Assembly (NCBI GenBank): GCA_015665275.1
Contig: JADFAL010000026.1
Location: 62,001 to 126,000, forward strand
DNA: 64,000 nt
DNA from: Flavobacteriales bacterium
GTDB lineage: Bacteria; Bacteroidota; Bacteroidia; Flavobacteriales_D; Crocinitomicaceae
Reading direction: 5' to 3'
The position numbers and the translations under genes are program-made. Of the stretch, positions 1 through 64,000 are shown piece after piece (positions within the stretch are counted from its first letter, which is position 1; every line of letters starts with the position of its first letter). The notes below the pieces were generated by a model that worked only from the letters and a program-made list of their open reading frames with translations, ran no database searches and had not been told where the DNA came from.

Positions 1-1
1 A

Positions 2-133
2 GGAGGAATCGACAACGGATGGATTGAAATTAAACCACTTGCAGATTTACCAGAAGGAAGTCAGGTAGCCTACAACAACGCCTATTACCTAATGGCAGAA
101 ATGAAGAAAAGCGAAACCGAACACTCGCATTAA
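2..133 (+). CDS. C-terminal end of a metal-efflux RND periplasmic adaptor (HlyD/CusB-like), partial
   Basis: The window opens inside this gene; 43 codons are visible before a TAA. The visible tail reads through GGIDNGWIEIKPLADLPEG to an AYYLMAEMKK stretch and ends in a Glu/His-rich tip (KSETEHSH). In CusB/CzcB-type membrane-fusion proteins of Bacteroidota, the last domain typically ends in a similar GAYYL..EMKKGE..H tail. Such adaptors link an inner-membrane RND pump to an outer-membrane channel for Cu/Ag or Co/Zn/Cd export. The His-rich lipoprotein, the methyltransferase and the heavy-metal ATPase stub that follow on the same strand agree with a metal-resistance operon. The identification rests on a short piece, so family is moderately sure and metal specificity unknown. 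Confidence 0.6.
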   Translation, partial: GGIDNGWIEIKPLADLPEGSQVAYNNAYYLMAEMKKSETEHSH

Positions 134-171
134 GCACATAAATCAATGTAATACCAAATAAAACAAGTAAT

Positions 172-327
172 ATGAAAAGAACACTTAAAACAATCAAAGT
201 AGCAGGATTTCTACTATTAACAGCAATTGCATTTGCAAGCTGCGATGGAAAAGATGATCACGACCACGATCACGACGGACATGAACACCATGACGGTGAC
301 GAAGGACATGAAGATCATGATCACTAA
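172..327 (+). CDS. Small His/Asp-rich lipoprotein (51 aa)
   Basis: The ATG start gives MKRTLKTIKVAGF, a hydrophobic stretch, then the lipobox-like FASC, so the mature protein would begin at Cys24 as a lipoprotein. The remaining 28 residues are almost only His, Asp, Glu and Gly (for example DDHDHDHDGHEHH), a composition expected to bind divalent metal ions such as Zn, Cu or Ni. It sits 38 bp after the RND adaptor gene and 26 bp before the methyltransferase gene, all on one strand. A role as a periplasmic metal buffer or chaperone for the efflux system is inferred from composition and neighbours. I do not recognise a named family. Confidence 0.7.
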   Translation: MKRTLKTIKVAGFLLLTAIAFASCDGKDDHDHDHDGHEHHDGDEGHEDHDH

Positions 328-353
328 ACAAGAATAAAACAAAGCGAATAATC

Positions 354-953
354 ATGAGTTTTTATCAAATAGCATTGCCGATAGGTACATTGGTCTATCT
401 CTTACAAGTCTTCGTGATTAAATCGTATATCCAATATAAGCGAACGGGTGAGAACCCGTTCGTGTTTGGAAAATCTGCATCCGCACACGATTACATTTCC
501 AAGGTGTACAAAACAATGATCCTTGGATTGTGGATAGCCATAGCCATATTTTCATTCTTTCCAGATTACTACGCATACATCTTTCCTTTTTGGTTCATGG
601 AATATGAAATACTGCAACATATCGGAGCAGTCCTTGTGGTGATCTCACTGGTGTGGGTAATCATTTCGCAGAATCAAATGGCAAAATCATGGCGCATCGG
701 AATTAACTATGAAGAAACAACGGAACTCGTCACCAGCGGAGTTTTCAAATTCTCTCGTAATCCTGTCTTTTTAGGAATCCTGATCTCCTACATCGGAACA
801 TTCCTGATCATCCCAAATACAATCACATTTACCGTATTGATATTAACCTATGTCACGTTGCAATTCCAAATACGTTTAGAAGAAGAATACCTCGCGAACA
901 GTCATGGAACAAACTATGAAGATTACAAGAAACGTGTACGTAGATGGATTTAA
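354..953 (+). CDS. Isoprenylcysteine carboxyl methyltransferase (ICMT)/PEMT-like membrane methyltransferase
   Basis: This 199-aa integral membrane protein has about five hydrophobic segments. The C-terminal half carries the ICMT/phospholipid-methyltransferase signature: a TSGVFKFSRNPVFLG stretch (G-x-Y/F-x-x-x-R-N/H-P) and the closing EEEYLANSHGTNYEDYKKRVRRWI-like block with its conserved Glu-Glu and Tyr-x-x-Tyr. Family members use S-adenosylmethionine to methylate lipid or prenylcysteine substrates; the bacterial substrates are mostly unknown. Genes of this type are often found beside cation-efflux genes, as here, but the link is not understood. Length is normal for the family and the start is the first ATG after the preceding lipoprotein gene. 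Confidence 0.8.
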   Translation: MSFYQIALPIGTLVYLLQVFVIKSYIQYKRTGENPFVFGKSASAHDYISKVYKTMILGLWIAIAIFSFFPDYYAYIFPFWFMEYEILQHIGAVLVVISLVWVIISQNQMAKSWRIGINYEETTELVTSGVFKFSRNPVFLGILISYIGTFLIIPNTITFTVLILTYVTLQFQIRLEEEYLANSHGTNYEDYKKRVRRWI

Positions 954-978
954 CTCTCAATAAATAATAGAATTCAGC

Positions 979-1311
979 ATGGCAAGCAATGCAAAGAACC
1001 ACATCCTTCAAGAGTACATTCCCGCTATCATTAGCGCAGTTTTTCTGCTATTGGGAATTTATCTGGAATTTATTTCCGAAACACTTGATGAACTCTATCT
1101 TATTATCGTTTACGCGATAGCCTACCTCCCTGTTGGTTTTCCAGTAGTCTGGAGGTCGCTCAAACTACTTACGAGGCTCGATATCTTCAACGAGTTTTTC
1201 CTAATGAGTATTGCGACCATTGGTGCTATCTCAATCGGAGAGACCTCGACAGGATTCAAACTAAAAGAAATCTTTGTACTTCTCAGCTGTCACAACTGCA
1301 TCCAATCGTAA
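979..1311 (+). pseudogene. Heavy-metal P1B-type ATPase, N-terminal stub truncated at the integrase
   Basis: The first 88 residues match the membrane entrance of ZntA/CadA-type ATPases: two early TM segments and then the block around FNEFFLMSIATIGAISIGE, which in intact proteins is followed by a Y-x-E-G-x-A-V-M-type continuation and about 500 more residues (TGE, CPx, DKTGT). Here homology stops after the Glu at 1240-1242. The remaining 22 codons read antisense into the recombinase gene and end at 1311. No CPC or DKTGT motif follows anywhere in the window. The gene therefore lost over 80% of its length, probably through an integration or deletion event whose junction lies at 1243-1260. Intact, it would have completed the metal-export operon. 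Confidence 0.75.
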
Positions 1312-2511
1312 GTATCGTAGAAAGTTCCTTTCCGTAGTATGTCCACTGAACTTCATTATAGCTTGAGCCGGCATGCCTTTTAAAAACTTGAGCGTACAGA
1401 AAGTCCTCCTACCTGTATGAGAGGATATCTCTTCAAACTTCTTTTTGACCTGTTTTCTCTCTTTTCCTGCAATCATCTTATAGTTTACGATAAGATCATC
1501 CAATCCAGCCCTCTGGCAGAGTTTGCGGAGCACCTTATTAAATTCGGTCGAACAATTTGATCGAACCTGAGGCAATTGATGATTGTATCTATTTAATATG
1601 ACCTGAACCCTATCACTGATTGGAATAATAATCTTATTGTTCATCCGTTTACCTCGTGTCTTCATTGGTCTCACGTGTAAAGTACCTCCCACGATATCCT
1701 CGGGGTCAATACACTTAAAGTCACTGAAACGTAATCCCGTTTCACATGCGATTAAGAAAAGGTCCAATACATTTCGTTCCTCATCTGTTTCGACTTTAAC
1801 CGCCTCCAATCGATTCAGTTCATCCTCTGTCAGATAGACTTTATCTGTATCCTCCATCATTGTTGGATAGGCTTTCAGACTAAAACGCTCTGTTATGTTT
1901 CGATCAAAGCACCAATTCAAAAATACCTTTAGGTTCTTATTTTGCTTCCCAATCGTGCTTACACTCAACCCCTCTTCTCCCCTATTATTTGAAGCCTCAT
2001 AAGTAAGGTATTCTGACCATGCTTCGGCAAACCCACTGTTAATGTCACCTACGACAGAAAAGGTCAACTTCACCCCCATCTTCTTCTCAACCGCCAAAAG
2101 GTATCTCCACAAGCAATATCTGTAACCATCAGGACTTTTAACTTCCTGAATTTTATATTCCACAAAGTCGAAGAAGTGATCCCAAAAGGTCATTTTACTT
2201 CTGCTTTTCGCGGGGACTCCCTTCATATTCACAAACTCTTCCTTAAGCTTTTTCCCTGTAGGTATGATTCCTTGCTCTTTGTACTTAAGAATTAACGACT
2301 CGAGTACTTGTCGCATCTTATCCAATTTGCGGTTTATCTCTGTAGCTTGATGAAAGTCATAATTGACGCGCTGAGAATTAGTGATCCATTGCTGCGTCGG
2401 AATCTTAATTCCAGTTGAGACTTTTATTCGCTGATAGGAATAATTATAACTCATGTAGATAATGGTACTATCCTTTTGAGGTTCTTTCAAGAAAAAATTA
2501 ATTTTAGCCAT
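1261..2511 (-). CDS. Tyrosine recombinase/integrase of the Bacteroidota mobile-element type
   Basis: From the MAKINFFLKEP start the protein has 416 aa. Residues 1-90 form the arm-binding-like N-terminal domain usual in Bacteroidota integrases, about 105-205 the SAM-like core-binding domain, and 225-416 the catalytic domain. The active-site set is complete: Arg261 (CETGLRFSD), Lys284, His365 and Arg368 (SSHTGRR), His391 (FSGHTT) and the nucleophile Tyr400 (FLRYL). An upstream in-frame ATG at 2604 would add 31 residues unlike the family, so 2511 is preferred. The stop lies 18 bp from the point where ATPase homology ends, so this gene marks one border of an integrated element or its remnant. No excisionase or mobilisation genes are visible. 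The gene looks intact. Confidence 0.9.
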   Translation of the reverse strand: MAKINFFLKEPQKDSTIIYMSYNYSYQRIKVSTGIKIPTQQWITNSQRVNYDFHQATEINRKLDKMRQVLESLILKYKEQGIIPTGKKLKEEFVNMKGVPAKSRSKMTFWDHFFDFVEYKIQEVKSPDGYRYCLWRYLLAVEKKMGVKLTFSVVGDINSGFAEAWSEYLTYEASNNRGEEGLSVSTIGKQNKNLKVFLNWCFDRNITERFSLKAYPTMMEDTDKVYLTEDELNRLEAVKVETDEERNVLDLFLIACETGLRFSDFKCIDPEDIVGGTLHVRPMKTRGKRMNNKIIIPISDRVQVILNRYNHQLPQVRSNCSTEFNKVLRKLCQRAGLDDLIVNYKMIAGKERKQVKKKFEEISSHTGRRTFCTLKFLKGMPAQAIMKFSGHTTERNFLRYLRLDAVVTAEKYKDFF

Positions 2512-2736
2512 AGCTAACTTTTTTACGATCCAACAAACGTTGTTCGATTCATGTGCAAAGTTAGTTTGACAAGGTTTGATTTTAAAAATTAGTTTTCCAC
2601 ACAACCCCCTTATTCACAAGGGATTCGAGAGTAACTTAAGCCAATTATAACCAATTTAGAAAATAACATTTGAGTTATCTTATTTGCGCCGTCCGGACCG
2701 CCAACAAAGTACGTCCTATATGGCTGTAGGAATTAG

Positions 2737-2771
2737 AAAACCCAGAGAAGTATCAAAATTCTCTGGGTTTT
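2737..2771 (-). terminator. Bidirectional-type hairpin terminator after gapA
   Basis: Perfect 13-bp arms, 2737-2749 (ending CCCAGAGAA) and 2759-2771 (TTCTCTGGG then TTTT), enclose a 9-nt loop. An A run precedes and a T run follows, so it could stop transcription in both directions. It lies 41 bp beyond the gapA stop. The rest of the 2512-2811 gap holds a GC-rich patch with the palindrome GTCCGGAC near 2690, but no gene I can support. Confidence 0.75.
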
Positions 2772-2811
2772 TGCTTTTTATAAACTTTCTGCTTCCTCAA
2801 AAAACCTTCGT

Positions 2812-3816
2812 TCAAGCTTCGGAAATCCTATTCAACCTATAAGCAAGATCCAAAAGTTTGTTTGAGTATCCCCATTCGTTATCGTACCAAGCTACAATCT
2901 TAAAGAATCGATCGTTTAGTGCAAGTCCTGCTTTCGCATCGTAGATTGAGGTTCTCTTGTCTGAAATGAAGTCGGATGAAACCAAATCACTATTTTCATA
3001 CCCTAGAATTCCGTTCAACTCATTCTCCGAAGCAGCTTTCATTGCCGCATTAATTGAGTCAAGCGTTGTTGATGTTGACAACCTTACCGTTAAATCCACT
3101 ACGGAAACATTAGATACTGGAACACGAAAGGCCATTCCCGTCAGTTTCCCTTCAATTTCTGGGATTACTTTCGCAACCGCTTTCGCTGCACCAGTTGTCG
3201 AAGGAATAATGTTCTGATATCCGGCACGTCCCAATCGCCAATTTTTCGAAGAGGTAGCATCTACCGTATTTTGATTCGCAGTTACAGCGTGAATGGTGCT
3301 CATCAAACCCTCTTCAATCCCAAAGTTGTCGTTCAAGACCTTTACTACGGGAGCCAGACAGTTCGTTGTACATGAGGCATTGGAGACCACATTGTATTCA
3401 GCCTTCAGCTCAGAATCGTTAACTCCCATTACAAATGTTGGAGTGTCATCTTTCGCCGGAGCGGACAATACAACTTTCTTCGCACCTGCCTTTATGTGTT
3501 TCTCTGCAAGTTCGGTTGTCAAGAACACTCCGGTACATTCCAAGACTACGTCGACACTGACACTTGACCAATCTAATTTTTCTGGGTCACGCTCATTTGT
3601 CACGCGGATTCGCTGGCCATCCACCACCAAATGACCATCCTGGATAGATACCGTTCCGTCGAATTTTCCGTGCACAGAATCATGCTGTAATAGATAAGCC
3701 ATATAATCTATATCGATAAGATCGTTGATTCCGACCACTTCTATTTCTGGATTGCTCAGCGCAGCGCGGCACGCGAGTCTTCCAATCCTTCCAAATCCGT
3801 TAATTCCTATTTTCAT
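2812..3816 (-). CDS. gapA: Glyceraldehyde-3-phosphate dehydrogenase, type I
   Basis: This 334-aa protein is normal length for the family. It opens with the Rossmann motif [10 protein letters not shown], has Asp32 after GIN (typical of NAD-preferring enzymes), and carries the active-site SNASCTTNC with catalytic Cys149. The C-terminal [11 protein letters not shown] block is also present. The enzyme converts glyceraldehyde-3-phosphate, NAD and phosphate to 1,3-bisphosphoglycerate in glycolysis, and the reverse in gluconeogenesis. It is a single-gene unit: a hairpin terminator follows it, and a perfect 27-bp palindrome begins 17 bp before its start codon, suggesting dedicated control. Whether this copy is glycolytic or gluconeogenic cannot be told from sequence alone. 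Confidence 0.95.
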
Positions 3817-3832
3817 ACCACTAAAGATATGA

Positions 3833-3859
3833 TAGTTATTGTATTTAATACAATAACTA
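3833..3859 (-). promoter_or_regulatory. 27-bp perfect palindrome in the gapA promoter region, candidate operator
   Basis: The arms TAGTTATTGTATT (3833-3845) and AATACAATAACTA (3847-3859) are exact reverse complements around a single T at 3846. The site begins 17 bp upstream of the gapA ATG. On the gapA strand, a TATCTTTA sequence resembling the Bacteroidota -7 box TAnnTTTG lies between palindrome and start codon. A two-fold symmetric AT-rich site of this length at a promoter is what a dimeric repressor or activator would bind. The binding protein is unknown. Confidence 0.55.
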
Positions 3860-3921
3860 ATGTTAAATTAATTCTTAGTTAAAATTGACTCTATTGAGAA
3901 TTTGGTTAAAATTGAAGCAGC

Positions 3922-4224
3922 TTATCTTACCTCTACAGCCTCATACAATCCAACCTCCTTGGCGCAGTCGTGTTGTACTTCATCCATGAGCTCTGGCTTC
4001 TCTGTTACTTCATCAAACGACCATTTTTCCACTACTTTCTCCATAACGCAATCTAGCCAGGCTTCTTTGACTTCCGGGTCTACTGTTTGTCCTGACCCTT
4101 CGATTCCTTGCATAAAACCTTTGTCTAGTAAATTTCGTTCCGTTTCTATTTGTTTGTCTGACCAACCACAACTTGCAAAAAGTAATACTCCGGAAATTAA
4201 AAGTGTGTACGTAAAATACTTCAT
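3922..4224 (-). CDS. Small lipoprotein of unknown function (100 aa)
   Basis: The start at 4224 gives a clean lipoprotein signal: MKYFTYTLLISGVLLFASC, with Cys19 as the lipidation site. An in-frame ATG 17 codons further upstream would bury this signal and is rejected. The mature part is acidic and helical in character, with two conserved-looking Cys (in AWLDCVMEKV and VQHDCAKEVG) that could form a disulfide in the periplasm. The protein resembles small Flavobacteriia lipoproteins with paired Cys and no assigned role. It is 47 bp downstream of the ywbE-like gene on the same strand and may be co-transcribed with it. Confidence 0.6.
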   Translation of the reverse strand: MKYFTYTLLISGVLLFASCGWSDKQIETERNLLDKGFMQGIEGSGQTVDPEVKEAWLDCVMEKVVEKWSFDEVTEKPELMDEVQHDCAKEVGLYEAVEVR

Positions 4225-4271
4225 GGCGCTGGTTTTGTCCTTATAAGTTAAGCAACTTTTTGGAAATGAAA

Positions 4272-4466
4272 TCATTCAATGATTTCCTGGACGCGCCCTA
4301 CCTTTCCATCATCCAACATTACTTTGATCCCATGAGGATGGAACTTAGAGTTTGTCAAAATGCGTTTCACAAACCCATGCGTAAGTGCACCTGAAGCTTG
4401 ATCCTTCTTGAGAACTACCTCCACTTCCAAGCCAATTTCTATGTTTTCGCGTTTTCTTCCGTCCAT
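4272..4466 (-). CDS. ywbE: YwbE family protein (DUF2196)
   Basis: The 64-aa product matches the small YwbE family over its full length: GLEVEVVLKKDQASGALTHG, then VKRILTNSKFHPHGIKVML, then a DGKVGRVQEI ending. The family is a compact beta-rich fold conserved in many bacteria with no proven function; its KOW-like character has led to guesses of nucleic-acid contact. It is divergently arranged to the YjbQ-family gene at 4622, with a 155-bp shared upstream region, and is followed by a small lipoprotein gene. Identification is confident; role is not. Confidence 0.85.
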   Translation of the reverse strand: MDGRKRENIEIGLEVEVVLKKDQASGALTHGFVKRILTNSKFHPHGIKVMLDDGKVGRVQEIIE

Positions 4467-4621
4467 GCTGTGAAATTAAAAAAGTTATGATTAGAACCTC
4501 CTAGTTATTCTTACACCTCTCCCGTCAAAAACAGTGCTTTTTCTTCCTCAGGATGCGTTCTTCGTAAAACCAAGGTTTATCGAGCGGCGTCGAAATAATT
4601 CGTAATTCGTACCTTCGATTC

Positions 4622-5026
4622 ATGCAAACAACGATCTCTCTTCCACCCTACCCGCGCGGATTTCACATCATCACTAACTCCATTGAGAACGCACTAAATT
4701 TGCCCGATTCAGGCGTGTTGCATGTTTTTATTAAACATACTTCTGCAGGACTTACGATTAATGAAAACGCCGATCCAACGGTTTTGCAGGATTTTGAATC
4801 CTCATTCAATCATATTGTCAAGGAGAATGAGCCATTCTACAAACATACGTTTGAGGGCCCCGACGATATGCCCGCACATATAAAATCGTCTATGGTGGGT
4901 TCATCTGTTACCATTCCCATCACCAATGGAAGATTGAATCTGGGTACTTGGCAAGGCATCTATCTTTGTGAATTTCGCAATCATGGTGGATCGCGAAAAT
5001 TGGTTCTGACCGTTCTTTCTGCTTAG
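4622..5026 (+). CDS. YjbQ/UPF0047 family protein (secondary thiamine-phosphate synthase-like)
   Basis: This 134-aa protein covers the whole YjbQ fold. Diagnostic pieces are FIKHTSAGLTINENADP near residues 37-53, the H/E-rich central part, and the closing GTWQGIYLCEFRNHGG with its conserved Arg and His. Family members show weak thiamine-phosphate synthase activity when tested, and the true role is unsettled. A TACCTTCG sequence at 4611-4618, one mismatch from the Bacteroidota -7 box, sits only 3 bp before the ATG, suggesting a very short or absent leader. The gene converges with the response regulator gene with just 2 bp between stops. Confidence 0.85.
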   Translation: MQTTISLPPYPRGFHIITNSIENALNLPDSGVLHVFIKHTSAGLTINENADPTVLQDFESSFNHIVKENEPFYKHTFEGPDDMPAHIKSSMVGSSVTIPITNGRLNLGTWQGIYLCEFRNHGGSRKLVLTVLSA

Positions 5027-5028
5027 AA

Positions 5029-5775
5029 TTACCCCAGAAATTTGTCCATGAACTCGTCTTTTCTGTATCTAGAAACTTTGTGCTTGGAGCCATCCGTTAG
5101 TTCTACTTCGCCACCGGAACCTTTTCGGAATCGCTTCACAAAACTCATGTTTATAATAGTGCTTTGATGCACCCTGAAAAAACCATACTCCGCTAGCAGT
5201 TTTTCGTATTGACCTAAAGTTTTGCTAGAAGTATATTTCTCTCCCGAAGTAAGAAAGAAGTTACTGTAATTTCGATCACCTTCAATACGAGAAATTTCAT
5301 TGATTTCGCATACTTCAAACCCTTTATTATTGGGCAAAACAAGCTTTTTCACTGCAGAGTCTCCCAAATAATTATCCATCAGGATCTTTACTTTATTTTC
5401 TTCATTTTCAACGCCAGTTCGACTGACATAACTCTCTACAGTTGACTTAAATTGAGCACTGTGAAGAGGTTTCGTGAGATAACCAAAGGCACTAAACTCA
5501 AAAGCTTTTAACGCATATTCATCATACGCGGTGACAAAAATCACCTCGAAGGGACACGTGTCCAATTCGGAAAGTAAATCAAAACCGGTACCATCAGGCA
5601 TGTTAATATCCAAGAAAACAAGGTCTGGTTTCAGACGCTTTACTTCAGTTAGTCCCGAACTTACATCATGCGCCTCGCCAATAATTTCAATTTGATCCGA
5701 GAATGCCGTCGTTAATTGATTTCTCAATAAGAAACGTGCATCTGCCTCATCGTCAATTAATACCGCTTTGATCAT
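5029..5775 (-). CDS. LytTR-family response regulator
   Basis: The 248-aa protein has a receiver domain (residues 1-120) with the acidic cluster Asp8/Asp9/Glu10, phosphoacceptor Asp56 in LVFLDINMP, and Lys in YLTKPL. A LytTR DNA-binding domain follows (about 145-248), recognisable by ISRIEGDRNYSNFF and FFRVHQSTIIN. Such regulators bind direct repeats near promoters after phosphorylation by LytS-type kinases. Its start overlaps the kinase gene stop as ATGA, preceded by a good GGAGGT ribosome site, rare in this window. The regulator is intact while its cognate kinase gene is broken, so it may now be unphosphorylated or served by another kinase. Confidence 0.92.
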   Translation of the reverse strand: MIKAVLIDDEADARFLLRNQLTTAFSDQIEIIGEAHDVSSGLTEVKRLKPDLVFLDINMPDGTGFDLLSELDTCPFEVIFVTAYDEYALKAFEFSAFGYLTKPLHSAQFKSTVESYVSRTGVENEENKVKILMDNYLGDSAVKKLVLPNNKGFEVCEINEISRIEGDRNYSNFFLTSGEKYTSSKTLGQYEKLLAEYGFFRVHQSTIINMSFVKRFRKGSGGEVELTDGSKHKVSRYRKDEFMDKFLG

Positions 5776-7386
5776 ACCTCCTGAGGGATTTTTATTGTTA
5801 CCAAGGTACCACTCTTCCCCATTTGTTCTATTGAAATGGCATTCGGAATTCGCACCAAACGATCACTGGTAATTCTAACTCCCTTTGAAATGTGCCCTTT
5901 CTTACGTTGATGTTGTGTATTTTCAAAACCAACACCATTGTCTTCTACACGACATTCCAAATAATCATCCTTTTTGGTGTATGTCAATCGAATCATTCCC
6001 TTTTCTTTAAGCGGAAGAATGCCATGCTAAATGGCGTTCTCAACGAAAGGCTGTACAATCATTGGAGGAACACGCACAAATGAAGGATCAATAGTTTCGT
6101 CAATAATGATCTCGAATTGAAAATCGGTATCAGATCGGCGTTTTTCCAAATTCAAATACATCTTAAGCACCTCGAGATCGTCTGAAAGAGAAATCAATTC
6201 CAATTCTGAATATTGCAAGACTTTTCGAAGCAGAGTCCCGAAGTTTGCAGTGAAGTCGGTTGCTTCGGTTGCATTCCCTTCCATATACATTCTTTGAATA
6301 CTGTTCAATGAATTGAATAGGAAGTGAGGATTCATCTGGGCAGTTAAAATGCGCTGTTTTAGTTCCGCCTGATTTTTCTCAAACTCCAATTGCTTGTTTC
6401 GTGCCATCAAGCGTTGACGGTACAGGAAAAATACAAATACCCCGCCAACAATGACGAGAATGGCAATCAAAATACCAATCCATAATGAAATCGTTTCTAT
6501 ATGACTTTCATGCTCTTTGTTGATGGCATTTAACTCCGTTATTTCTCCTTTTAGCCGCTCAGATTCATAGCGCGTATTCATTTCTTCAATGGAGCGAATT
6601 ACGGACTCATTTAGCATGGTATCCTTCAGCACCGTGTATTTTCTCCAAATATTCGAGGGCCATTTCTGTATTACCCGCTGCTTTATGCAAGTTGAAAAGC
6701 TCATTCAAAGCATACCGTATAAAAGGCAGCTGGTTGCTTTCCACGGCAATGGTTAATCCTGAGTTGAAAAATTTTAGGGCTTTATCCTTTTGGTTAAACT
6801 CTTCGTAGCAATTTCCAATATTGCAGTACAAGGTGGCTAGCTCTGGCACAGGAGTTTCAAATTGCTCATAATAACTGGCCGCTTTCAGATAACTGTCCAA
6901 TGCCTTTTGATTATTTCCAAGTCGTCCGTAGGCTGCTCCCAGATTGATATAAGTTGTCCCCTTATTTAACGTATCAGAAGCAATTTCGGCATTGTTCCCG
7001 TTCTCAATAAGTTCCACCGCAATTAGAGAGTATTTCAGCGCTTTTTTGGGCTGATCATTAGAGACATAGTAATACGTGAGTCCCGACAAACTGATGAAGT
7101 ACACATAATCGTCACCGAAATCACGGGCATATTCTTCCGCGATTTTATAGTATCTATGACCGTTCAGGGAATCCTTTAACAAGGAAAATCCATTCCCTAG
7201 CAATCGAGCTGCCTGAACAATTCGGAAAGTGTCATTGACCGCAACTGACTCATCATAATCTTTCAGGAAAAAAGGCATGGCCTTATCGAACTCGCCATTC
7301 TGAGCGTGTCGAATGGCTATATCTTGATTGGTTTCTTGCGCACAGACGTGCATTGAGCAAAGAACAAAAGCAAATACGCCCCACAT
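5772..7386 (-). pseudogene. TPR-containing LytS-type sensor histidine kinase, broken by a frameshift and an in-frame TAG
   Basis: Read with two repairs this is a standard Bacteroidota sensor kinase: signal peptide (MWGVFAFVLCSMHVCA), TPR repeats with helical GNN(Q)KAL patterns, a coiled region, one TM segment, a His_kinase domain with the NPHFLFNSLNSI box, and an ATPase domain with DNGVGF. Lesion 1 is near 6645: the frame of LEYLEK must switch to YTVLKD, explained by one extra A in an AAAA run. Lesion 2 is at 6027-6029: VENAI is followed by TAG and then HGILPLKEKG in the same frame, where this family normally has Trp (TGG). Two separate lesions favour gene decay, though consensus error remains possible. 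The stop overlaps the response regulator start. Confidence 0.85.
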
Positions 7387-7519
7387 CTGCGGAGAACATT
7401 TGAACTTGGAAAATATGTTTGTGCTTATGCTCAACTCGGAGAATACTGTAATTGCTAATTGATTGCTAGACCAAAATAAGAAGCTTTTGGTATGCAAACA
7501 CAAAGGTTTATAAAAAGTG

Positions 7520-7553
7520 AAAGCCCATCGCTCTTTTCAATTCGATGGGCTTT
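7520..7553 (-). terminator. Hairpin terminator after the DUF4352-like lipoprotein gene
   Basis: Arms AAAGCCCATCG (7520-7530) and CGATGGGCTTT (7543-7553) are perfect complements with a 12-nt loop. On the minus strand the hairpin is followed by TTTCACTTTTTA, a usable U-rich tail. It lies 17 bp after the stop codon of the lipoprotein gene at 7571 and also insulates the kinase gene downstream. Confidence 0.75.
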
Positions 7554-7570
7554 CTTGTAGTTATTGGTAC

Positions 7571-8497
7571 TTATTTTATTGCCATTTCGTAATCATCGCT
7601 GTAGATCAACGTGTAGTTTGAATCTCCTGCAGGAACTTCGAAAATTGCGAATCCAGAAACAGAGTTCCCGGCTTCAACTGCACCTCCTTCTAAATCATCT
7701 TCGATAGAGAAGTCAGGGTTTTGAATGAAATCTGAAACCATTTGCAAATCACTTGTTGAAGCGTAAATTTTTCCAGTAGTACAAGAAACGGTGTAATTGA
7801 TACGCACGAATTTTGTGTATGCATCTTTCTCCACTTCTTCACCTGTGTAGTTGTCAATTGCTTTGTCAATCATCAATGTTCCAATTCCATCAAAAACGAT
7901 GTCTTCGATTTCAAAAGAAGCATTTGCCAGAGAAATTTCAGTGTTTTCTGCAGCATCTTTCTTCCCTTTTCCTTCTGCCAATGGAATACTTCCAGCGTAT
8001 TCGTCACCAGACAAAACGTTCAATACGTTCAACTGGTAATCGCTTACCTTCGCATCTTTATCCAATTCGTAGTAAAGCACACCTTTGTTATAGTATGTTC
8101 CAACATCACCGTCATACATATTGTAATCATCCAATTTCATAGAAATCAAATTGTGAACACCAATGTTTTCTTTCTTATCCGTAGAAACTTTGTCTAGTTT
8201 GAAAGCAGCTGGAGGAAGCATCAAATCAACGTCTGTTGTATTGATTACTTTGATTTCTACTTGAACTAGTTTTTTTCCTTTTGTAACAAGATCATTTACT
8301 TCGTCATCAGAGTAATTATCAACGTATTTCCCAACGGAAACCACGATATCAAATCCTCCCAATGCCATTGCTTCCGTATGACCGCTTAATGTTACTTCTT
8401 TTGGCTCGCTTGCCTCTGTTTCTTCTTCTCCTCCACCACAGCTAGTGATACTTGCAGCCATTGCAAAGATGGCACCGAATAGGACTAATTTTTTCAT
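7571..8497 (-). CDS. Lipoprotein with two immunoglobulin-like (DUF4352-like) domains
   Basis: Starting at 8497 the protein has 308 aa and a lipoprotein signal (MKKLVLFGAIFAMAASITSC) followed by a Gly/Glu linker. Two similar beta-rich segments follow, roughly residues 40-185 and 195-308. Each has a GKYVDNY or KAIDNYTGEEV motif, then a VQVEIKVINTT or VRINYTVSC strand, and late FAIFEVP/LYYEL strands. This layout resembles DUF4352 (telobox-type) domains in surface lipoproteins, but similarity is by pattern only. An upstream ATG at 8566 adds 23 residues that would hide the signal and is rejected. It forms a single-gene unit with its own terminator. Function unknown. Confidence 0.65.
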   Translation of the reverse strand: MKKLVLFGAIFAMAASITSCGGGEEETEASEPKEVTLSGHTEAMALGGFDIVVSVGKYVDNYSDDEVNDLVTKGKKLVQVEIKVINTTDVDLMLPPAAFKLDKVSTDKKENIGVHNLISMKLDDYNMYDGDVGTYYNKGVLYYELDKDAKVSDYQLNVLNVLSGDEYAGSIPLAEGKGKKDAAENTEISLANASFEIEDIVFDGIGTLMIDKAIDNYTGEEVEKDAYTKFVRINYTVSCTTGKIYASTSDLQMVSDFIQNPDFSIEDDLEGGAVEAGNSVSGFAIFEVPAGDSNYTLIYSDDYEMAIK

Positions 8498-8721
8498 CTT
8501 CCTTAATTTTGTTTGAGTAAAATTTAACGCTAAGCATCGACCCAACAAAGCCATCTTGTATCTCAATTATCAATCGACAATAAAAGCAATTATTTATACT
8601 GATTTTCAATCATTTAATACGCAAAGAATGATCGGCTAGCAACTTCCACATCATTGAAAAGAACGAATTATTGTAGTTTGAATACCTACGGCTAGTTAAA
8701 ACGAATCCTGTTGATTCATAC

Positions 8722-8748
8722 TTTGTTGCCTCGGAATACATATGTTTG
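8722..8748 (+). promoter_or_regulatory. Candidate Bacteroidota-type promoter for the lipo-cytochrome gene
   Basis: TTTG at 8722-8725 and TATGTTTG at 8741-8748 match the -33 (TTTG) and -7 (TAnnTTTG) elements of the Bacteroidota major sigma factor. The spacer is 15 bp, slightly shorter than usual. It lies 36 bp upstream of the proposed TTG start. Confidence 0.4.
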
Positions 8749-8784
8749 TAAAGAGACTCAGCGCTCAGCGACAAGATTCGAAAT

Positions 8785-9201
8785 TTGAATTATTTTAAGA
8801 CTATATTTTTTCTGACTGCTGCAATCATTATTTCGGGGTGTTTCCGAGAAAATAGTGGAACAAGAAGGGATAAAACTGAAAAAGGTGAAGGGAGATGTGG
8901 CGTAGTGGATAACCGTGATTTAACGGAAATGTCGCGGTCCAAAGCACCTAGTGTTTTCAAGGCTAAATGTGCTACTTGTCATCACTACACCAAAAATGCA
9001 ACAGGACCACCATTAAAAGGCTTCATGCAACGCGCCCACTCTGAAGAATGGTTTCGAAAGTTCATCCGTAATCAGGATGATTTAATTGAGGAAGGAGATT
9101 CACTTGCCATTGCTATTCAAGAACAAAGACCTACAAAAGGAATGCATTATCACAACCTAAGTGATAAAGAGCTTGATGATCTCATCGAATATCTCCAATA
9201 A
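8785..9201 (+). CDS. Lipoprotein c-type cytochrome (mono-heme)
   Basis: The 138-aa product has a short lipoprotein signal ending in IISGC, a polar linker, and one heme-binding CATCH motif (residues 62-66) followed by GPPLKGF, as in class I cytochromes c. The likely distal Met ligand is in PTKGMHYHNLS, before a closing helix (DKELDDLIEYL). It would sit on the periplasmic face of a membrane and carry electrons. No ATG fits: the only upstream in-frame stretch runs from a TAA at 8749 without ATG, so translation probably starts at TTG 8785. A plausible promoter lies just upstream. It is followed 21 bp later by the fructosamine-kinase-like gene. Confidence 0.8.
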   Translation: MNYFKTIFFLTAAIIISGCFRENSGTRRDKTEKGEGRCGVVDNRDLTEMSRSKAPSVFKAKCATCHHYTKNATGPPLKGFMQRAHSEEWFRKFIRNQDDLIEEGDSLAIAIQEQRPTKGMHYHNLSDKELDDLIEYLQ

Positions 9202-9222
9202 TTTGGAATCAAGCTTGAACAC

Positions 9223-10077
9223 GTGCACGAAATATTAGCAACTATTTTAAATCATGAGATTCGAATTTTATCTCAAACGCCTTTAACCGGGGGAGATATT
9301 AATGCAGTATTTAAGGTAAAAATAGATCAGGCTACCTTCTGTATAAAACAGAATCATCGAGATCAATTTCCTAAAATGTCGGTGAAAGAAGCCAATGGAT
9401 TGAATGAATTGGCAGATAAATCGAATTTTTATATTCCAGAGGTTATCGGAACTCATGAAGATCACACATCTCAATATCTCGTAATGGAATTTATTGAGTC
9501 AGGGGCAAAATCATCCGGTTTCTGGGAGAATTTTGGAATGCGTTTGGCGCACATGCATAAACAGACTTCAGAACATTTTGGTTGGGAAGAAGACAACTAT
9601 ATCGGCTCTTTGCATCAATCGAACAAGCAACATGATAATTGGGCCATTTTTTACACCGAAGAACGCATTCTACCACAAGTCAAATTGGCTTTTGATTCGA
9701 ACAAAGTAGATGCTGCATTTGTCCATTCGGCAGAACGTTTATGCTCGCAGCTGAATGACTTATTTCCCGAGGAGCCTCCTGCTTTACTTCATGGCGACTT
9801 GTGGTCGGGAAATTTCCTAGTGGATAGTAACGGAGATCCAGTTTTGATTGATCCCTCAGTCTATTACGGGCACCGTGAAATGGATTTGGGGATGATGTAT
9901 CTTTTTGGAGGGTTTTCAGACGCTTTATTTGAGGTTTACCATGAAGAATTTCCGCTAGAAAAAAATTGGAAGGAACGCATTCCGCTGACACAATTGTATC
10001 CTCTATTGGTGCATGTCAACCTTTTTGGTGGAGGCTATGTACAAAATGCTGCATCCGTTATTCATCGGTATTGTTAG
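9223..10077 (+). CDS. Fructosamine/ketosamine kinase family protein
   Basis: The 284-aa protein has the compact aminoglycoside-phosphotransferase-like fold of the fructosamine kinase family. It shows an N-terminal nucleotide loop (LTGGDINAVFKV), the ATP-contacting Lys in FCIKQN, the catalytic HGDLWSGN loop and the metal-binding LIDPS. The family-typical FGGG..QNAASVI-type tail ends the protein. Such kinases phosphorylate ketosamines on glycated proteins or free amines so that they break down (deglycation). The start is GTG at 9223, giving normal family length; no ATG nearby fits. Confidence 0.88.
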   Translation: MHEILATILNHEIRILSQTPLTGGDINAVFKVKIDQATFCIKQNHRDQFPKMSVKEANGLNELADKSNFYIPEVIGTHEDHTSQYLVMEFIESGAKSSGFWENFGMRLAHMHKQTSEHFGWEEDNYIGSLHQSNKQHDNWAIFYTEERILPQVKLAFDSNKVDAAFVHSAERLCSQLNDLFPEEPPALLHGDLWSGNFLVDSNGDPVLIDPSVYYGHREMDLGMMYLFGGFSDALFEVYHEEFPLEKNWKERIPLTQLYPLLVHVNLFGGGYVQNAASVIHRYC

Positions 10078-10182
10078 CTCATCTTCAATAATTTACCGCA
10101 CATGTATTCATTCAAGTCTTTAGGATGAACGGTTCCCCACTTGCGCCTGATCTTGCTTAATCTTGCGTATAAATTTACGTCC

Positions 10183-10647
10183 ATGAAACTTTTTGCAATC
10201 GCGCTTTTAAGCCTTTCTTTCTCTGCATTCTCACAGAATTCAGAAACAGTTCTTACGGACAGTGCTGAAGTCCGAGCGGCCATAGATCAATTGTTTACTG
10301 GAATGAAAAACGGAGACAGTACGATGGTTGCTGAAGTATTTCATCCTGACATCCAGATGATGTCGACGTTTACAGACAAAGAAGGAAATCCAAAATCGCA
10401 CAAAGGAAGTGCAGCTGAATTCAAAAACGCCGTTGGAACGCCTCATGATCAAGTATGGGACGAGCGGATTTCCAATGTTCAGATTCAAATCGATGGAAAC
10501 CTGGCTCAAGTTTGGATGGATTATTCCTTCTATCTAGACGAAAAACTCAGTCATTGCGGTGTAAACGCGGTTCAACTTTTCAAAACGGAAAATGGATGGC
10601 AAATGGTGCATCTCGCCGACACCAGACGACGATCCGATTGCAATTAG
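10183..10647 (+). CDS. Secreted NTF2-like (SnoaL/lumazine-binding-type) protein
   Basis: From the ATG at 10183 the protein has 154 aa and a Sec signal peptide (MKLFAIALLSLSFSAFSQ). The mature part has an NTF2-like pattern: the helix IDQLFTGMKNGDSTMVAEVFHPD, then ISNVQIQIDGNLAQVWMDYSFYLD and NAVQLFKTENGWQMVHLADTRR strands. This matches the nuclear transport factor 2-like proteins of Bacteroidota, which have a cone-shaped pocket but no common activity. A TTG 14 codons upstream is less likely because it precedes the signal peptide. The stop overlaps the convergent nhaC stop by a few bases. Confidence 0.75.
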   Translation: MKLFAIALLSLSFSAFSQNSETVLTDSAEVRAAIDQLFTGMKNGDSTMVAEVFHPDIQMMSTFTDKEGNPKSHKGSAAEFKNAVGTPHDQVWDERISNVQIQIDGNLAQVWMDYSFYLDEKLSHCGVNAVQLFKTENGWQMVHLADTRRRSDCN

Positions 10648-12107
10648 GTAGGTCCATTACTTGATTTCACATCTAGAAGTGACTCATCAAAAGCTGGCCC
10701 CTCTATCTTATTTGTAGTTCGTTTAGATAGGATGAAGAATAATGCCACTCCGAATAGATTGAAGAATGCGAAGGGCAAATAATCAAAGGTCTTCACGCCC
10801 AAAGTTTGTGACATGTATAAGGCAGTTACGTGCCAAGGAATTAATGACTCCAATAAAGTCATCGAATTCTCCATTGTTCGAGACAATAAAGGCAGAGGTA
10901 CCTTTCGTTCTTTAAATCCATGGCGAAACATTTGCCCCGTTGTTAGAATTGAGAACACCGCATTTCCTGAGACGCCATTGAGCAATCCACCTGAGAAAAA
11001 TGCCGCTAATACCAATCCATATGCACTTCTAATCAAACCGAAAATTACTTTCATCAATCTGTTGATGAACCCTCCAGCCTCCATAATCGCTCCAAACGAA
11101 ACAGCTAGCACGCAATAAAAAACGGCACCACTCATCATCCCTTCCATTCCACCTCGATTCAAAAGAGCCGTCAACAGTGCTGGCAATTCACTTTTGGTTA
11201 CCATCAGCGTATCGAAACCAGAAACCATAGCAATAGTCCCTTGATGAAAATCGAAACCGTTTAAGAAGACACCGACAAGGATGGCAGCCAAACTAGAAAC
11301 CAACATCAATACCACTGGCGGATATCCTTTGTAGCCTCCCAAAAAAACAATGGCTGGAGGAAGCAACATGATCGGATTCAAATTATATATCGATTCCAAA
11401 TGCACCAAAACGCCATCAATTTGTTCCGATGAAGCTGAATTTCCTGAGTACATAAATCCAAAAATCAGAAAGGTTATCGCTGCCAAAGCACCAGCAATTC
11501 CCACATTTGGAAGCATACCCCGAATATGATCGTAAACAGATATCTCTGTGGCCATCGCACAAATGTTGGTCGTATCGGAAACAGGAGAAACCTTGTCCCC
11601 GAAAACAGCTCCGGATAAAACAGCTCCAGCAACCAATTCGGCCGGAACTCCCATGCTGATTCCAATTCCCATAAATGCAACGCCTGAAGTAGCCGCCGAT
11701 CCCCAACTCGTTCCTGTGAAGGTTGAAATAATAGCCGTTACAATGAAAGTAGTCACTGGCAAGTAATCCGGGTGAATGAGTTTCAGTCCGTAGTAGATCA
11801 AATAAGGAACCGTACCACTATACATCCAGGTTCCGACAATGGCTCCAATGGCAATCAAAATGACAATGGCAGGCATGGCTTTTCGCAATGTATCGCCTAT
11901 GCCGTCGAGCATTTCTGGAACTTTAACTCCGCGACGGTACGCAAATACTCCTGCCACTAATACAGCGATGAGTAATGTGAATTGGAGGGGCAAACCCAAA
12001 AAGGCACTTCCACTTCCACCTATAATCAATACCATCATGATTAAAAAAGGCAACAGGGCCTCCCAAATAGAAATGTCTGATGTTGATTTGTTGTTTGGAG
12101 ATTGCAT
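10644..12107 (-). CDS. nhaC: Na+/H+ antiporter, NhaC family
   Basis: The 487-aa protein has about 12 hydrophobic segments and the NhaC-family hallmarks: the TSWGSAATSG segment, GAVFGDKVSPVSDTTNICA (polar and charged residues inside a membrane region that form the ion path), and GGLLNGVSGNAVFSI in the second half. It would exchange external protons for internal Na+, usual in marine or brackish bacteria. A divergent region of about 200 bp, with an imperfect inverted repeat, separates it from the hutG gene. It converges on the NTF2-like gene. Confidence 0.9.
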   Translation of the reverse strand: MQSPNNKSTSDISIWEALLPFLIMMVLIIGGSGSAFLGLPLQFTLLIAVLVAGVFAYRRGVKVPEMLDGIGDTLRKAMPAIVILIAIGAIVGTWMYSGTVPYLIYYGLKLIHPDYLPVTTFIVTAIISTFTGTSWGSAATSGVAFMGIGISMGVPAELVAGAVLSGAVFGDKVSPVSDTTNICAMATEISVYDHIRGMLPNVGIAGALAAITFLIFGFMYSGNSASSEQIDGVLVHLESIYNLNPIMLLPPAIVFLGGYKGYPPVVLMLVSSLAAILVGVFLNGFDFHQGTIAMVSGFDTLMVTKSELPALLTALLNRGGMEGMMSGAVFYCVLAVSFGAIMEAGGFINRLMKVIFGLIRSAYGLVLAAFFSGGLLNGVSGNAVFSILTTGQMFRHGFKERKVPLPLLSRTMENSMTLLESLIPWHVTALYMSQTLGVKTFDYLPFAFFNLFGVALFFILSKRTTNKIEGPAFDESLLDVKSSNGPT

Positions 12108-12207
12108 GGAGCGACAAGATAGTTAAAGATGAGGAAACTAGAACTTACAATTCTTGTAGGAATTGGAAGGTTTCTTGCCGTGTAATAAATGTGTATTTAC
12201 TTGCACT

Positions 12208-12243
12208 ATTATGTTATTTAGCCAAATAGCTAATTAGCATAAT
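12208..12243. promoter_or_regulatory. Imperfect inverted repeat between nhaC and hutG, candidate operator
   Basis: Arms ATTATGTTATTTAGC (12208-12222) and GCTAATTAGCATAAT (12229-12243) match at 13 of 15 positions as reverse complements, with a 6-nt spacer. The site sits in the divergent control region, about 100 bp from the nhaC start and 80-130 bp from the hutG start. Symmetry and location suggest a regulator binding site for one or both genes. Confidence 0.4.
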
Positions 12244-12369
12244 GAAAACGTTGCCCAATCCTTAACACATCAACTATTCAAGACAAATCAATTCACTCTC
12301 TACTCCCCTAATTTTCAAACAATGCTAACTTTGTTAAAGTTCTTAGCAGCAAGATCATTAAACTCATTT

Positions 12370-13179
12370 ATGGCGCTACCATTTCACATTATTCCACCCA
12401 AAGGAACGCCTGTTCCAATCATTGTAAGCGTTCCGCATTGCGGCACGGAGTTCCCTCCGGAACTGCAAAACGATTACGTTCCAGAAAAAATGGGCGCACC
12501 CGACGACACCGATTGGTTTGTTCACGATTTATACAATTTCGCATCCGAACTTGGAATTACTATCATCCATGCGAAATATAGCCGATGGGTCATTGATTTG
12601 AATCGTGATCCGAAAAGCGCGCCCTTATATAATGACGGACGAATCATCACTGGAATAACTCCGAACACTGATTTCTTTGGAGAATCAATTTATACCCGTC
12701 CAGAAGTGGAACCAGATGCCAAAGAAGTACAGCGCCGACTTGATACGTATTATTGGCCGTATTATCAGAAAGTACAAGAGTTACTTGATCAACGAGTATC
12801 GGAATTTGGGAAGGTATTGCTGTGGGATGCGCATTCAATTCGACATTTGGTACCAACGATTCGTGAAGATGTTTTTCCAGATATGATCCTAGGAAATAAT
12901 GATGGTACAACAGCCGATCCTAAACTAATTGATACAACATTGAACGGATTGAAATCAGGGAAATATGGTATCAATCATAATACGCCATTCAAAGGTGGGC
13001 ACATCACGCGTTACTTCGGAAAACCTGAGAAGAACGTGCATGCTCTGCAACTCGAAATGAACAAAATCTTGTACATGGATGACGAAGAAAATCAATTCCT
13101 TGAAGATCGTGCAAACGCAGTAAGAGAACTACTGAAACCAACATTTAGCGCCCTAATAGAAACACTGAAAACACTATAA
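12370..13179 (+). CDS. hutG: N-formylglutamate deformylase/amidohydrolase
   Basis: From the ATG at 12370 the protein has 269 aa. It shows the N-formylglutamate amidohydrolase pattern: IVSVPHCGTEFP near the N-terminus, the acidic DDTDWFVHDLY block, SRWVIDLNRDP, the metal-region LLWDAHSIR, and HALQLEMNK near the end. It hydrolyses N-formylglutamate to glutamate and formate, the last step of the five-step histidine degradation route. An in-frame ATG at 12322 would add 16 residues and cannot be excluded. It overlaps hutF by the TAATG arrangement at 13179, so the two are translationally coupled and supply consecutive steps. Confidence 0.88.
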   Translation: MALPFHIIPPKGTPVPIIVSVPHCGTEFPPELQNDYVPEKMGAPDDTDWFVHDLYNFASELGITIIHAKYSRWVIDLNRDPKSAPLYNDGRIITGITPNTDFFGESIYTRPEVEPDAKEVQRRLDTYYWPYYQKVQELLDQRVSEFGKVLLWDAHSIRHLVPTIREDVFPDMILGNNDGTTADPKLIDTTLNGLKSGKYGINHNTPFKGGHITRYFGKPEKNVHALQLEMNKILYMDDEENQFLEDRANAVRELLKPTFSALIETLKTL

Positions 13180-14555
13180 TGAAGCATTATTTCTTCGATA
13201 AGATTCTTCAAAATGACGGCTGGAAATCGAATGTTTCCATTGTTACGCAACCCGATGGCACCATTTATTCTATTAAGGAAGATCCGCAGCACACTATCGC
13301 CCATCATGTGAAAGGTTTTGCCTTGCCGGGATTCCAGAATGCCCATTCTCATGCATTTCAGTATGCCATGGCCGGATTAGCAGAAGTGCACCCTACCGGA
13401 CAAAAAGCTGATGATTTCTGGTCGTGGCGCGATGCTATGTACCGACTGGCCCTTTCCGTAAACCCCGATCAAATGGAAGCCATTGCAACCATGTTGTATA
13501 CAGAAATGGTTCGTTTGGGATATACTAACGTGGCTGAGTTTCATTACGTGCATCATCAACAAAACGGAACGCCATTTGACAATTTAGCCGAAATGGGAGA
13601 ACGTTTGATTGCTGCAGCGAAAACAGCTGGAATTGGTATCACCTTGGTTCCAATTTTTTATCAAAAAGGTGGATTTGGAATGGAACCGAGTGAAGGGCAG
13701 CGTAGATTTATTTCGAAAGATATCGATACGTACCTGAAATTGTTGGAAGCATCATCGAAAGCAGCTGAGAATTATGAATTGGCCAATGTAGGAATCGGAA
13801 TTCACTCCATGCGCGGTGTAGAACCCACGGTTATTGCAGAGATTGCAAAATCGGGCGATCAGAACATTCCATTTCACATTCACATCGCCGAGCAACTGAA
13901 GGAAATTGAGGATGCAAAGACATATCTCGGTAAAAGACCTGTAGAGTGGTTATTGGATAATGTGGATTTAAACGATCGCTTTCACTTGGTTCATGCTACG
14001 CATCTTACAGAAGCCGAGACAGATGGGATTGCTGCATCTCAAGCCAATGTGGTCCTCTGCCCTACTACCGAAGGAAATCTTGGAGACGGATTGTTTCCAG
14101 TTCAACGATTCCAAGAAAAGCAGGGAAAATGGAGCATAGGAACAGATAGTCATATTGGAATTCACCCATTAGAGGAGTTACGCCTTTTGGATTATGGTCA
14201 ACGTTTGACAACACACAAACGAAACACCATGACGAGTGAAACCAACGGGAACGCTGGTGATTATGCAATCGAAATGGCGACCATTACTGGCAGAAAAGCC
14301 ATGGATAATTTTGAGTCACAATATTTCAAAGTAGGCGCCCCCTTGAATGCATGCATAATCGATGAAAATGCGCCGTTATTGCAAGCATGTCGCGATGAAC
14401 ATTTGAACTCAAGCATTGTATACTCCTGTGACGCATCGCATCATTCAGGAACAATCAGCAATGCTGATTGGATTGTACAACGCGGGACACACCGAAATAG
14501 TGAAGCCGTGAGAAACAACTTTGTTCAAACCATTAAAGAACTTAAAAACCGATAA
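13179..14555 (+). CDS. hutF: Formimidoylglutamate deiminase
   Basis: The 458-aa amidohydrolase-superfamily protein has the metal site NAHSHAFQ (His56 and His58), the histidine in FHIHIAEQ, the H-A-T-H pair in FHLVHATHLTE, and the Asp in GTDSHIGIHPLEELR. The adjoining FQYAMAGLAE and SWRDAMY segments are characteristic of HutF rather than guanine deaminases. It converts N-formimidoyl-L-glutamate to N-formyl-L-glutamate and ammonia, which HutG then deformylates. The first enzymes of the pathway (HutH, HutU, HutI) are not in this window and must lie elsewhere. It is followed 2 bp later by a lipoprotein gene, possibly in the same transcript. Confidence 0.92.
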   Translation: MKHYFFDKILQNDGWKSNVSIVTQPDGTIYSIKEDPQHTIAHHVKGFALPGFQNAHSHAFQYAMAGLAEVHPTGQKADDFWSWRDAMYRLALSVNPDQMEAIATMLYTEMVRLGYTNVAEFHYVHHQQNGTPFDNLAEMGERLIAAAKTAGIGITLVPIFYQKGGFGMEPSEGQRRFISKDIDTYLKLLEASSKAAENYELANVGIGIHSMRGVEPTVIAEIAKSGDQNIPFHIHIAEQLKEIEDAKTYLGKRPVEWLLDNVDLNDRFHLVHATHLTEAETDGIAASQANVVLCPTTEGNLGDGLFPVQRFQEKQGKWSIGTDSHIGIHPLEELRLLDYGQRLTTHKRNTMTSETNGNAGDYAIEMATITGRKAMDNFESQYFKVGAPLNACIIDENAPLLQACRDEHLNSSIVYSCDASHHSGTISNADWIVQRGTHRNSEAVRNNFVQTIKELKNR

Positions 14556-14557
14556 TC

Positions 14558-15367
14558 ATGAAACTACTCTACACTTTCCTAGCATTAGTACTAATTGTCT
14601 CTTGTCAGCAAGAAAACGAAACGAAGGAGTCGAAAAATTCCCCAGGCGAATTAAGCAAACAAGAGCAAGAATCCCCTCAACAAGAAATTAAGGAAAAGAA
14701 GGAGACTCCAAAGTCGTATGATTACTACGCAGGAACCATTGGACTGTATGGAGAGGCTGTTTTAATGGAAGTAAACGCAGATAACAATGTGATTACTGGT
14801 CGTTACTGGTATCTGAAACATGGTCGTCAAATCCAATTATCGGGAACTACTTCCGCAAAGGGAAATGAATGGCAAGTTGAAGAATCTGTGAAAAATGTGG
14901 TTACGGGAATCATGACGCTTGAAATCACGGGGGATGAACTTTCAGGTCAGTGGCACGCGCCCGGTAAGAAATCTGAACTTCAGGAGGTAAACCTTCAAAA
15001 AGTCTACCACACCGAGGAAGGAAGAATTGATCCGAAATTCGAGAATTACACATTTTCTAAGACCATCTCCATCTATAACGGTGAAGAAGATGAGGAGGAA
15101 GAAGTTACCGATGATCTGCGACTCGTGCGTATTGGAAATTATGTCCTATTTCAATATTTCGTGATTGGTCATAATGCGCATGTTGGACACATCAATGGTT
15201 TGGCAATGTTTGAGACCAAAAACAAGGCAATTTACAAAGGTGAAAATGCCTGCGAATTGTCGATGACTTTCGATGGAAATAAAGTAACCGTTGTTGAAGA
15301 AGAAGATTGTAGTTATTATCGAGGCATGCGTGCCTACTTTGAGGGGACTTTAACGAAGGTGAAATAA
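14558..15367 (+). CDS. Lipoprotein of unknown function (269 aa)
   Basis: A lipoprotein signal (MKLLYTFLALVLIVSC, Cys16) is followed by a low-complexity Glu/Lys/Gln linker to about residue 50, as in proteins tethered away from the membrane. The rest is beta-rich: a GTIGLYGEAVLMEV...ITGRYWYLKHGRQIQLSG segment resembles beta-sheet surface domains, and an acidic GEEDEEEEV loop precedes the C-terminal half. I do not recognise a named domain. It starts 2 bp after hutF and ends 1 bp from the convergent RluA-family gene, so it may be co-expressed with hutGF, but a role in histidine use is not shown by its sequence. Confidence 0.65.
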   Translation: MKLLYTFLALVLIVSCQQENETKESKNSPGELSKQEQESPQQEIKEKKETPKSYDYYAGTIGLYGEAVLMEVNADNNVITGRYWYLKHGRQIQLSGTTSAKGNEWQVEESVKNVVTGIMTLEITGDELSGQWHAPGKKSELQEVNLQKVYHTEEGRIDPKFENYTFSKTISIYNGEEDEEEEVTDDLRLVRIGNYVLFQYFVIGHNAHVGHINGLAMFETKNKAIYKGENACELSMTFDGNKVTVVEEEDCSYYRGMRAYFEGTLTKVK

Positions 15368-15368
15368 T

Positions 15369-16250
15369 CTAAAGGTAGCGACTGGCTCTTTTTGTTTCTC
15401 GGTTAAGCAATGATTCGAACTTGTGAGGAATGGGAATTTCTACGCTAATGGCTTGTCCGGAGATAGGGTGATTGAACTTCAATTGCGTTGCGACCAAAAA
15501 CAACCCTTTGTTTCTAAAAGTCCCTTGCTCATCTCCGTATTTTTGATCTCCAACTATAGAATTCCCTATCGATTGACAATGAATCCGCAATTGATGCGTT
15601 CTTCCGCTCTTCGGTTCCAACTGAACCAATGTTAAATGATCGTTCTTTAGGGAAGGTGCCGAGTGTAAAGCTTTCAAGGTAGAAATTGCCTCTTTTCCAT
15701 CAATTGACGATTGGATTGTTCCATCTTTCGGAATTCCGTGCACAATAGCGTGGTATTGCTTTGCAATCACCTTTTCTTCGAACATCGATCCTAATAACCT
15801 TCTTGCCGTTATCGTTTTAGCAAAAATGACCAATCCGCTAGTTGGCGCGTCCAGTCGATGAACCGGCAATGCCCATTCCAAAGCATCACTAGCTGTACTT
15901 CCTTGTATTTGATCCACCAAACAATTCTCCACTGTTTTAAATTGATTCCCACTAACCACCAATCCTGCAGGTTTGTTGACAATCGCAAAAAAATCATCTT
16001 CGTACACAATTTCGATTTCTTTATTGTACGCTTTTGGTTTTTCTGATCGCTCCATCAATTCAATGCAATCCCCTTCGCGCATCCAAAAACCCGTTTCGGC
16101 TTTTTCTCCATTAATCCGAAATCGATTCTTTTTGATTCCGGTTTTCACCGCATTTCTAGTTTCAAATCCTTCAAATACTCCAATGACGTAATCTACAAAT
16201 CGAAATTCGTGCTCGAGTTCCTTTATAATATGTGTCTTCAAAACGACCAT
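15369..16250 (-). CDS. RluA-family pseudouridine synthase
   Basis: From the ATG at 16250 the protein has 293 aa. An S4-like RNA-binding region (about residues 1-70, with KTGIKKNRFRINGEKAETG) precedes the catalytic domain. The active-site motif VHRLDAPTSGLVIFAK carries the catalytic Asp, followed by the supporting KSGRTHQLRIH block and YGDEQG. RluA enzymes isomerise uridine in 23S rRNA or tRNA; the exact target cannot be assigned here. An ATG 15 codons upstream (16295) is possible but not in line with related starts. The gene converges on the lipoprotein gene with 1 bp between stops. Confidence 0.88.
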   Translation of the reverse strand: MVVLKTHIIKELEHEFRFVDYVIGVFEGFETRNAVKTGIKKNRFRINGEKAETGFWMREGDCIELMERSEKPKAYNKEIEIVYEDDFFAIVNKPAGLVVSGNQFKTVENCLVDQIQGSTASDALEWALPVHRLDAPTSGLVIFAKTITARRLLGSMFEEKVIAKQYHAIVHGIPKDGTIQSSIDGKEAISTLKALHSAPSLKNDHLTLVQLEPKSGRTHQLRIHCQSIGNSIVGDQKYGDEQGTFRNKGLFLVATQLKFNHPISGQAISVEIPIPHKFESLLNRETKRASRYL

Positions 16251-16376
16251 TTCCGCAAGATAAGAGATTCGCATTGAAGAAAAATAAGTCGTCAATTAAA
16301 CCTTCTGAATTACCATCTATCTAACGAAGTAAATGAATGATTTTCAGATTGTTTTAAAATTCCTTAAATTGCTCTC

Positions 16377-16895
16377 ATGAATTGGCTGCTTACGCTACTT
16401 GTTCCGATGCTTATTGCCTCGAATCCTACTGTGCCCGAACCGGAAAACTCGTCTTTGGACATTTACTTTTTCGTTGCGGAGACTTGCCCTATATGCCAGT
16501 ACTACACTGGAAAAATCAATCAAATCGCGACAGATAATCCAGATCACAACATTGTTCTTGTCTTCCCAAATTCATTGTCTTCGGACGAAACCATGGCTAA
16601 GTTCAAGAAGAAATACAAGCTGAATGTTACCATGCAATTGGACCCTGATCACGAAATGGTGCAAAAATTTGGTGCGACCGTAACTCCAGAAGTAGTTGTT
16701 TACGATGCAGCTTCCGATAGCGTTTATTATCAAGGCCGAATTGACGACAACTACGCTCGTGTTGGGCAACGAAAAAGACAAATTCAGTCTGACGACCTTG
16801 TTGATGCCTTACACTCAATAAATAACGAATTACCTATAACTACTGCGAAAACAACGCCGGTAGGATGCTACATCTCTCAAAAAATCAAAAAATGA
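16377..16895 (+). CDS. Thioredoxin-fold (redoxin-like) exported protein
   Basis: The 172-aa protein has a signal peptide (to about residue 17) and a thioredoxin-like domain with Cys37-x-x-Cys40 in AETCPICQYY and the cis-Pro loop VTPEVVVYD at 102-110. It would act as a thiol-disulfide carrier or a peroxidase-like redoxin in the periplasm. Its stop overlaps the start of the next gene as ATGA, and that gene encodes a cytochrome c/copper-monooxygenase-like protein. The same domain set (redoxin, cytochrome c, copper type II monooxygenase) is known fused into single proteins in other bacteria, so the two products probably work together. Confidence 0.8.
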   Translation: MNWLLTLLVPMLIASNPTVPEPENSSLDIYFFVAETCPICQYYTGKINQIATDNPDHNIVLVFPNSLSSDETMAKFKKKYKLNVTMQLDPDHEMVQKFGATVTPEVVVYDAASDSVYYQGRIDDNYARVGQRKRQIQSDDLVDALHSINNELPITTAKTTPVGCYISQKIKK

Positions 16896-18502
16896 AAACA
16901 GTTCTTATGCTTTTTATGGTTGCTCTCGGAGCAATCTGTATTTCAGCAAGCGGATTCAATACACGTAAGTTTGTTGAAGTCGAAAAAACAGCGGGTGAAA
17001 CACCACCGAAGTCGGTGCCGACGTATTACGAAGATATATCACCGATTATTTACAATCACTGTACGAAATGTCACAGACCGGGTGAAATTGGTCCAATGCC
17101 CTTGACGAATATCACAGAGGTGACAGCATACGGAGCTATGATTAAGTACGTAACGGAATTGAAGTATATGCCTCCTTGGAAAGCAGACCCCGATTACAAT
17201 CATTTCTTAGATGAGAACTACTTAACGGATGTTCAGATTCAAACCATCGTTGATTGGTATGACAATGGAATGCAACCTGGAAGCCCTGCAAATGAAGCAA
17301 CAATGCCCACATTTCCAACAGGGTCTACACTGGGAACTCCAGATTTAGTTCTTCCTATGGAACAGGCATTCGAACACCAAGGAACAAATGCTGACGGTTA
17401 TCAGGTATTCGTATTGGACCCACAACTAACACAAACGGAACAAGTACGTGCCATTGAATTCCGACCGGGAAATACAACGATTTGTCACCACGCTGTAATT
17501 GCTAAAGACAACACGAATCAAGCAAATGCTTTGGATGCAGCCGATCCAAACTATGGATACGAAATGTTTGGTGGCTTCGGCTTTGACCCGCAGGATCCAT
17601 TCTACGCGGTATGGGCACCGGGAGGAGAAGCTCGATTCTTTCCACCGGAGATGAGTAAGCCACTTGCTCCGAATGACAAGTTGCTCTTACAAATGCACTA
17701 CGCTCCGAGTCCGGTTAATGAATTTGATTCGTCATACATCAATTTGTTCTTTGCACAAACGCCTGCACCACGCTACGTCCAAACGCACATTATCAGTCCA
17801 TACGATCTTTCTGTGCCTTTTGCCATACCTCCAGATCAAACGACCTCATTCAAGGGATCATACACGGTTCCAGTGGACATTAGCCTTTTGACCGTGTTCC
17901 CTCACATGCATTTGCTCGGTGAAACTTGGGAATCGTATGTAGTGGATACAAATGGTGATACAACTAAATTGGTTAAAATCGACGATTGGGACTTCAATTA
18001 CCAATATGCATACTCATTCATTAATCTTGTAAAAGTGGACGCTGGAAGCACGCTTATTGTTGAGGCTTCATACGACAATACGGCATCCAATCCACTCAAC
18101 CCTAATAGTCCGCCGGATTGGGTTTTCTGGGGAGATTTAACAGGTGACGAAATGTTCCTCGGATTCTTTGATTACGTGCTGTATCAAGTTGGTGATGAAA
18201 ACCTTGAATTGGGAACGGAAGATATTTCACTCAGCGATCAGCAAACGAACGTTTATCCTATCTACCCGAACCCGGCGTCTGATGAGGTTAAGGTTGGTTT
18301 CAGTCTAAGCGATGGACAAAAGGTTACTTTGAAAATTTACGATATCAATGGTAAATTAATCGAAACTGTTGCAGAGGATTCCTACTACATTAAAGGAAAA
18401 CACGTACTCACACTTAATACAAGTCATTTATCTGCCGGAATTTACCGTTTCGGAATAGAGGTGAACGGAGAACAGTTCTCTGAGAATTTTGTTGTGAAGT
18501 AA
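16892..18502 (+). CDS. Secreted cytochrome c / copper type II monooxygenase-like protein with T9SS sorting domain
   Basis: The 536-aa protein starts at the ATG overlapping the previous stop and has a signal peptide. A heme motif CTKCH (57-61), within YEDISPIIYNHC...HRPGEIGPMPL, marks a cytochrome c domain. A peptidylglycine-hydroxylating-monooxygenase-like region follows, with candidate CuH ligands His199-His200 (ICHHAV) and His269 (LLQMHY), and CuM ligands His338/His340 (FPHMHLLG) and Met421 (TGDEM). The last 80 residues form a T9SS type A sorting domain (YPIYPNPASDEV to the end). It should be exported and anchored or released by T9SS, with copper and heme electron chemistry outside the cell. 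Substrate unknown. A strong terminator follows. Confidence 0.85.
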   Translation: MKTVLMLFMVALGAICISASGFNTRKFVEVEKTAGETPPKSVPTYYEDISPIIYNHCTKCHRPGEIGPMPLTNITEVTAYGAMIKYVTELKYMPPWKADPDYNHFLDENYLTDVQIQTIVDWYDNGMQPGSPANEATMPTFPTGSTLGTPDLVLPMEQAFEHQGTNADGYQVFVLDPQLTQTEQVRAIEFRPGNTTICHHAVIAKDNTNQANALDAADPNYGYEMFGGFGFDPQDPFYAVWAPGGEARFFPPEMSKPLAPNDKLLLQMHYAPSPVNEFDSSYINLFFAQTPAPRYVQTHIISPYDLSVPFAIPPDQTTSFKGSYTVPVDISLLTVFPHMHLLGETWESYVVDTNGDTTKLVKIDDWDFNYQYAYSFINLVKVDAGSTLIVEASYDNTASNPLNPNSPPDWVFWGDLTGDEMFLGFFDYVLYQVGDENLELGTEDISLSDQQTNVYPIYPNPASDEVKVGFSLSDGQKVTLKIYDINGKLIETVAEDSYYIKGKHVLTLNTSHLSAGIYRFGIEVNGEQFSENFVVK

Positions 18503-18522
18503 TTTGAAAATAATTGTTTTTT

Positions 18523-18548
18523 AAAGGAGCTTTCGGGCTCCTTTTTTT
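18523..18548 (+). terminator. Rho-independent terminator after the redoxin/monooxygenase operon
   Basis: AAAGGAGC (18523-18530) pairs with GCTCCTTT (18537-18544) around a short TTTCGG loop and is followed by a run of T to 18548. It begins 20 bp after the stop codon, the normal position for intrinsic termination. Confidence 0.85.
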
Positions 18549-18612
18549 GTTGAAGGTGAGATTTAACATTTGCTTAATAAAGGGTTAAGTAATTGTAATA
18601 CAACAAAATAAA

Positions 18613-18655
18613 AAGGTTCGGAAAAAACCTTCAACGCAAAAATGCGTTGTTGTTT
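18613..18655. repeat. Two small tandem hairpins in the 18.5-18.8 kb intergenic region
   Basis: AAGGTT/AACCTT (18613-18618 with 18626-18631) and CAACGCA/TGCGTTG (18632-18638 with 18643-18649) form adjacent hairpins, the second followed by TTGTTTTATT. They lie well beyond the main terminator and could be a second termination site or a processed 3' element. The rest of this 290-bp gap holds nothing else I can support. Confidence 0.35.
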
Positions 18656-18794
18656 TATTGCATTTACTAGTTTTTGCCAAGTCTTATCATTATTTTATAG
18701 TATGCTTCTTCTTTATCCATTGTTAAAATTCAAACACATAAGTTCCTAACCTCCAAGCATTTTTCCGTATCTTCCTAATCATAAACTACTACGT

Positions 18795-19262
18795 ATGACG
18801 CACCTATTACTTGTTGCTTCCTGCTGTGTAATTCCTCTTTTGGGATTCTCTCAACAAAACACCGTCGCAACCGGCGGAACAGCCGCAGGAACTACCGGAT
18901 CTGTTTCTTATTCTATTGGTCAAATTGATTATACCAATACCAGTTCGGCTGACGATTCTTCCAATGAAGGACTCCAACAACCTTTTGAATTCTTCGATCC
19001 AGATGCAAGTGTAACGGAATTACAATGGGGCACTTCCCTCTTTCCAAATCCAACTATGGATCAGGTTATTATTCAACTGGAGAATATTCCTGAAGAAGCA
19101 AGATATTACCTGTACGATCTCAACGGGAAGGTGCTTCTATCAAATGACATCCATACTCAAGAAACCATTCTTGACATACGTTCGTTCGCAGCCGGAAGTT
19201 ATCTTCTGAAAATGATCGCTCCATCAAAATCAACATCTACCATTCAAATAATAAAACACTAA
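18795..19262 (+). CDS. Small T9SS type A sorting-domain protein
   Basis: The 155-aa protein has a signal peptide (MTHLLLVASCCVIPLLGFSQ), then an N-terminal segment rich in Thr/Gly/Ser (VATGGTAAGTTGSVSYSIGQIDY, running into NEGLQQPFEF). This short domain is often found in Bacteroidota upstream of tail-fibre-domain genes. A T9SS sorting domain follows from about residue 75 (LFPNPTMDQVIIQL...LYDLNGKVL...AAGSYLLKM). It is likely exported by T9SS to the cell surface. Its stop is 2 bp from the next gene, the chaperone-domain protein, so they form a two-gene unit. Confidence 0.8.
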   Translation: MTHLLLVASCCVIPLLGFSQQNTVATGGTAAGTTGSVSYSIGQIDYTNTSSADDSSNEGLQQPFEFFDPDASVTELQWGTSLFPNPTMDQVIIQLENIPEEARYYLYDLNGKVLLSNDIHTQETILDIRSFAAGSYLLKMIAPSKSTSTIQIIKH

Positions 19263-19264
19263 AA

Positions 19265-20725
19265 ATGAAAGCAATTGTAACGCTCTTTGCACTCTTGAGT
19301 ATCTCACTAATTTATGCTCAGGCACCCGATAGAATGACATACCAGGCGGTAATTCGAAACGCTAGTGATGCATTGGTAAGCAATGCTCCAGTCGGAGTAC
19401 AGATTTCGATTCTTCAAGGTTCTCCAACCGGAGTGGCGCAATACATTGAAACACACACTCCAACTACCAACATCAACGGATTGGTGACATTTGAGATTGG
19501 TGGTGGAACCATTGTAGCAGGGAACTTCGGAACGATTGATTGGTCACAAGGCCCCTATTTCCTGAAGACAGATACCGACCCAACAGGAGGAACCGTCTAT
19601 ACCATTTCTGCAACGACTCAATTGTTGAGTGTCCCATATGCCCTTCATGCGGAAACAGCCACCAATGTTGATGACGCAGATAGCGATCCCACTAATGAAA
19701 TCCAATCCTTGAGTGTTAACGGTACCGATTTGACTATTTCGTCAGGAAATACAATTACATTGCCAGGAGGAGGAAATACGCTGGATGAAGCGTACGATCA
19801 GGGGGGAGCAGGACTTGGACGCACAATCACTGCGGACGCCGGAGCCGTTGAAATAATTAACTCAGGAACGAACACCACTGGACTCGATGTTTCAACGTCC
19901 GTTCTCAATTCAACTGGTGTATTGTCAACACACAGTGGAATTGGAGTGGCATTCCGAGCAGAAAGCTCCAACGCTGCTAACTCATTTTCAGCGATTCAAG
20001 CAAATACGAATAGTGCGACGGCAAACAACGCCGCCATTCTTGGGAATAACTCGGGAGCAGGTTACGGTGTTACTGGACAGGTTCCGGCAACCGCCAGTGG
20101 CGGAGCAGGAGTCTATGGTTCTAATTTGCGCACTACCGGTGGGAACGGAGTACTTGGTATTGGATTTAACGGTATTGTTGGGCAATCGAGTTTTTCTCCT
20201 GGATACGGAGTATACGGATCAAACTCCAACTTAACCGGATTAGCCATCGGAACCTATGGAATCGGGTTCAATGGAGTTTACGGACAAACCACCGACGTCA
20301 TAAATGGATGGTCAGGATATTTCACACAAGATATTGGAGTTGATGGCACCGGATACTCACTTGGAGGATGGCTTACAGTATCTGATAAGAGATTGAAGTC
20401 AAATATTGAGCTTATTGAGAGTCCACTGGACCGTATTCTGCAATTGAACGGTAGAACGTATACATTAACTACCAAATCAAAACCGGTGGATGGTGAATTG
20501 ACTATACGAGAAACTCAGCAATACGGTGTAATTGCACAAGAAGTGGAAGCTGTATTCCCTGAAATGGTTCAAGAAAAAGCAGTATTCAACAATGCAGGCG
20601 ATGATACTTTGTATAAGACCGTAAATTATGATCAGTTGGTTCCTGTACTCATTGAGTCACTCAGAGAATTGAATGAAAAAGTGGAGAGCTTAGAAGCTGA
20701 ATTGGAAGAATTGAAATCAGAGTAA
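19265..20725 (+). CDS. Surface fibre protein with C-terminal intramolecular chaperone (tail-fibre/Peptidase S74-like) domain
   Basis: The 486-aa protein has a signal peptide (to YAQ at about 19), a domain typical of such Bacteroidota proteins (PDRMTYQAVIRNASDALV...PYALHAETA, residues 20-130), then a long Gly/Asn/Ser-rich region with repeated GVYGSN and GIGFNGIVGQ-type turns (about 235-365), as in trimeric beta-helix fibres. The end has SDKRLKSNIELIESPLDRILQL, YGVIAQEVEAVFPEMV and a coiled-coil tail (LNEKVESLEAELEELKSE). This end matches the intramolecular chaperone domain of phage tail fibres, which drives trimer assembly and may self-cleave. No phage genes are near, so this looks like a cellular surface protein. 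Paired with the T9SS protein just upstream. Confidence 0.82.
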   Translation: MKAIVTLFALLSISLIYAQAPDRMTYQAVIRNASDALVSNAPVGVQISILQGSPTGVAQYIETHTPTTNINGLVTFEIGGGTIVAGNFGTIDWSQGPYFLKTDTDPTGGTVYTISATTQLLSVPYALHAETATNVDDADSDPTNEIQSLSVNGTDLTISSGNTITLPGGGNTLDEAYDQGGAGLGRTITADAGAVEIINSGTNTTGLDVSTSVLNSTGVLSTHSGIGVAFRAESSNAANSFSAIQANTNSATANNAAILGNNSGAGYGVTGQVPATASGGAGVYGSNLRTTGGNGVLGIGFNGIVGQSSFSPGYGVYGSNSNLTGLAIGTYGIGFNGVYGQTTDVINGWSGYFTQDIGVDGTGYSLGGWLTVSDKRLKSNIELIESPLDRILQLNGRTYTLTTKSKPVDGELTIRETQQYGVIAQEVEAVFPEMVQEKAVFNNAGDDTLYKTVNYDQLVPVLIESLRELNEKVESLEAELEELKSE

Positions 20726-20893
20726 AACTAATTGACATTGAGGTAAAATGTTAAATTCTCACCTCTATAAAATTGTAATCACCTGATTATCTTTCAATTG
20801 TAAAACCTCAATATTGGTATATCGGAATATCACGATTTAACTCTTCTTAAAAAAATTGGATTCGAAGAAAGAAATCGCTATTATCTATTAAAC

Positions 20894-20919
20894 AAAAAAG
20901 GCTCCAAATGGAGCCTTTT
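20894..20919 (-). terminator. Rho-independent terminator after typA
   Basis: GGCTCC (20900-20905) and GGAGCC (20910-20915) pair around an AAAT loop, with an A tract on one side and TTTT on the other. It ends 18 bp beyond the typA stop codon on the minus strand; the flanking A and T tracts extend the stem. Confidence 0.85.
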
Positions 20920-20936
20920 CTCTATTACTATAAGCC

Positions 20937-22742
20937 TTACTTTCCGGCTCGTTTACGTTCTGTTTCTTTCAATAAAATTTTACGAATTCGCAAGTTATCT
21001 GGCGTAACCTCAACGTATTCATCCGATTGAATGTATTCCAAACACTCCTCCAAGCTAAATACTTTTGGTGGAGCCAGTTTCACTTTGTCATCCGCTCCAG
21101 AAGATCGCATGTTGCTCATCTTTTTCGTTTTCGTAACGTTCACAGTAAGATCGTTTGCACGACTGTTCTCACCGATTACCTGACCTTCATAAATACTCTC
21201 ACCTGGCGCGATAAAGAAAGTACCACGTTCTTGAAGATTATTCAATGAAAACGGAATGGATGTCCCTAATTCCATTGAAATCAACGAACCATTCAAACGT
21301 CCAGGAATTTCACCTTTATACGGCTGGTATTCCAAGAAACGGTGTGTCATAATTGCCTCCCCTGCAGTTGCAGTCAAAAGGTAATTTCTAAGTCCAATGA
21401 TTCCACGCGAAGGAATTTCGAATTCAATAATCATTCGATCTCCTTTTGGAGTCATATTCTTCATTTCACCTTTGCGCTTCGTTACAGCTTCTACCGCAGT
21501 TCCACTATTCACCTCAGGCAAATCAATTGTTAATTCCTCAACTGGCTCACATTTCTTACCATCAATTTCTTTGATAATAACCTGTGGCTGACCTACTTGT
21601 AGTTCGTATCCTTCTCGACGCATGGTCTCGATTAATACGGACAAGTGCATTACACCACGGCCGAAAACCATCCATTTGTCCGCCTTGTCTGTTTTACCAA
21701 CTCGCATGGCCAAGTTCTTCTCAAGCTCTTTGTCCAAACGTTCTGAAATATGACGAGATGTTACCAATTTCCCTTCTTTACCAAAGAACGGAGAATCGTT
21801 AATTGAGAACAACATACTCATCGTTGGCTCATCAATAGCAATACTCTCCAAGGGCTCTGGATTTTCTGCATCACAAATTGAATCTCCAATTTCAAAACCT
21901 TCGATTCCAGTAATAGCACAAATGTCTCCACCTTGAACAGATTCCACTTTCACGCGATCTGTACCTTCAAATGTAAATACGTCCTTAATTCTGTGCTTTT
22001 GTTGCGTTCCATCTGCTTTAGACAAAATGATAGGCATATTTGGCTTCAATGTACCTCTCGTCAAACGACCAATAGCTATACGTCCAACAAACGATGAAAA
22101 GTCTAACGACGTGATCAACATCTGCGTATTTCCCTCTGGAATAACAACCGGAGGATAGTATTCTAGAATTTTATCCAACAACGGAACGATAGAATCCGTT
22201 GGTTTCTGCCAATCTTCAGCCATCCAATTGTTCTTTGCAGAACCATACATTGTAGGGAAATCTAACTGATCTTCGTTTGCATCTAGCTCGAACATCAAAT
22301 CAAAAACCTTCTCATGTACCTCATCTGGAGTACAATTGTCTTTATCCACTTTGTTCACTACAACCAAAGGTTTCAACCCCATTGCCAAAGCTTTTCCGAG
22401 AACGAAGCGCGTTTGCGGCATAGGCCCTTCAAAGGCATCTACTAACAAACACACGCCATCGGCCATGTTCAATACACGTTCTACCTCACCTCCGAAATCG
22501 GCGTGACCAGGAGTATCAATAATGTTGATTTTGGTTCCTTTGTACGATACTGAAACGTTTTTAGAGACAATCGTAATTCCACGTTCGCGCTCTAAATCGT
22601 TGTTATCCATAATCAACTCTCCTTTAGGACGAGTGCGTTCATCGACAACATTTCCAGCTTCAATCATTTTATCAACCAAGGTCGTTTTACCGTGGTCTAC
22701 ATGGGCAATAATTGCAATATTTCTAATTTCCATAGAATTCAT
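20937..22742 (-). CDS. typA: Ribosome-associated GTPase TypA/BipA
   Basis: The 601-aa protein is full length for TypA. G motifs are complete: AHVDHGKTTL (G1), GITI in ERERGITIV (G2), DTPGHADFGGEVERV (G3), NKVDKDN (G4). EF-G-like domains III and V follow, then the TypA-specific C-terminal domain (MRSSGADDKVKLAPPKVFSLEECLEYI split across the end region). TypA binds the 70S ribosome with GTP and supports 50S assembly, especially at low temperature. The gene lies 34 bp downstream of the DEAD-box helicase gene on the same strand, and both relate to ribosome and RNA handling, so they may be co-transcribed. Confidence 0.97.
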   Translation of the reverse strand: MNSMEIRNIAIIAHVDHGKTTLVDKMIEAGNVVDERTRPKGELIMDNNDLERERGITIVSKNVSVSYKGTKINIIDTPGHADFGGEVERVLNMADGVCLLVDAFEGPMPQTRFVLGKALAMGLKPLVVVNKVDKDNCTPDEVHEKVFDLMFELDANEDQLDFPTMYGSAKNNWMAEDWQKPTDSIVPLLDKILEYYPPVVIPEGNTQMLITSLDFSSFVGRIAIGRLTRGTLKPNMPIILSKADGTQQKHRIKDVFTFEGTDRVKVESVQGGDICAITGIEGFEIGDSICDAENPEPLESIAIDEPTMSMLFSINDSPFFGKEGKLVTSRHISERLDKELEKNLAMRVGKTDKADKWMVFGRGVMHLSVLIETMRREGYELQVGQPQVIIKEIDGKKCEPVEELTIDLPEVNSGTAVEAVTKRKGEMKNMTPKGDRMIIEFEIPSRGIIGLRNYLLTATAGEAIMTHRFLEYQPYKGEIPGRLNGSLISMELGTSIPFSLNNLQERGTFFIAPGESIYEGQVIGENSRANDLTVNVTKTKKMSNMRSSGADDKVKLAPPKVFSLEECLEYIQSDEYVEVTPDNLRIRKILLKETERKRAGK

Positions 22743-22776
22743 TACGCCTTTCGGCTATTTCATTGTATTGTATAAA

Positions 22777-24567
22777 TTAATCTCTTCTTCTTGGTGCGCG
22801 TCGTTCACGTTTGCCTTTGAACTTCCCGCCTCCACCGCCGCCTGCGCGAGGGCTTCCGCCACGATGGTTTCCACCACCACCTCCTCGGTGACGACTTCCT
22901 CCTCCGCCGCCTCCGCTGCGTTTGTTACCTCCGCCTTTGCTTTTGGTAACTTCAATACTTACTTCGTGTCCTTCGTAGTCACTTCCGTTTACTTCAGATA
23001 AAATTCGGTCGACATTCTCATTGTCTGCTTCAAAGAAAGAGAACGACGCCATAATATCTATACGACCAATCGAGTTCGAGCGCAATCCTGTAGAATCACA
23101 AACAACGCGTAACAATCCACCTGGATTTAATCCATCTCGCTTACCGAGATTCACAAAGAAGCGTGTTTTGTTTTCGTCATTACGGTTTCCGCGTTCTCTG
23201 CGTCCTCCGCGATCATCTCGATCTCCACGGTCTCTGCTATTTCCATCCTTCTTATTAAGATCAGTAGCACGATCGTAGTATTCAATAAAACGATTGAACT
23301 CTGCAGAAACGAACTTTTTGATTATGTCTTCTTTCGAAAATTCATCAAATTCGCTCATCACAGCTGGCAAGAATTCGGCGATATCATTTTCCTTTACAGG
23401 AGTTGTTATCACTTTATCCACCAACTTCATTAATTGGATTTCGCAGATCTCTTTTGCATTTGGAATTGTTCCTTTCGTAAACTCGGTGCGAATCTTTTTC
23501 TCAATTGCCTTGATTTTGTAGCTCTCTTTTGGAGTAACCAAAACCATCGATTCACCGTGCTTTCCTGCACGTGCAGTACGTCCAGAACGGTGTGTATAAT
23601 TCTCTATTTCATCCGGAAGGTTGTAATTGATCACGTGTGTGATATCGTCTACATCAATTCCTCGGGCTGCCACATCAGTAGCAACAAGAATCTGAATATC
23701 CTTATTTCGGAAGCGTCGCATTACCTGATCACGCTGTGCCTGAGACAAATCTCCGTGAAGCGGTTCTGCGCTGTATCCTTCTTTTCCTAATTTCTCGGCA
23801 ACAGCAGCTGTTTCACGTCGCGTACGACAGAAAATTAAACCGTAAATATTCGGGTTGAAATCGATCAAGCGTTTTACCGCAGAATAACGATCTCTATCCG
23901 ATACCGTGAAATAGATATGTTCAATATTTTCGTTTGTCTGGTTTTTGTGTCCAATGGATACTTCCAAAGGCTCTTCCATGTAATTCTTTGCAATTTGCGC
24001 CACTTCTTTCGGCATTGTTGCAGAGAATAGCCAAACGTTTCTTTCCAAAGGCGTTTCGTCAAGTATGTGATCGATATCCTCCTTGAAGCCCATATTGAGC
24101 ATCTCATCGGCTTCGTCCAATACTACCCAGTCAATTTCACTAAGTACGATCGCTTTTCTTTTGGTAAGATCTACCAAACGACCTGGAGTTGCCACAATAA
24201 TCTGTGCTCCTCTCTTGATTTCCTTGATCTGACGTACAATGTCGGTTCCACCATATACGGCTACCGTAGTCACATCAACGTTTTTGGAATAATTCTGAAT
24301 GTCTTTAGAAATTTGCAAGCAAAGTTCTCGCGTTGGACAAATTACGAGTCCTTGAGGACGTTTGCGTCCTTCTTCTACTTTACTTACTAATGGTAGACCA
24401 AATGCAGCGGTCTTACCTGTCCCAGTTTGAGCTAAACCAACAAAATCGCTTTCCTCTTTTAATAAATGTGGAATAGCTTCCTGTTGGATCGGAGTGGGTG
24501 TTTCAAACCCCAGTGTTTTTAACGACTTCAACACCCCACTCTTGAGCCCTAGTTCTTCAAATGTCAT
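22777..24567 (-). CDS. DEAD-box RNA helicase with DbpA-type RNA-binding domain and Gly/Arg-rich tail
   Basis: The 596-aa protein has all helicase motifs: Q motif (GFETPTPIQQEAI), AQTGTGKT (46-53), DEAD (150-153), SAT (181-183) and HRSGRTAR (325-332). A DbpA/CsdA-like RNA-binding domain follows at about 465-545 (FFVNLGKRDGLNPGGLLR, IGRIDI, FSFFEAD). The last 50 residues are an RGG-type Gly/Arg/His-rich tail, expected to bind RNA loosely. It resembles CsdA/DeaD and CshA helicases that unwind RNA during ribosome assembly and mRNA decay in the cold. The neighbouring typA has a related role. Confidence 0.93.
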   Translation of the reverse strand: MTFEELGLKSGVLKSLKTLGFETPTPIQQEAIPHLLKEESDFVGLAQTGTGKTAAFGLPLVSKVEEGRKRPQGLVICPTRELCLQISKDIQNYSKNVDVTTVAVYGGTDIVRQIKEIKRGAQIIVATPGRLVDLTKRKAIVLSEIDWVVLDEADEMLNMGFKEDIDHILDETPLERNVWLFSATMPKEVAQIAKNYMEEPLEVSIGHKNQTNENIEHIYFTVSDRDRYSAVKRLIDFNPNIYGLIFCRTRRETAAVAEKLGKEGYSAEPLHGDLSQAQRDQVMRRFRNKDIQILVATDVAARGIDVDDITHVINYNLPDEIENYTHRSGRTARAGKHGESMVLVTPKESYKIKAIEKKIRTEFTKGTIPNAKEICEIQLMKLVDKVITTPVKENDIAEFLPAVMSEFDEFSKEDIIKKFVSAEFNRFIEYYDRATDLNKKDGNSRDRGDRDDRGGRRERGNRNDENKTRFFVNLGKRDGLNPGGLLRVVCDSTGLRSNSIGRIDIMASFSFFEADNENVDRILSEVNGSDYEGHEVSIEVTKSKGGGNKRSGGGGGGSRHRGGGGGNHRGGSPRAGGGGGGKFKGKRERRAPRRRD

Positions 24568-24677
24568 CTAAGTGCTTTAAAATGTGGTGCAAAGGTACGC
24601 AGAATAAAATGACTGGCGTAAAATTAGTTTTAAGGTATAGGATGTTCGCAATAATTATGATTGTTAAAGGTCCTCCA

Positions 24678-24814
24678 CCTCAGTCCCCCAAAAAAATGAG
24701 GAGATTTGGTTTTCCCCAACTCATCAAGGTCTTGTTTCAAAAATCAAATCCCGAATGGATCTAAGATCATGTACTAATAAGATCGTGCTTCGACATCTGC
24801 TTCGAAGGGGGACT
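24678..24814. repeat. Inverted repeat in the 24.6-24.9 kb gene-free stretch, possible mobile-element remnant
   Basis: CCTCAGTCCCCC at 24678-24689 and the reverse complement of CCTTAGTCCCCC at 24803-24818 region (GGGGGACTAAGG, 24807-24818) match at 11 of 12 positions, 117 bp apart. TTCGAAGGGGG adjoins the right arm. The 323-bp gap between the helicase and the glycosyltransferase genes holds no convincing gene. The layout resembles a small non-coding repeat element or a decayed MITE. Confidence 0.35.
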
Positions 24815-24890
24815 AAGGGGCAAGACAAAACGAAAAGATAGTGAAGCCTCATTTCGACCAATTCCCGTATATTCGCAAAAAAATAATTGC

Positions 24891-25616
24891 ATGGACATTA
24901 ACACGCTATCCATTCTAATTCCTGCCTACAACGAGGAGAAAACAATACATATGATCCTTGATAAAGTCAAGGCGGTAGAGTTGATTCACGGTATTAAGAA
25001 AGAAGTAATCATAGTAAATGACTGTTCTTCTGACGATACCAAAGGAGCCGTGGAAAAATACATGCAATCCAATCCAGACCTTCCGATTTCGTACTACGAA
25101 CATGAGATTAACAAAGGGAAAGGAGCTGCACTTCATACAGGAATTCAAGAGGCAAAAGGTGATTTGTTGGTAATTCAGGATGCTGATTTGGAATATGATC
25201 CGGAAGAGTTCAACGACTTACTTCAACCTATTTGCGATGATTTCGCAGACGTGGTGTACGGATCTCGATTCATTGGAGGGAAACCACACAGAATTTTGTT
25301 TTACTGGCACTCGATCGGAAATAAATTCCTGACAAAATTGTCAAACATGTTTACCAATTTGAATCTTACGGATATGGAAACGTGTTATAAAATGTTCCGT
25401 ATTGACATCATTCAAGGACTTTCTTTGAAGGAGCAACGATTCGGATTCGAGCCGGAAGTAACGGCTAAAATTTCTCGCAATAAAAAGATTCGCATTTACG
25501 AAGTTGGAATTTCTTACTACGGAAGAACCTACGAAGAAGGAAAGAAAATTGGTTGGAAAGATGGATTCCGTGCACTTTGGTGTATTTCCAAGTATGGTCT
25601 TTTTAAGGCAAAGTAG
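24891..25616 (+). CDS. Glycosyltransferase family 2, dolichyl-phosphate-mannose-synthase-like
   Basis: The 241-aa protein has the GT2 GT-A fold: [12 protein letters not shown] at the start, [10 protein letters not shown] (first nucleotide-sugar contact), [16 protein letters not shown], and the metal-binding DADLEYDP motif. The [18 protein letters not shown] segment is typical of DPM1/polyprenol-phosphate sugar transferases. It lacks C-terminal TM helices, so it resembles the soluble DPM1 form that transfers a sugar from a nucleotide donor to a lipid phosphate at the inner membrane. It is isolated between a gene-free region and convergent genes. Donor and acceptor cannot be read from sequence. 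Confidence 0.9.
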
Positions 25617-25714
25617 ATTTTTGGACTTTTCGACAATTCGAAACATCGAAAATCTAATAGTGACCAAAAGGAACGGCCTAGTATCGAAAAGCGAAGCGAT
25701 CTAGTGTCTCCCAA

Positions 25715-26278
25715 TCACATCCCAATAAAGGGTTGCGTTCTAAATGTTGCAATGACGTTATCATTTGCCGCTGAAACGCCTGCATTTACCAATTCATCTT
25801 CACGAATAGGCGGTACATTGGCAGTGCCAGAAGTTGCCTCTGGGACTTGAATCATAGCCGTTTCCTCCTGTAATGGAAGTTCTTTTTCTACCTTAAGAAT
25901 TCGATAATCGATAATGGTATCGTTTACCGTGTTTTCAACGATCAATGTATCCCGTATAATTTTAGGCGCAGTAGTTTGCACATTCACTTCAATTTCTTTA
26001 ACAGGCTCTATCAAGAAGAAAACAAGAATAGCAGCGGCGGCCGCGGAGCCGATAGATGCAAACCAAATTGGAATTACACTTCTTTTCGCCGGAAGTACCA
26101 ATGGTCCTGCTACCAATTTCTCGGATTCACCCGCTTCTACCATAATTCGCCGTTGCAATTGATACTCGGACTGCGACATTACCGTCAATACTTGGGATTG
26201 CTCCTCCCCTGTTAACTCCTCAAACTCTTTGCTCTCCAGCAAATCAAACACTTCCAATTCTACTTCTTCTCTATTCAT
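25715..26278 (-). CDS. Putative membrane anti-sigma factor paired with the ECF sigma gene
   Basis: From the ATG at 26278 the protein has 187 aa. An acidic helical N-terminal part (MNREEVELEVFDLLESKEFEELTGEEQSQ, given here in outline) resembles cytoplasmic anti-sigma regions, though no zinc HxxxCxxC motif is present. One TM segment follows at about residues 72-90 (IPIWFASIGSAAAAAILVFFL), then a roughly 95-residue periplasmic part. The start lies 1 bp after the sigma-factor stop, a spacing typical of sigma/anti-sigma pairs. The assignment rests on topology and this coupling rather than a recognised domain. Signal sensed unknown. Confidence 0.65.
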   Translation of the reverse strand: MNREEVELEVFDLLESKEFEELTGEEQSQVLTVMSQSEYQLQRRIMVEAGESEKLVAGPLVLPAKRSVIPIWFASIGSAAAAAILVFFLIEPVKEIEVNVQTTAPKIIRDTLIVENTVNDTIIDYRILKVEKELPLQEETAMIQVPEATSGTANVPPIREDELVNAGVSAANDNVIATFRTQPFIGM

Positions 26279-26279
26279 A

Positions 26280-26870
26280 TCATTGCAATTTGAACATATT
26301 ACTTTCATTCGGCTGAAACTCCTTCAGAGCTGCCGTCATTTTTCTTGTCGCATGGAACAATCGTGATTTCACCGTTCCAAGCGGAATATCATTGATTTCG
26401 CTAATTTCTTTTAACGAGAGTTGATTCATATATCTGAGAATGAATGCAGACCTATGCACTTCATCCAATCCTGAGATTGCTTGGAGCATTGCTACCTGAA
26501 AAGCATTCTTAGTCTGATCATCGTCTGATAAGTACACTTTCTCGTGACCTTCTACCGGTAATTTAATTGGTTCATTTCTGAAGGATGTTTTGCTCATATT
26601 ACTAGCGATTGTAAACATCCAGGTCGAGAATTTTTTGGTGGGATCAAATTGATGATGACGTTCTAGGATCCGAAGAAATAATTCTTGAACGAAATCCTGT
26701 GCTTTATCACGATCTCCTTGAAACATTCGGAAGAAATATCCAAATACGCGGGAGCCGTACCTACGGTATAATTCCGTCAAGGCCTCGTTCCTTCTATTCG
26801 AAGAAAACAAGGCCATCAACGCTTCGTCTGTTACTGACTTCAACTTTAAACTATGTTCTTTACGAAACAC
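26280..26870 (-). CDS. ECF-type RNA polymerase sigma factor
   Basis: The 196-aa protein has sigma region 2 (LYRRYGSRVFGYFFRMF, KAQDFVQELFLRI, FSTWMFTIASNM) and region 4 (FILRYMNQLSLKEISEI, GTVKSRLFHATRKM) and no region 1.1 or 3, which places it in the ECF/group IV class. It would redirect RNA polymerase to a small regulon on an envelope or environmental signal. The anti-sigma-like gene follows 1 bp later. Upstream, 3 bp separate it from the DUF2723-like gene on the same strand, so all three may share a transcript. An auto-regulated promoter cannot be identified. Confidence 0.92.
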   Translation of the reverse strand: MFRKEHSLKLKSVTDEALMALFSSNRRNEALTELYRRYGSRVFGYFFRMFQGDRDKAQDFVQELFLRILERHHQFDPTKKFSTWMFTIASNMSKTSFRNEPIKLPVEGHEKVYLSDDDQTKNAFQVAMLQAISGLDEVHRSAFILRYMNQLSLKEISEINDIPLGTVKSRLFHATRKMTAALKEFQPNESNMFKLQ

Positions 26871-26873
26871 GTA

Positions 26874-27476
26874 CTAATGGATGATTTTCTGAATATATTC
26901 TGACATTTTACTATACTCGCTAGCGTTCTCCATGAGCACTGCCAAGTTTTCCATTTTACCCTTCTCGCCAGTCGTTTCGTACATTTTATACAACTTCACC
27001 ATTGCCGCCAAATACGTGGCATCGAAGCTCAGTGCAATTTGGTCCATTTGGTGACATGAAAATTTAACTTTCAAATAATCTAGAGCAAAACGCTGCTCAA
27101 AGTTTCGGCGAATCAAACTGTTGTTATCCAATGGCTCTTCGGAGTATTGATACGTCAAGCCGGTCAAATACAAATTACTATCCAGAGCAGCATCTTCAAC
27201 ACAATGATACCCTGTAGTCGCAATATGCACCGGTATTCCTTTATCGTTTTTCATAACATGAGCAATCATATCATTCTTAGTCAGTCCCTCGGTATCTATT
27301 GGAGCTATTCCGAGCTTTTCGAAGTACTTGGTACGATAGTTATCCAAGAACAGCATGTGTATGTTGAGCACTGTTACGTCTGTACGATGTTGCATTCCAT
27401 ACTTATTCAACCAAAGCGCATACGTATCGTTATCGCCAACCGAAAGAATAATTCCACCTTTTTCCACTTTTGGCAT
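26874..27476 (-). CDS. Soluble DUF2723-like protein, possibly 5'-truncated
   Basis: The 200-aa product begins MPKVEKGGIILSVGDNDTYALW and continues RTDVTVLNIHMLFLDNYRTKYF. This closely follows the periplasmic part of DUF2723 proteins (GDNDTFPLWY followed by RTDVRVLNLSLL), but the membrane half, about 400-500 residues in those proteins, is absent. So is a signal peptide. The C-terminal half is helical. Stand-alone versions in Bacteroidota usually have a signal sequence, so the true 5' end may be lost or the start misplaced; upstream, only a terminator for the next gene is seen. Stop-to-start distance to the ECF sigma gene is 3 bp. Function unknown. Confidence 0.55.
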   Translation of the reverse strand: MPKVEKGGIILSVGDNDTYALWLNKYGMQHRTDVTVLNIHMLFLDNYRTKYFEKLGIAPIDTEGLTKNDMIAHVMKNDKGIPVHIATTGYHCVEDAALDSNLYLTGLTYQYSEEPLDNNSLIRRNFEQRFALDYLKVKFSCHQMDQIALSFDATYLAAMVKLYKMYETTGEKGKMENLAVLMENASEYSKMSEYIQKIIH

Positions 27477-27498
27477 TATTTGGGGATTTGAGGCATAA

Positions 27499-27539
27499 AA
27501 AAAGGCTGACCTTCGAACAATGTCGAGATCCAGCCTTTT
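27499..27539 (-). terminator. Hairpin terminator after the Ycf48-like T9SS gene
   Basis: AAAAAGGCTG (27499-27508) pairs with CAGCCTTTT (27531-27539) with a 22-nt loop. The minus-strand copy ends in a U-rich tract, 22 bp after the stop codon of the gene at 27561. It lies just upstream of the DUF2723-like gene, which therefore probably has its own promoter or is expressed by readthrough. Confidence 0.7.
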
Positions 27540-27560
27540 CCTTTCTAGTTTGATCGGGAT

Positions 27561-28817
27561 TTACTCTTTCACAAATCGTGTGCTATGAATTCCCAGATCT
27601 GAGTGTATTTCAAAAATGTAAACGCCAGAATGCAAAGACAGAACACTTATTGAATTCTGCATCGGATTAGACGCTTCTAAAACTTGCTTACCGGTAACAT
27701 CCAAAACTCGAATCTCAGTCGCTGTGCATTCATTACACTCCCAAGACAATTGATCGCTTGCTGGGTTCGGATACGCCGTCAATAGTTGCATCTCAAATTG
27801 CATTTCTTCAACTGAAACGGTTGACAAATCTTGGTTCACCACCACATAACCACTATCTCCTACAGCCCAAGTCACATCGTCACCGTACGAATCCATTGCG
27901 TAGACTGGCTGATCTACATCGAAATAATTCCAGAAGGCACCTTGTTTTTCAAAAATCAATCCTTGTTGCCCAAAGGAAGGAACCGCCGCCATATAAACGT
28001 TCCCAAGGTTATTTTCTGTAGCACCATAGTACGCCGGGTAAAAAAACGTAGCGGAATTGATGTCCTCTTGCCAAGTTACTCCGTTATCTGCCGAGTATAA
28101 TATTCCAAATCCACTCCCCCCCTGATTGTATCCGGCGTAACACGTATCATTACTTGCGATGAAAACGGAGGTTAATTCGTTACCATTTCCAATATTAGAA
28201 TTGATCGTATCCCATGTGACTCCTGTATCCGTTGACCGGAGAATAAATTCATTATTGATTACTGCCAGCCCAAGACTTCCGTCAAAATCGAAATCAATTA
28301 CGTAATGTAGCGTATTGAAAGTCTCATAATTTATGGTCTGATTTGACCAATTTCCTGTAAGTACCTGATTTATGGTTGCTCCTTGAAAGCAGTCAGCGCC
28401 CCCGACGAAAAAATCATCTGTTGAATTGGCATAAATGGAAATTGGGAAACACTGATTGGTGCCGTTGTTCAACACTTGAGTCCAATTGAGCCCTCCATCT
28501 ATAGTTTGATAAATACTTGAATTATTCTCAATCGAAAGAAAACCTGTTAACGCATCAATCATTTCAATATCCTTGATATTTGCTGTGCTTTGATTGGGTA
28601 TTCCTTGAATTGCTGGCTGATCCCAAACTGTTCCTCCGTTCGTCGTTCGTAAAAAGGTTCCGTTTTCACCAACGATGAATCCGTTGAGATCATCTGTAAA
28701 TTGAATGTCGTTGAGTTTTTCTTGTGTTGGAACGGTCACCTGATTCCACGTTTGGGTCTTCCCTGAAAGTGAAATGGCTACCAATCCAATTCCTAAAAGT
28801 ATCTTTTGTGCGTTCAT
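27561..28817 (-). CDS. Ycf48-like beta-propeller protein with T9SS sorting domain
   Basis: From the ATG at 28817 the protein has 418 aa and a signal peptide (MNAQKILLGIGLVAISLSGKTQ). The body consists of BNR/Ycf48-like repeats: IQFTDDLNGFIVGENGTFLRTTNGGTVW-type blades (in parts), GGLNWTQVLNN, TDTGVTWDTI, SADNGVTWQED. This pattern forms a beta-propeller, as in photosystem II factor Ycf48 and surface sialidase-like proteins. A T9SS sorting domain ends the protein (TAYPNPASDQLSW, LHSGVYIFEIHS). It should be delivered to the cell surface or medium; binding target unknown. A start at 28835 would add 6 residues. Confidence 0.85.
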   Translation of the reverse strand: MNAQKILLGIGLVAISLSGKTQTWNQVTVPTQEKLNDIQFTDDLNGFIVGENGTFLRTTNGGTVWDQPAIQGIPNQSTANIKDIEMIDALTGFLSIENNSSIYQTIDGGLNWTQVLNNGTNQCFPISIYANSTDDFFVGGADCFQGATINQVLTGNWSNQTINYETFNTLHYVIDFDFDGSLGLAVINNEFILRSTDTGVTWDTINSNIGNGNELTSVFIASNDTCYAGYNQGGSGFGILYSADNGVTWQEDINSATFFYPAYYGATENNLGNVYMAAVPSFGQQGLIFEKQGAFWNYFDVDQPVYAMDSYGDDVTWAVGDSGYVVVNQDLSTVSVEEMQFEMQLLTAYPNPASDQLSWECNECTATEIRVLDVTGKQVLEASNPMQNSISVLSLHSGVYIFEIHSDLGIHSTRFVKE

Positions 28818-28871
28818 AATATTGCTTTTGAACAAAGCTATGTACTAATGGAAGTCATCACCATGTACTTT

Positions 28872-29705
28872 TCATCCTTCGACATGTACATTTCGGAATT
28901 CCGAGGGAGATTGTCCGGTTTGCGCTTTGAAGAACTTACTAAAATGCGCTGGATCATCGAACCCTAATTCGTATGCGGCTTCCTTTGCAGAAATCCCCGT
29001 GAGCAACAAGCGCTTGGCTTCCAAAACTATTTGATTGTAAATAATACGACTCGCGCTGTTTCCGGTATGCTCCTTGACCATTTCGTTCAAAGACTTCTCT
29101 GTCATATTTAATGCAGCGGCAAAATCTTTCACTTTCTTCTTCGATCGAAAATCTTGAAACAACATTCGACGAAACTGAGCATAATCGTTCGAGAATAGCG
29201 GACTATTCTGCTGATCCCACTCCATGCACTTCAAACAAAGCTGTTGGATGGCAGTACGAATTTGTAATGCTGAATAATTGGATTCATTCGTGTAATCTTC
29301 CCATAAAGAATTGAGAATAGTATCGAACCATTCTTGCTTGTCTTCCGGAACCAAGTATTCTGGAATCCTATCTTCTAAGTCGTGGCAAATATGATCGAAA
29401 AGAAAACTAGCGATTTCCTGCGGCGCTTGCAATCCTTCCAATTGAAAAAGGAAAACAAATCCATTCGAATCTAAATCACGGTTGACACAATGCACCTGTC
29501 CGGGCGCAACAATGTGCATGGAATACGACTGGATCGGAACTTCTGTAAAATCGATCTCATGCTTTCCGCCTCCATTTACAAAGCAGAAAAATTCAAAATA
29601 CTCATGCCGATGCGGATTACTGAAATCATAATCCGTTAGCGTAGAGAGTCGATTGACAACTACCCGCGTGTTTTTGGTTTGCTCTGATTGGTGTGTTGGA
29701 ATCAT
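28872..29705 (-). CDS. AraC-family transcriptional regulator
   Basis: The 277-aa protein has an N-terminal cupin-like sensing domain (residues 1-150, with HRHEYFEFFCFVNGG and MHIVAPGQVHCV) and a C-terminal AraC-type double helix-turn-helix (about 175-275, with MTEKSLNEMVKEHTG and the signature ELGFDDPAHFSKFFKAQTGQSPSEFR). Such regulators bind a small molecule in the cupin domain and activate nearby or distant genes. It is between the T9SS propeller gene and the tatA-like gene on the same strand, with 20-55 bp gaps; its target is not evident. Confidence 0.92.
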   Translation of the reverse strand: MIPTHQSEQTKNTRVVVNRLSTLTDYDFSNPHRHEYFEFFCFVNGGGKHEIDFTEVPIQSYSMHIVAPGQVHCVNRDLDSNGFVFLFQLEGLQAPQEIASFLFDHICHDLEDRIPEYLVPEDKQEWFDTILNSLWEDYTNESNYSALQIRTAIQQLCLKCMEWDQQNSPLFSNDYAQFRRMLFQDFRSKKKVKDFAAALNMTEKSLNEMVKEHTGNSASRIIYNQIVLEAKRLLLTGISAKEAAYELGFDDPAHFSKFFKAQTGQSPSEFRNVHVEG

Positions 29706-29725
29706 GTGAAAAATTTCCTTCTCAC

Positions 29726-30166
29726 TTATGACGGTTTATCTTCCGCTTTGGATTGGTCAACTTTCGTTTCTTTTTCCTCGATGATAGGATTCTTAACCTC
29801 TTCTTCAATTGCTTTTGGTGGATCTACTTGTTTTGGGTCGTGCCCCATCGGTTTCACATGAGAGGTACGTTTCGGAGGCTGATATTTCATGGAATCTTCC
29901 AAATCAGCTGCGTATTGATCCAAGGGTCTACGAATGTCCTCCGCTGTTTCACGAATAGTTCCTTCAAGATTGAGGTCTTTTTTCATTTCATCTCCCGATT
30001 TACGAATCTCATTCTGAATATCGGAAGAAGCTTCGCGAACCTGACGAATTGTTCTACCAAATGTGCGCGCCAATCCCGGAATACTCTTCGCTCCGAAGAA
30101 TATGAGAATGAAAATGAGAATTAAAACAATTTCCCCGCCTCCAATATCATTGAAGATTAACTGCAT
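29726..30166 (-). CDS. tatA: Twin-arginine translocase subunit TatA/TatB-like
   Basis: The 146-aa protein has an N-terminal TM helix (IGGGEIVLILIFILIFFGAKSIPGLARTFG) with the Tat family FFGAKSIPGLAR hinge, an amphipathic helix (GRTIRQVREASSDIQNEI), then a long acidic and Pro-rich tail to residue 146. The Phe-Gly hinge and the helix order are diagnostic for TatA/TatB/TatE. The extended charged tail is longer than typical TatA (about 60-90 aa) and more like TatB, so its exact subtype is open. TatC is not in the window. It forms part of the pore that exports folded proteins. Confidence 0.88.
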   Translation of the reverse strand: MQLIFNDIGGGEIVLILIFILIFFGAKSIPGLARTFGRTIRQVREASSDIQNEIRKSGDEMKKDLNLEGTIRETAEDIRRPLDQYAADLEDSMKYQPPKRTSHVKPMGHDPKQVDPPKAIEEEVKNPIIEEKETKVDQSKAEDKPS

Positions 30167-30264
30167 GCTGCAAAGATATTCCTTTTGGGGAGTTGACTTG
30201 TATTGCTGACCTAAGAATGCGTGATTTCTTTGGAATTTATTACTTTTCTTAACAAATTGCTACT

Positions 30265-30683
30265 ATGAAAATTCTATCACTACTTGTAATTGCTTCTCTA
30301 TTTGTTTTCAGCAGCTGTGTCTCCTTAAAGTCTGCAGACAAAATGGAAGGTTCTGGCGCTATCAATCTTCGAAAAAAACAACAGACAAAACGTACGGATA
30401 CACTCAGAAAAATCCGATTCATGTTGGCGGAGTTATTGACGAAGTTGGGCCCGCAATGGAACGTAAGTTTTTGAACCAATTGGCAGGTCCAAATGGTGAA
30501 GAAATCAGTTACAATAGAACGTCAAGCTGTTGTTCTTTCGATACTCCTCGCGGATTTCTTGGTAGCGGTTTGTTAGATGTTTATGAAATAACGTACGACG
30601 GGTTGGACGCTCCGATTGAATTGTATATCAACATGTATGATTATGATGAACCAATGATTCCAGTTGGATTTACTAGGAAATAG
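30265..30683 (+). pseudogene. Conserved Flavobacteriia lipoprotein gene with frame break at an A7 run
   Basis: The 5' part encodes a lipoprotein signal (MKILSLLVIASLFVFSSC). The 3' part, in the -1 frame, continues KTYGYTQKNPIHVGG, then VGPAMERKFLNQLAGPNGE, YNRTSSCCSFDTP, ELYINMYD and PVGFTRK, a pattern of a conserved Flavobacteriia family (often labelled without evidence as a sugar-phosphate aldolase). The frames meet at 30372-30378, seven A in CGA-AAA-AAA-CAA. Eight A, or a -1 slip on A-AAA-AAA, joins them into about 139 aa. Possible causes are a true deletion, a homopolymer consensus error, or slippage. Read in the 0 frame alone, translation stops at 30474. Confidence 0.75.
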
Positions 30684-30785
30684 ACGAATTCGATAGACTA
30701 GATTTATCAGACAGTCCAATCAATCAAAGGTATTCAATCGGTCTAATCGGTACAATTTATCCAAAAGTGACCAAAGGGAGTGATC

Positions 30786-31232
30786 TTATATCTCCCCCTT
30801 AAATCCTGCCTTCTCCATAGGATACGCATTAAAGGTTCCTGTTGCCACGGCAATTTTCTTTCCTTCCTGATTTTCGATCAATCCTTCAACGAAAAGAATC
30901 CGGTGTCCACTTTTAACAATTTCAGCGGTTCCTTTTAGATTATCGCCCAATTTGGCGGGAGCAAGAAAAGAGATTTTCATTTCAATGGTAGAAACTACTT
31001 TGTTTTGTTCAATTACTTGAGAAAGTGCGCATACGCCCATGGTCGCATCCATCAATGCTGCAATAGCACCGCCATGAGCTGCAATCGGCGTAGCAAGGTG
31101 TTTTTCCTTCACTTCCATGGAGTAAATCACCTCGCCTGGTCTTACGATCTCAAATTTTTTCTCTAGAAGTTCTCCAAATTGATTGGCTGCTATGTAGCCT
31201 TTAACAATCGGATGCTCTAAAAAATCCCGCAT
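30786..31232 (-). CDS. PaaI-family hotdog thioesterase
   Basis: The 148-aa protein has the single hotdog-domain layout of PaaI-like acyl-CoA thioesterases. It shows the helix-start AAHGGAIAALMDATMGVCA, with the typical HGGA..ALMD motif whose Asp and neighbours form the active site, and strands TIEMKISFLAPAK, GTAEIVKSGHRILFVEG and KKIAVATGTFNAYP. It likely hydrolyses aryl- or acyl-CoA thioesters; the substrate is not set by sequence. It follows the MscS gene by 2 bp on the same strand, so they may be co-transcribed. Confidence 0.88.
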   Translation of the reverse strand: MRDFLEHPIVKGYIAANQFGELLEKKFEIVRPGEVIYSMEVKEKHLATPIAAHGGAIAALMDATMGVCALSQVIEQNKVVSTIEMKISFLAPAKLGDNLKGTAEIVKSGHRILFVEGLIENQEGKKIAVATGTFNAYPMEKAGFKGEI

Positions 31233-31234
31233 TA

Positions 31235-32068
31235 TTACGCGTTCTCATTTTGTACGTGAACATCCATTTGTGGGAATGGAATCGATAATCCGGCAGCATC
31301 AAATTCGGTATAAACGCGTTCGTTCATATCAAAGAATACAGCCCAGTAGTCTTCTACCTTTACCCAAGCGCGAACAGTAACATTCACAGATGAATCGCCT
31401 AATTCTCCCAATCCAACGAAGTTTTCCTCTTTTTGCAATACGCGCGAATCCTCTTTAATAAATTTCGATAACAACTCTTTGGCTACTTTCAAATCATCTC
31501 CGTAAGCAATTCCGAAACTCCAATCCACTCGGCGCTTTTTCGCTTTGGTGAAGTTAATTATGGTGTCATTCGCTACGGCACCGTTTGCCAAGATGATGAC
31601 CTTATTGTCTAATGTTGTGAGTATTGTATTGAAGATTTGTACTTCTTTCACTACTCCTTCTTCTCCTTGTGTTTGAACATAATCGCCTACTTTAAAAGGC
31701 TTCAACAAAAGGATGATGACTCCACCAGCAAAATTTGAAAGTGTTCCGGAAAACGCCATACCAATGGCCAAACCAGCGGCTCCCAGAAGTGCTACAAATG
31801 AAGTCATTTCCACTCCAAGTTGCGTAATCACCGAGATGATCACCATCACTTTCAAACCGATACTCGTAAGACTTGTCAGGAAGGTTGTTAGACTTTCATC
31901 CGTTTCTCGACGGACTAAAATCTTTTTGAATCCTTTGGATAATTGACGCGCCAACCAAAAACCTACAAATAGAATCAGCAATGCTGTTGCCAATCTAATT
32001 CCAATTTCAGCGGCCAGTCCAGCAATTGTACCTTCGTTCAATCCGAACCACTTATCTATCTCCTTCAT
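31235..32068 (-). CDS. mscS: Small-conductance mechanosensitive channel (MscS family)
   Basis: The 277-aa protein has three N-terminal TM helices. The third is Gly/Ala-patterned (LLGAAGLAIGMAFSGTLSNFAGGVIIL) as in MscS TM3 that lines the pore. A beta domain follows with FKVGDYVQTQGEEGVVKEVQIFNTIL and the nearby NGAVANDTIINFT motif, then the C-terminal alpha/beta part. Length matches E. coli MscS (286 aa). It opens on membrane stretch to release solutes on hypo-osmotic shock. Its stop is 2 bp from the thioesterase start; divergent to the YdcF-like gene at 32163. Confidence 0.92.
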   Translation of the reverse strand: MKEIDKWFGLNEGTIAGLAAEIGIRLATALLILFVGFWLARQLSKGFKKILVRRETDESLTTFLTSLTSIGLKVMVIISVITQLGVEMTSFVALLGAAGLAIGMAFSGTLSNFAGGVIILLLKPFKVGDYVQTQGEEGVVKEVQIFNTILTTLDNKVIILANGAVANDTIINFTKAKKRRVDWSFGIAYGDDLKVAKELLSKFIKEDSRVLQKEENFVGLGELGDSSVNVTVRAWVKVEDYWAVFFDMNERVYTEFDAAGLSIPFPQMDVHVQNENA

Positions 32069-32162
32069 AACTTTCTAATTAAATAGTGATATTTGTCTAT
32101 TTAAGTGCGCCAAATGTAATGATAATAACTGTGCACGCATTACAAACACAGAAGATTACGCG

Positions 32163-32930
32163 ATGTTTTTTTTCTTTTCCAAAATGCTTTTGTTCTTGCT
32201 ATCTCCCTTTTTCTGGTTGATGTTAAGCATTGGTCTTTATATTTTCTGGAAAAATCCAAGGTGGAAAAAAATCTTGAAATGGACTAGTGTGGGAATCTTC
32301 CTCTTCTTCTCGAACTCTGTTATTTTTTCGCTTTTCTGCGGCATGTGGGAATATCCAGGGATCAAACAGACGCAATTAAAACAACATGATGTTGCTATTG
32401 TTCTTGGTGGAATGTCAGAATACAATAACGATTTGGATGTATTGAGCATTCGTCGTCCGGGAGATCGCATTTTTCAGGCAGTTACGTTGTATAAGAAGGG
32501 TAAGGTGAAGAAGATTCTGATTTCAGGTGATTCGGGTCATTTGGGAGATCGCGGCTTGCATGAGGCACGTCAGATGAAAGAAATTCTGATTGGATGGGAT
32601 ATCCCTGAAAACGACATTATCACGGAAGAGAAATCTACGAATACACACCAGAATGCTCAAAACACCTGCAAATTACTGCGTCGTTCGTACCCTGAATTCA
32701 AGTCGTTTGTATTGATTACTTCAGGTATTCACATGCGTCGTGCCATGGGATGTTTTCAAAAAGAAGGATTGAATGTGACGCCTTACTCCACCGATTTATA
32801 TACGAATCAAACGCGAAATTTCTACTGGGACCAATACCTTATTCCGAATGTGGGGAATTTCCCGATTTGGCAAGATTTACTGAAGGAAATGGTCGGCTAT
32901 GCTATCTACGATATTGCCGGATATATTTAA
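32163..32930 (+). CDS. YdcF/ElyC-family membrane protein (DUF218)
   Basis: The 255-aa protein has two N-terminal TM segments and a DUF218 domain: HDVAIVLGGM, FQAVTLYKKGKVKKILISGDSG, MKEILIGWDIPENDIITEEKSTNTHQNAQ, and FVLITSGIHMRRAM. This arrangement follows E. coli ElyC/YdcF, in which the domain faces the periplasm and ElyC supports cell-wall synthesis at low temperature. The enzymatic reaction is not established. A shorter relative sits at 61351-62013 in this window. The stop overlaps the convergent YwqK-like gene by 4 bp. Confidence 0.85.
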   Translation: MFFFFSKMLLFLLSPFFWLMLSIGLYIFWKNPRWKKILKWTSVGIFLFFSNSVIFSLFCGMWEYPGIKQTQLKQHDVAIVLGGMSEYNNDLDVLSIRRPGDRIFQAVTLYKKGKVKKILISGDSGHLGDRGLHEARQMKEILIGWDIPENDIITEEKSTNTHQNAQNTCKLLRRSYPEFKSFVLITSGIHMRRAMGCFQKEGLNVTPYSTDLYTNQTRNFYWDQYLIPNVGNFPIWQDLLKEMVGYAIYDIAGYI

Positions 32931-34264
32931 TCATCTTCGGTCGGCGGTAATTCCTGCTCCTGCTGACTTTGTTCCTTAATTTCCTCTTCAAGCGCTTGTG
33001 CCTCGGCCCACTTTCTTTGTTTTCTCAACTTACGTAGTTTCGCTTCTTGCTTTGCTTTTGCCTTGCGTTTTCTATCTGCTTCTTTGCGCTCGGCCTTCTC
33101 AATCTTCTTTTGCTTAGCTACTTCAGCCTTGGACTCTTTTACGGTTTTCTTCCGGTGCTCTTTCATGTATTTCTCACGATCGGCTTCTTTCCTATCGCTT
33201 GGCATTGCATCATCTTCGAATTCTTCACCCGTATCGTATGCTGGAAACGCATATGTTTCGCGCCCGTGTTCGTCGTAACGATACTCCTCAATCAAAACAT
33301 CTTCCCAATAATTCTTTCTGTTCTTTAGCTCACCATTGGGATGGTATACTTCAAACCAACCGTTCTTTCGGCCTTTCTTGTAGGATTCTATTTCCTGTAT
33401 TTTTTGGTCGTAAAAGAAGGTCTTGAATTCTCCGTTTCGCAATCCTTTGTCCCACATTTCTGTGCGCAGTAAGACACCATCATCATAATAGTGCTTTGCT
33501 TCGCCATGCTTCTGGCCTTGGGCATATTCAATCTCCTGAATCACAACTCGTTCATTGTTGAATAATTGAAAAACTCCATCATACCAGCCGTAATCGTAAT
33601 TCACCGACATTTTTAGCGCTCCATTATCATGGTAGGTTTTCTTCATCCCATGAAGGTATCCCATGTCATAATTTTCCCATTTGGTAGTATCCAATCGACT
33701 ACGATCGTCCTCGCGTAACTTGAAAAAGATGTGTTTTCCGTGCTTTTCACCGAGGTAGTAACTCATTTCCCAGGCCAATAACTCCGTGCTGTCGTACATA
33801 TACGTCCACGTTCCGTGATCTACACCTTGTACCAATTCTCGGACAATTTGCGGACACCCACTTTCATAAAATGTTGTGTCTTTTCCATCCTCCTTTCCAT
33901 CTACAAAGTTCACACGTCTTTGCACACGACCGTTTTGGTGACACGATTCGCATTTACCAGTAAAGGGTTTATCTGTCCCAGCAAAGTTGCTTCGATCGTT
34001 GTTGATTTTGTATACCGTATTGGTTTCTTCTGTGTAGCTTAAATCAGAATTACAATCGAACCACCCTGGATTCTTACCACATTCCCACTCCAAATAACGT
34101 AATTCTGCCTTCGTAGTAACGCGTACTTTCTTCTCCTTACCGCTTTCATCTCTAACCGTTTTGAACCGGAAATAACATGAATCCTTTTCCTGTTTTACGT
34201 CATCAAATTGTGCAGACACGTTATAAACAAAGGCAAAAGACAGTAAGGCGATGATGTACTTCAT
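32927..34264 (-). CDS. Secreted YwqK/MORN-like repeat protein with charged coiled-coil tail
   Basis: The 445-aa protein has a signal peptide (MKYIIALLSFAFVYNVSA) and repeats of the toxin-antitoxin-style YwqK pattern: KKTYHDNGALKMSVNYDYG, GEAKHYYDDGVLLRTEMWDKG, GWFEVYHPNGELKNRKNY. Near residue 100 is KCESCHQNGR, a CxxCH sequence in place of the usual repeat letters. The last 90 residues are Lys/Glu/Arg-rich and helical (ESKAEVAKQKKIEKAERKE in part), likely a coiled coil, ending in an acidic tip. It is the last gene of the surface-glycan operon, 26 bp after the thioesterase. Function unknown; outer-face scaffolding is a guess. Confidence 0.75.
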   Translation of the reverse strand: MKYIIALLSFAFVYNVSAQFDDVKQEKDSCYFRFKTVRDESGKEKKVRVTTKAELRYLEWECGKNPGWFDCNSDLSYTEETNTVYKINNDRSNFAGTDKPFTGKCESCHQNGRVQRRVNFVDGKEDGKDTTFYESGCPQIVRELVQGVDHGTWTYMYDSTELLAWEMSYYLGEKHGKHIFFKLREDDRSRLDTTKWENYDMGYLHGMKKTYHDNGALKMSVNYDYGWYDGVFQLFNNERVVIQEIEYAQGQKHGEAKHYYDDGVLLRTEMWDKGLRNGEFKTFFYDQKIQEIESYKKGRKNGWFEVYHPNGELKNRKNYWEDVLIEEYRYDEHGRETYAFPAYDTGEEFEDDAMPSDRKEADREKYMKEHRKKTVKESKAEVAKQKKIEKAERKEADRKRKAKAKQEAKLRKLRKQRKWAEAQALEEEIKEQSQQEQELPPTEDD

Positions 34265-34290
34265 AGTGTTGTTTTGTAGAAAAATAACAA

Positions 34291-34692
34291 TTATTGTCCC
34301 TGTTTCAATTGATTCAGGGCTTCTTTCATAACGGGATCGATAGGAATTGTTGCATGTTTTGAGCTATCAAAGCAAACGAGGGTGGATTTTCCTGTGGTAT
34401 GGAGTGCGTCTCCTACTTTGATTTCATACGAAAGCGTGAAACTTTTTTCCCCAATGTGATCCAAATAAACGTGGACGAATGGAGCATCGTGTAAAACGAT
34501 TGGTTTATGATATTCCACTTCGTTTTTCGCAAGGATAACACCGTTGTTTGTCCAATCCCAATTCTTTCCCAAAAGCGCTGCGAAATAATGCACGCGGGCA
34601 ATCTCAAAATAGCTGAGGTAAATGGAATTATTGACATGACCTAACACATCAAGGTCTGAAAAACGTACGTGTATTCTAGCAGGACCAATCAT
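34291..34692 (-). CDS. YbgC/4-hydroxybenzoyl-CoA-type thioesterase
   Basis: The 133-aa hotdog protein shows the FSDLDVLGHVNNSIYLSYFE active-site block (Asp and the conserved GHVNN), followed by GVILAKNEVEYHKPIVLHD and GEKSFTLSYEIKVGD strands. These are features of the YbgC/4HBT family of acyl-CoA thioesterases. The start overlaps the stop of the large dehydratase gene by ATGA, tying it to the polysaccharide operon. In that setting it might act on an acyl donor for glycan acylation, but this is inference. Confidence 0.88.
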   Translation of the reverse strand: MIGPARIHVRFSDLDVLGHVNNSIYLSYFEIARVHYFAALLGKNWDWTNNGVILAKNEVEYHKPIVLHDAPFVHVYLDHIGEKSFTLSYEIKVGDALHTTGKSTLVCFDSSKHATIPIDPVMKEALNQLKQGQ

Positions 34693-36569
34693 TTCTTATC
34701 CAATTCTTCAAATGTCGAGTTATTGCTAATAAATTCTGGAACGATTTCCTTCATTTTCCGAACAATATCAACGTTATTTTGCGTTCCGAAAAGCGATATT
34801 AAGGTGTAAATCTGATCGATTTGACCCCCTTCTTCCTCGCGCATTTTTGCTTTCAAGATCTGAGGATGATGCGTTGGAAGCGTATTCTCTTCTTTCGCCA
34901 ATAACTCCTCGTACAATTTTTCTCCCGGTCGCAACCCTGTTATTTTGATTTCGATATCCGTTCCTAGCGTTAGTCCACTCAATTGAATCATTTTCTTCGC
35001 TAGGTCAATGATCTTTACAGATTCGCCCATATCGAAGACAAATATTTCACCTCCATCCCCCATCGTTCCAGCTTCTAGGACCAATTGGCACGCCTCCGGG
35101 ATTGTCATGAAGTAGCGTGTGATGCGTTCGTCTGTAACCGTCAGTGGTCCGCCCTGATCCAATTGGCGTTGAAACAACGGAATTACCGATCCGTTGGAAC
35201 CCAACACATTTCCAAAACGTGTGGTAATAAACTTCGTTTCTCCTTTGGCATTCTGGGCGTAAATCTCTGCAATTCGTTTTGAAGCCCCCATAACATTCGT
35301 AGGGTTCACCGCCTTGTCTGTGGAAATCATTACGAACTTGAATACATTGTATTTCACCGCTAAATCGACCAGATTTCTCGTTCCTAAAACGTTGGTAAGA
35401 ACCGCTTCTGAAGGATTGTCTTCCATCAACGGAACGTGCTTGTACGCTGCTGCATGAAAAACGTAATGCGGTTGGTAGGATCGGAATACGTTCTCCATTC
35501 GATCTGCGCTACGAATATCGCCAATTACCACTTCAAAAGTCAATTGCGGAAACTCATCCCGCAAAGCGTTTTGCAAATCGTAAAGTGGCGATTCTGCCTG
35601 ATCCAGTAAAATGAGTTTCGACGGCTGGAACGCTGCTATTTGTCGCACCATCCCGCTACCAATAGAACCGGCGGCTCCGGTAACCAAAATCGTTTCTCCA
35701 GTAAGTTCCTTTTTTATTTTCTCTTCGTCCAATCGAATTGGTTGACGTCCTAATAAATCATCAATCTTGATCTTGGAAATCTGTTTCGTGGAAAATTCTC
35801 CGTTGATCCAACTTTTCGTGCTGGGAACCTTTTGAACCTCAACACCAAGTTCCAAACACATTTCAACTACTGCTTTGCGATTGTTCTGATCGGGTTCTTG
35901 AATCGCAATAATTAACTGAGAAACCTCATGGTTCTCAATCACCTTCCGTAACGCTGAGGTATGATAAATATTGATTCCCTCCAATCGATTTCCGGCCAAT
36001 TTCTTGTTGTCATCAAGGAAGCCGATAATGCGATACGAAGTCTCAGGGGCCTTCTCAATGGTGCGTTTGGTGATCAATCCTGAAATTCCAGCTCCATAGA
36101 TAATCACTTTCGCATCCGCTGTTTTACTCTTCACCGACTCGAGGTAAATCAACTTCACAGAAAAACGCAGTCCCACGATAAAAATGGTTGCGAAGGCGAA
36201 TTCCATAATCAACACCGACATTGGGAAAAGGTAGTACCCATCTAATGCATTCACGCGCACCATACTGGCGGCGAAAAAGATAACACTGCTAATAGCGGTA
36301 GCCTGAACAATTCGTGCAAAATCCTGCGTGGAAGTATGACGAATGAGTCCTTTGTGAATTTTGAAAACGTAGAAAACCAAGAGCTTCACTGCGATGTAGA
36401 AGCCAATAGATTTGGACAAAATATTCCATTCGTCGCGAATCATGTAGTCCTTCGTCTCAAGATCAAAGCGGATGAGATACGCTAAAAAAAGCGCCATTAA
36501 GGACATTGCCAAATCGGCAACGATCACAATCCATCTTGGAATATTGGACTTAGGAAGAAGCATGTTCAA
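34689..36569 (-). CDS. WbpM/CapD-type membrane NDP-sugar 4,6-dehydratase
   Basis: The 626-aa protein has four N-terminal TM helices (to about 125), a CoA-binding-like Rossmann domain with KVIIYGAGISGLITKR, and a C-terminal SDR domain from about 285 with LVTGAAGSIGSGMVRQI, VIGDIRS and FHAAAYKHVPLMED. The active-site region reads STDKAVNPTNVMGASKR: Met stands where Tyr is usual, as in the large WbpM-type enzymes. It should dehydrate UDP-GlcNAc (or a related donor) to the 4-keto-6-deoxy sugar used in O-antigen or capsule sugars. It is the core enzyme of the 32.9-38.4 kb operon. Confidence 0.93.
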   Translation of the reverse strand: MNMLLPKSNIPRWIVIVADLAMSLMALFLAYLIRFDLETKDYMIRDEWNILSKSIGFYIAVKLLVFYVFKIHKGLIRHTSTQDFARIVQATAISSVIFFAASMVRVNALDGYYLFPMSVLIMEFAFATIFIVGLRFSVKLIYLESVKSKTADAKVIIYGAGISGLITKRTIEKAPETSYRIIGFLDDNKKLAGNRLEGINIYHTSALRKVIENHEVSQLIIAIQEPDQNNRKAVVEMCLELGVEVQKVPSTKSWINGEFSTKQISKIKIDDLLGRQPIRLDEEKIKKELTGETILVTGAAGSIGSGMVRQIAAFQPSKLILLDQAESPLYDLQNALRDEFPQLTFEVVIGDIRSADRMENVFRSYQPHYVFHAAAYKHVPLMEDNPSEAVLTNVLGTRNLVDLAVKYNVFKFVMISTDKAVNPTNVMGASKRIAEIYAQNAKGETKFITTRFGNVLGSNGSVIPLFQRQLDQGGPLTVTDERITRYFMTIPEACQLVLEAGTMGDGGEIFVFDMGESVKIIDLAKKMIQLSGLTLGTDIEIKITGLRPGEKLYEELLAKEENTLPTHHPQILKAKMREEEGGQIDQIYTLISLFGTQNNVDIVRKMKEIVPEFISNNSTFEELDKK

Positions 36570-36587
36570 AAGTAATCAATTTCGGAT

Positions 36588-37463
36588 TCAACGATTCCTC
36601 TGGTTCTTTAACTTTCTCGCCCACTGAAACCAAAACGGAGCGGTATTCAATTCGTGGTAAAAATAATGGTGATCTACTCCTCCAAGATTTTTATTGAAAC
36701 GCTGCACTCCCTCTACATTTGATCCACCAAAGTCGAATTTCAAATGTTGCTCTTGCGCAAATTCAATTGCGGATTGTAAGGCCAGATACATTCCTCCGTT
36801 TTTCTTCAAATTCTCTGGACATGCGCCTTTAAGATACAGTACTTCAGAATCATTTACCAGACAAGCGATGCCTCCCGTTTCTTTACCATCCGAAACTTCG
36901 AAAACTTTTAAAACCCCATTCTTCTCCGCGGATTGGAAAAGTTGTTTCAATCGGGCAATGCGTTCGGCGTCAACACCTTTAAATTTGTCTTGAAGTTCTT
37001 CTTCAATGGCAAGAAAAATAGCTTCGTAAGATGTGTTATGTGTAACCGAAATATTTGAATTTGTCGCTTTCTTTAGTGATCGTTTGGCTTGAGACGAAAG
37101 TTTACGATTTTCAAAATCCGTAACTACCTGATGTACACGTTTCAATTCGGTGCCAAATACATTAGATGTAGTCGCCAATTCAATAACCTTGAATCGATTC
37201 TGAATCAAATCAAGATCGGATTTCAAAAATTCACCGATGGCTTGCATGGAGCGACTGAAGATGGGCACGTATAGGATCTCTACCCCCATTCTCTTTGTAT
37301 ATGGCAATGCGATTCCTTTGGAATAATCTTCATCGACTAGTATGCACCAATGTTCTGCAACTGCATCCAAGTACCAGGAATACGAAAAAAATGATGCGTC
37401 TTCATTTTGAACCAAAGCATCCCACTTTTCAGCATTTATATTCTCTCGTTCGATGAACTTCAT
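36588..37463 (-). CDS. FemAB/GNAT-like transferase of the polysaccharide operon
   Basis: The 291-aa protein follows the FemAB-like pattern of Bacteroidota: an N-terminal EKWDALVQNEDASFFSYSWYLDAV block, then the C-terminal acetyltransferase-like fold with VFEVSDGKETGGIACLVNDSEV, YLKGACPENLKKNGGMYLALQSAIEFA, and FDFGGSNVEGVQRFNKNLGG. Members transfer an aminoacyl or acyl group to a sugar or peptide acceptor. Placed between a deacetylase and a sugar dehydratase, it may N-acylate an amino sugar freed by the deacetylase; this is inference. Start overlaps the deacetylase stop by 4 bp. Confidence 0.8.
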   Translation of the reverse strand: MKFIERENINAEKWDALVQNEDASFFSYSWYLDAVAEHWCILVDEDYSKGIALPYTKRMGVEILYVPIFSRSMQAIGEFLKSDLDLIQNRFKVIELATTSNVFGTELKRVHQVVTDFENRKLSSQAKRSLKKATNSNISVTHNTSYEAIFLAIEEELQDKFKGVDAERIARLKQLFQSAEKNGVLKVFEVSDGKETGGIACLVNDSEVLYLKGACPENLKKNGGMYLALQSAIEFAQEQHLKFDFGGSNVEGVQRFNKNLGGVDHHYFYHELNTAPFWFQWARKLKNQRNR

Positions 37464-38434
37464 AGCACTTGCTGAAACGAAATGAATTTGTGATTGTTAT
37501 GATGCTTCTGAATGAACTGTTCCAACTTCTTTACCGAATAAACGGTATTTCCTTTCGGATGTCCAATAATTACGAGGTCTTCAAAATTTAAGTTCTTGTA
37601 TTTATTCAAAGCAGCATCTAGCTTGCTCGCATAGTATCCATCAGAAGAAACGTGCCCCATAGTAAACTGAGTCAGCTTGCGCTTTTTACGGCCTCCTTGG
37701 CTTAAAAACTGTCCATCCCCGACCATTTTATGCTTGTCCGGCGACAATCTGCCTAAGGTGTACAATCGCCAATAAAACAGCGGGCTGTATCTCATACTTC
37801 CAATTGGATATTCGATAAATGCTCCGTTCTCATCTTCTTTCACTACATCAGATTGAAAGCGATACTTGGGTTTCATTGGAGCCTCTCTGAAATCGACTGC
37901 ATAAGATGCCGTTTCGAGAAAATCGCCTGGGATCACGGTGGAATCGATTCGAATGCCTGTCTTTTCAAAAACATCTTCCAAATGATCGAAGGGCTGAATG
38001 CACCATCCGCCGGCTCTGAATACTTCAACTTTTCTATCAATAAGCGTTTCCAAATATGATTTGTACTGACGAATAATCTCTGCGGCTTCTTCTTTTGAAA
38101 AATTGGATAGTTTGTAATGCGAATCAGTTCCAAAAGTCCATTGTCCATTTTTCCACGTACTTTTCTCCCAATGCGGATGAATGTGCAATTGGACGTCGTG
38201 TCCTTTGGTAATCATCGATTTGATCTGAGATTTCACTTGGGATACTTCATCAGACAAATCGGGATACTTCTCGGCTTGAAGCAAATATCCGACATCCACG
38301 AAAAAGGTCATGAAAACGCTCTTTCCTTCGCACAATTGCATTAATTGTTCTGTTGGTTCCAGCATGCATTTCTGCACTGTTCCCGAACGATTTCCAAAGA
38401 AAAGTTCGTAGTCGTATGTGAGAAAAATATTCAC
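37460..38434 (-). CDS. Polysaccharide deacetylase-like (NodB-fold) protein
   Basis: The 324-aa protein starts MNIFLTYDYELFFG, in which the Asp-Tyr-Glu replaces the TFDDG motif of NodB enzymes. It has VFMTFFVDVGYLL, the His motif VQLHIHPHWEK (metal-binding H-x-H), the strand FRAGGWCIQPFDHLE with Arg and Trp, and the late GHPKG. Such proteins remove acetyl groups from N-acetylated sugars or polysaccharide precursors. The altered first motif is normal in the Bacteroidota subgroup in capsule clusters. It is the first gene of the minus-strand operon; 46 bp separate it from the divergent gene at 38481. Confidence 0.85.
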   Translation of the reverse strand: MNIFLTYDYELFFGNRSGTVQKCMLEPTEQLMQLCEGKSVFMTFFVDVGYLLQAEKYPDLSDEVSQVKSQIKSMITKGHDVQLHIHPHWEKSTWKNGQWTFGTDSHYKLSNFSKEEAAEIIRQYKSYLETLIDRKVEVFRAGGWCIQPFDHLEDVFEKTGIRIDSTVIPGDFLETASYAVDFREAPMKPKYRFQSDVVKEDENGAFIEYPIGSMRYSPLFYWRLYTLGRLSPDKHKMVGDGQFLSQGGRKKRKLTQFTMGHVSSDGYYASKLDAALNKYKNLNFEDLVIIGHPKGNTVYSVKKLEQFIQKHHNNHKFISFQQVL

Positions 38435-38480
38435 CTCGCGAAGATAACCGAATCTGCGGAAAACTATCTATATTGGACAT

Positions 38481-38903
38481 ATGAAGCAACTCATTTTTGC
38501 AGGATTTTTCTTTTTGATCCCGAGTGTATTGTATGCTCAGAACATCTCCGAAAAGCAGGTATCGTTCGTTAACAAATTTGTCGCCGCGGTTGATAATAAC
38601 GACGTCAAGAAGACGTATACGTTTTTGGATACGAAATATAGAAAGGAGCAAACCAGATTTTTGAATGGGAACAAAGAGCAACTGGTAAATGAGCTATTTA
38701 GTGGAACAGGTATGGATGATGATACTTTTGTTGTAATTCCTGTAACGGAAGTCCTTCGAATTGAAGTTGCGGAAATTGAACCCAACGAAGACGGATCATT
38801 CGTGTACATTTTTCGAGTAAGGGATTCCGAACATGATATTTTGGCATCACTTACATTAATTAAAAAAGGCAGACGATTTGGTTTCGTTGGAGCTGTTGGG
38901 TAG
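38481..38903 (+). CDS. Small secreted protein of unknown function (140 aa)
   Basis: A Sec signal (MKQLIFAGFFFLIPSVLYAQ) leads a 120-residue mature protein. A helix-rich first half (EKQVSFVNKFVAAVDNNDVKKTYTFLDTKYRKEQ) is followed by beta strands (VVIPVTEVLRIEVAEIEP, VYIFRVRDSEHDILASLTLI). The layout is reminiscent of small NTF2-like or DUF4878-like folds, but I cannot assign a family. It is followed 1 bp later by the CYTH gene and divergent from the polysaccharide operon. Confidence 0.6.
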   Translation: MKQLIFAGFFFLIPSVLYAQNISEKQVSFVNKFVAAVDNNDVKKTYTFLDTKYRKEQTRFLNGNKEQLVNELFSGTGMDDDTFVVIPVTEVLRIEVAEIEPNEDGSFVYIFRVRDSEHDILASLTLIKKGRRFGFVGAVG

Positions 38904-38904
38904 T

Positions 38905-39360
38905 ATGGGAAAGGAAATCGAATATAAATTTTTAGTAGATGAAGCGCGTTGGAGTGCACTAGAGAAACCGGAACCAAAATTGATTGTACAATCTTTCTTG
39001 CATAACAGCGTGGAGCGCATTGTAAGAGTGCGGGTGAAAGGAAATCAAGGGTTTCTCACCATCAAAGGTACTACCAAAGGCGTGACAAGAATTGAATTCG
39101 AATACGAAATTCCTGTTGCTGAAGCGGAAGAGATGATTGCGACGTTTCGATTGCCACACATTCGAAAACAACGTTATGAAATTTCCGTCGACCAGCATAT
39201 TTGGGAGGTTGATGTCTTTGAAGGAGCACTAGCAGGGCTGATTCTCGCCGAAGTTGAAGTAGCTATAGAAGGGGAGAATTTTACGGTGCCTGATTGGGTT
39301 ACGGAGGATGTTTCTACGAACCCGGAATATTATAATGCGGTTTTGATCGAGAAGTCTTAA
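38905..39360 (+). CDS. CYTH-domain triphosphatase-like protein
   Basis: The 151-aa protein carries the CYTH signature ExExK (GKEIEYKFLVD, residues 2-12) and repeated basic/acidic strands that build the triphosphate tunnel: VQSFLHNSVERIVRVRVKGNQGFLTIKG, TRIEFEYEIP, KQRYEISVDQHIWEVDVFEG, GLILAEVEVAIEGE. Enzymes of this type hydrolyse inorganic triphosphate or, rarely, make cAMP. The start at 38905 lies 1 bp after the previous stop; an in-frame ATG at 38878 lies inside the preceding gene and is rejected. Confidence 0.9.
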   Translation: MGKEIEYKFLVDEARWSALEKPEPKLIVQSFLHNSVERIVRVRVKGNQGFLTIKGTTKGVTRIEFEYEIPVAEAEEMIATFRLPHIRKQRYEISVDQHIWEVDVFEGALAGLILAEVEVAIEGENFTVPDWVTEDVSTNPEYYNAVLIEKS

Positions 39361-39507
39361 GAGGAATGGATTGGTTCCTTCAGGATGCAATTAGGGTCGA
39401 TTAAAGAAGATAAATATAATTTTTAGCAATTACTAGAAATTTACAATTTGCTAATTCGCGAAATGGCCAATTTGAGCAAGCTTTGAGAAACAAACGTGAA
39501 AAAATCA

Positions 39508-39825
39508 CTAATCCGCGATCAAATTCTCTTCCTGAGCATCAAATACTGTAGCTCCTAATTGAACCCCAAACCATTCTGTAAACACTTCATATTTAATTGG
39601 AGGAAATTTAGTATCCTGATCAGTAACAGCATACAACTCGTTTTCGAAAATTCGTTTGAAATACCCCTTGAGAACTGCCTCATCATCGTAGAAATCCTCT
39701 TCGATCAGATAAACATTCGGTTCGTTGTCTTCCAGGTTTGAATAGTCGGCATCGTTTTCATTGGCCCAAACAATAAAGGCTTCTTTTGGGCGGACAATTA
39801 TATATCCGCGGTTTACAAATTTCAT
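39508..39825 (-). CDS. Conserved hypothetical protein (105 aa)
   Basis: The 105-aa protein has no signal sequence and reads MKFVNRGYIIVRPKEAFIVWAN, then an acidic linker, PNVYLIEEDFYDDEAVLKGYFKRIFENELYAVTDQDTKFPP and a C-terminal VFTEWFGVQLGATVFD. Acidic residues dominate. I recognise it only as a small protein type common in Flavobacteriia and know no function. Its start overlaps the stop of the lipoprotein gene at 39822 by 4 bp, and threonine aldolase lies immediately upstream of that gene, so all three may be one transcript. Confidence 0.6.
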   Translation of the reverse strand: MKFVNRGYIIVRPKEAFIVWANENDADYSNLEDNEPNVYLIEEDFYDDEAVLKGYFKRIFENELYAVTDQDTKFPPIKYEVFTEWFGVQLGATVFDAQEENLIAD

Positions 39826-40418
39826 AAGTCGGTTAGGTCTTTAAATTCATCTTCTTCTCGCACAAACCACTGTGCTTTGCCAAATTTACGTTGTTTGATC
39901 CAGTAATCGCCTTCATCCATCCATTCTTCTTCAATAAAGAATTCCTCCCAAAACTTTAAATCTACATCCCCCTTAAGAATCAGAATCATCGTATCTGTAT
40001 ACAGAATGGCCATCGCCTCTCTATCGATTCGTTCATTGGCTCCGAAATATGAGATATCCTCATGATCCATCCAATTGAAAAAGGCACTCTTTGTTTTTGT
40101 GGAATCCTTAAAAACCGTACGCTGGTAACTCAACGAATCCCCATCAGCTAAATACCAAATATAATTCTCGCTGCTATCAGGCCGGAAACGTTCCAAAAAA
40201 TTTCGTGCATCGGATTCACGAACTTGGGCAATCTCGGAATACATGTTCTGGAAACGAGTCAGTGTTCCTTCAATGGAATCCGTTTGTATGGTATCGACAT
40301 TATTGTAATCATGATCTGATTGAGGCGTATGCTCAGAAATATCAATCACCTTTTCCTTCCTCTCTTGGCAAGACGCAATTACGAGTAGCAGCAATATGAA
40401 AAGGATGGATTGTTTCAT
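39822..40418 (-). CDS. Lipoprotein of unknown function (198 aa)
   Basis: A lipoprotein signal (MKQSILFILLLLVIASC, Cys17) is followed by an acidic mature part. It is rich in aromatic and acidic residues, with FLERFRPDSSENYIWYLADGDS, FNWMDHEDISYFGANERIDREA, and FWEEFFIEEEWMDEGDYWIKQRKFG. I do not recognise a domain. It sits directly after threonine aldolase (start codon follows the stop with no gap) and overlaps the next gene by 4 bp, so it appears to be part of a small three-gene unit. Role in amino-acid metabolism is not shown. Confidence 0.6.
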   Translation of the reverse strand: MKQSILFILLLLVIASCQERKEKVIDISEHTPQSDHDYNNVDTIQTDSIEGTLTRFQNMYSEIAQVRESDARNFLERFRPDSSENYIWYLADGDSLSYQRTVFKDSTKTKSAFFNWMDHEDISYFGANERIDREAMAILYTDTMILILKGDVDLKFWEEFFIEEEWMDEGDYWIKQRKFGKAQWFVREEDEFKDLTDL

Positions 40419-41441
40419 TTATAGTCTTTTCAACACTTCAATGGTTTTATCGATGTCCTCAGATGAATTGTCCAAATGCGTGACCATGCGAATCATACCC
40501 GGACCAAAATCCATCGCAAGAATTCCTTCGTCTTCCAATTTCGATAGAACCTTGTTTAGTTCATCTGGGTTCTTCAAAACTCCCACAACAATATTCGTAT
40601 CTACCGGAACGACTTCTTGAATCCATTCTTGAGTTTCGAGTGTTTCTCCTAGCATTCGCGCATGTTTGTGATCAATCTTCAAACGCTCTACATTGTTTTT
40701 TAGTGCATACAAACCGCCGGCAGCAATAATTCCTGCTTGACGCATTCCTCCACCAAAAACTTTTCGGACTCGACGCGCTCTATGAATGAAATCCTTAGAC
40801 CCAATGAGCAATGATCCCACTGGCGCCCCCAAACCTTTAGATAAACAGAGTGAAATGGAATCGAATTCGGCTGCGTAGGTTTTCAAATCAATTCCGTTCT
40901 CAACCATCGCATTCATCAATCGAGCTCCGTCAAGATGCAAAGGCAAATCATTCTCTAGACAAACCTTGCGAATTTTCTGAATCTCTTCGAAATCATAAAT
41001 CGCACCCCCACCTCTATTCGAGGTATCTTCCATACTCACCAACTGTGTGATGGGTAAATGCACATTTTCCGGGTTGATCCATTGCTTCACATCGTCTGCC
41101 GTCAAGCGACCACGATTTCCGTGAATCAACCGCACCGAAGCACCTGAATTTCGAGCAATTCCTCCCCCCTCATATTTGTAGATATGACTATCCACATTGG
41201 TTATCACTTCGCCTCCCGGTTGTACGTGAATATTGATTGCAATTTGATTCGTCTGGGTACCGGACACACAGTAAATAGCTGCTTCCATCCCAAACATCTC
41301 CGCTGCATAGTTTTCCAATTCATTGATGGTTGGATCCTCTCCAAACACGTCATCTCCCAACGGTGCAGTAAACATTGCCTCCTTCATTTCTGGAGTTGGT
41401 AACGTAACTGTATCGCTTCTGAAATCAATCATCTTCTTCAT
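40419..41441 (-). CDS. ltaE: Low-specificity L-threonine aldolase
   Basis: From the ATG at 41441 the protein has 340 aa, normal for the family. It begins MKKMIDFRSDTVTLPT, with PLGDDVFGEDPTINELE, the substrate and cofactor region CVSGTQTNQIAI, HIYKYEGGGIARNSGA, the Asp-loop PLHLDGARLMNAMVENG, and the PLP lysine in SISLCLSKGLGAPVGSLL. It cleaves L-threonine or L-allo-threonine to glycine and acetaldehyde with pyridoxal phosphate. An upstream in-frame ATG at 41462 adds 7 residues. It heads a minus-strand unit with two unknown genes behind it. Confidence 0.93.
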   Translation of the reverse strand: MKKMIDFRSDTVTLPTPEMKEAMFTAPLGDDVFGEDPTINELENYAAEMFGMEAAIYCVSGTQTNQIAINIHVQPGGEVITNVDSHIYKYEGGGIARNSGASVRLIHGNRGRLTADDVKQWINPENVHLPITQLVSMEDTSNRGGGAIYDFEEIQKIRKVCLENDLPLHLDGARLMNAMVENGIDLKTYAAEFDSISLCLSKGLGAPVGSLLIGSKDFIHRARRVRKVFGGGMRQAGIIAAGGLYALKNNVERLKIDHKHARMLGETLETQEWIQEVVPVDTNIVVGVLKNPDELNKVLSKLEDEGILAMDFGPGMIRMVTHLDNSSEDIDKTIEVLKRL

Positions 41442-41627
41442 ACTTGACGAAAATACTGACATTTGAATAATGAATAAGGAATTTTGAATGCAGATTATAG
41501 AATTAGGAATAGTTCGCTTGATTTCGATGGCCTTAATTGCACTGATTGATTGGATTCAAGATTCGAAAGGTCTTTTAATTAATGTTTTGTTCATATCCTT
41601 CTCAATAACGATGCTTAATTTCGCTTT

Positions 41628-42431
41628 ATGGATTTGGTGATTGTGGCTATCGCTGTTGTTTTTGCTTCCGGACTGACGTTTTTCTCAGGATTCGGATTAG
41701 GAACGATTATGCTTCCTGTGTTCAGTCTCTTTTTTGACGTGAGCATTGCTGTTGGAGCCACTGCCATTGTTCATTTGGCCAATAACCTATTCAAATTTGC
41801 TCTGGTCTCGAAACATATTCATTTCCCAACACTGCTCCGCTTTGGAATTCCTGCAATGATTTTTGGAGCAATTGGAGGGTTGCTGCTGAAACGAATTGAT
41901 GGATTGCCCGTTCTGCATACGTACGAATTAGGAGGTGAAACATTTGAAATAACTACGATTAAAGTGGTAATTGGAATTCTCATGATCTTCTTTGCGATAT
42001 TCGATCTTTCTCCCCGATTGAACAACATTCAAGTACAACCAAAACATTTGCCGTTTGGTGGAGTACTCAGTGGATTCTTTGGTGGAGTATCGGGACATCA
42101 AGGAGCGTTTCGTGCTACTTTTTTAACGAAAGCCGGACTTACAAAAGAACAATTCATTGGAACTTCAAACTCCGTTTCATTAGCAGTAGATTTGGCTCGA
42201 TTGGCTGCATATTTCATTCCTGCTACAATCATTGCGAACAAGAGTGAAATCCGATTTAGAGACGCGCTAATGGACGGTCAAACCTTATTAATTGTGGGAA
42301 TTGTCTTTGCTTTCCTTGGAACATTTATCGGGAAGCAATTGGTAAAGAAGACAACCATAACGGGGATTCAGCGGACCGTGGGTGTGCTTCTGATTGTGAT
42401 GGGAATCCTCATGGGATTTGGGGTGATTTGA
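41628..42431 (+). CDS. TauE/SafE-family sulfite or anion exporter
   Basis: The 267-aa protein has about eight hydrophobic segments and the TauE/SafE duplicated motif: the N-terminal GFGLGTIMLPVFSLFFDVSIAVGATAIVHLANNL, and the C-terminal FGGVLSGFFGGVSGHQGAFRATFLTKAGL with SNSVSLAVDL. The GFFGGVSGHQG loop is a typical repeat signature. Members carry sulfite, sulfoacetate or related anions out of the cell. A TAATTTCG sequence resembling the -7 box lies just before the ATG. It is followed 40 bp later by pqiA on the same strand. Confidence 0.88.
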   Translation: MDLVIVAIAVVFASGLTFFSGFGLGTIMLPVFSLFFDVSIAVGATAIVHLANNLFKFALVSKHIHFPTLLRFGIPAMIFGAIGGLLLKRIDGLPVLHTYELGGETFEITTIKVVIGILMIFFAIFDLSPRLNNIQVQPKHLPFGGVLSGFFGGVSGHQGAFRATFLTKAGLTKEQFIGTSNSVSLAVDLARLAAYFIPATIIANKSEIRFRDALMDGQTLLIVGIVFAFLGTFIGKQLVKKTTITGIQRTVGVLLIVMGILMGFGVI

Positions 42432-42471
42432 AATTCTGTTACTTTTAAGTCAAACAAACCCATTCGATCGC

Positions 42472-43611
42472 ATGAAGAAACTTTACAGTCTTCCCGGATT
42501 AATTTTGTCCGCAGTTTTTCTGGTCATCACCTTTTTCTTTGTTTGGAAAAGCTATGAGCATTCAACAAAATTCAGAGAAGAGAAATCTAAGATTGCCGAG
42601 ATCCTGAACATGGACGAACGACTATTCTCAGCGCGCGACTGGCTTTTTACAGAAGAGGCTTGGCAAGAGAAAAAAGCCGAATTTGAGACCGTGATAGTTA
42701 AGGCCGATGATCACATGGCTCAAGCAAAAAAACAAGGGATTTATGTGATTTACATCTCCATTGCTTACCTGATTATCATCATGGCAATATACTTCAAGCG
42801 GAGAAAAATGTACGGACTGACAATGGGCTTGAGTTTCGTATGCATATCGCTATTAGGCGTTGGTGTAATGAATCCAATACTAGAAATGGAGGCATACAAA
42901 GAAGATTTAACCATTCAGTTTTATGTTGAGGCAGATGAAATTCCGTACTACGCTGAAGCGGTGATTTTCTTGGAGGAAGTCGCTGAATACGTGGGATACG
43001 TAGATACTAGTATTGATTTGATTCGTGTAGTCGGCGCTGACGATGTTGCCGATTCTGCACAAGAAGTTGTCGGTGGCTGGGGACAACTGGTAATAGATGG
43101 CAAAGACTATCTCGTTAAGAATCAGGATGCGCACGTTGGAATTGACAAGGTGTTTCCTGGGAAAACGTACTTCTACTATCAGAACAAAGGAATTATTGAA
43201 GTAATTACCATGCTTTGGAAAACGGATAACAGGCCCGTAGCCATTTCCATAGGACTCTTCAGTGTGATTATTCCCGTGCTTAAATTAATTTCGACATTAA
43301 TCATTCTGCTTACTCGAACCACAGGTGCCAAGCGTTTCCGAAAAGTATTGTCATTCTTAGCCAAATGGTCCATGGCCGATGTATTTGTTGTCTCGCTTTT
43401 TCTAGCCTTTTTGAGTTTCTCAAATATGAGTCCGGGAGTCACCATGGATGCCAAAATCCTATTTGGAATGTATTACTTCTTCGTATATGTTTTACTTTCC
43501 ATTGGACTCGGATTCTTCCTCGATTTGAGCATTAAGGAACGAAAGAAGAATTTGGAGCGTGCTGAAGCTAGTAAAGGTCAACAAGAACAATCTGGTGAAT
43601 CAGATCAGTAA
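42472..43611 (+). CDS. pqiA: Paraquat-inducible protein A-like membrane protein
   Basis: The 379-aa protein has an N-terminal TM helix, a charged helical stretch, two TM helices (YVIYISIAYLIIIMAIYF and MGLSFVCISLLGVGVMN), then a roughly 125-residue extracytoplasmic insert, then the PqiA block: VAISIGLFSVIIPVLKLIS, KRFRKVLSFLAKWSMADVFVVSLFLAF, and a final pair of TM helices. The KWSMADVFVVSL sequence is characteristic of PqiA. PqiA works with the MCE protein PqiB to move lipids between membranes; no MCE gene follows here, and the N-terminal insert is longer than in E. coli. Confidence 0.85.
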   Translation: MKKLYSLPGLILSAVFLVITFFFVWKSYEHSTKFREEKSKIAEILNMDERLFSARDWLFTEEAWQEKKAEFETVIVKADDHMAQAKKQGIYVIYISIAYLIIIMAIYFKRRKMYGLTMGLSFVCISLLGVGVMNPILEMEAYKEDLTIQFYVEADEIPYYAEAVIFLEEVAEYVGYVDTSIDLIRVVGADDVADSAQEVVGGWGQLVIDGKDYLVKNQDAHVGIDKVFPGKTYFYYQNKGIIEVITMLWKTDNRPVAISIGLFSVIIPVLKLISTLIILLTRTTGAKRFRKVLSFLAKWSMADVFVVSLFLAFLSFSNMSPGVTMDAKILFGMYYFFVYVLLSIGLGFFLDLSIKERKKNLERAEASKGQQEQSGESDQ

Positions 43612-43703
43612 AGATCATCGAGTTGACGCCGCGCTGCGATTGAGATCTTCGAGCCTGTAGAGAAGCCGAAACATGGAGATGCGCTTTACTAATTCCTGCA
43701 ACT

Positions 43704-43719
43704 CTCGACTCCGCTCGAG
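43704..43719. repeat. CTCGA-type palindromic motif in the pqiA/O-methyltransferase gap
   Basis: CTCGACTCCGCTCGAG (43704-43719) is an imperfect palindrome of the CTCGA...TCGAG type seen as a dispersed intergenic repeat in Bacteroidota genomes. It lies between convergent genes, 13 bp from the O-methyltransferase stop, where it may act as a weak terminator hairpin. The remaining 90 bp of the gap hold nothing else I can name. Confidence 0.3.
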
Positions 43720-43731
43720 GTACAAACGGAA

Positions 43732-44373
43732 TTATTTCTTTCGCGCTAACAACAAACCATCACGGATTGGAAGTAATACTTCTTCTACCCTATCATCTTC
43801 ATGAATCAGTTTGTTCAATTCCTTCAAGATTTTTGTAGATGTATCGTTTTCCTTCGGTTCTGTTAGCACCTTCCCCGACCAGAGTACATTGTCAAATAGG
43901 AAATATCCGCCGGAACGAACTTTATCAAAGGTCATATTGTAGTAATTGATATAATTCTCCTTGTCCGCATCGATGAATACCAAATCGAATTCCCGTTTTA
44001 AACCAGGCACCACTTCCATTGCATTTCCAATCACACATTTGATACTATCCTCATACGGCGACTTCTTAATATAGCGCTGAACCAAATCGGCCAATTCCTC
44101 GTTGCTGTCAATTGTAACAATGTGTCCACCATCTGCCAAACCTTCTGCCATACAAAGCGCCGAATACCCTGTGTAGGTTCCAATTTCTAACACATCTTTC
44201 GGCTGAATCATTTTAGAGAGCATACTCAAAACACGCCCTTGAAAATGCCCGCTTAACATGCGTGGTTGCATTACATTCAAATGCGTTTCCCGATTTAATT
44301 CATACAACCATTCCGGCTCTTTCTGAGTGTGATTACCAACGTAATCGTCAAGTTCTTTTGAGATGAATTCCAT
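43732..44373 (-). CDS. Class I SAM-dependent O-methyltransferase (catechol/caffeoyl-CoA type)
   Basis: The 213-aa protein matches this family in length and motifs: VLEIGTYTGYSALCMAEGL (SAM-binding glycine-rich loop), GHIVTIDSNEE (adenosine-binding), FDLVFIDADKENYINYY (metal-binding Asp/Asn), and GGYFLFDNVLWSGKV (second metal site). It transfers a methyl group from SAM to a hydroxyl acceptor; bacterial members also modify small catechols. Substrate unknown. The gene is transcribed away from a pair of inverted repeats at 44381-44510. Confidence 0.92.
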   Translation of the reverse strand: MEFISKELDDYVGNHTQKEPEWLYELNRETHLNVMQPRMLSGHFQGRVLSMLSKMIQPKDVLEIGTYTGYSALCMAEGLADGGHIVTIDSNEELADLVQRYIKKSPYEDSIKCVIGNAMEVVPGLKREFDLVFIDADKENYINYYNMTFDKVRSGGYFLFDNVLWSGKVLTEPKENDTSTKILKELNKLIHEDDRVEEVLLPIRDGLLLARKK

Positions 44374-44380
44374 AGTTTTT

Positions 44381-44510
44381 AGATAAAAGACTTATAGATG
44401 AAAGACATAAGACTGTAATATCAGACAAAATCGTCCGCTTCACCCAAGATATTCTTCAGTAAAAATACCACAGAATTATGAATCAAACCCGATAAATGTG
44501 TCTTTTATCT
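44381..44510. repeat. 11-bp inverted arms in the O-methyltransferase/SpoU intergenic region
   Basis: AGATAAAAGAC (44381-44391) and GTCTTTTATCT (44500-44510) are perfect reverse complements 108 bp apart. Just inside and outside are degenerate copies of the same kind of motif (AAAGAC-ATAAGAC on the left, GTCTTTC-CGTCTTAT on the right). The stretch lies between divergent genes and reads like a non-coding repeat or the ends of a decayed element. It may also serve as control DNA for either gene. Confidence 0.4.
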
Positions 44511-44516
44511 AACGTC

Positions 44517-44547
44517 TTTCCGTCTTATATCTATTAATATATCTTTG
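44517..44547 (+). promoter_or_regulatory. Candidate promoter of the SpoU-type methyltransferase gene
   Basis: TATCTTTG at 44540-44547 is an exact TAnnTTTG -7 box, with TTTC at 44517-44520 as a weak -33 element, 19 bp upstream. The start codon begins at 44552, only 5 bp after the -7 box, so the mRNA would be leaderless or nearly so. Confidence 0.45.
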
Positions 44548-44551
44548 CAAC

Positions 44552-45034
44552 ATGATCACCCACAATTCGAAAGGATATTGTGCCATCGGCGTGTTCCGTG
44601 GCAAAACACATCACAACATTGGAACGCTTTGGCGCTCGGCTTATATTTTGGGCGCTTCGTATATTTTCACCGTTGACGGGAAGTACAAAAAGCAGTCCTC
44701 TGATGTAATGAAAACGTGGTCAAGAATTCCACTATTTACCTATGATGATTTCGATGAACTGCTAAAAAACATCCCCTACGATTGTCGCTTGATTGGCGTA
44801 GAATTGGATGATAGAGCGGAGATGCTGCACGAATTCGAACATCCAAAACGTGCGATCTATCTGCTGGGAGCGGAGGATACCGGACTTCCAGAATTTGTTT
44901 TAGAAAAATGCCACATGGTGATAAAACTTCCGGGAAACAATTCGTTGAACGTTGGTGTAACGGGAAGCATTGTTCTTCACGATCGCTGCTCTAAAATACC
45001 AACAGACTTTCCGGTGCATCATAAGGAAGGATAA
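44552..45034 (+). CDS. SpoU/TrmH-family RNA 2'-O-methyltransferase
   Basis: The 160-aa protein has the SPOUT trefoil-knot motifs: NIGTLWRSAYILGASYIFTV at the N-terminal side (conserved Asn and Arg), PKRAIYLLGAEDTGLPE (motif 2), and IKLPGNNSLNVGVTGSIVLHDR (motif 3, with SLNVG). It is a minimal, knot-only enzyme, as are TrmL-like tRNA wobble-base methyltransferases. It methylates ribose 2'-OH using SAM; the exact RNA target is not certain. The gene stands alone between two intergenic stretches. Confidence 0.88.
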   Translation: MITHNSKGYCAIGVFRGKTHHNIGTLWRSAYILGASYIFTVDGKYKKQSSDVMKTWSRIPLFTYDDFDELLKNIPYDCRLIGVELDDRAEMLHEFEHPKRAIYLLGAEDTGLPEFVLEKCHMVIKLPGNNSLNVGVTGSIVLHDRCSKIPTDFPVHHKEG

Positions 45035-45315
45035 ACGACTATAATTAATGCACTTCATCCTCCTCCTAGCCCCTTCCATAGTGGGAATGGCTCTCAATAC
45101 GGAATAAATATTAACTACCATAGAAGGGCAAGTAGCACTTCAACTCCACTCAATGAGAAATGGAAATCGGTAACTGCCTTTTTCGAAGGGAGGAGAAAGC
45201 GGAAGCGTTTTCGGAGGAGCAGAGGAAATACTTTAACCAACTCTTTACTGACTATAAACCAGCATCCTTTCGAAAATGTCGTATTTTTGCGCCCTTAAAC
45301 CGAAGGTAGACCCAC

Positions 45316-47136
45316 ATGAAAAAAGTATTCAACCTATTCGATCTCAAACAAAAAGTCAACTACAAAAATGAGGTGCTTTCCGGACTTACGGTTGCCTTAG
45401 CACTCGTTCCTGAAGCCATTGCCTTTGCTTTGATTGCGGGTCTCTCTCCATTGACAGGTTTGTACGCTGCCTTTTCCATTGGTTTGATTACTTCCATTTT
45501 CGGAGGTCGTCCTGGTATGATTTCAGGAGCAACTGGAGCGATTGCTGTGATCTACGTGGGGATGATTGCATTGATCCGTCAGGGAAATCCTGAAATTTCA
45601 GTAGACGAAATCACGCAGTACATTTTTGCCACCGTTATACTCGCCGGGATCATTCAAATAGTTGTTGGATTGCTGCGGCTTGGAAAGTTCATACGACTGG
45701 TGCCGCAGCCGGTAATGTTTGGGTTTGTGAATGGCTTGGCGATCGTCATATTCATGGCGCAATTGAGTTCGTTTAAGGAAGATGTGAAAGACCCGTATGG
45801 CAACAACATGAAGGAAATTTCCGCGACGGAACAGGTATTGAGCGTCAATCAAGAATCGTATGTTGTTTCATCCGAAACAGGAGCATTGGCATATAATCTC
45901 ATCAACGACACACTTTTTAACTACGAAACGGGGGAAGCAAAGCTTTGGATTGATAACGATCACGTTTATGACATTGAAAAAAAGACCGTGAAATATGCCT
46001 ACAAAGAAGGCAGTTTCTTCAATATCGATGTAACAGGTGAAGAGAAAAGATGGCTTGATGCAGAAGCTATTTGGCTCATGGTTGGACTGGTTTTACTCTC
46101 CATGTTGATCATTTGGGGATTGCCAAAACTAACCAAATATGTACCCTCTGCATTGGCAGCCATTGTGCTTGTATCTGCTATTGTAATTGGATTTGGAATT
46201 GATACGAAAACAGTCGGTGACATTGCCTCAATTGAGGGTGGCTTCCCTATTCCAGCGATGCCAAGCATACCATTTACTTGGGATACATTCATGCTCATCT
46301 TCCCGTATGCCTTGATTGTAGCGGGAGTTGGATTGATTGAAAGTTTGTTAACGCTGAATCTGATCGATGAGATTACCCAAACACGCGGCAGTAGCAACAA
46401 AGAATGTGTAGCACAGGGAACAGCGAATATCGCCTCAGGATTTTTCCTTGGAATGGGAGGTTGCGCTATGATTGGTCAGAGTTTGATCAATATCTCTTCT
46501 GGAGCCCGTGCTCGTTTGTCTGGTATTGTAGCTTCTCTCGGATTGCTTTCCTTCATTCTATGGGGAGCTCCTATCATTGAACAATTGCCAATGGCCGCTC
46601 TTGTTGGAGTAATGGTAATGGTGTCTATTGGAACCTTCGAATGGGCAAGTTTGAAAGTATTCGGAAAAATGCCATTGACAGATGTAATTGTAATGGTGGT
46701 AGTAACCCTCGTGACAGTATTCTTGCATAATTTGGCACTAGCTGTACTCATCGGTGTGATCATTTCTGCCTTGGCATTTGCTTGGGAAAACGCACTGCGC
46801 ATTCGTGCCCGCAAGTATATTGATGACAAAGGCTCGAAGCACTACGAAATCTATGGTCCACTATTCTTCGGTTCGGTTTCTGTATTCAACGATAAGTTTG
46901 ATGTTCAAAACGATCCAGACGATATCATTATTGATTTCTCTGAAAGTAAAGTCGTTGATATGTCTGCCATTGAAGCTCTGAATGGTTTAACGGATCGATA
47001 CCTGAAAGCTGGAAAGAAAGTTCACTTGCGACATTTAAGTCCAGATTGTCAAAAATTGCTGCGTGATGCTGACAAAATTGTCGAAGTAAATGTGATGGAA
47101 GATCCAACATATCATGTAGCCGCAGACAAGGTTTAA
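45316..47136 (+). CDS. SulP-family inorganic anion transporter with STAS domain and long internal insert
   Basis: The 606-aa protein has the SulP core: NEVLSGLTVALALVPEAIAFALIAG, SPLTGLYAAF, VPQPVMFGFVNGLAIVIFMAQL, later GLIESLLTLNLIDEITQTRGSSNKECVAQGTANIASGFFLGMGG. A C-terminal STAS domain is at about 515-606 (DDIIIDFSESKVVDMSAIEALNGL). Between two TM helices, residues about 163-248 form a soluble, acidic, beta-rich segment not expected in SulP (IDNDHVYDIEKKTVKYAY is part of it). The family imports sulfate, bicarbonate or other anions, often with Na+ or H+. A TATTTTTG -7 box lies at 45282-45289. Confidence 0.92.
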   Translation: MKKVFNLFDLKQKVNYKNEVLSGLTVALALVPEAIAFALIAGLSPLTGLYAAFSIGLITSIFGGRPGMISGATGAIAVIYVGMIALIRQGNPEISVDEITQYIFATVILAGIIQIVVGLLRLGKFIRLVPQPVMFGFVNGLAIVIFMAQLSSFKEDVKDPYGNNMKEISATEQVLSVNQESYVVSSETGALAYNLINDTLFNYETGEAKLWIDNDHVYDIEKKTVKYAYKEGSFFNIDVTGEEKRWLDAEAIWLMVGLVLLSMLIIWGLPKLTKYVPSALAAIVLVSAIVIGFGIDTKTVGDIASIEGGFPIPAMPSIPFTWDTFMLIFPYALIVAGVGLIESLLTLNLIDEITQTRGSSNKECVAQGTANIASGFFLGMGGCAMIGQSLINISSGARARLSGIVASLGLLSFILWGAPIIEQLPMAALVGVMVMVSIGTFEWASLKVFGKMPLTDVIVMVVVTLVTVFLHNLALAVLIGVIISALAFAWENALRIRARKYIDDKGSKHYEIYGPLFFGSVSVFNDKFDVQNDPDDIIIDFSESKVVDMSAIEALNGLTDRYLKAGKKVHLRHLSPDCQKLLRDADKIVEVNVMEDPTYHVAADKV

Positions 47137-47253
47137 CACCATTTAACCTATACTTCAAGAAAAAAAGACGGTTCATCATGTAACTTTACCGCCGGTAATG
47201 TCTCTTAAGGGTAGAGGAAACTCAATGCATTACATTTATAAAAAACTTTGCGC

Positions 47254-49572
47254 ATGAAATTGCTTTTGACTGCAGTCACTATTCTCCTGACAACGGTTGC
47301 ATTCTCCCAAAACTACACCATCAGCGGATCGGTGAAAGATTCCACCAACGGTGAAGACCTATACGGTGCTCAAATCAAAGTGAAAGAACTCGAAAACGTC
47401 GGTGCTCTAACCAACGCGTATGGATTCTTTTCCCTCACCCTCGAAAAGGGCAGCTATACTTTGGTTTTCCGGGCTTCAGGATTCGATACCAAAGAAGTGA
47501 AAATCGATCTTTCGGAAGATATGAAGATTGATCTCGAATTGAACATCCCGAAAGAAGTTCAGGAAATTGGACCCGTGGTTGTCAATGCGGAAAAAGAGAA
47601 CGACAACATTACCTCTTCCGACATGAACGTGACGAAGTTCACTCCCAAAGATATAGCAACCATTCCCGTGTTGTTTGGCGAGCAAGACATCATGAAAACC
47701 TTACAACTAACACCAGGTGTGAAAGGCGCTGGAGAAGGCAATGCTGGTTTCTACGTTCGAGGTGGTGGGGCAGATCAAAACTTGATTCTTTTAGATGAAG
47801 CTCCTGTTTATAATGCATCTCACCTACTCGGGTTTTTCTCAGTATTTAACTCGGATGCCATCAAAGATGTTTCACTCTATAAATCTGGAATCCCAGCCGA
47901 ATACGGTGGTCGTGCATCTTCTGTAATGGACGTTAAAATGCGTGATGGAAACAAAAAGAAATTCGGTGCATCCGGAGGAATTGGATTGATTTCCTCCCGA
48001 TTGACGGTGGAAGCACCCATTGTAAAAGACAAAGGCTCATTCATTCTTTCAGGTCGACGTAGTTATGCCGATTTGTTCTTGAAATTATCCCCTCAAGAAG
48101 ACCAACGAAATACGCAATTGTTCTTCTACGATTTGAACATGAAAGCCAACTATAAAATTGGAGAGAAGGATCGTATTTTCTTATCAGGATACTTCGGTAG
48201 AGACCGCTTTGGATTCAGTGACATCTTCGGATTCAACTGGGGAAACCAAACGGGAACCTTGCGCTGGAATCACCTCTATGGAAATAAATTGTTCTCAAAC
48301 ACATCTGTTGTTTACAGTAATTTCGACTACGAATTCAACATTGGTGCTGGAGATGACGGTTTTGGTGTAAAATCCTCGATTCAAGACTTCAACTTAAAAC
48401 AGGATTATTCATACTACGCCAACAAAAACAACTCGATCAAATTCGGAATGCAAGGCATTCACCACACTTTCCGTCCGGGAGCCTTAACGGGCGGGAACGA
48501 TTCATTCAATGAAGTAATCCTCGATCCTCGTTATGCGCTAGAGGTTGGAGCCTACATTCAGAACGAACAGAAAATCGGAACGCGATTCAACATTATGTAC
48601 GGTGTGCGCTACTCCGGATTCAATTTGATGGGAGATGGAAAAGCGTATGAATTTGATGAAGAGGGAACTTTGACGGATGAACGCGAATACGGAAGCTGGG
48701 AATCAATTAAATATCATCACGGTTTGGAACCACGCTTCTCGGCAAGCTATGTTCTTTCAGAAAACAATTCGATCAAAGCATCTTATAACCGGAACTTACA
48801 GTACATCCACCAGTTATCAAACTCAACAACAAGCAGCCCTACCGATGTTTGGGTACCAAGCTCGAACAACATTGCACCTCAAATCGCCGATCAGGTGGCT
48901 ATGGGGTATTATCACAACCTCAAAAACAACATGTACCGCATCTCCACAGAGGTGTATTACAAAGATTTACAGAACCAAATTGATTACCGAAACGGCGCAC
49001 AAACAGTTCTAAACGACCTTGTTGAAGGAGAATTGGTGTTTGGAGACGGACGCGCTTACGGACTGGAAGTTCAAATCGAAAAGAAGAAAGGGAAATTAAC
49101 TGGATGGATTAGTTATACACTTTCGCGCTCGTTGAGAACCTTTGCTGATATCGATAATGGAAAAGAATTCCCGGCACGTCAGGATAGAATTCATGATGTT
49201 TCGGTGGTATTAATGTACAAATTGAGTGATGCGATTGCACTCTCCACTAGCTGGGTCTACTACACAGGAGACGCGGTTACCTTCCCTTCCGGGAAATACG
49301 AAGTTGGAGGGGCAACACTTCCATTCTACACAGAACGAAACGGATATCGATTCCCAGATTATAACCGATTGGACCTCGGGTGTACTTGGTACTTCAAAGA
49401 GCGTGAGAAATTCGAACACAACTTGAACTTCTCTATTTACAACGCCTACGCTCGTGAGAATGCTTTCACTATCACTTTTGAAGAAAACGAAGAGACCGGA
49501 GAAACACAAGCAGTACAAACCACATTGTTTCGTTTGATCCCTGCCATTACGTACAACTTTAACTTGAAATAA
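47254..49572 (+). CDS. TonB-dependent receptor with carboxypeptidase-regulatory-like N-terminal domain
   Basis: From the ATG at 47254 the protein has 772 aa, a signal peptide (MKLLLTAVTILLTTVAFSQ), and a CarboxypepD-reg-like beta-sandwich (YTISGSVKDSTNGEDLYGAQIKV, ALTNAYGFFSLTL). The plug domain has QLTPGVKGAGEGNAGFYVRGGGADQNLILLDEAPVYN, and the C-terminal part forms a 22-strand barrel closing with an aromatic-Lys end (PAITYNFNLK). No SusC SSD marker is obvious, so this is the general CarboxypepD-reg/plug type rather than a SusC polysaccharide receptor. Import is powered by TonB/ExbBD. The substrate is unknown. It lies 1 bp before a DUF4249 lipoprotein gene, the usual partner order. Confidence 0.92.
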   Translation: MKLLLTAVTILLTTVAFSQNYTISGSVKDSTNGEDLYGAQIKVKELENVGALTNAYGFFSLTLEKGSYTLVFRASGFDTKEVKIDLSEDMKIDLELNIPKEVQEIGPVVVNAEKENDNITSSDMNVTKFTPKDIATIPVLFGEQDIMKTLQLTPGVKGAGEGNAGFYVRGGGADQNLILLDEAPVYNASHLLGFFSVFNSDAIKDVSLYKSGIPAEYGGRASSVMDVKMRDGNKKKFGASGGIGLISSRLTVEAPIVKDKGSFILSGRRSYADLFLKLSPQEDQRNTQLFFYDLNMKANYKIGEKDRIFLSGYFGRDRFGFSDIFGFNWGNQTGTLRWNHLYGNKLFSNTSVVYSNFDYEFNIGAGDDGFGVKSSIQDFNLKQDYSYYANKNNSIKFGMQGIHHTFRPGALTGGNDSFNEVILDPRYALEVGAYIQNEQKIGTRFNIMYGVRYSGFNLMGDGKAYEFDEEGTLTDEREYGSWESIKYHHGLEPRFSASYVLSENNSIKASYNRNLQYIHQLSNSTTSSPTDVWVPSSNNIAPQIADQVAMGYYHNLKNNMYRISTEVYYKDLQNQIDYRNGAQTVLNDLVEGELVFGDGRAYGLEVQIEKKKGKLTGWISYTLSRSLRTFADIDNGKEFPARQDRIHDVSVVLMYKLSDAIALSTSWVYYTGDAVTFPSGKYEVGGATLPFYTERNGYRFPDYNRLDLGCTWYFKEREKFEHNLNFSIYNAYARENAFTITFEENEETGETQAVQTTLFRLIPAITYNFNLK

Positions 49573-49573
49573 G

Positions 49574-50365
49574 ATGAGAAAATTAGCATACATTCTAGGA
49601 TTAGTAGTATTGGCAAGTTCTTGTCAGAAGGTAATTGATGTTGATTTGAACGAAGGAAATCAAAACATCGTAATTGAAGGAAATTATACCGGCGAAGACA
49701 GTACGGTTCGCGTTGGTGTGACCTTGACTTCTAGTTATTTTAACAACGATCCTTCGCCGACAGTAGATAACGCATTGGTCACGATTACCGATCAAAATGG
49801 TATACCAACGGTAGTGCCTTCAGCTGGAAACGGACAATATGTATTATCAGGATATGCTCCGGATTATGGAACGAGTTATACGCTTTCGGTCGTTTACGAT
49901 GGGGCAACGTATAGTGCGGCGTGTAGCATGCCAACACCTGTGCAAATGGACCCGATTACCTATCAATATCTTGACGGATTCTTCGGAGCTGACCCAGGTT
50001 ATGTATCCATCCTAAATTTCCAAGACCCGGAACTTACAACAGATTTCTATCAAATCGTAATTACTGAAAATGGAACTTCGTTTGACCGAATTGATCAAAT
50101 CCAGACACAAGATGATGCTTTAACGAATGGGAATTATATCCAACGTCCTCTTTTCTTGAACGAACTGAGTCTTTTGGGTGACACTATTTCCTACGAATTC
50201 CGCACCGTGGATAAGGCCATTTTCGATTATACATTCCAAGCAGCAGATATTGCTGGAGGATCAAATTCTGCGGCTCCGGGAAATCCCATTACGAATTGGG
50301 ACAATGGAGCTTTGGGATACTTCAATGCGTATGGTGTGAGTAGAGATAGTGTGGTGATTCAGTAA
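49574..50365 (+). CDS. DUF4249-family lipoprotein, partner of the TonB receptor
   Basis: The 263-aa protein has a lipoprotein signal (MRKLAYILGLVVLASSC, Cys17) and QKVIDVDLNEGNQNIVIEGNYTGE, then GVTLTSSYFNNDPSPTVDNALVTITDQNG, a typical DUF4249 start. Further features are SYTLSVVYDGATYSAACSMPTPVQMDP and GFFGADPG. DUF4249 proteins almost always follow CarboxypepD-type TonB receptors in Bacteroidota, suggesting an outer-leaflet role like that of SusD in substrate capture. The role is inferred from context; the biochemistry is not known. Confidence 0.88.
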   Translation: MRKLAYILGLVVLASSCQKVIDVDLNEGNQNIVIEGNYTGEDSTVRVGVTLTSSYFNNDPSPTVDNALVTITDQNGIPTVVPSAGNGQYVLSGYAPDYGTSYTLSVVYDGATYSAACSMPTPVQMDPITYQYLDGFFGADPGYVSILNFQDPELTTDFYQIVITENGTSFDRIDQIQTQDDALTNGNYIQRPLFLNELSLLGDTISYEFRTVDKAIFDYTFQAADIAGGSNSAAPGNPITNWDNGALGYFNAYGVSRDSVVIQ

Positions 50366-50514
50366 TTACTAACAGTTCAATAATCTCATTTTGCACGAAT
50401 TATAGGCGCTGACACACTCGTTTCAACCTCTTTTGGTAAGTAAGCAAAAAATGGGGTTAATTACCTACTCCATTGAACTGTCCTTATTGGATTTGTTTAG
50501 GTGGAATGGATTTG

Positions 50515-50572
50515 AAAGTTGTTCAAAAAACACGGATTAATCGATAGCTGATTATTCGTTGAACAACCTTTT
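50515..50572. terminator. Long-loop hairpin between convergent genes, candidate bidirectional terminator
   Basis: GTTGTTCAA (50518-50526) and TTGAACAAC (50559-50567) are exact complements, followed by CTTTT on one side and preceded by GAAA on the other. It sits between the DUF4249 gene and the convergent GT-C-like gene, 8-150 bp from their stops. The loop of 32 nt is longer than usual. The rest of the 215-bp gap holds nothing else evident. Confidence 0.45.
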
Positions 50573-50580
50573 AGCTCAAT

Positions 50581-51945
50581 TTACGCAGGATATAAAAAAG
50601 TATTCTTCCGATTTACAAGTTTCCAACTCGGTATCATCTCGATTATGGCCAAGAGGAAAACAACACCATACTCTAAATAAATCCATCCTTCGGGAATTTC
50701 ATACGTTTCGCCATAAGATACATACGTCCCAAAAATTAGTACGGACCAAACCAAAGTATAAATGGTACGCGTTAAAACAGCCAGCGGAATGAGAATTGTG
50801 ATGTACCACGGATGAACAATTGGAGAAAAGAAGAAATAAATGGTAAAGAGCAGCAATAGCGTCCACTCCATTGAGCGTTTCTGAAGAAACACAACGGCAG
50901 CGCCGAGAATGATAGAAAAGTACGGTAAGATTCCAGCCACCGTTTCACGTGGTTCATGCCAATGGTATTTGGTCGCAATTTCAAGCAATCCGTAATACGT
51001 TGCAGAGTTGAAAGCAAACAAATTGAAGAACAAATCGGTGCTCTCGCCAAAGTTAGATAGTGTCTCGAAGTCCACAATTGTCCTGAAGAAGAGGACCGCA
51101 AGCAAAACAGAAACAACACTCGTCAACAACCACTTTTTCCAATGGAATTGTAGAAACAAAGCGCCCAAAAGAAAAATGGGAGTCAGTTTCGTCATGATGG
51201 CTAAGGAAGCCATTACTGCTGTTTGGAACCACTTATTCTTGTAGGCATAATACAATGTCGCTAAAATGAAGGTGATTGCAATTCCCTCGAAATGCAGATT
51301 TCCGACCAACTCCAGAATCACGAACGGATGCCACCAATACACTGCTATCAAAGATTCACGATTTTGACGTCGAAGCAAGGCGCGTAGTAAGAAGAACGAA
51401 ACCACCTCGGCGATGAGCATCCAAACGCGAAGGAGAACCAAATTGCCGTTGTTGGGCGATCCTACGAAGGTACCCGAATAAAAGATCCACTGATTGACAG
51501 CCGGATACACCGAATAATAGTGCTTCGAATTCATCCCTCTCGGAAATGCATCGCTATGCGCATGAAGCAGCTCATCGTATTTCTCTTGATTATCTCCGCT
51601 TACATTTTCTTTGTACTCATCTGGAACAAAAGCGAAAACATTGTAGCCGTCTCTCAACAATTCACCATCCCATGTAAATCGATAAAAATCATCCGATAAT
51701 GAAGGAGTAGCGAACAACAGGACAAGTCGAAAACCTAAACCGATCGAAAATAATATCCACCAATCTTTTCTAGGTAACAGGCGGTAGATGAGAATGCACA
51801 ATAGAATCAGCGCACCGAAAACAGAGAAAAGAATAAGGTGATCTGTTCTTGGCGTTTCATAGCCCAGCCAATAGAATCCGAATACAGCGAGTGCTAATAA
51901 GGGAACAAGCAACCACCATTTCAATTTGTCTGAGAAGTGCATCAA
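50581..51945 (-). CDS. Polytopic membrane glycosyltransferase, GT-C-like (mannosyltransferase type)
   Basis: The 454-aa protein has about 11 hydrophobic segments. After the third helix comes FATPSLSDDFYRFTWDGELLRDGYNVFAF, the acidic extracytoplasmic loop usual in GT-C enzymes, with the D-D-x-x-R-x-x-W-D pattern; VWMLIAEVVSFFLL and KLTPIFLLGALFLQF follow. The loop NSKHYYSVYPAVNQWIFY is also typical. GT-C enzymes use lipid-linked sugars (for example polyprenyl-phosphate-mannose) on the outer face of the inner membrane. Last gene of the five-gene envelope unit; start overlaps the MORN gene stop as ATGA. Acceptor unknown; the MORN or barrel partners may be targets. Confidence 0.75.
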   Translation of the reverse strand: MMHFSDKLKWWLLVPLLALAVFGFYWLGYETPRTDHLILFSVFGALILLCILIYRLLPRKDWWILFSIGLGFRLVLLFATPSLSDDFYRFTWDGELLRDGYNVFAFVPDEYKENVSGDNQEKYDELLHAHSDAFPRGMNSKHYYSVYPAVNQWIFYSGTFVGSPNNGNLVLLRVWMLIAEVVSFFLLRALLRRQNRESLIAVYWWHPFVILELVGNLHFEGIAITFILATLYYAYKNKWFQTAVMASLAIMTKLTPIFLLGALFLQFHWKKWLLTSVVSVLLAVLFFRTIVDFETLSNFGESTDLFFNLFAFNSATYYGLLEIATKYHWHEPRETVAGILPYFSIILGAAVVFLQKRSMEWTLLLLFTIYFFFSPIVHPWYITILIPLAVLTRTIYTLVWSVLIFGTYVSYGETYEIPEGWIYLEYGVVFLLAIIEMIPSWKLVNRKNTFLYPA

Positions 51946-52937
51946 AGAGGAGCGTAGTCGGTTAACTTATCGTTCTTGAATTGACACTTGTATCGCTTCC
52001 CGTTGTATTTACAAATGGCCGCTCCGTGCTTTTGACCTTGCTTCCAACTACCATCGTAAGAATCACCGGAAGACTTATTCAATTTTCCTTTTCCGTCTTT
52101 CAATCCGTAGGCGAAATTCCCGCGGTACTCATCTCCATTCGGATATTTCTTCCATCCACTACCATGCGGCTTGTCTTTTTTGAAGGTTCCGATGTAATGC
52201 GCTCCGTCCGACCATTTCAAGTTTCCTTCACCCGATTTCACTCCGAAGTAAAAATTCCCGTAGTAATACGATCCGTTTGCATAAGAATAAGAAGCCGTTC
52301 CGTGCAATTTCCCCTTTGACCAATTTCCTTTAATAGCCACCCCAGATTTTGTAGTGAAAACTCCATAGCCGCTTCGGTCTCCATTCTTGTAATGTCCTTT
52401 GTAAAGGTCTCCATTCGGTCTGGAGTAGATCCCATATCCGTAAAAAGCATCGTTTTGAAAGTCTCCCTGATAGGTGTCGTTGTTCGACATGGTATACTTA
52501 CCAAACCCGTGCTTCTTTCCATCTTTCCAATCCCCCGAATATTGAATGCCATTGGTTTTTTTTAACGTACCATAGCCATTTCGCTTTCCATATGCATATT
52601 CCCCTTCGTAGGTATTTCCATTGGCGAAGAACATTCGGCCGAATCCGTGCAATGCATAATTCTGGAATTCTCCTTTGTACACGTTTCCATTGTCGTAATT
52701 AAAGACTCCGTAGCCGTGCATCTTTCCATTCTTCCAAGCACCAACGTACAATTCACCTTGAGGATTTGTGTACTTTCCTTGCCCTTCCGCTTGTCCGTTC
52801 TTCCATTCTCCAAAGTACTGTTCACCTTTCTCATTTCGATAGGTTCCGATACCGTTTTCACAGTCTCCACTGATGCAGCCCGCAATTGCCGGAGATGACA
52901 CCAGTAGAAAAAATGCTATATAGAAGAATTGTTTCAT
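51942..52937 (-). CDS. Secreted MORN-repeat protein (about 12 repeats)
   Basis: A signal peptide (MKQFFYIAFFLLVSSPAIAG) is followed by about 12 MORN repeats of 23 residues: GEQYFGEWKNGQAEGQGKY, GELYVGAWKNGKMHGYGVF, GNVYKGEFQNYALHGFGRM and so on to the end. MORN repeats give an elongated beta-hairpin stack that can bind lipid or protein surfaces. Exported MORN proteins in Bacteroidota are common but uncharacterised. The start follows the BamA-like stop with no gap, and its stop overlaps the GT-C-like start. Confidence 0.85.
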   Translation of the reverse strand: MKQFFYIAFFLLVSSPAIAGCISGDCENGIGTYRNEKGEQYFGEWKNGQAEGQGKYTNPQGELYVGAWKNGKMHGYGVFNYDNGNVYKGEFQNYALHGFGRMFFANGNTYEGEYAYGKRNGYGTLKKTNGIQYSGDWKDGKKHGFGKYTMSNNDTYQGDFQNDAFYGYGIYSRPNGDLYKGHYKNGDRSGYGVFTTKSGVAIKGNWSKGKLHGTASYSYANGSYYYGNFYFGVKSGEGNLKWSDGAHYIGTFKKDKPHGSGWKKYPNGDEYRGNFAYGLKDGKGKLNKSSGDSYDGSWKQGQKHGAAICKYNGKRYKCQFKNDKLTDYAPL

Positions 52938-54200
52938 TTAAAAAAATTGACCGAATCCAACGACAAAAGCCCCCTGGTTCAGATCGGTTAAATTGAATGA
53001 ATAATCAAATCGAATGATAGTGCGATACAACCATTTGGAATGCAGTCGAACCCCGAGACCAGCATATCGATAAATCATGGTTTCATCCACGAAATCGCGG
53101 AAATCCCAGCCTGCCGCACGAAGCGTTCCAACATCCGAAAAAACAGTTGATTGCAATGTAAACCATTTATTATCCCAAACGGAATGATGGTACTCGAAGT
53201 TGAATATGATTTCAGCTGTTCCTCGCGCTACACGGTTTCCACTTCCACGGATATTTTCGTAGTTATCAATTAGGAAAGGTGCAAACGGACCTTCGTTATT
53301 TGTAGCAATACCCAGTCGGTTGCGAACGGCTAGGTTACCTCTCTTCCCAATCAATTTGAACCAACGCAAATCATTTGTGACCTTTACAAATGGTTGCTGG
53401 AATCCGAATGTTTCAATGTACTCAGCATGTACCCGATTCATGATTCCTTCCCGCCGTTCATTATGGAAATTAATGCGTCGCCACTGTGTTCCGGCCCGAA
53501 CTTGATATTTGTGAAAGGCGAAACGTTGTCCGTTATTGATCATCATGTCGAAAAATCCGACAGAGTCCGAAATATTTTGATACCGTTCGTACATGTACAT
53601 GCCTCCAACGCTCACATTCCAGTTGCGTTTCAACCAATATCTTCCCTCTGCAGAAATATGATAATTATCGAAGTTGAAATCACGCGGCCCTTCATCGAAA
53701 TAAAGCGGTTCTACAGAAGCATACGTTCCTAATACGACTGAGTGTCCTGTTTTTCCATTTCGATGGACAGGAGACGAATGAAAGATTTTACCAGAATGAC
53801 GATCATAAAATCGATATTCTAGTCCGAAGTGTTGACCGCGGCCTAAGAAATTGATGTCGGTAACTCCAACGGAGAAATTGATATTCTGGCTGGATGCTAC
53901 GTTTCCAAACGAGGGATATACATAGCGTGCCTCATCGATAATGTAGCAGAGAACAGACTTCTCGTTGATTGTGTCCATTTTCCATGTAACATCGAAAAAC
54001 ATGTTGAGATCTTTCAACTCTTGAACATCGGCTAGGATGGCATCCTCTTGAATGGAATCTCCCGGCTCTACACGTACCCATTGCATCACGTAATCAGACT
54101 TTGTTCTGCGCAAGTTTTCAATCGCAATGCTATCCACGCGAACTTGTCCGAAACTTTGAAGTCCGGCAAATAAAAAAAATATGCAAATTAACTCACGCAT
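52938..54200 (-). CDS. BamA/TamA-like (Omp85) outer-membrane protein with one POTRA-like domain
   Basis: From the ATG at 54200 the protein has 420 aa and a signal peptide (MRELICIFFLFAGLQSFG). A single POTRA-like domain follows (VRVDSIAIENLRRTKSDYVMQWVRVEPGDS, AILADVQELKDLNMFFDVTW), then a 16-strand-like barrel with INFSVGVTDINFLGRGQHFGLEYR, IRGSGNRVARGTAEIIFNFEYHH (the RGxGN gate region) and GAFVVGFGQFF at the end. It is smaller than BamA (about 800 aa), so a transport or assembly helper for its neighbours is inferred. An upstream ATG at 54272 adds 24 residues that precede the signal. Starts 4 bp after the lipoprotein gene. Confidence 0.82.
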   Translation of the reverse strand: MRELICIFFLFAGLQSFGQVRVDSIAIENLRRTKSDYVMQWVRVEPGDSIQEDAILADVQELKDLNMFFDVTWKMDTINEKSVLCYIIDEARYVYPSFGNVASSQNINFSVGVTDINFLGRGQHFGLEYRFYDRHSGKIFHSSPVHRNGKTGHSVVLGTYASVEPLYFDEGPRDFNFDNYHISAEGRYWLKRNWNVSVGGMYMYERYQNISDSVGFFDMMINNGQRFAFHKYQVRAGTQWRRINFHNERREGIMNRVHAEYIETFGFQQPFVKVTNDLRWFKLIGKRGNLAVRNRLGIATNNEGPFAPFLIDNYENIRGSGNRVARGTAEIIFNFEYHHSVWDNKWFTLQSTVFSDVGTLRAAGWDFRDFVDETMIYRYAGLGVRLHSKWLYRTIIRFDYSFNLTDLNQGAFVVGFGQFF

Positions 54201-54204
54201 TACA

Positions 54205-54936
54205 TTAGAACGATGACGTTCCGAAGGTACGAACCCAATTGTTTTCTCCCACTCCCATATTCGTATAAACATACGAATCCTGCGCGTCCAAGGTTGGACT
54301 CATTGTAGGTGTTACGTTCAGCACAAAATTGGACAAATCATAGAAATCCCACTCTTTCTCTTCCGTGTAAACACCGGATACAAAATCATTCGCTGCGTTT
54401 GAAATCAACGAGAAATAAATCACATTTCCTTTCACTGGATCGGCGAACCAATTGAATTCTGGTTGTAGGGAATCGCCCATAACGGCAAGCTTATTTGAAA
54501 TATCAACTGTTGGATGCGAATCCGCGCGAAGTAAAATAGGATCACTCACATGATACGAAAATCCCGTGGAATAAGTCACAATCACCCATTTATCTGTATA
54601 ATATTTTGAAACAGTGAACCGCCCCATTCGACCATTAAACAATACTTCCGGCGCTTCATTTACTTTAGAGTAATAACACAAATCATCTTTCTTCCCTTCT
54701 TCCGATTTCACATAAAGAGACGCTGTTGAAGCTCCATCCACATTGTAATAGAAAATACTTATTGGTCGTTCTGTACTCCCCATGAATTCCTCCATGTTCC
54801 CTGCTGCGCATGCAATGAGGAAATCTTCAGTTCTTCCTTGATTTTCTGCTACAAACTGTTCTAAATCACTTTGCGTCGGTTTCTTATTGCACGCAGCGAG
54901 AACCAAAACGCCTAGTAGGATTGCTGTTATTCTCAT
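54205..54936 (-). CDS. Lipoprotein of unknown function (243 aa)
   Basis: A lipoprotein signal (MRITAILLGVLVLAAC, Cys16) is followed by a helical LEQFVAENQGRTEDFLIACAAGN segment and a beta-rich core (FYYNVDGASTASLYVKSEEG, FNGRMGRFTVSKYYTDKWVIVTYS). I do not recognise a domain. The start overlaps the DUF547 gene stop by 4 bp and the stop lies 4 bp before the BamA-like start, so it is expressed as part of the same unit. A role as a periplasmic or outer-membrane accessory of that unit is inference. Confidence 0.6.
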   Translation of the reverse strand: MRITAILLGVLVLAACNKKPTQSDLEQFVAENQGRTEDFLIACAAGNMEEFMGSTERPISIFYYNVDGASTASLYVKSEEGKKDDLCYYSKVNEAPEVLFNGRMGRFTVSKYYTDKWVIVTYSTGFSYHVSDPILLRADSHPTVDISNKLAVMGDSLQPEFNWFADPVKGNVIYFSLISNAANDFVSGVYTEEKEWDFYDLSNFVLNVTPTMSPTLDAQDSYVYTNMGVGENNWVRTFGTSSF

Positions 54937-56528
54937 TTCGTGACATATTTAATTCCAAGATTGAATGTTGATCCTAATCCTGTATTTACGCCGCGAACAA
55001 AGTTGGTATACAAGAGCTCGATAGTAATATTCGATACCGGTTGATACTTGACACCAGCACCCAAAGATGTCCAATTTGCCGGGATCACCCAATCCGTATT
55101 CGCTTGTTCAAAATCCAAGGTTGATCTTGGTGTGTGCTGTGCGATTCCATAAACCGTCCACTTGGAGGTTGGAAAGTAACTTCCGATCACTGTCATCGGC
55201 ATGTCAATGTGCGATATTTGATTGCTCCGGTATTTGAATCGAATCAAGGCGTCGATTTCTGTGAACAATTGAAACTTGTTCCATGTCTTGGTATAGAAAA
55301 TTTGATTCCACATTGTTACGCGATCCCAATCGGCCCAATACAGCGATTCTGATCCGTTTGATCCTTCTGGATTTGTAATCGTTGGAATATAAACGGTTGA
55401 TTGAATGGAAAGATCTTTTACGGATTTAAAAGGAGCCACTTTTGCTCGAAGTCCAACAGAGGTGAGTCCAAATCGTGTAGAATCTGTATTCGTGAACGCG
55501 AAAGGTGCCGCTACTCCTGCTGCTGTAGTATCAGGTGTTCTTCCCGAAGCTCGGAGGTTTAGATCTAGTCCTACATTGATCCGCCGCTTTTTATCAACTC
55601 CAATTGAGAATTGCAGTAGAGAAGTCATAAACGTTTCTCGCGTGCCTGAGAACTCATTTCCGAGCCAATTCCCTCTCGTTTGGGTATATACCGTGTTGAA
55701 CATCGTATAATCCATTTGACCACGACCTAACAAGGTTCCTGCAGTAAATGTTTGTAGGTTGATGACATTTCCGCCTGTATCGAGTCCACGTTTTGGTGTA
55801 AGCATGGGAACTTCCTTTAAAACTTGGCTCTCATTAAGGGTCCAATCGTAATCGTAATATTCCACCTTCGTGCTTTCAAAAGGCGTAGTTCTGAATCCGT
55901 TGATATACTCCAACACAGCATCTGTATTTTTGCCAAAATCGGTTCCGTACCACTGAAATATTTGAGACAAATACACTTTTCCATCTTCTTCGTAAACAAA
56001 TCCTTCGTTATTCAACGCGTTCGCCGTTCTGCTGTTTAAGTGCTCTTCCAAAGTCTCCGGTTGAAACGCTTTGTTATCAATCGGTGGGCAATCAATAGCT
56101 CCACACACCAATACAAAATGGTAACGTGGATCTGGATACTTTTTTCGCATAATGTTATTCTCCAAATGATTCAGTGTGATGCCTTCGCCCCCAACATTAA
56201 ATGTGTTCACCTCGAAGAATCCTGAAACGGACATGGGAGATGTTATAGGATAGTTATCGATCACTTGCTTGATCACTACCAAATTGTATGCGTTGATTAG
56301 AAAGGCCTTCCGCGTATTTGGTCCCGCGCTTGCATAATCGGCTGTTCCAACAAATTCCATGAGCGTGTCCAACTCTGCGGTATTCATGTTTTGATAATCC
56401 ACGCGACCAAATGAGACGTGTTCACCAAGGAACGCATCTGTGCGATCGAAGAAATCATTAAAATTAGAGATTTGGGCATTTGCTGCCGCAGACGCCAGAA
56501 CAACCAGCGCGAGTAAGATTTTCTTCAT
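54933..56528 (-). CDS. DUF547 protein fused to an outer-membrane-like beta-barrel
   Basis: The 531-aa protein has a signal peptide (MKKILLALVVLASAAANA), then a DUF547 domain (about residues 30-235: FLINAYNLVVIKQVIDNYPI, GITLNHLENNIMRKKYPDPRYHFVLVCGAIDCPPI). The remaining 290 residues are alternating aromatic/polar strands (SLLQFSIGVDKKRRINVGLDLNLR, VGLRAKVAPF, FQLFTEIDALIRFKYR, TIELLYTNFVRG) ending FNLGIKYVTK, as in an outer-membrane barrel. DUF547 proteins normally stop near 250-270 aa, so this looks like a fusion. It heads the five-gene envelope unit. Substrate and role unknown. Confidence 0.75.
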   Translation of the reverse strand: MKKILLALVVLASAAANAQISNFNDFFDRTDAFLGEHVSFGRVDYQNMNTAELDTLMEFVGTADYASAGPNTRKAFLINAYNLVVIKQVIDNYPITSPMSVSGFFEVNTFNVGGEGITLNHLENNIMRKKYPDPRYHFVLVCGAIDCPPIDNKAFQPETLEEHLNSRTANALNNEGFVYEEDGKVYLSQIFQWYGTDFGKNTDAVLEYINGFRTTPFESTKVEYYDYDWTLNESQVLKEVPMLTPKRGLDTGGNVINLQTFTAGTLLGRGQMDYTMFNTVYTQTRGNWLGNEFSGTRETFMTSLLQFSIGVDKKRRINVGLDLNLRASGRTPDTTAAGVAAPFAFTNTDSTRFGLTSVGLRAKVAPFKSVKDLSIQSTVYIPTITNPEGSNGSESLYWADWDRVTMWNQIFYTKTWNKFQLFTEIDALIRFKYRSNQISHIDMPMTVIGSYFPTSKWTVYGIAQHTPRSTLDFEQANTDWVIPANWTSLGAGVKYQPVSNITIELLYTNFVRGVNTGLGSTFNLGIKYVTK

Positions 56529-56628
56529 AAGGATAATAAAACTCTCGCTGAATAAGTCGTATGGGATCCGAGTTCCTTACAGAAAAGGTGATGTTTCTGG
56601 ACGGGTAATGTTGGAATGCTAACTATCA

Positions 56629-57087
56629 TTATTCATTAATGATGTCTTTGATATAAACATCTTGATAAAAGGCTCGACGATTAATTCTGCGATTGCAACT
56701 ATTCTCATAAACGATATCGACCTTAATTTTTACAATTACCTGAGCCAATGAATCCTCAATTACATCAGTATAAATGTATTCTCCCAATTCTGATTTGCTC
56801 TTTATCAAACTGTCGACATCCGCATTACATAAATCTGTCTTTGAGTTCATTCGAACTGAATAACAATTTATAATGGACCCTCCCTTTGTTATAAGTGGTC
56901 GTACAATTTTGATATTTTCATAACCTAGAGAATCTAGCTTTCGAACAAACCTTTTTTCCTTCGCGGTTATTGGTCCAAATTCAGATTCAATTGCATTCGC
57001 TTCATATTTATAGTCACTGTAACATGAAACCACCGGAACTACAATGAATAAAGCCAGTATTCGTTTAAACAATGTCAACCTTTCCAT
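56629..57087 (-). CDS. Putative lipoprotein of unknown function (152 aa)
   Basis: The N-terminus MERLTLFKRILALFIVVPVVSCYSDYKYEAN contains a hydrophobic stretch with a VVSC lipobox-like end, so Cys22 may be lipidated. The mature part has alternating charged and hydrophobic strands (KRFVRKLDSLGYENIKIVR, VIVKIKVDIVYENSC) with three Cys. I do not recognise a family. It lies 6 bp downstream of the DUF721 gene on the same strand. Confidence is limited by short length and unremarkable content. Confidence 0.5.
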   Translation of the reverse strand: MERLTLFKRILALFIVVPVVSCYSDYKYEANAIESEFGPITAKEKRFVRKLDSLGYENIKIVRPLITKGGSIINCYSVRMNSKTDLCNADVDSLIKSKSELGEYIYTDVIEDSLAQVIVKIKVDIVYENSCNRRINRRAFYQDVYIKDIINE

Positions 57088-57093
57088 TTCAAT

Positions 57094-57396
57094 CTAACCA
57101 AACCAAACATCATCGATAATCTCAAAGCCTGAGAATTCGTTCACGCGCTGAATGATAATCGTTTTCCCCTGCAACAATTCATCGCGCATTACAGAAGACC
57201 CCAATTTAAGCATGAGTTTCTTGTTTTTGATCTTGATTTCAGTAGTTCGATTTGCAACGGCTGTCCCCATCAATTCAGGCCAGGCGTTGATTACGTCCAG
57301 TTCTTTCATCTTGCCATCCAAACCGTAGGCCTTCAACCAGCGCTCTAAGACGTCCTTTAATGGAGCTTCGTTCGATGTTCGTTTTAAATCACTCAT
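57094..57396 (-). CDS. DUF721 (DciA-like) protein
   Basis: The 100-aa protein matches DUF721: APLKDVLERWLKAYGLDGKMKELDVINAWPELMGTAVANRTTEIKI, then KKLMLKLGSSVMRDELLQGKTIIIQRVNE. DUF721 includes DciA, the helicase loader of bacteria that lack DnaC or DnaI, and related RecF-linked proteins; Bacteroidota rely on such proteins in this position. The start overlaps the recF stop by 8 bp, so expression is coupled, and the neighbours support a DNA replication role. A short N-terminus means the loader activity is not proven from sequence. Confidence 0.85.
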   Translation of the reverse strand: MSDLKRTSNEAPLKDVLERWLKAYGLDGKMKELDVINAWPELMGTAVANRTTEIKIKNKKLMLKLGSSVMRDELLQGKTIIIQRVNEFSGFEIIDDVWFG

Positions 57397-58540
57397 TCAA
57401 ACTCAATTTTACTCCACCGCCAGAGGCAGCAGCGGAGCTAATTTCTTCGATCTGACAATCATTTACGCGAAACAATTTGCATTGGAGATTACTATCACTG
57501 AATATTTTCTCAACACGCTCCAAATCTGTATCCGTTACTAAAACCTGTCCAAAGAACTGATCACTGACCAATTGCATCAATCGTTCTACACGTGTATGAT
57601 CGAGTTTGTCAAAAATGTCATCCAATAATAGAACCGGAGTCGTATTCAAATGCTGCTTCAACCATTCATATTGCGCCAATCGAATTGCAATGATAAACGA
57701 TTTCTGCTGTCCTTGCGAACCAAATTTCTTCACCGGGTGCCCTTTGATCTGGAACAACAAATCGTCTCGGTGCGTTCCTGCGTTGGAATAACGCTTCATG
57801 GCATCCTTTCGTTCGTAAAGCTCTAACAATTCTTCCATGGAGTGCTCGTGCAGCTGCGATTTGTACTCAAGCGTCACCTCCTCTTGATCCAATCCAATTG
57901 CCGAATAATGACGCTGAAAAACGGGAATAAACTCATCCAGAAAGGCTTTTCTACGTTCGAAAATTTGATGTCCGAGGTCAATCATTTGCACATTCCAAAC
58001 ATCTATTGACTCACGATCGAACAAGCGATGCTCGGCCATATTTTTCAATAAAGCGTTCCGATGTTCCAAAACGCGGCTGTACCGTTGAATGCATTCCAAA
58101 TACTTTCGATCGAACTGTGCGATAATTCCGTCCATCCACTTTCTACGCAATTCACTTCCTTCAGAAATCAAATCACGGTCGTAGGGCGAAATCATCACTG
58201 CTGGGAATTGACCAATATGATCCGCCAGTTTCTCGTATTCTTTCTTATTTCGACGAAAAACCTTCTTCGCTCCCATTTTTACCGCACAATGAATCCCGAT
58301 TTCCTGCTCCTCTTTATTCCAAGTTCCCTGAATGGAAAAGAAAGGTTGATCGAAGCGAATATTCTGGCGGTCGATGACATTCATGTACGACTTGCAAATG
58401 CTCAGATAATGCACCGCATCTAGGATATTCGTCTTACCTGCACCATTATTTCCAACGAAACAATTGATCCCAGAAGAGAGTTGAATCTCGGCTTCTTCGT
58501 AATTCTTGAAATTAATGAGCTGTAAGTTCTGTAGATGCAT
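57389..58540 (-). CDS. recF: DNA replication and repair protein RecF
   Basis: From the ATG at 58540 the protein has 383 aa, opening MHLQNLQLINFKNYEEAEI. The Walker A motif GNNGAGKT is at 30-37; the ABC-type signature lies near KKFGSQGQQKSFIIAIRLAQYEWL and Walker B in PVLLLDDIFDKLDHTR. RecF is an SMC-like ATPase that loads RecA at gaps through RecO/RecR and helps restart replication. An ATG at 58636 would add 32 residues that are not family-like. recF and the DUF721 gene form an operon on the minus strand, divergent from the TPR gene. Confidence 0.95.
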   Translation of the reverse strand: MHLQNLQLINFKNYEEAEIQLSSGINCFVGNNGAGKTNILDAVHYLSICKSYMNVIDRQNIRFDQPFFSIQGTWNKEEQEIGIHCAVKMGAKKVFRRNKKEYEKLADHIGQFPAVMISPYDRDLISEGSELRRKWMDGIIAQFDRKYLECIQRYSRVLEHRNALLKNMAEHRLFDRESIDVWNVQMIDLGHQIFERRKAFLDEFIPVFQRHYSAIGLDQEEVTLEYKSQLHEHSMEELLELYERKDAMKRYSNAGTHRDDLLFQIKGHPVKKFGSQGQQKSFIIAIRLAQYEWLKQHLNTTPVLLLDDIFDKLDHTRVERLMQLVSDQFFGQVLVTDTDLERVEKIFSDSNLQCKLFRVNDCQIEEISSAAASGGGVKLSLNE

Positions 58541-58587
58541 CCCAACAAATTTAGTTGAATTCACAGAATATCTTCGATGAATACTTG

Positions 58588-58615
58588 ATTGATGTTCCAA
58601 AAAAAAACTATTTTT
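58588..58615 (+). promoter_or_regulatory. Candidate promoter for the TPR-ribH-glmM unit
   Basis: TTG at 58588-58590 and TATTTTTG at 58608-58615 match the Bacteroidota -33 and -7 elements with a 17-bp spacer, the best promoter candidate in the window. The -7 box is 20 bp before the ATG at 58636. The same region also holds the recF upstream DNA. Confidence 0.5.
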
Positions 58616-58635
58616 GCTCCGCCTAAAATTCAACA

Positions 58636-59271
58636 ATGTTAGAAGACATCTCAGGTCAGCAGATTAAAGACCAATTCAAAAAGAACAAACGCCTTAGAAT
58701 TATCGCCTTTTCCGTGGGTGGAGTTTTGTTACTCGTATTGGGATATTTTATTTGGTATCAAATGTTTTTCCTTCCAGCGAACGAGAAATCGAAAGATTCA
58801 TACTGGGAAGGATTGAACTATGCCAAAAAGGATTCAACGGAAGTTGCAGTTGAGGAGTTCAGAGCAGCTGTTCGTAAATACGACGGAAAAGTTGGAGGTG
58901 AAGTAGCGCAATTCTTGTACGCTCGCCAGTTGATGAGCCAAGGAGAATTCAAAAAAGCATTCAACGAGTTGGAGGAAGTTGATTTGGAAGACTCATATGT
59001 AAGTGTTCTTTGCGTTGGTTTGAAAGCAGATTGTCAATCCGAAATGGAAAAGTATTCTGAAGCATCAAAAATGTATTTGGAAGCAGCCAATATGATTGAC
59101 AACGATTTTACAACGCCAATGTACTTGCACAAAGCTGCAGGATGTGCTGTAGAATTGAAAGACTTCAAGAAAGCAAAGAAATACTACAAGCGAATTATTG
59201 CTGATTACCCCCAATACGCTACTCAAAAAGATATTGAGCGTTACTACGCTAGTGTTAAGTACATCAAATAA
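58636..59271 (+). CDS. Membrane-anchored TPR protein (YfgM-like)
   Basis: The 211-aa protein has a short basic N-terminus, a TM helix at about residues 21-43 (RIIAFSVGGVLLLVLGYFIWYQMFF), and a helical tetratricopeptide region: KSKDSYWEGLNYAKKDSTEVAVEEFRAA, GEVAQFLYARQLMSQGEFKKAFNEL, EKYSEASKMYLEAANMI, KDFKKAKKYYKRIIADYP. This resembles E. coli YfgM, which stands beside the BamB/SecYEG assembly line. It likely recruits partners in the periplasm. It is followed by ribH at 1 bp and glmM, so the three are probably one operon with the promoter at 58588. Confidence 0.88.
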   Translation: MLEDISGQQIKDQFKKNKRLRIIAFSVGGVLLLVLGYFIWYQMFFLPANEKSKDSYWEGLNYAKKDSTEVAVEEFRAAVRKYDGKVGGEVAQFLYARQLMSQGEFKKAFNELEEVDLEDSYVSVLCVGLKADCQSEMEKYSEASKMYLEAANMIDNDFTTPMYLHKAAGCAVELKDFKKAKKYYKRIIADYPQYATQKDIERYYASVKYIK

Positions 59272-59272
59272 T

Positions 59273-59767
59273 ATGGCGACAGAAGGACGCAATTTATCTG
59301 AATATAACAAGGATTTTATTCCAAACGGTGCCGATTTTAAGATCGGCATTGTTGTTTCTGAATGGAACGAGAATATCACCCTGAATTTGCTAAAGGGGGC
59401 GAAGCAGGCGCTCATTGACAATGGAGTTCTTGAGAACAATATCATGGTTCGTTTCGTACCAGGTGCCTTTGAACTTCCTTTGGGATGCCAGTTCTTTTGT
59501 GAACACACAAGCGTAGATGGTTTGGTTGCCATTGGAACGGTTATTCAAGGCGAAACCCGTCATTTCGATTTTGTTTGTGAAGGGGCCACCCAAGGAATCA
59601 AGGATGTTAACTTGAAGTACGACACGCCTGTTTCTTTTTGCCTGCTTACGGATAATACCGTACAGCAATCCATTGATCGATCAGGAGGAAAGCACGGAAA
59701 TAAAGGAATCGAATGCGCCGTTGCGTGCATGAAAATGATTGCTTTGAAACGCTCATTTCAATCTTAA
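59273..59767 (+). CDS. ribH: 6,7-dimethyl-8-ribityllumazine synthase
   Basis: From the ATG at 59273 the protein has 164 aa, usual for RibH. Signs include GADFKIGIVVSEWNENITLNLLKGAKQAL, RFVPGAFELPLGCQF (substrate-binding), and the catalytic VIQGETRHFDFVCEGATQGI with His. The end reads CLLTDNTVQQSIDRSGGKHGNKG. RibH joins 3,4-dihydroxy-2-butanone 4-phosphate with the ribityl-pyrimidine to form lumazine in riboflavin synthesis, often as a 60-mer shell. An upstream in-frame ATG (59198) lies inside the TPR gene and is rejected. Other rib genes are not in the window. Confidence 0.95.
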   Translation: MATEGRNLSEYNKDFIPNGADFKIGIVVSEWNENITLNLLKGAKQALIDNGVLENNIMVRFVPGAFELPLGCQFFCEHTSVDGLVAIGTVIQGETRHFDFVCEGATQGIKDVNLKYDTPVSFCLLTDNTVQQSIDRSGGKHGNKGIECAVACMKMIALKRSFQS

Positions 59768-59779
59768 AATACTACAACA

Positions 59780-61168
59780 ATGACTTTGATTAAATCCATC
59801 TCCGGTATTCGCGGTACCATTGGGGGAAAAGTGGACGAAGGATTAACACCTGTGGACGCGGTTAAGTTCGCAGCTGCCTACGGAACCTGGTTGAAACAAC
59901 GAAACGAAAACGCTTCCAAAATTAAGGTAGTCATTGGTCGTGATGCACGAATTTCAGGAGAGATGATTTCCAACCTCGTAGTATCAACGCTAGTAGGTTT
60001 GGGAATCGATGTGGTGAACCTAGGTTTGTCAACCACTCCAACGGTTGAAGTGGCAGTTCCTATGGAAAATGCACACGGTGGGATTATCCTAACAGCGAGT
60101 CACAATCCGAAACAATGGAATGCGCTGAAATTGTTGAACGAATTGGGAGAATTCATTTCGGGAGATGATGGAAAAAAGGTTCTTTCTATTGCCGAACAAG
60201 ATGCATTTGACTTTGCTGAGGTAAATGATTTGGGGAAAGAAACGCACGACGATTCCTATCTTCAAAAACACATTGATGCAATTCTAGCACTGCCATTGGT
60301 CAATAAAGATGCAATAGCTGCGGCAGATATTTCCGTTGTTGTAGACGCGGTAAACTCTACTGGCGGAATTTTCGTTCCGGCTATGTTGGAAGCCCTAGGA
60401 GTAAAGAACATTACGAAACTATATTGTGATCCAACGGGACACTTTCCGCACAACCCTGAGCCGCTTCCTGAACATTTGACCGATTTATCATATAAAATCA
60501 AAGAAACCGGAGCCGATTTGGGAATTACAGTTGATCCAGACGTAGATCGTTTGGCCTTGGTGTGTGAAGACGGATCCATGTTCGGAGAAGAATACACGCT
60601 TGTAGCGGTTTCAGACTACGTTTTGAGCAAAACACCGGGAAGTACGGTTTCCAACCTTTCCTCTACTCGAGCACTTCGTGACATTACAGAAGGACGTGGA
60701 TTGAAGTATCACGCATCTGCTGTTGGTGAAGTGAATGTTGTAAATACCATGAAAGCCGAAAACGCTGTTATTGGTGGTGAAGGTAATGGTGGAATCATAT
60801 ACCCTGAACTGCATTACGGGCGTGATTCTTTGGTTGGGATTGCTCTGTTCTTATCCTTGCTTGCTGAGAAGAAAATGAAGGTTTCAGATCTTCGCGATAG
60901 CTATCCGAAATACACCATTTCTAAGAATAAAATTCAATTGACGCCTGCTATTGATGTGGACGCGATTCTGAAAACAATGGCAGAACGTTATGCAAACGAA
61001 GAGGTTGATACTACAGATGGTGTTAAGATCTACATCGGAAAAGAATGGGTGCACTTGAGAAAGAGCAATACCGAGCCGATTATCCGAGTATATTCTGAAA
61101 GCAAATCATTGGAAGCGGCGAATGCATTTGCCGGGGAAATTATTGCAGAAATCGAAGGGTTGATTTAA
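59780..61168 (+). CDS. glmM: Phosphoglucosamine mutase / phosphohexomutase
   Basis: The 462-aa protein belongs to the alpha-D-phosphohexomutase superfamily: ISGIRGTIGGKVDEGLTP at the start, catalytic Ser107 in ILTASHNPKQWNALKL, metal-binding Asp252/254/256 in TVDPDVDRLAL, sugar-binding GEGNGGIIYPELHYGRDS, and the phosphate-binding RKSNTEPIIRVYSES at the end. The GEGNGG and RKSNTEP sequences favour GlmM, which makes glucosamine-1-phosphate for UDP-GlcNAc and peptidoglycan. Related phosphoglucomutases cannot be fully excluded. It follows ribH by 12 bp. Confidence 0.9.
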   Translation: MTLIKSISGIRGTIGGKVDEGLTPVDAVKFAAAYGTWLKQRNENASKIKVVIGRDARISGEMISNLVVSTLVGLGIDVVNLGLSTTPTVEVAVPMENAHGGIILTASHNPKQWNALKLLNELGEFISGDDGKKVLSIAEQDAFDFAEVNDLGKETHDDSYLQKHIDAILALPLVNKDAIAAADISVVVDAVNSTGGIFVPAMLEALGVKNITKLYCDPTGHFPHNPEPLPEHLTDLSYKIKETGADLGITVDPDVDRLALVCEDGSMFGEEYTLVAVSDYVLSKTPGSTVSNLSSTRALRDITEGRGLKYHASAVGEVNVVNTMKAENAVIGGEGNGGIIYPELHYGRDSLVGIALFLSLLAEKKMKVSDLRDSYPKYTISKNKIQLTPAIDVDAILKTMAERYANEEVDTTDGVKIYIGKEWVHLRKSNTEPIIRVYSESKSLEAANAFAGEIIAEIEGLI

Positions 61169-61280
61169 AAGACCTCTGATTTATTGAATTAATAATCACT
61201 TGAAATAGTTACCCGGGTTGTTAGACATTTGTCAAATTACCAAATTGTATATTTCTAGTAATTGCCAACTAATTTCCTTA

Positions 61281-61316
61281 AATTAAAACAAGGACACTAT
61301 AGGTCGAGTCGACGGA
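61281..61316. repeat. Partial copy of a dispersed repeat flanking the SanA-like gene (copy 1)
   Basis: AATTAAAACAAGGACAC (61281-61297) recurs exactly at 62100-62116. The match continues loosely with GTCGAG and CGACGG in both. This copy lacks the complementary right half present in copy 2. The two copies enclose the SanA/YdcF-like gene. The rest of the 61169-61350 gap shows nothing else supportable. Confidence 0.5.
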
Positions 61317-61350
61317 GAAGAAATTTATCGAACTCCCTCATTTAGCCACC

Positions 61351-62013
61351 TTAAGGAATCACAATTTTGTCTCCCAAATAAGTAGGCTCCACTCCGAGGT
61401 TAACCTCTGTATAAGCTTTACCCCTCGCGAAAAACTCCCGTAATTTGGTTCGAATACCCCCTGCATAATTAACTCCCTTGGCGTTGAACCCGTAAGCTTG
61501 AATTCCAAATCTTCTGGCGATATAAACGGCACGTTCATTCTGAAACTCCTGAGAAATAACAACAAATTTCTGCTGTCCAAATACCTTCTTAGCGCGAATC
61601 ATTGAATCATATGTGTCAAAACCGGCATAATCTAAATAAATCGAACTGTCAGGAATTCCAGCCTCTATAAGCGAAATTCGCATATCTTGAGGTTCATTAT
61701 AATCACTTCGACCGTTATCACCACTAATCAGTAAATACTTTATCTTTCGAGCCTCATATAGGCGAACAGCTGCATCAATTCGATTTTGAAAATACTCGTT
61801 TATACTTCCGTTACTGAGATATTTCGAAGTTCCGGGAACGATACCAACGTTGACAGAAGGTAACCTATTCATGTCACTCGTAACATAATCATTGCTGACA
61901 TACTCAACGCGGAAATGTGCGAAAAGGAAAAAGAGAAAAACAATACAGGAAATGACCAGAAAGAAACGGATAGCTTTCCTTCGACTTGGCAGGTAATCTT
62001 TGAAATTCTTCAT
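61351..62013 (-). CDS. SanA/YdcF-family membrane protein (DUF218)
   Basis: The 220-aa protein has one N-terminal TM helix (AIRFFLVISCIVFLFFLFAHF) and a DUF218 domain with VNVGIVPGTSKYLSNGSINEYFQNRIDAAVRLYEARKIKYLLISGDNG, DMRISLIEAGIPDSSIYLDYAGFDTYDSMIRAKKVF, and FVVISQEFQNERAVYIARRFG. The PGTSKYLSNG block is characteristic of SanA, a membrane protein linked to outer-membrane integrity and vancomycin exclusion. The reaction is unknown. The gene is bracketed by 17-bp direct repeats (61281 and 62100), hinting at insertion or duplication. A longer relative is at 32163. Confidence 0.88.
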   Translation of the reverse strand: MKNFKDYLPSRRKAIRFFLVISCIVFLFFLFAHFRVEYVSNDYVTSDMNRLPSVNVGIVPGTSKYLSNGSINEYFQNRIDAAVRLYEARKIKYLLISGDNGRSDYNEPQDMRISLIEAGIPDSSIYLDYAGFDTYDSMIRAKKVFGQQKFVVISQEFQNERAVYIARRFGIQAYGFNAKGVNYAGGIRTKLREFFARGKAYTEVNLGVEPTYLGDKIVIP

Positions 62014-62099
62014 TATCTACGTCAAAATACCCTATCAAATTACAATTCCATCTTTTGTAAACATCACGTACCCAATTTATTTTGGCTTTTTTAACGTAC

Positions 62100-62159
62100 A
62101 ATTAAAACAAGGACACCATTCGTCGAGGCAGCGTTACGACGGTAATAATGTCCTTGTTT
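62100..62159. repeat. Repeat copy 2 forming a long hairpin upstream of the SanA-like gene
   Basis: AATTAAAACAAGGACAC (62100-62116) repeats copy 1. The stem AAACAAGGACA (62105-62115) pairs with TGTCCTTGTTT (62149-62159), and an inner stem CGTCG/CGACG (62121-62125 with 62137-62141) nests inside, giving a hairpin of about 55 nt. It lies 86 bp upstream of the sanA-like start and 64 bp after the peroxidase stop. It could be a structured RNA, a terminator (few T follow) or a mobile repeat; the last is favoured by the second copy. Confidence 0.5.
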
Positions 62160-62223
62160 CCTCACCAAACATCTTGGTTAAAAATGCACGCTCGAAAGCC
62201 CCAGCGCACACTTTGCAATTTCC

Positions 62224-63318
62224 TTAATTAGGGTCTGAATAATCTGGGTTGTTCAAATACGTCGGATCTGTCAACGTATTCAGAAAGTTGACAATATCTT
62301 CCCTGTCTTGGCCTGAGAGCCCAATGCCGTTATCGGCTGAAGCTTGTAACTGTGGAGCCAATTTATTCGATTGATTCACACCATTATTATAGAATTGAAT
62401 AACCTGCTCCAGCGTATTGAATCGACCGTCATGCATGTATGGACCACTCACCGCAATGTTTCGTAGCGAAGTTGTTTTAAATTTCGCGCGATCCGCAGGG
62501 TTCCCCGTCACACCTTCTCTACCGACGTCCTAGATGTTTCCATCACCATCCAATCCGATATTGAAGTATTGAGGGCTGTCAAAATTTGCACCGCCGTGAC
62601 ATTGTGCACAGTTTACTGTTCCCTGAGGTCCACCGCCTCCAGGACCGTTCATATTGTTCTGACCGATGCCGAAGAACAAGCGTCTTCCACGCTCCTCACT
62701 TTGCGTTAGAGTAACATTGCCAGCGAGATATTGATCGTATTTACTGTCATTGGAAACAATCGTTAGCATGAAGTTCTCTAAAGCCAAACCAATACGATCT
62801 GATGTGATAGAATTGTCACCGAAAGCAGCTTCAAACATCGTCGGATAATCGCTGGTATTGTTCAGTTTGGAAACTACATTTGCCAAAGTTTCATTCATTT
62901 CCAATGGATTCTCAATAGGTCCAACGGCCTGCTCTCTCAAAGTAGTCGCACGTCCATCCCAGAAGAACCCACCATTGTGCCATGCGAGATTGAAAATTGC
63001 CATTCCCTGACGCCCTCCTTGCGCTCCACCAACACCGGTAGAGAATTGATTGACATCTGAGAATACATCGCCCTGAGAATGACAGCTTGCACAGCTTATC
63101 GTTTGATCTGAGGACAACAACTTATCGTAGAATAATTTGCGTCCCAATTGACTTCGGGCTTCGGTAATAGGATTATCTGCCGGAATATTTGGAGCCGGAA
63201 ATCCTTCGCTTTGTTCGATTGTTAAAAGAGTTGTGTCTTGCTGTATCATTCCATCTTTTTTACAAGATGCAAGTACGAATACTGAGGACACCGCTAGGAG
63301 AATGAGTCGCGTGTTCAT
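62224..63318 (-). pseudogene. Di-heme cytochrome-c peroxidase (MauG/CcpA family) gene with an in-frame TAG
   Basis: From the ATG at 63318 the protein has a lipoprotein signal (MNTRLILLAVSSVFVLASC). The family core is present: first heme CASCH (ISCASCHSQGDVFSD), NLAWHNGGFFWDGRATTLREQA, second heme CAQCH, then a stop TAG at 62530-62532 after GLDGDGNI. The same frame continues DVGREGVTGNPADRAKFKTTSLRNIAVSGPYMHDGRFNTLEQVIQFY to the TAA at 62224-62226. Intact relatives read on without stop (often Glu or Tyr at this site). All hemes and the late Met region remain. If TAG is real, the enzyme lacks the C-terminal third and is likely inactive; if it is a consensus error, it is a normal peroxidase of 364 aa. 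Confidence 0.85.
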
Positions 63319-63542
63319 GAGAAATAAGGTTTGCGTTAAGAGTTGTTTCTCAGCGATTTTTTGCGCTTCAGTGGAGAGCTCAAGCGAAAAAAACAACTGT
63401 TACTCTATTAAACGACTGGGCCTTTAATTAATTGTGCGCGCATATAAAAAATTGCATTTTGAATAATTCTTCAATCTCAATTGAACCCTTCTTTAAGATG
63501 GCTGTACTAGGACTTGAATGAGTAAGTATATCAATAAATTGA

Positions 63543-63574
63543 CAGACCTCGCTTAGAAACTGCATGCAGGTCTG
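63543..63574 (+). promoter_or_regulatory. Hairpin in the leader region of the MuiA-like gene
   Basis: CAGACCT (63543-63549) and AGGTCTG (63568-63574) are exact complements around an 18-nt loop, about 30 bp before the ATG at 63604. It may form in the mRNA leader. The remaining 63397-63603 region shows no gene. Confidence 0.3.
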
Positions 63575-63603
63575 GTAGTAAAAACCATCAACTTTAAAAA
63601 GTC

Positions 63604-64000
63604 ATGAAAAAATTTGTTTCATTCATCTGTTTGCTGCTTCTAGCGGCTAACACGTATGCAAACGACGACAAAATCGTAGCATCGAAAATTTCCAAAGTCA
63701 CGGTATACTCTCAAGGTGCACAAGTGTATCGAACCGCTTCCTACGTCATCAACAAAGGCGTTACACAGGTAGTCATCGAAGGTATTAGCCCTAGAATTGA
63801 TCCAAAAAGTTTGCAAGTAAAAGCGACTGGGAACTCAATCATTCTAGATACAAAATACAATGTATTCTATCCGCAACCGGAAGTGACAGAATTAACCGGA
63901 TTGCCCTTAAAAGTACGCCAGCAAATCACTCGACTGGAGGACTCTATCTTGAATGTAAATTACGATATCCAAACCTTTCAGGATGAAATCGACGTACTTG
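63604..64000 (+). CDS. DUF4140/DUF4139 (MuiA-like) secreted protein, partial at window end
   Basis: The window ends inside this gene after 132 codons. A signal peptide (MKKFVSFICLLLLAANTYAN) precedes VASKISKVTVYSQGAQVYRTASYVINKGVTQVVIEGISPRIDPKSLQVKATGN, a DUF4140 N-terminal domain. A coiled-coil region is starting at the cut (RLEDSILNVNYDIQTFQDEIDVL). In this family DUF4139 follows at the C-terminus. Such proteins, including MuiA of mucoidy, are mostly exported and have no agreed activity; the later domain is inferred from family layout. Confidence 0.85.
   Translation, partial: MKKFVSFICLLLLAANTYANDDKIVASKISKVTVYSQGAQVYRTASYVINKGVTQVVIEGISPRIDPKSLQVKATGNSIILDTKYNVFYPQPEVTELTGLPLKVRQQITRLEDSILNVNYDIQTFQDEIDVL

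Follow-up and report, generated by a model that had tools for sequence, protein, structure and literature searches.

Five tightly packed minus-strand genes for envelope proteins raise the question of whether they work together and, if so, on what. 

The window, a stretch of 64,000 nucleotides from a Flavobacteriales bacterium, carries them in one run at 50581-56528, coding for a DUF547-barrel protein, a lipoprotein, an Omp85 protein, a MORN-repeat protein and a GT-C glycosyltransferase. The sequence-only reading had described five genes with near-zero spacing, and all the ORFs were found in place. The spacing is -4 bp between the DUF547-barrel and lipoprotein genes, +4 bp between those of the lipoprotein and Omp85 with the ATG at 54200 (the Omp85 ORF is open to 54272), 0 bp between Omp85 and MORN, and -1 bp between MORN and GT-C with the ATG at 51942, or -4 with the TTG at 51945. 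Promoter and terminator scans gave signals no better than those of shuffled sequences. A TonB receptor-like gene adjoins the unit in convergent orientation.

The DUF547-barrel protein (54933..56528, minus strand) combines a DUF547 domain (about residues 20-235; PF04784, E 4.4e-22, 78.8 bits against a Pfam cut-off of 27) with a predicted outer-membrane barrel (about residues 261-530). We counted 12 strands in this C-terminal barrel on the AlphaFold2 model (mean pLDDT 80), in agreement with the earlier proposal that the protein ends in a barrel. The modelled barrel is COG4313/FapF-like in fold, the nearest structures being the COG4313 channel 4rl8 (Z 22.8, rmsd 3.3, 251 residues) and FapF (5o65, Z 21.2). 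The likeness is in fold alone, as no Pfam row for the COG4313/Phenol_MetA_deg family was obtained at E up to 0.1, and PDB sequence searches with the whole protein and with the DUF547 domain gave no match. The identification of DUF547 as a papain-like peptidase was set aside, its domain model (pLDDT 97) having no fold match (best Foldseek E 1.8, best VIA Z 5.5), which neither speaks decisively against such a peptidase nor establishes a new fold. Fold and sequence comparisons detected no match to C39 peptidases either, which is weak ground for excluding kinship. Because of its invariant His and Cys residues, we propose that the domain is a thiol-type enzyme. We found no bacterial function for DUF547 in the open-access literature, in which the papers that mention it deal, to judge by their titles, with plants or other eukaryotes; the one exception, on a Klebsiella phage, was a false match, concerning DUF5476. 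In plants, DUF547 occurs in genes that have been listed alongside cellulose and xylan synthesis.

The mini-Omp85 protein (52938..54200, minus strand) has a signal peptide (signal peptides were called by eye in this work), one POTRA domain and an Omp85-type barrel, features that place it in the Omp85 superfamily by sequence. Its match to the BamA model TIGR03303 (E 4.5e-17, 61.7 bits against an equivalog cut-off of 297.15) covers model positions 321-722 of 741 only, and it is thus unlikely to be a full-length BamA orthologue. The POTRA domain (PF07244) scores 20.3 bits, just below the cut-off of 21.3; the protein carries an IRGSGNR motif and a C-terminal GQFF, and BamA chains are among the matches of the Omp85 profile A2 (best E 1.1e-12). 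A scan of the genome contigs with the single Omp85 protein as query gave no match. Near the MORN locus of one relative (L099 in G016), there is a weak Omp85-profile match of 21.5 bits. POTRA and barrel are as in the BamA-like subfamily, described as having one to three POTRA domains in the portion available of Heinz and Lithgow 2014 (PMC4104836), and the protein here, with one, differs in its linkage with a single partner barrel and with a glycan locus. The F. johnsoniae proteins TamL, TamL2 and TamA have three POTRA domains, according to the accessible part of PMC12045153. In the BAM complex of the same organism, an Omp85 has another barrel as its partner, the FadL-type BamG; the subunits named in the corresponding extract are BamD, BamG, BamH and BamP, and DUF547 goes unmentioned there (PMC12611786).

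The sequence-only reading had called for a survey of the five-gene order, and the order was found in none of the 59 relatives searched. At the genus level the genes are dispersed, an outcome that the reading had named as counting against it. What is conserved is a pair: Omp85 adjoins the DUF547-barrel gene in 15/15 relatives having both, and no MORN, GT-C or lipoprotein gene was found beside the pair in any of them. In these 15 relatives, the matches to MORN and GT-C are on other contigs or at distances of hundreds of kb. In the relative G041, a GT-C gene lies 6.7 kb from the DUF547-barrel gene. Lipoprotein matches were found in seven of 60 genomes (relatives plus the window genome), beside the pair in the window alone. 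DnaE2/ImuB-like genes (named by eye) next to the pair in several Crocinitomicaceae were taken as local neighbours, and small thioredoxin-like genes upstream in Saprospiraceae were not seen in the other groups.

We then considered 296 near-complete Bacteroidota genomes, with matches taken at E 1e-20 (1e-10 for the lipoprotein); absence in this sample is not strict, since the best few candidates per genome were scored (4 for A1, 6 for A2, 9 for A4 and 5 for A5). The 12-strand barrel, for which we hand-picked matches covering model positions from about 250 on, and the one-POTRA Omp85 each occur in 12 genomes, 11 of them common to both and always with the two genes no more than 2 kb apart (Fisher 4.5e-18, a value that overstates independence because the genomes are related). 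Their divergences correlate (r 0.868 over 57 loci, shared ancestry included), as do those of DUF547 and barrel (r 0.751, likewise including shared ancestry). The lipoprotein occurs in five of the 296 genomes, always within 2 kb of both barrel and Omp85. The grouping of these three proteins is thus beyond chance. Each of the 12 barrel genomes and each of the 12 Omp85 genomes has a GT-C, which is no more than 15 kb away in 7/12. In five of the 12 barrel genomes it is on another contig, and 80 of the 92 genomes with GT-C have no barrel. DUF547 and GT-C are common to 64 genomes (Fisher 1.1e-21, with the same overstatement of independence) and lie within 15 kb of each other in 26 of them; with the window genome left out this is 25/63, where genomes of 4 Mb would lead one to expect about 0.7.

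A broader gene set became apparent from 80 named loci, the best 80 of 175 by score, taken with 6-kb flanks; the neighbour-label profiles were built from clusters of these same loci, and the resulting counts are therefore descriptive. Eight Flavobacteriaceae loci carry two divergent operons, DUF547-barrel-GH113-lipoprotein-Omp85 and oxidoreductase-FeS-MORN-GT2-GT2. Omp85, lipoprotein, GH113, oxidoreductase, FeS, MORN_2, DPM-like and GT2 genes are all present in 8/80 loci, and GT-C lies within 15 kb in all eight genomes with the full two-operon locus. Among the same best 80, GT2 is found in 20, GH113 in 16 and the lipoprotein in 12; Omp85 is the sole labelled partner in 30, and 11 have no labelled partner within 6 kb. 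No Omp85 is seen in 22 of the 79 loci with a called anchor, seven of which have less than 1 kb of sequence left; L193 was left out of the anchor counts, the ORF caller having taken an opposite-strand ORF, and Omp85 adjoins that match too. In 10 of the 80, DUF547 and barrel are two genes, each with a signal peptide, a split that makes a type Va autotransporter, with passenger and barrel in one chain as in the window, unlikely. Four same-genus genomes (L228, L230-L232) share one run of DUF547-only, DPM-like, GT2 and GT-C genes. At the window unit itself, neither GT2 nor GH113 was labelled.

The window lipoprotein (54205..54936, minus strand; alignment A4) belongs to a family without known domain; neither Pfam, above cut-off, nor the PDB gave a match. 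From the 60 genomes we had first read it as a chance insertion. That view was overturned by the phylum sample and by its homologue in the Flavobacteriaceae operon, a lipoprotein encoded between GH113 and Omp85 in an uncultured Croceitalea (34% identity, E 1e-36), and we regard it as part of the system.

The membership of the last two genes is uncertain and is the weakest part of our reading. The MORN protein (51942..52937, minus strand; PF02493, E 2.7e-51) has 11 repeats. It is probably soluble, as an ordinary signal peptide is followed by a CxxGxC pair (by eye) that recurs in the nine relatives compared. The GT-C protein (50581..51942, minus strand) is GT87-like (PF09594, 27 bits for a cut-off of 25; 37.3 for the L121 relative); its best NCBIfam row is a cell-surface glycopolymer family (34 bits, cut-off 150), and LSxDxxRFxWD and HPWY are invariant in the alignment A5. 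Both might be chance passengers on the transcript of a machine made of DUF547-barrel, lipoprotein and Omp85 only, a possibility that we consider unlikely but the most serious of the alternatives. In addition to the distant matches in the 15 pair-bearing relatives, the 10 relatives in which a MORN homologue matches over nearly its full length have no other unit gene within 1.5 kb of it, and the window MORN is of another subfamily than the operon form, MORN_2 (PF07661). Similarly, GT2 is found within 1.5 kb of GT-C in 25 of the 30 GT-C loci read, yet not here; the copies nearest to the window GT-C (47% to G020:C3, 45% to G000:C20) are linked to GT2 and an MMPL-like transporter; GT2 copies were found at G000:C81 and C20. 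Against passengers stand the spacings of 0 and -1 bp and the recurrence of both kinds of gene elsewhere. A MORN_2-type protein holds the corresponding place in 16/80 loci, and among the 38 of the 80 chosen for a distance search, 36 of which have a GT-C match, 13 have GT-C no more than 15 kb from the DUF547-barrel gene, as does G041. The claim that the five genes form one machine is partly supported: barrel, Omp85 and lipoprotein co-occur and co-locate phylum-wide, while the exact set was found in none of the 59 relatives. That Flavobacteriaceae and a few other Bacteroidota have MORN-type, GT-C and other glycosyltransferase genes within the divergent operon or close to it favours a non-chance set.

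The linked enzymes bear on the product. The GT2s of the loci are nearest CelA and PgaC, far below those cut-offs, with BcsA chains as PDB matches. On the window contig, 25 kb from the unit, a polyprenyl-phosphate hexose synthase-like GT2 (24891..25616, plus strand; DPM profile, E 4.4e-72) is a possible donor-making enzyme. The GT-C profile matches GPI mannosyltransferase 1 (E 1.4e-5), and the product may involve mannose chemistry. GT-C enzymes can glycosylate proteins, and the linked DPM-like GT2 has its closest match in AglJ, from archaeal N-glycosylation, as would fit the sequence-only idea that the unit glycosylates and assembles a surface protein, perhaps MORN. However, the linked GT2s resemble polymerising synthases, GH113 is a polysaccharide hydrolase family, and together with GT87 they point to a polysaccharide rather than a glycoprotein. 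MORN homologues are also unlinked in relatives. MORN as glycosylated substrate found no support, and we consider protein glycosylation improbable.

Secretion or assembly of a protein is, in our view, an equally improbable alternative, in which Omp85 would insert or open the barrel, the barrel would secrete a polypeptide, possibly MORN, and DUF547 would play the part of FapD. Fap amyloid secretion does have in common with the unit a similarly folded 12-strand barrel, as well as a linked, maybe thiol-dependent enzyme; a periplasmic cysteine peptidase is required for it, as stated in the section seen of PMC5557850, and known Omp85 proteins handle proteins (PMC4104836, in part). The secreted repeat proteins that recur in the locus are, moreover, of MORN type. 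Nevertheless, Omp85 and glycosyltransferases stand beside the barrel here, glycosyltransferases, GH113 and redox genes make up most of the recurrent neighbours annotated, and the relation of DUF547 to C39 peptidases, though possible, was not detected.

The other fold neighbour would suggest that a carbohydrate or a hydrophobic compound is taken up through a channel like those of COG4313, GH113 being a degrading enzyme. That family, which includes Pput2725 (4rl8), is implicated in uptake in the available text of PMC4493636, and the TonB receptor-like gene is next door; here, however, the barrel is fused or paired with DUF547 and Omp85, and the linked operon is biosynthetic. SusCD/TonB genes are absent among the recurrent neighbours in the annotated part of the clusters, and Bacteroidetes GH113 enzymes are rarely in predicted PULs (26/661, in the excerpt of PMC9032380). 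We regard uptake as very improbable. According to the same excerpt, clade 5 of these GH113s acted on no substrate among those tried in 2022, and its authors, in view of GT2 neighbours, suspected that it helps to build or remodel a polysaccharide of biofilms or of storage. Our loci share the phylum, by which alone the clade of their GH113s was judged, and the nearby GT2, whereas that account, as far as its available text goes, is without DUF547-barrel, lipoprotein, Omp85, GT-C, MORN and redox genes.

We tentatively favour, at slightly less than even confidence, a role of the unit in a system of glycan synthesis and outer-membrane export, akin to the synthase-dependent exopolysaccharide systems (Bcs, Pga, Alg and Pel; PMC7112194, in part). 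The unit resembles a small, local form of a more extensive Bacteroidota gene set, the probable function of which is to make a sugar polymer at the inner membrane and bring it to the cell surface. As in synthase-dependent systems, GT2 synthase, glycoside hydrolase, lipoprotein and barrel occur together in the Flavobacteriaceae loci. We do not file the unit among them, because the barrel has 12 strands instead of the 16-18 of known export barrels (PMC9601211, portion available) and no TPR row was obtained with Pfam for the five window proteins; nor was PilZ found on the two GT2s scanned (L121, L149), and DUF547, Omp85, MORN, DPM-like, GT-C and redox genes are extra. The narrower barrel, and the fact that its nearest folds are an uptake-implicated channel family and an amyloid exporter, count against glycan export. 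So do the lack of GT2 and GH113 at the unit, the loci in which Omp85 is the sole labelled partner, is missing or no partner is labelled, the scarcity of the lipoprotein, the GT-C genomes without a barrel, the barrel genomes with GT-C on another contig and the deviating subfamily of the window MORN.

In the mechanism that we infer for glycan export, the inner-membrane half would be encoded on other contigs of this genome, except for the window GT-C and the DPM-like gene. The polyprenyl-phosphate hexose synthase-like GT2 would make a lipid-linked sugar, the cellulose/PNAG-synthase-like GT2 would build and extrude the chain, and GT-C would add sugars, mannose-like perhaps, on the periplasmic side. 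The window unit would supply the outer half: DUF547 would process or attach the chain and the 12-strand barrel would be the conduit outwards, with the one-POTRA Omp85 dedicated to inserting or gating it, the lipoprotein as a subunit of their complex and MORN as a periplasmic binder. In flavobacteria, GH113 would trim the polymer. We found no description of such a system in the open-access literature. A bolder version, which we think improbable, is an undescribed Bacteroidota export route with an Omp85 and 12-strand barrel translocon and a new-fold periplasmic DUF547, the latter being a general polysaccharide-processing enzyme.

If the glycan-export reading is true, several function-less families gain a likely job. 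It would give a testable context to DUF547, Bacteroidetes GH113 clade 5, the orphan lipoprotein family and the one-POTRA Omp85, and under it the linked GH113 should act on a glycan made by the same cell. For an Omp85 protein, a tie with a sugar-polymer pathway would be out of the ordinary.

In the window (genome G000, contig 4; G000:C4:62001-126000, from a 3.64-Mb genome), the five genes that the sequence-only reading had taken as one envelope unit were confirmed to lie on a single strand, running from 56528 to 50581 on the minus strand with tight spacings of -4, +4, 0 and -1 bp. Pfam and NCBIfam searches identified DUF547, POTRA/BamA-type, MORN and GT87 domains in the unit and no domain in the 243-aa lipoprotein. 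A TonB receptor-like gene, named by eye, and a gene for a DUF4249 lipoprotein are found on the plus strand at 47248-50365, convergent with the unit.

Each of the five proteins was used to search G000 and 59 relatives, of which 33 belong to the same genus. When conserved order of the five genes was surveyed in the 59 relatives, the unit as such proved not to be conserved. With G000 included, matches were found in 19 of 60 genomes for Omp85, 7 for the lipoprotein, 24 for MORN, 47 for GT-C and 51 for DUF547, many of these last two sets being shorter or more distant paralogues. The Omp85 and DUF547-barrel genes are both present in 15 of the 59 relatives and adjacent in all 15, some of these loci being cut by contig ends and one being fragmented. 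If any of those 15 relatives has a match to the lipoprotein, MORN or GT-C, this match is on a different contig or at a distance of hundreds of kb. Omp85 occurs without the barrel in G037 and G048 (27% identical) and as a relic in G017, and the barrel without Omp85 in G032, G041, G052 and G057. The copies in G032 and G041 are each located at the end of a contig, the latter at a distance of 6.7 kb from GT-C. The G017 relic (G017:C102:45519-46471) carries four stops in a genome devoid of a DUF547-barrel match, as if the two had been lost jointly. Three ORFs matching the GH113 profile come after the lipoprotein gene in G041 (L130:1002-4958). Three further loci (L126, L127 and L146) harbour a second mini-Omp85 subfamily, 26-29% identical and without DUF547, adjoining a protein of 837-850 aa whose start, as judged by eye, is carboxypeptidase-regulatory-like.

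Named genomes were scanned with the DUF547-barrel alignment, and the best 80 of 175 relatives were kept with flanks not exceeding 6 kb per side. Omp85 was found in 58 of the 80 loci, and in 57 of the 79 in which the DUF547-barrel gene itself was called. In these 57 loci, it is on the same strand in 56 and is directly the next gene in 47, in 26 of which 20 bp or less separate the two; GH113 intervenes in nine of the remaining ten, together with the lipoprotein in eight of these. Omp85 is the sole labelled partner in 30 of the 80 loci, and 11 have no labelled partner. The other labels are GT2 (20 loci), oxidoreductase (18), GH113 (16), MORN_2 (16), FeS (15), DPM-like GT2 (15), lipoprotein (12), DUF2141 (9) and GT-C (3). 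The window lipoprotein and that of an uncultured Croceitalea share 34% identity (E 1e-36). The divergence of the barrel correlates with that of Omp85 (r 0.868, 57 loci) and with that of DUF547 (r 0.751), as common descent alone would also yield. DUF547 and the barrel are two genes, 9-33 bp apart and each with a signal peptide as judged by eye, in ten of the 80 loci (L178, L179, L180, L183, L186, L187, L188, L189, L198 and L208); the gap is divisible by three in all ten, and the frame is the same in the eight checked. Directly upstream of the DUF547-barrel gene, nine loci (L149, L152, L153, L154, L158, L159, L160, L161 and L192) have a DUF2141-type gene, preceded by GT2 in six, and Saprospiraceae-type loci (L194, L197, L203, L209, L210, L211, L222 and L225) have small genes of 112-130 aa. 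The small gene of L194 has a thioredoxin match without CxxC, and that of L203 has no Pfam match.

An evenly drawn set of 296 Bacteroidota genomes, each at least 90% complete, served as an independent test, in which the few top-ranking candidates of every genome were scored (E <=1e-20; lipoprotein, E <=1e-10). The barrel and Omp85 were each found in 12 genomes and together in 11, always 0.05-1.9 kb apart (11/11; Fisher 4.5e-18, kinship of genomes ignored); the exceptions in this sample are G134, with the barrel only, and G250, with Omp85 only. All five genomes with the lipoprotein have both. DUF547 was detected in 91 genomes and GT-C in 92, with 64 sharing them (Fisher 1.1e-21, kinship likewise ignored), at most 15 kb apart in 26 of the 64; without the window's genome, 25 of 63 were observed at this distance vs ~0.7 expected. 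GT-C is present in 12/12 barrel genomes and 12/12 Omp85 genomes, within 15 kb in seven of each set and on another contig in the other five. With no barrel in 80 of the 92 genomes that have it, GT-C is the more general part of the system.

A divergent operon codes for a pyridine-nucleotide oxidoreductase, a NapH-like 4Fe-4S membrane protein, a MORN_2 protein and two GT2s, one DPM/AglJ-like and one cellulose/PNAG-synthase-like; a GT87-like GT-C adjoins it or is within 15 kb. Omp85, lipoprotein, GH113, oxidoreductase, FeS, MORN_2, DPM-like and GT2 genes are found together in eight of the 80 loci, all from Flavobacteriaceae by title, with GT-C within 15 kb in all eight genomes. Among cultured environmental strains, Croceitalea dokdonensis and Aureivirga marina have the complete locus and Flavobacterium micromati has most of it. 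Among the hand-chosen named genomes searched for GT-C (38 of the 80 loci), 36 have it, 13 of them at most 15 kb from the DUF547-barrel gene. Four same-genus genomes (L228, L230-L232) have a DUF547-only gene, a DPM-like GT2, a GT2 and GT-C in one run. In five genomes including G000 (L137, L138, L139, L140 and L141), an MMPL/RND-like transporter of 722-735 aa and a GDSL-like gene (both named by eye) are linked to a further pair of GT2 and GT-C.

The unit in the window is not flanked by GT2, GH113 or redox genes of these families. In G000, GT2 copies are found elsewhere, on contigs C81 (along with a DPM-like gene) and C20, and 25 kb separate the unit from another DPM-like gene. GT2 is within 1.5 kb in 25 of the 30 GT-C loci read and absent at the window GT-C, and the window MORN protein is a PF02493 member rather than a MORN_2-type protein. 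The MORN and GT-C genes of the window may be passengers. Omp85 may act in insertion, in gating or as a component of the conduit. The proposal of a single machine that assembles or glycosylates a surface protein is partly supported: the DUF547-barrel, lipoprotein and mini-Omp85 are linked phylum-wide, and the case for MORN and GT-C membership in the window is weak.

The fused DUF547-barrel protein, modelled from 17 sequences (mean pLDDT 80, pTM 0.51), has a predicted C-terminal 12-strand barrel, whose nearest fold is 4rl8 (Z 22.8, rmsd 3.3, 251 residues), followed by FapF (Z 21.2, rmsd 3.2, 247 residues). The DUF547 domain alone, modelled from 75 sequences (pLDDT 97), gave no fold relative (best PDB Foldseek row, E 1.8; best VIA row, Z 5.5), which does not prove a new fold. 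In all 75 sequences, N59, Y61, N62, E103, H117, C122, C127, P128, S168, W173, Y207, W209 and N212 are invariant (+20 gives the window-protein position). We infer that DUF547 is an enzyme with a thiol.

Like synthase-dependent polysaccharide systems, as defined in sections of PMC7112194 and PMC9601211, the Flavobacteriaceae locus has a GT2 synthase, a glycoside hydrolase, a lipoprotein and an outer-membrane barrel. Nevertheless, its barrel has 12 strands in contrast with the 16-18 given in a passage of PMC9601211, and we found TPR in none of the five window proteins and PilZ in neither of the two scanned GT2s. For these reasons, we do not class the locus as such a system, though it may work like one. 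GH113 enzymes are otherwise beta-mannanases; together with weak GT-C matches to mannosyltransferases (TIGR03459, GPI mannosyltransferase 1) and a remark in PMC9032380, this suggests mannose chemistry. According to passages of that paper, no substrate was found for the Bacteroidetes clade-5 GH113 enzymes, and their nearby GT2 genes led to the proposal that they build or remodel a biofilm or storage polysaccharide. In plants, the DUF547 gene AT5G60720 is listed with CESA4, CESA8 or IRX10 in wall-transcription-factor co-expression data excerpted from PMC3677987, and a xylan co-expression table of PMC2990762 includes DUF547, a distant hint. The GH113-GT2 link is already known from PMC9032380, and the present analysis adds the outer-membrane half. 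What proves most useful is that the DUF547-barrel, lipoprotein and mini-Omp85 are linked across the phylum and tied to a glycan-making operon.
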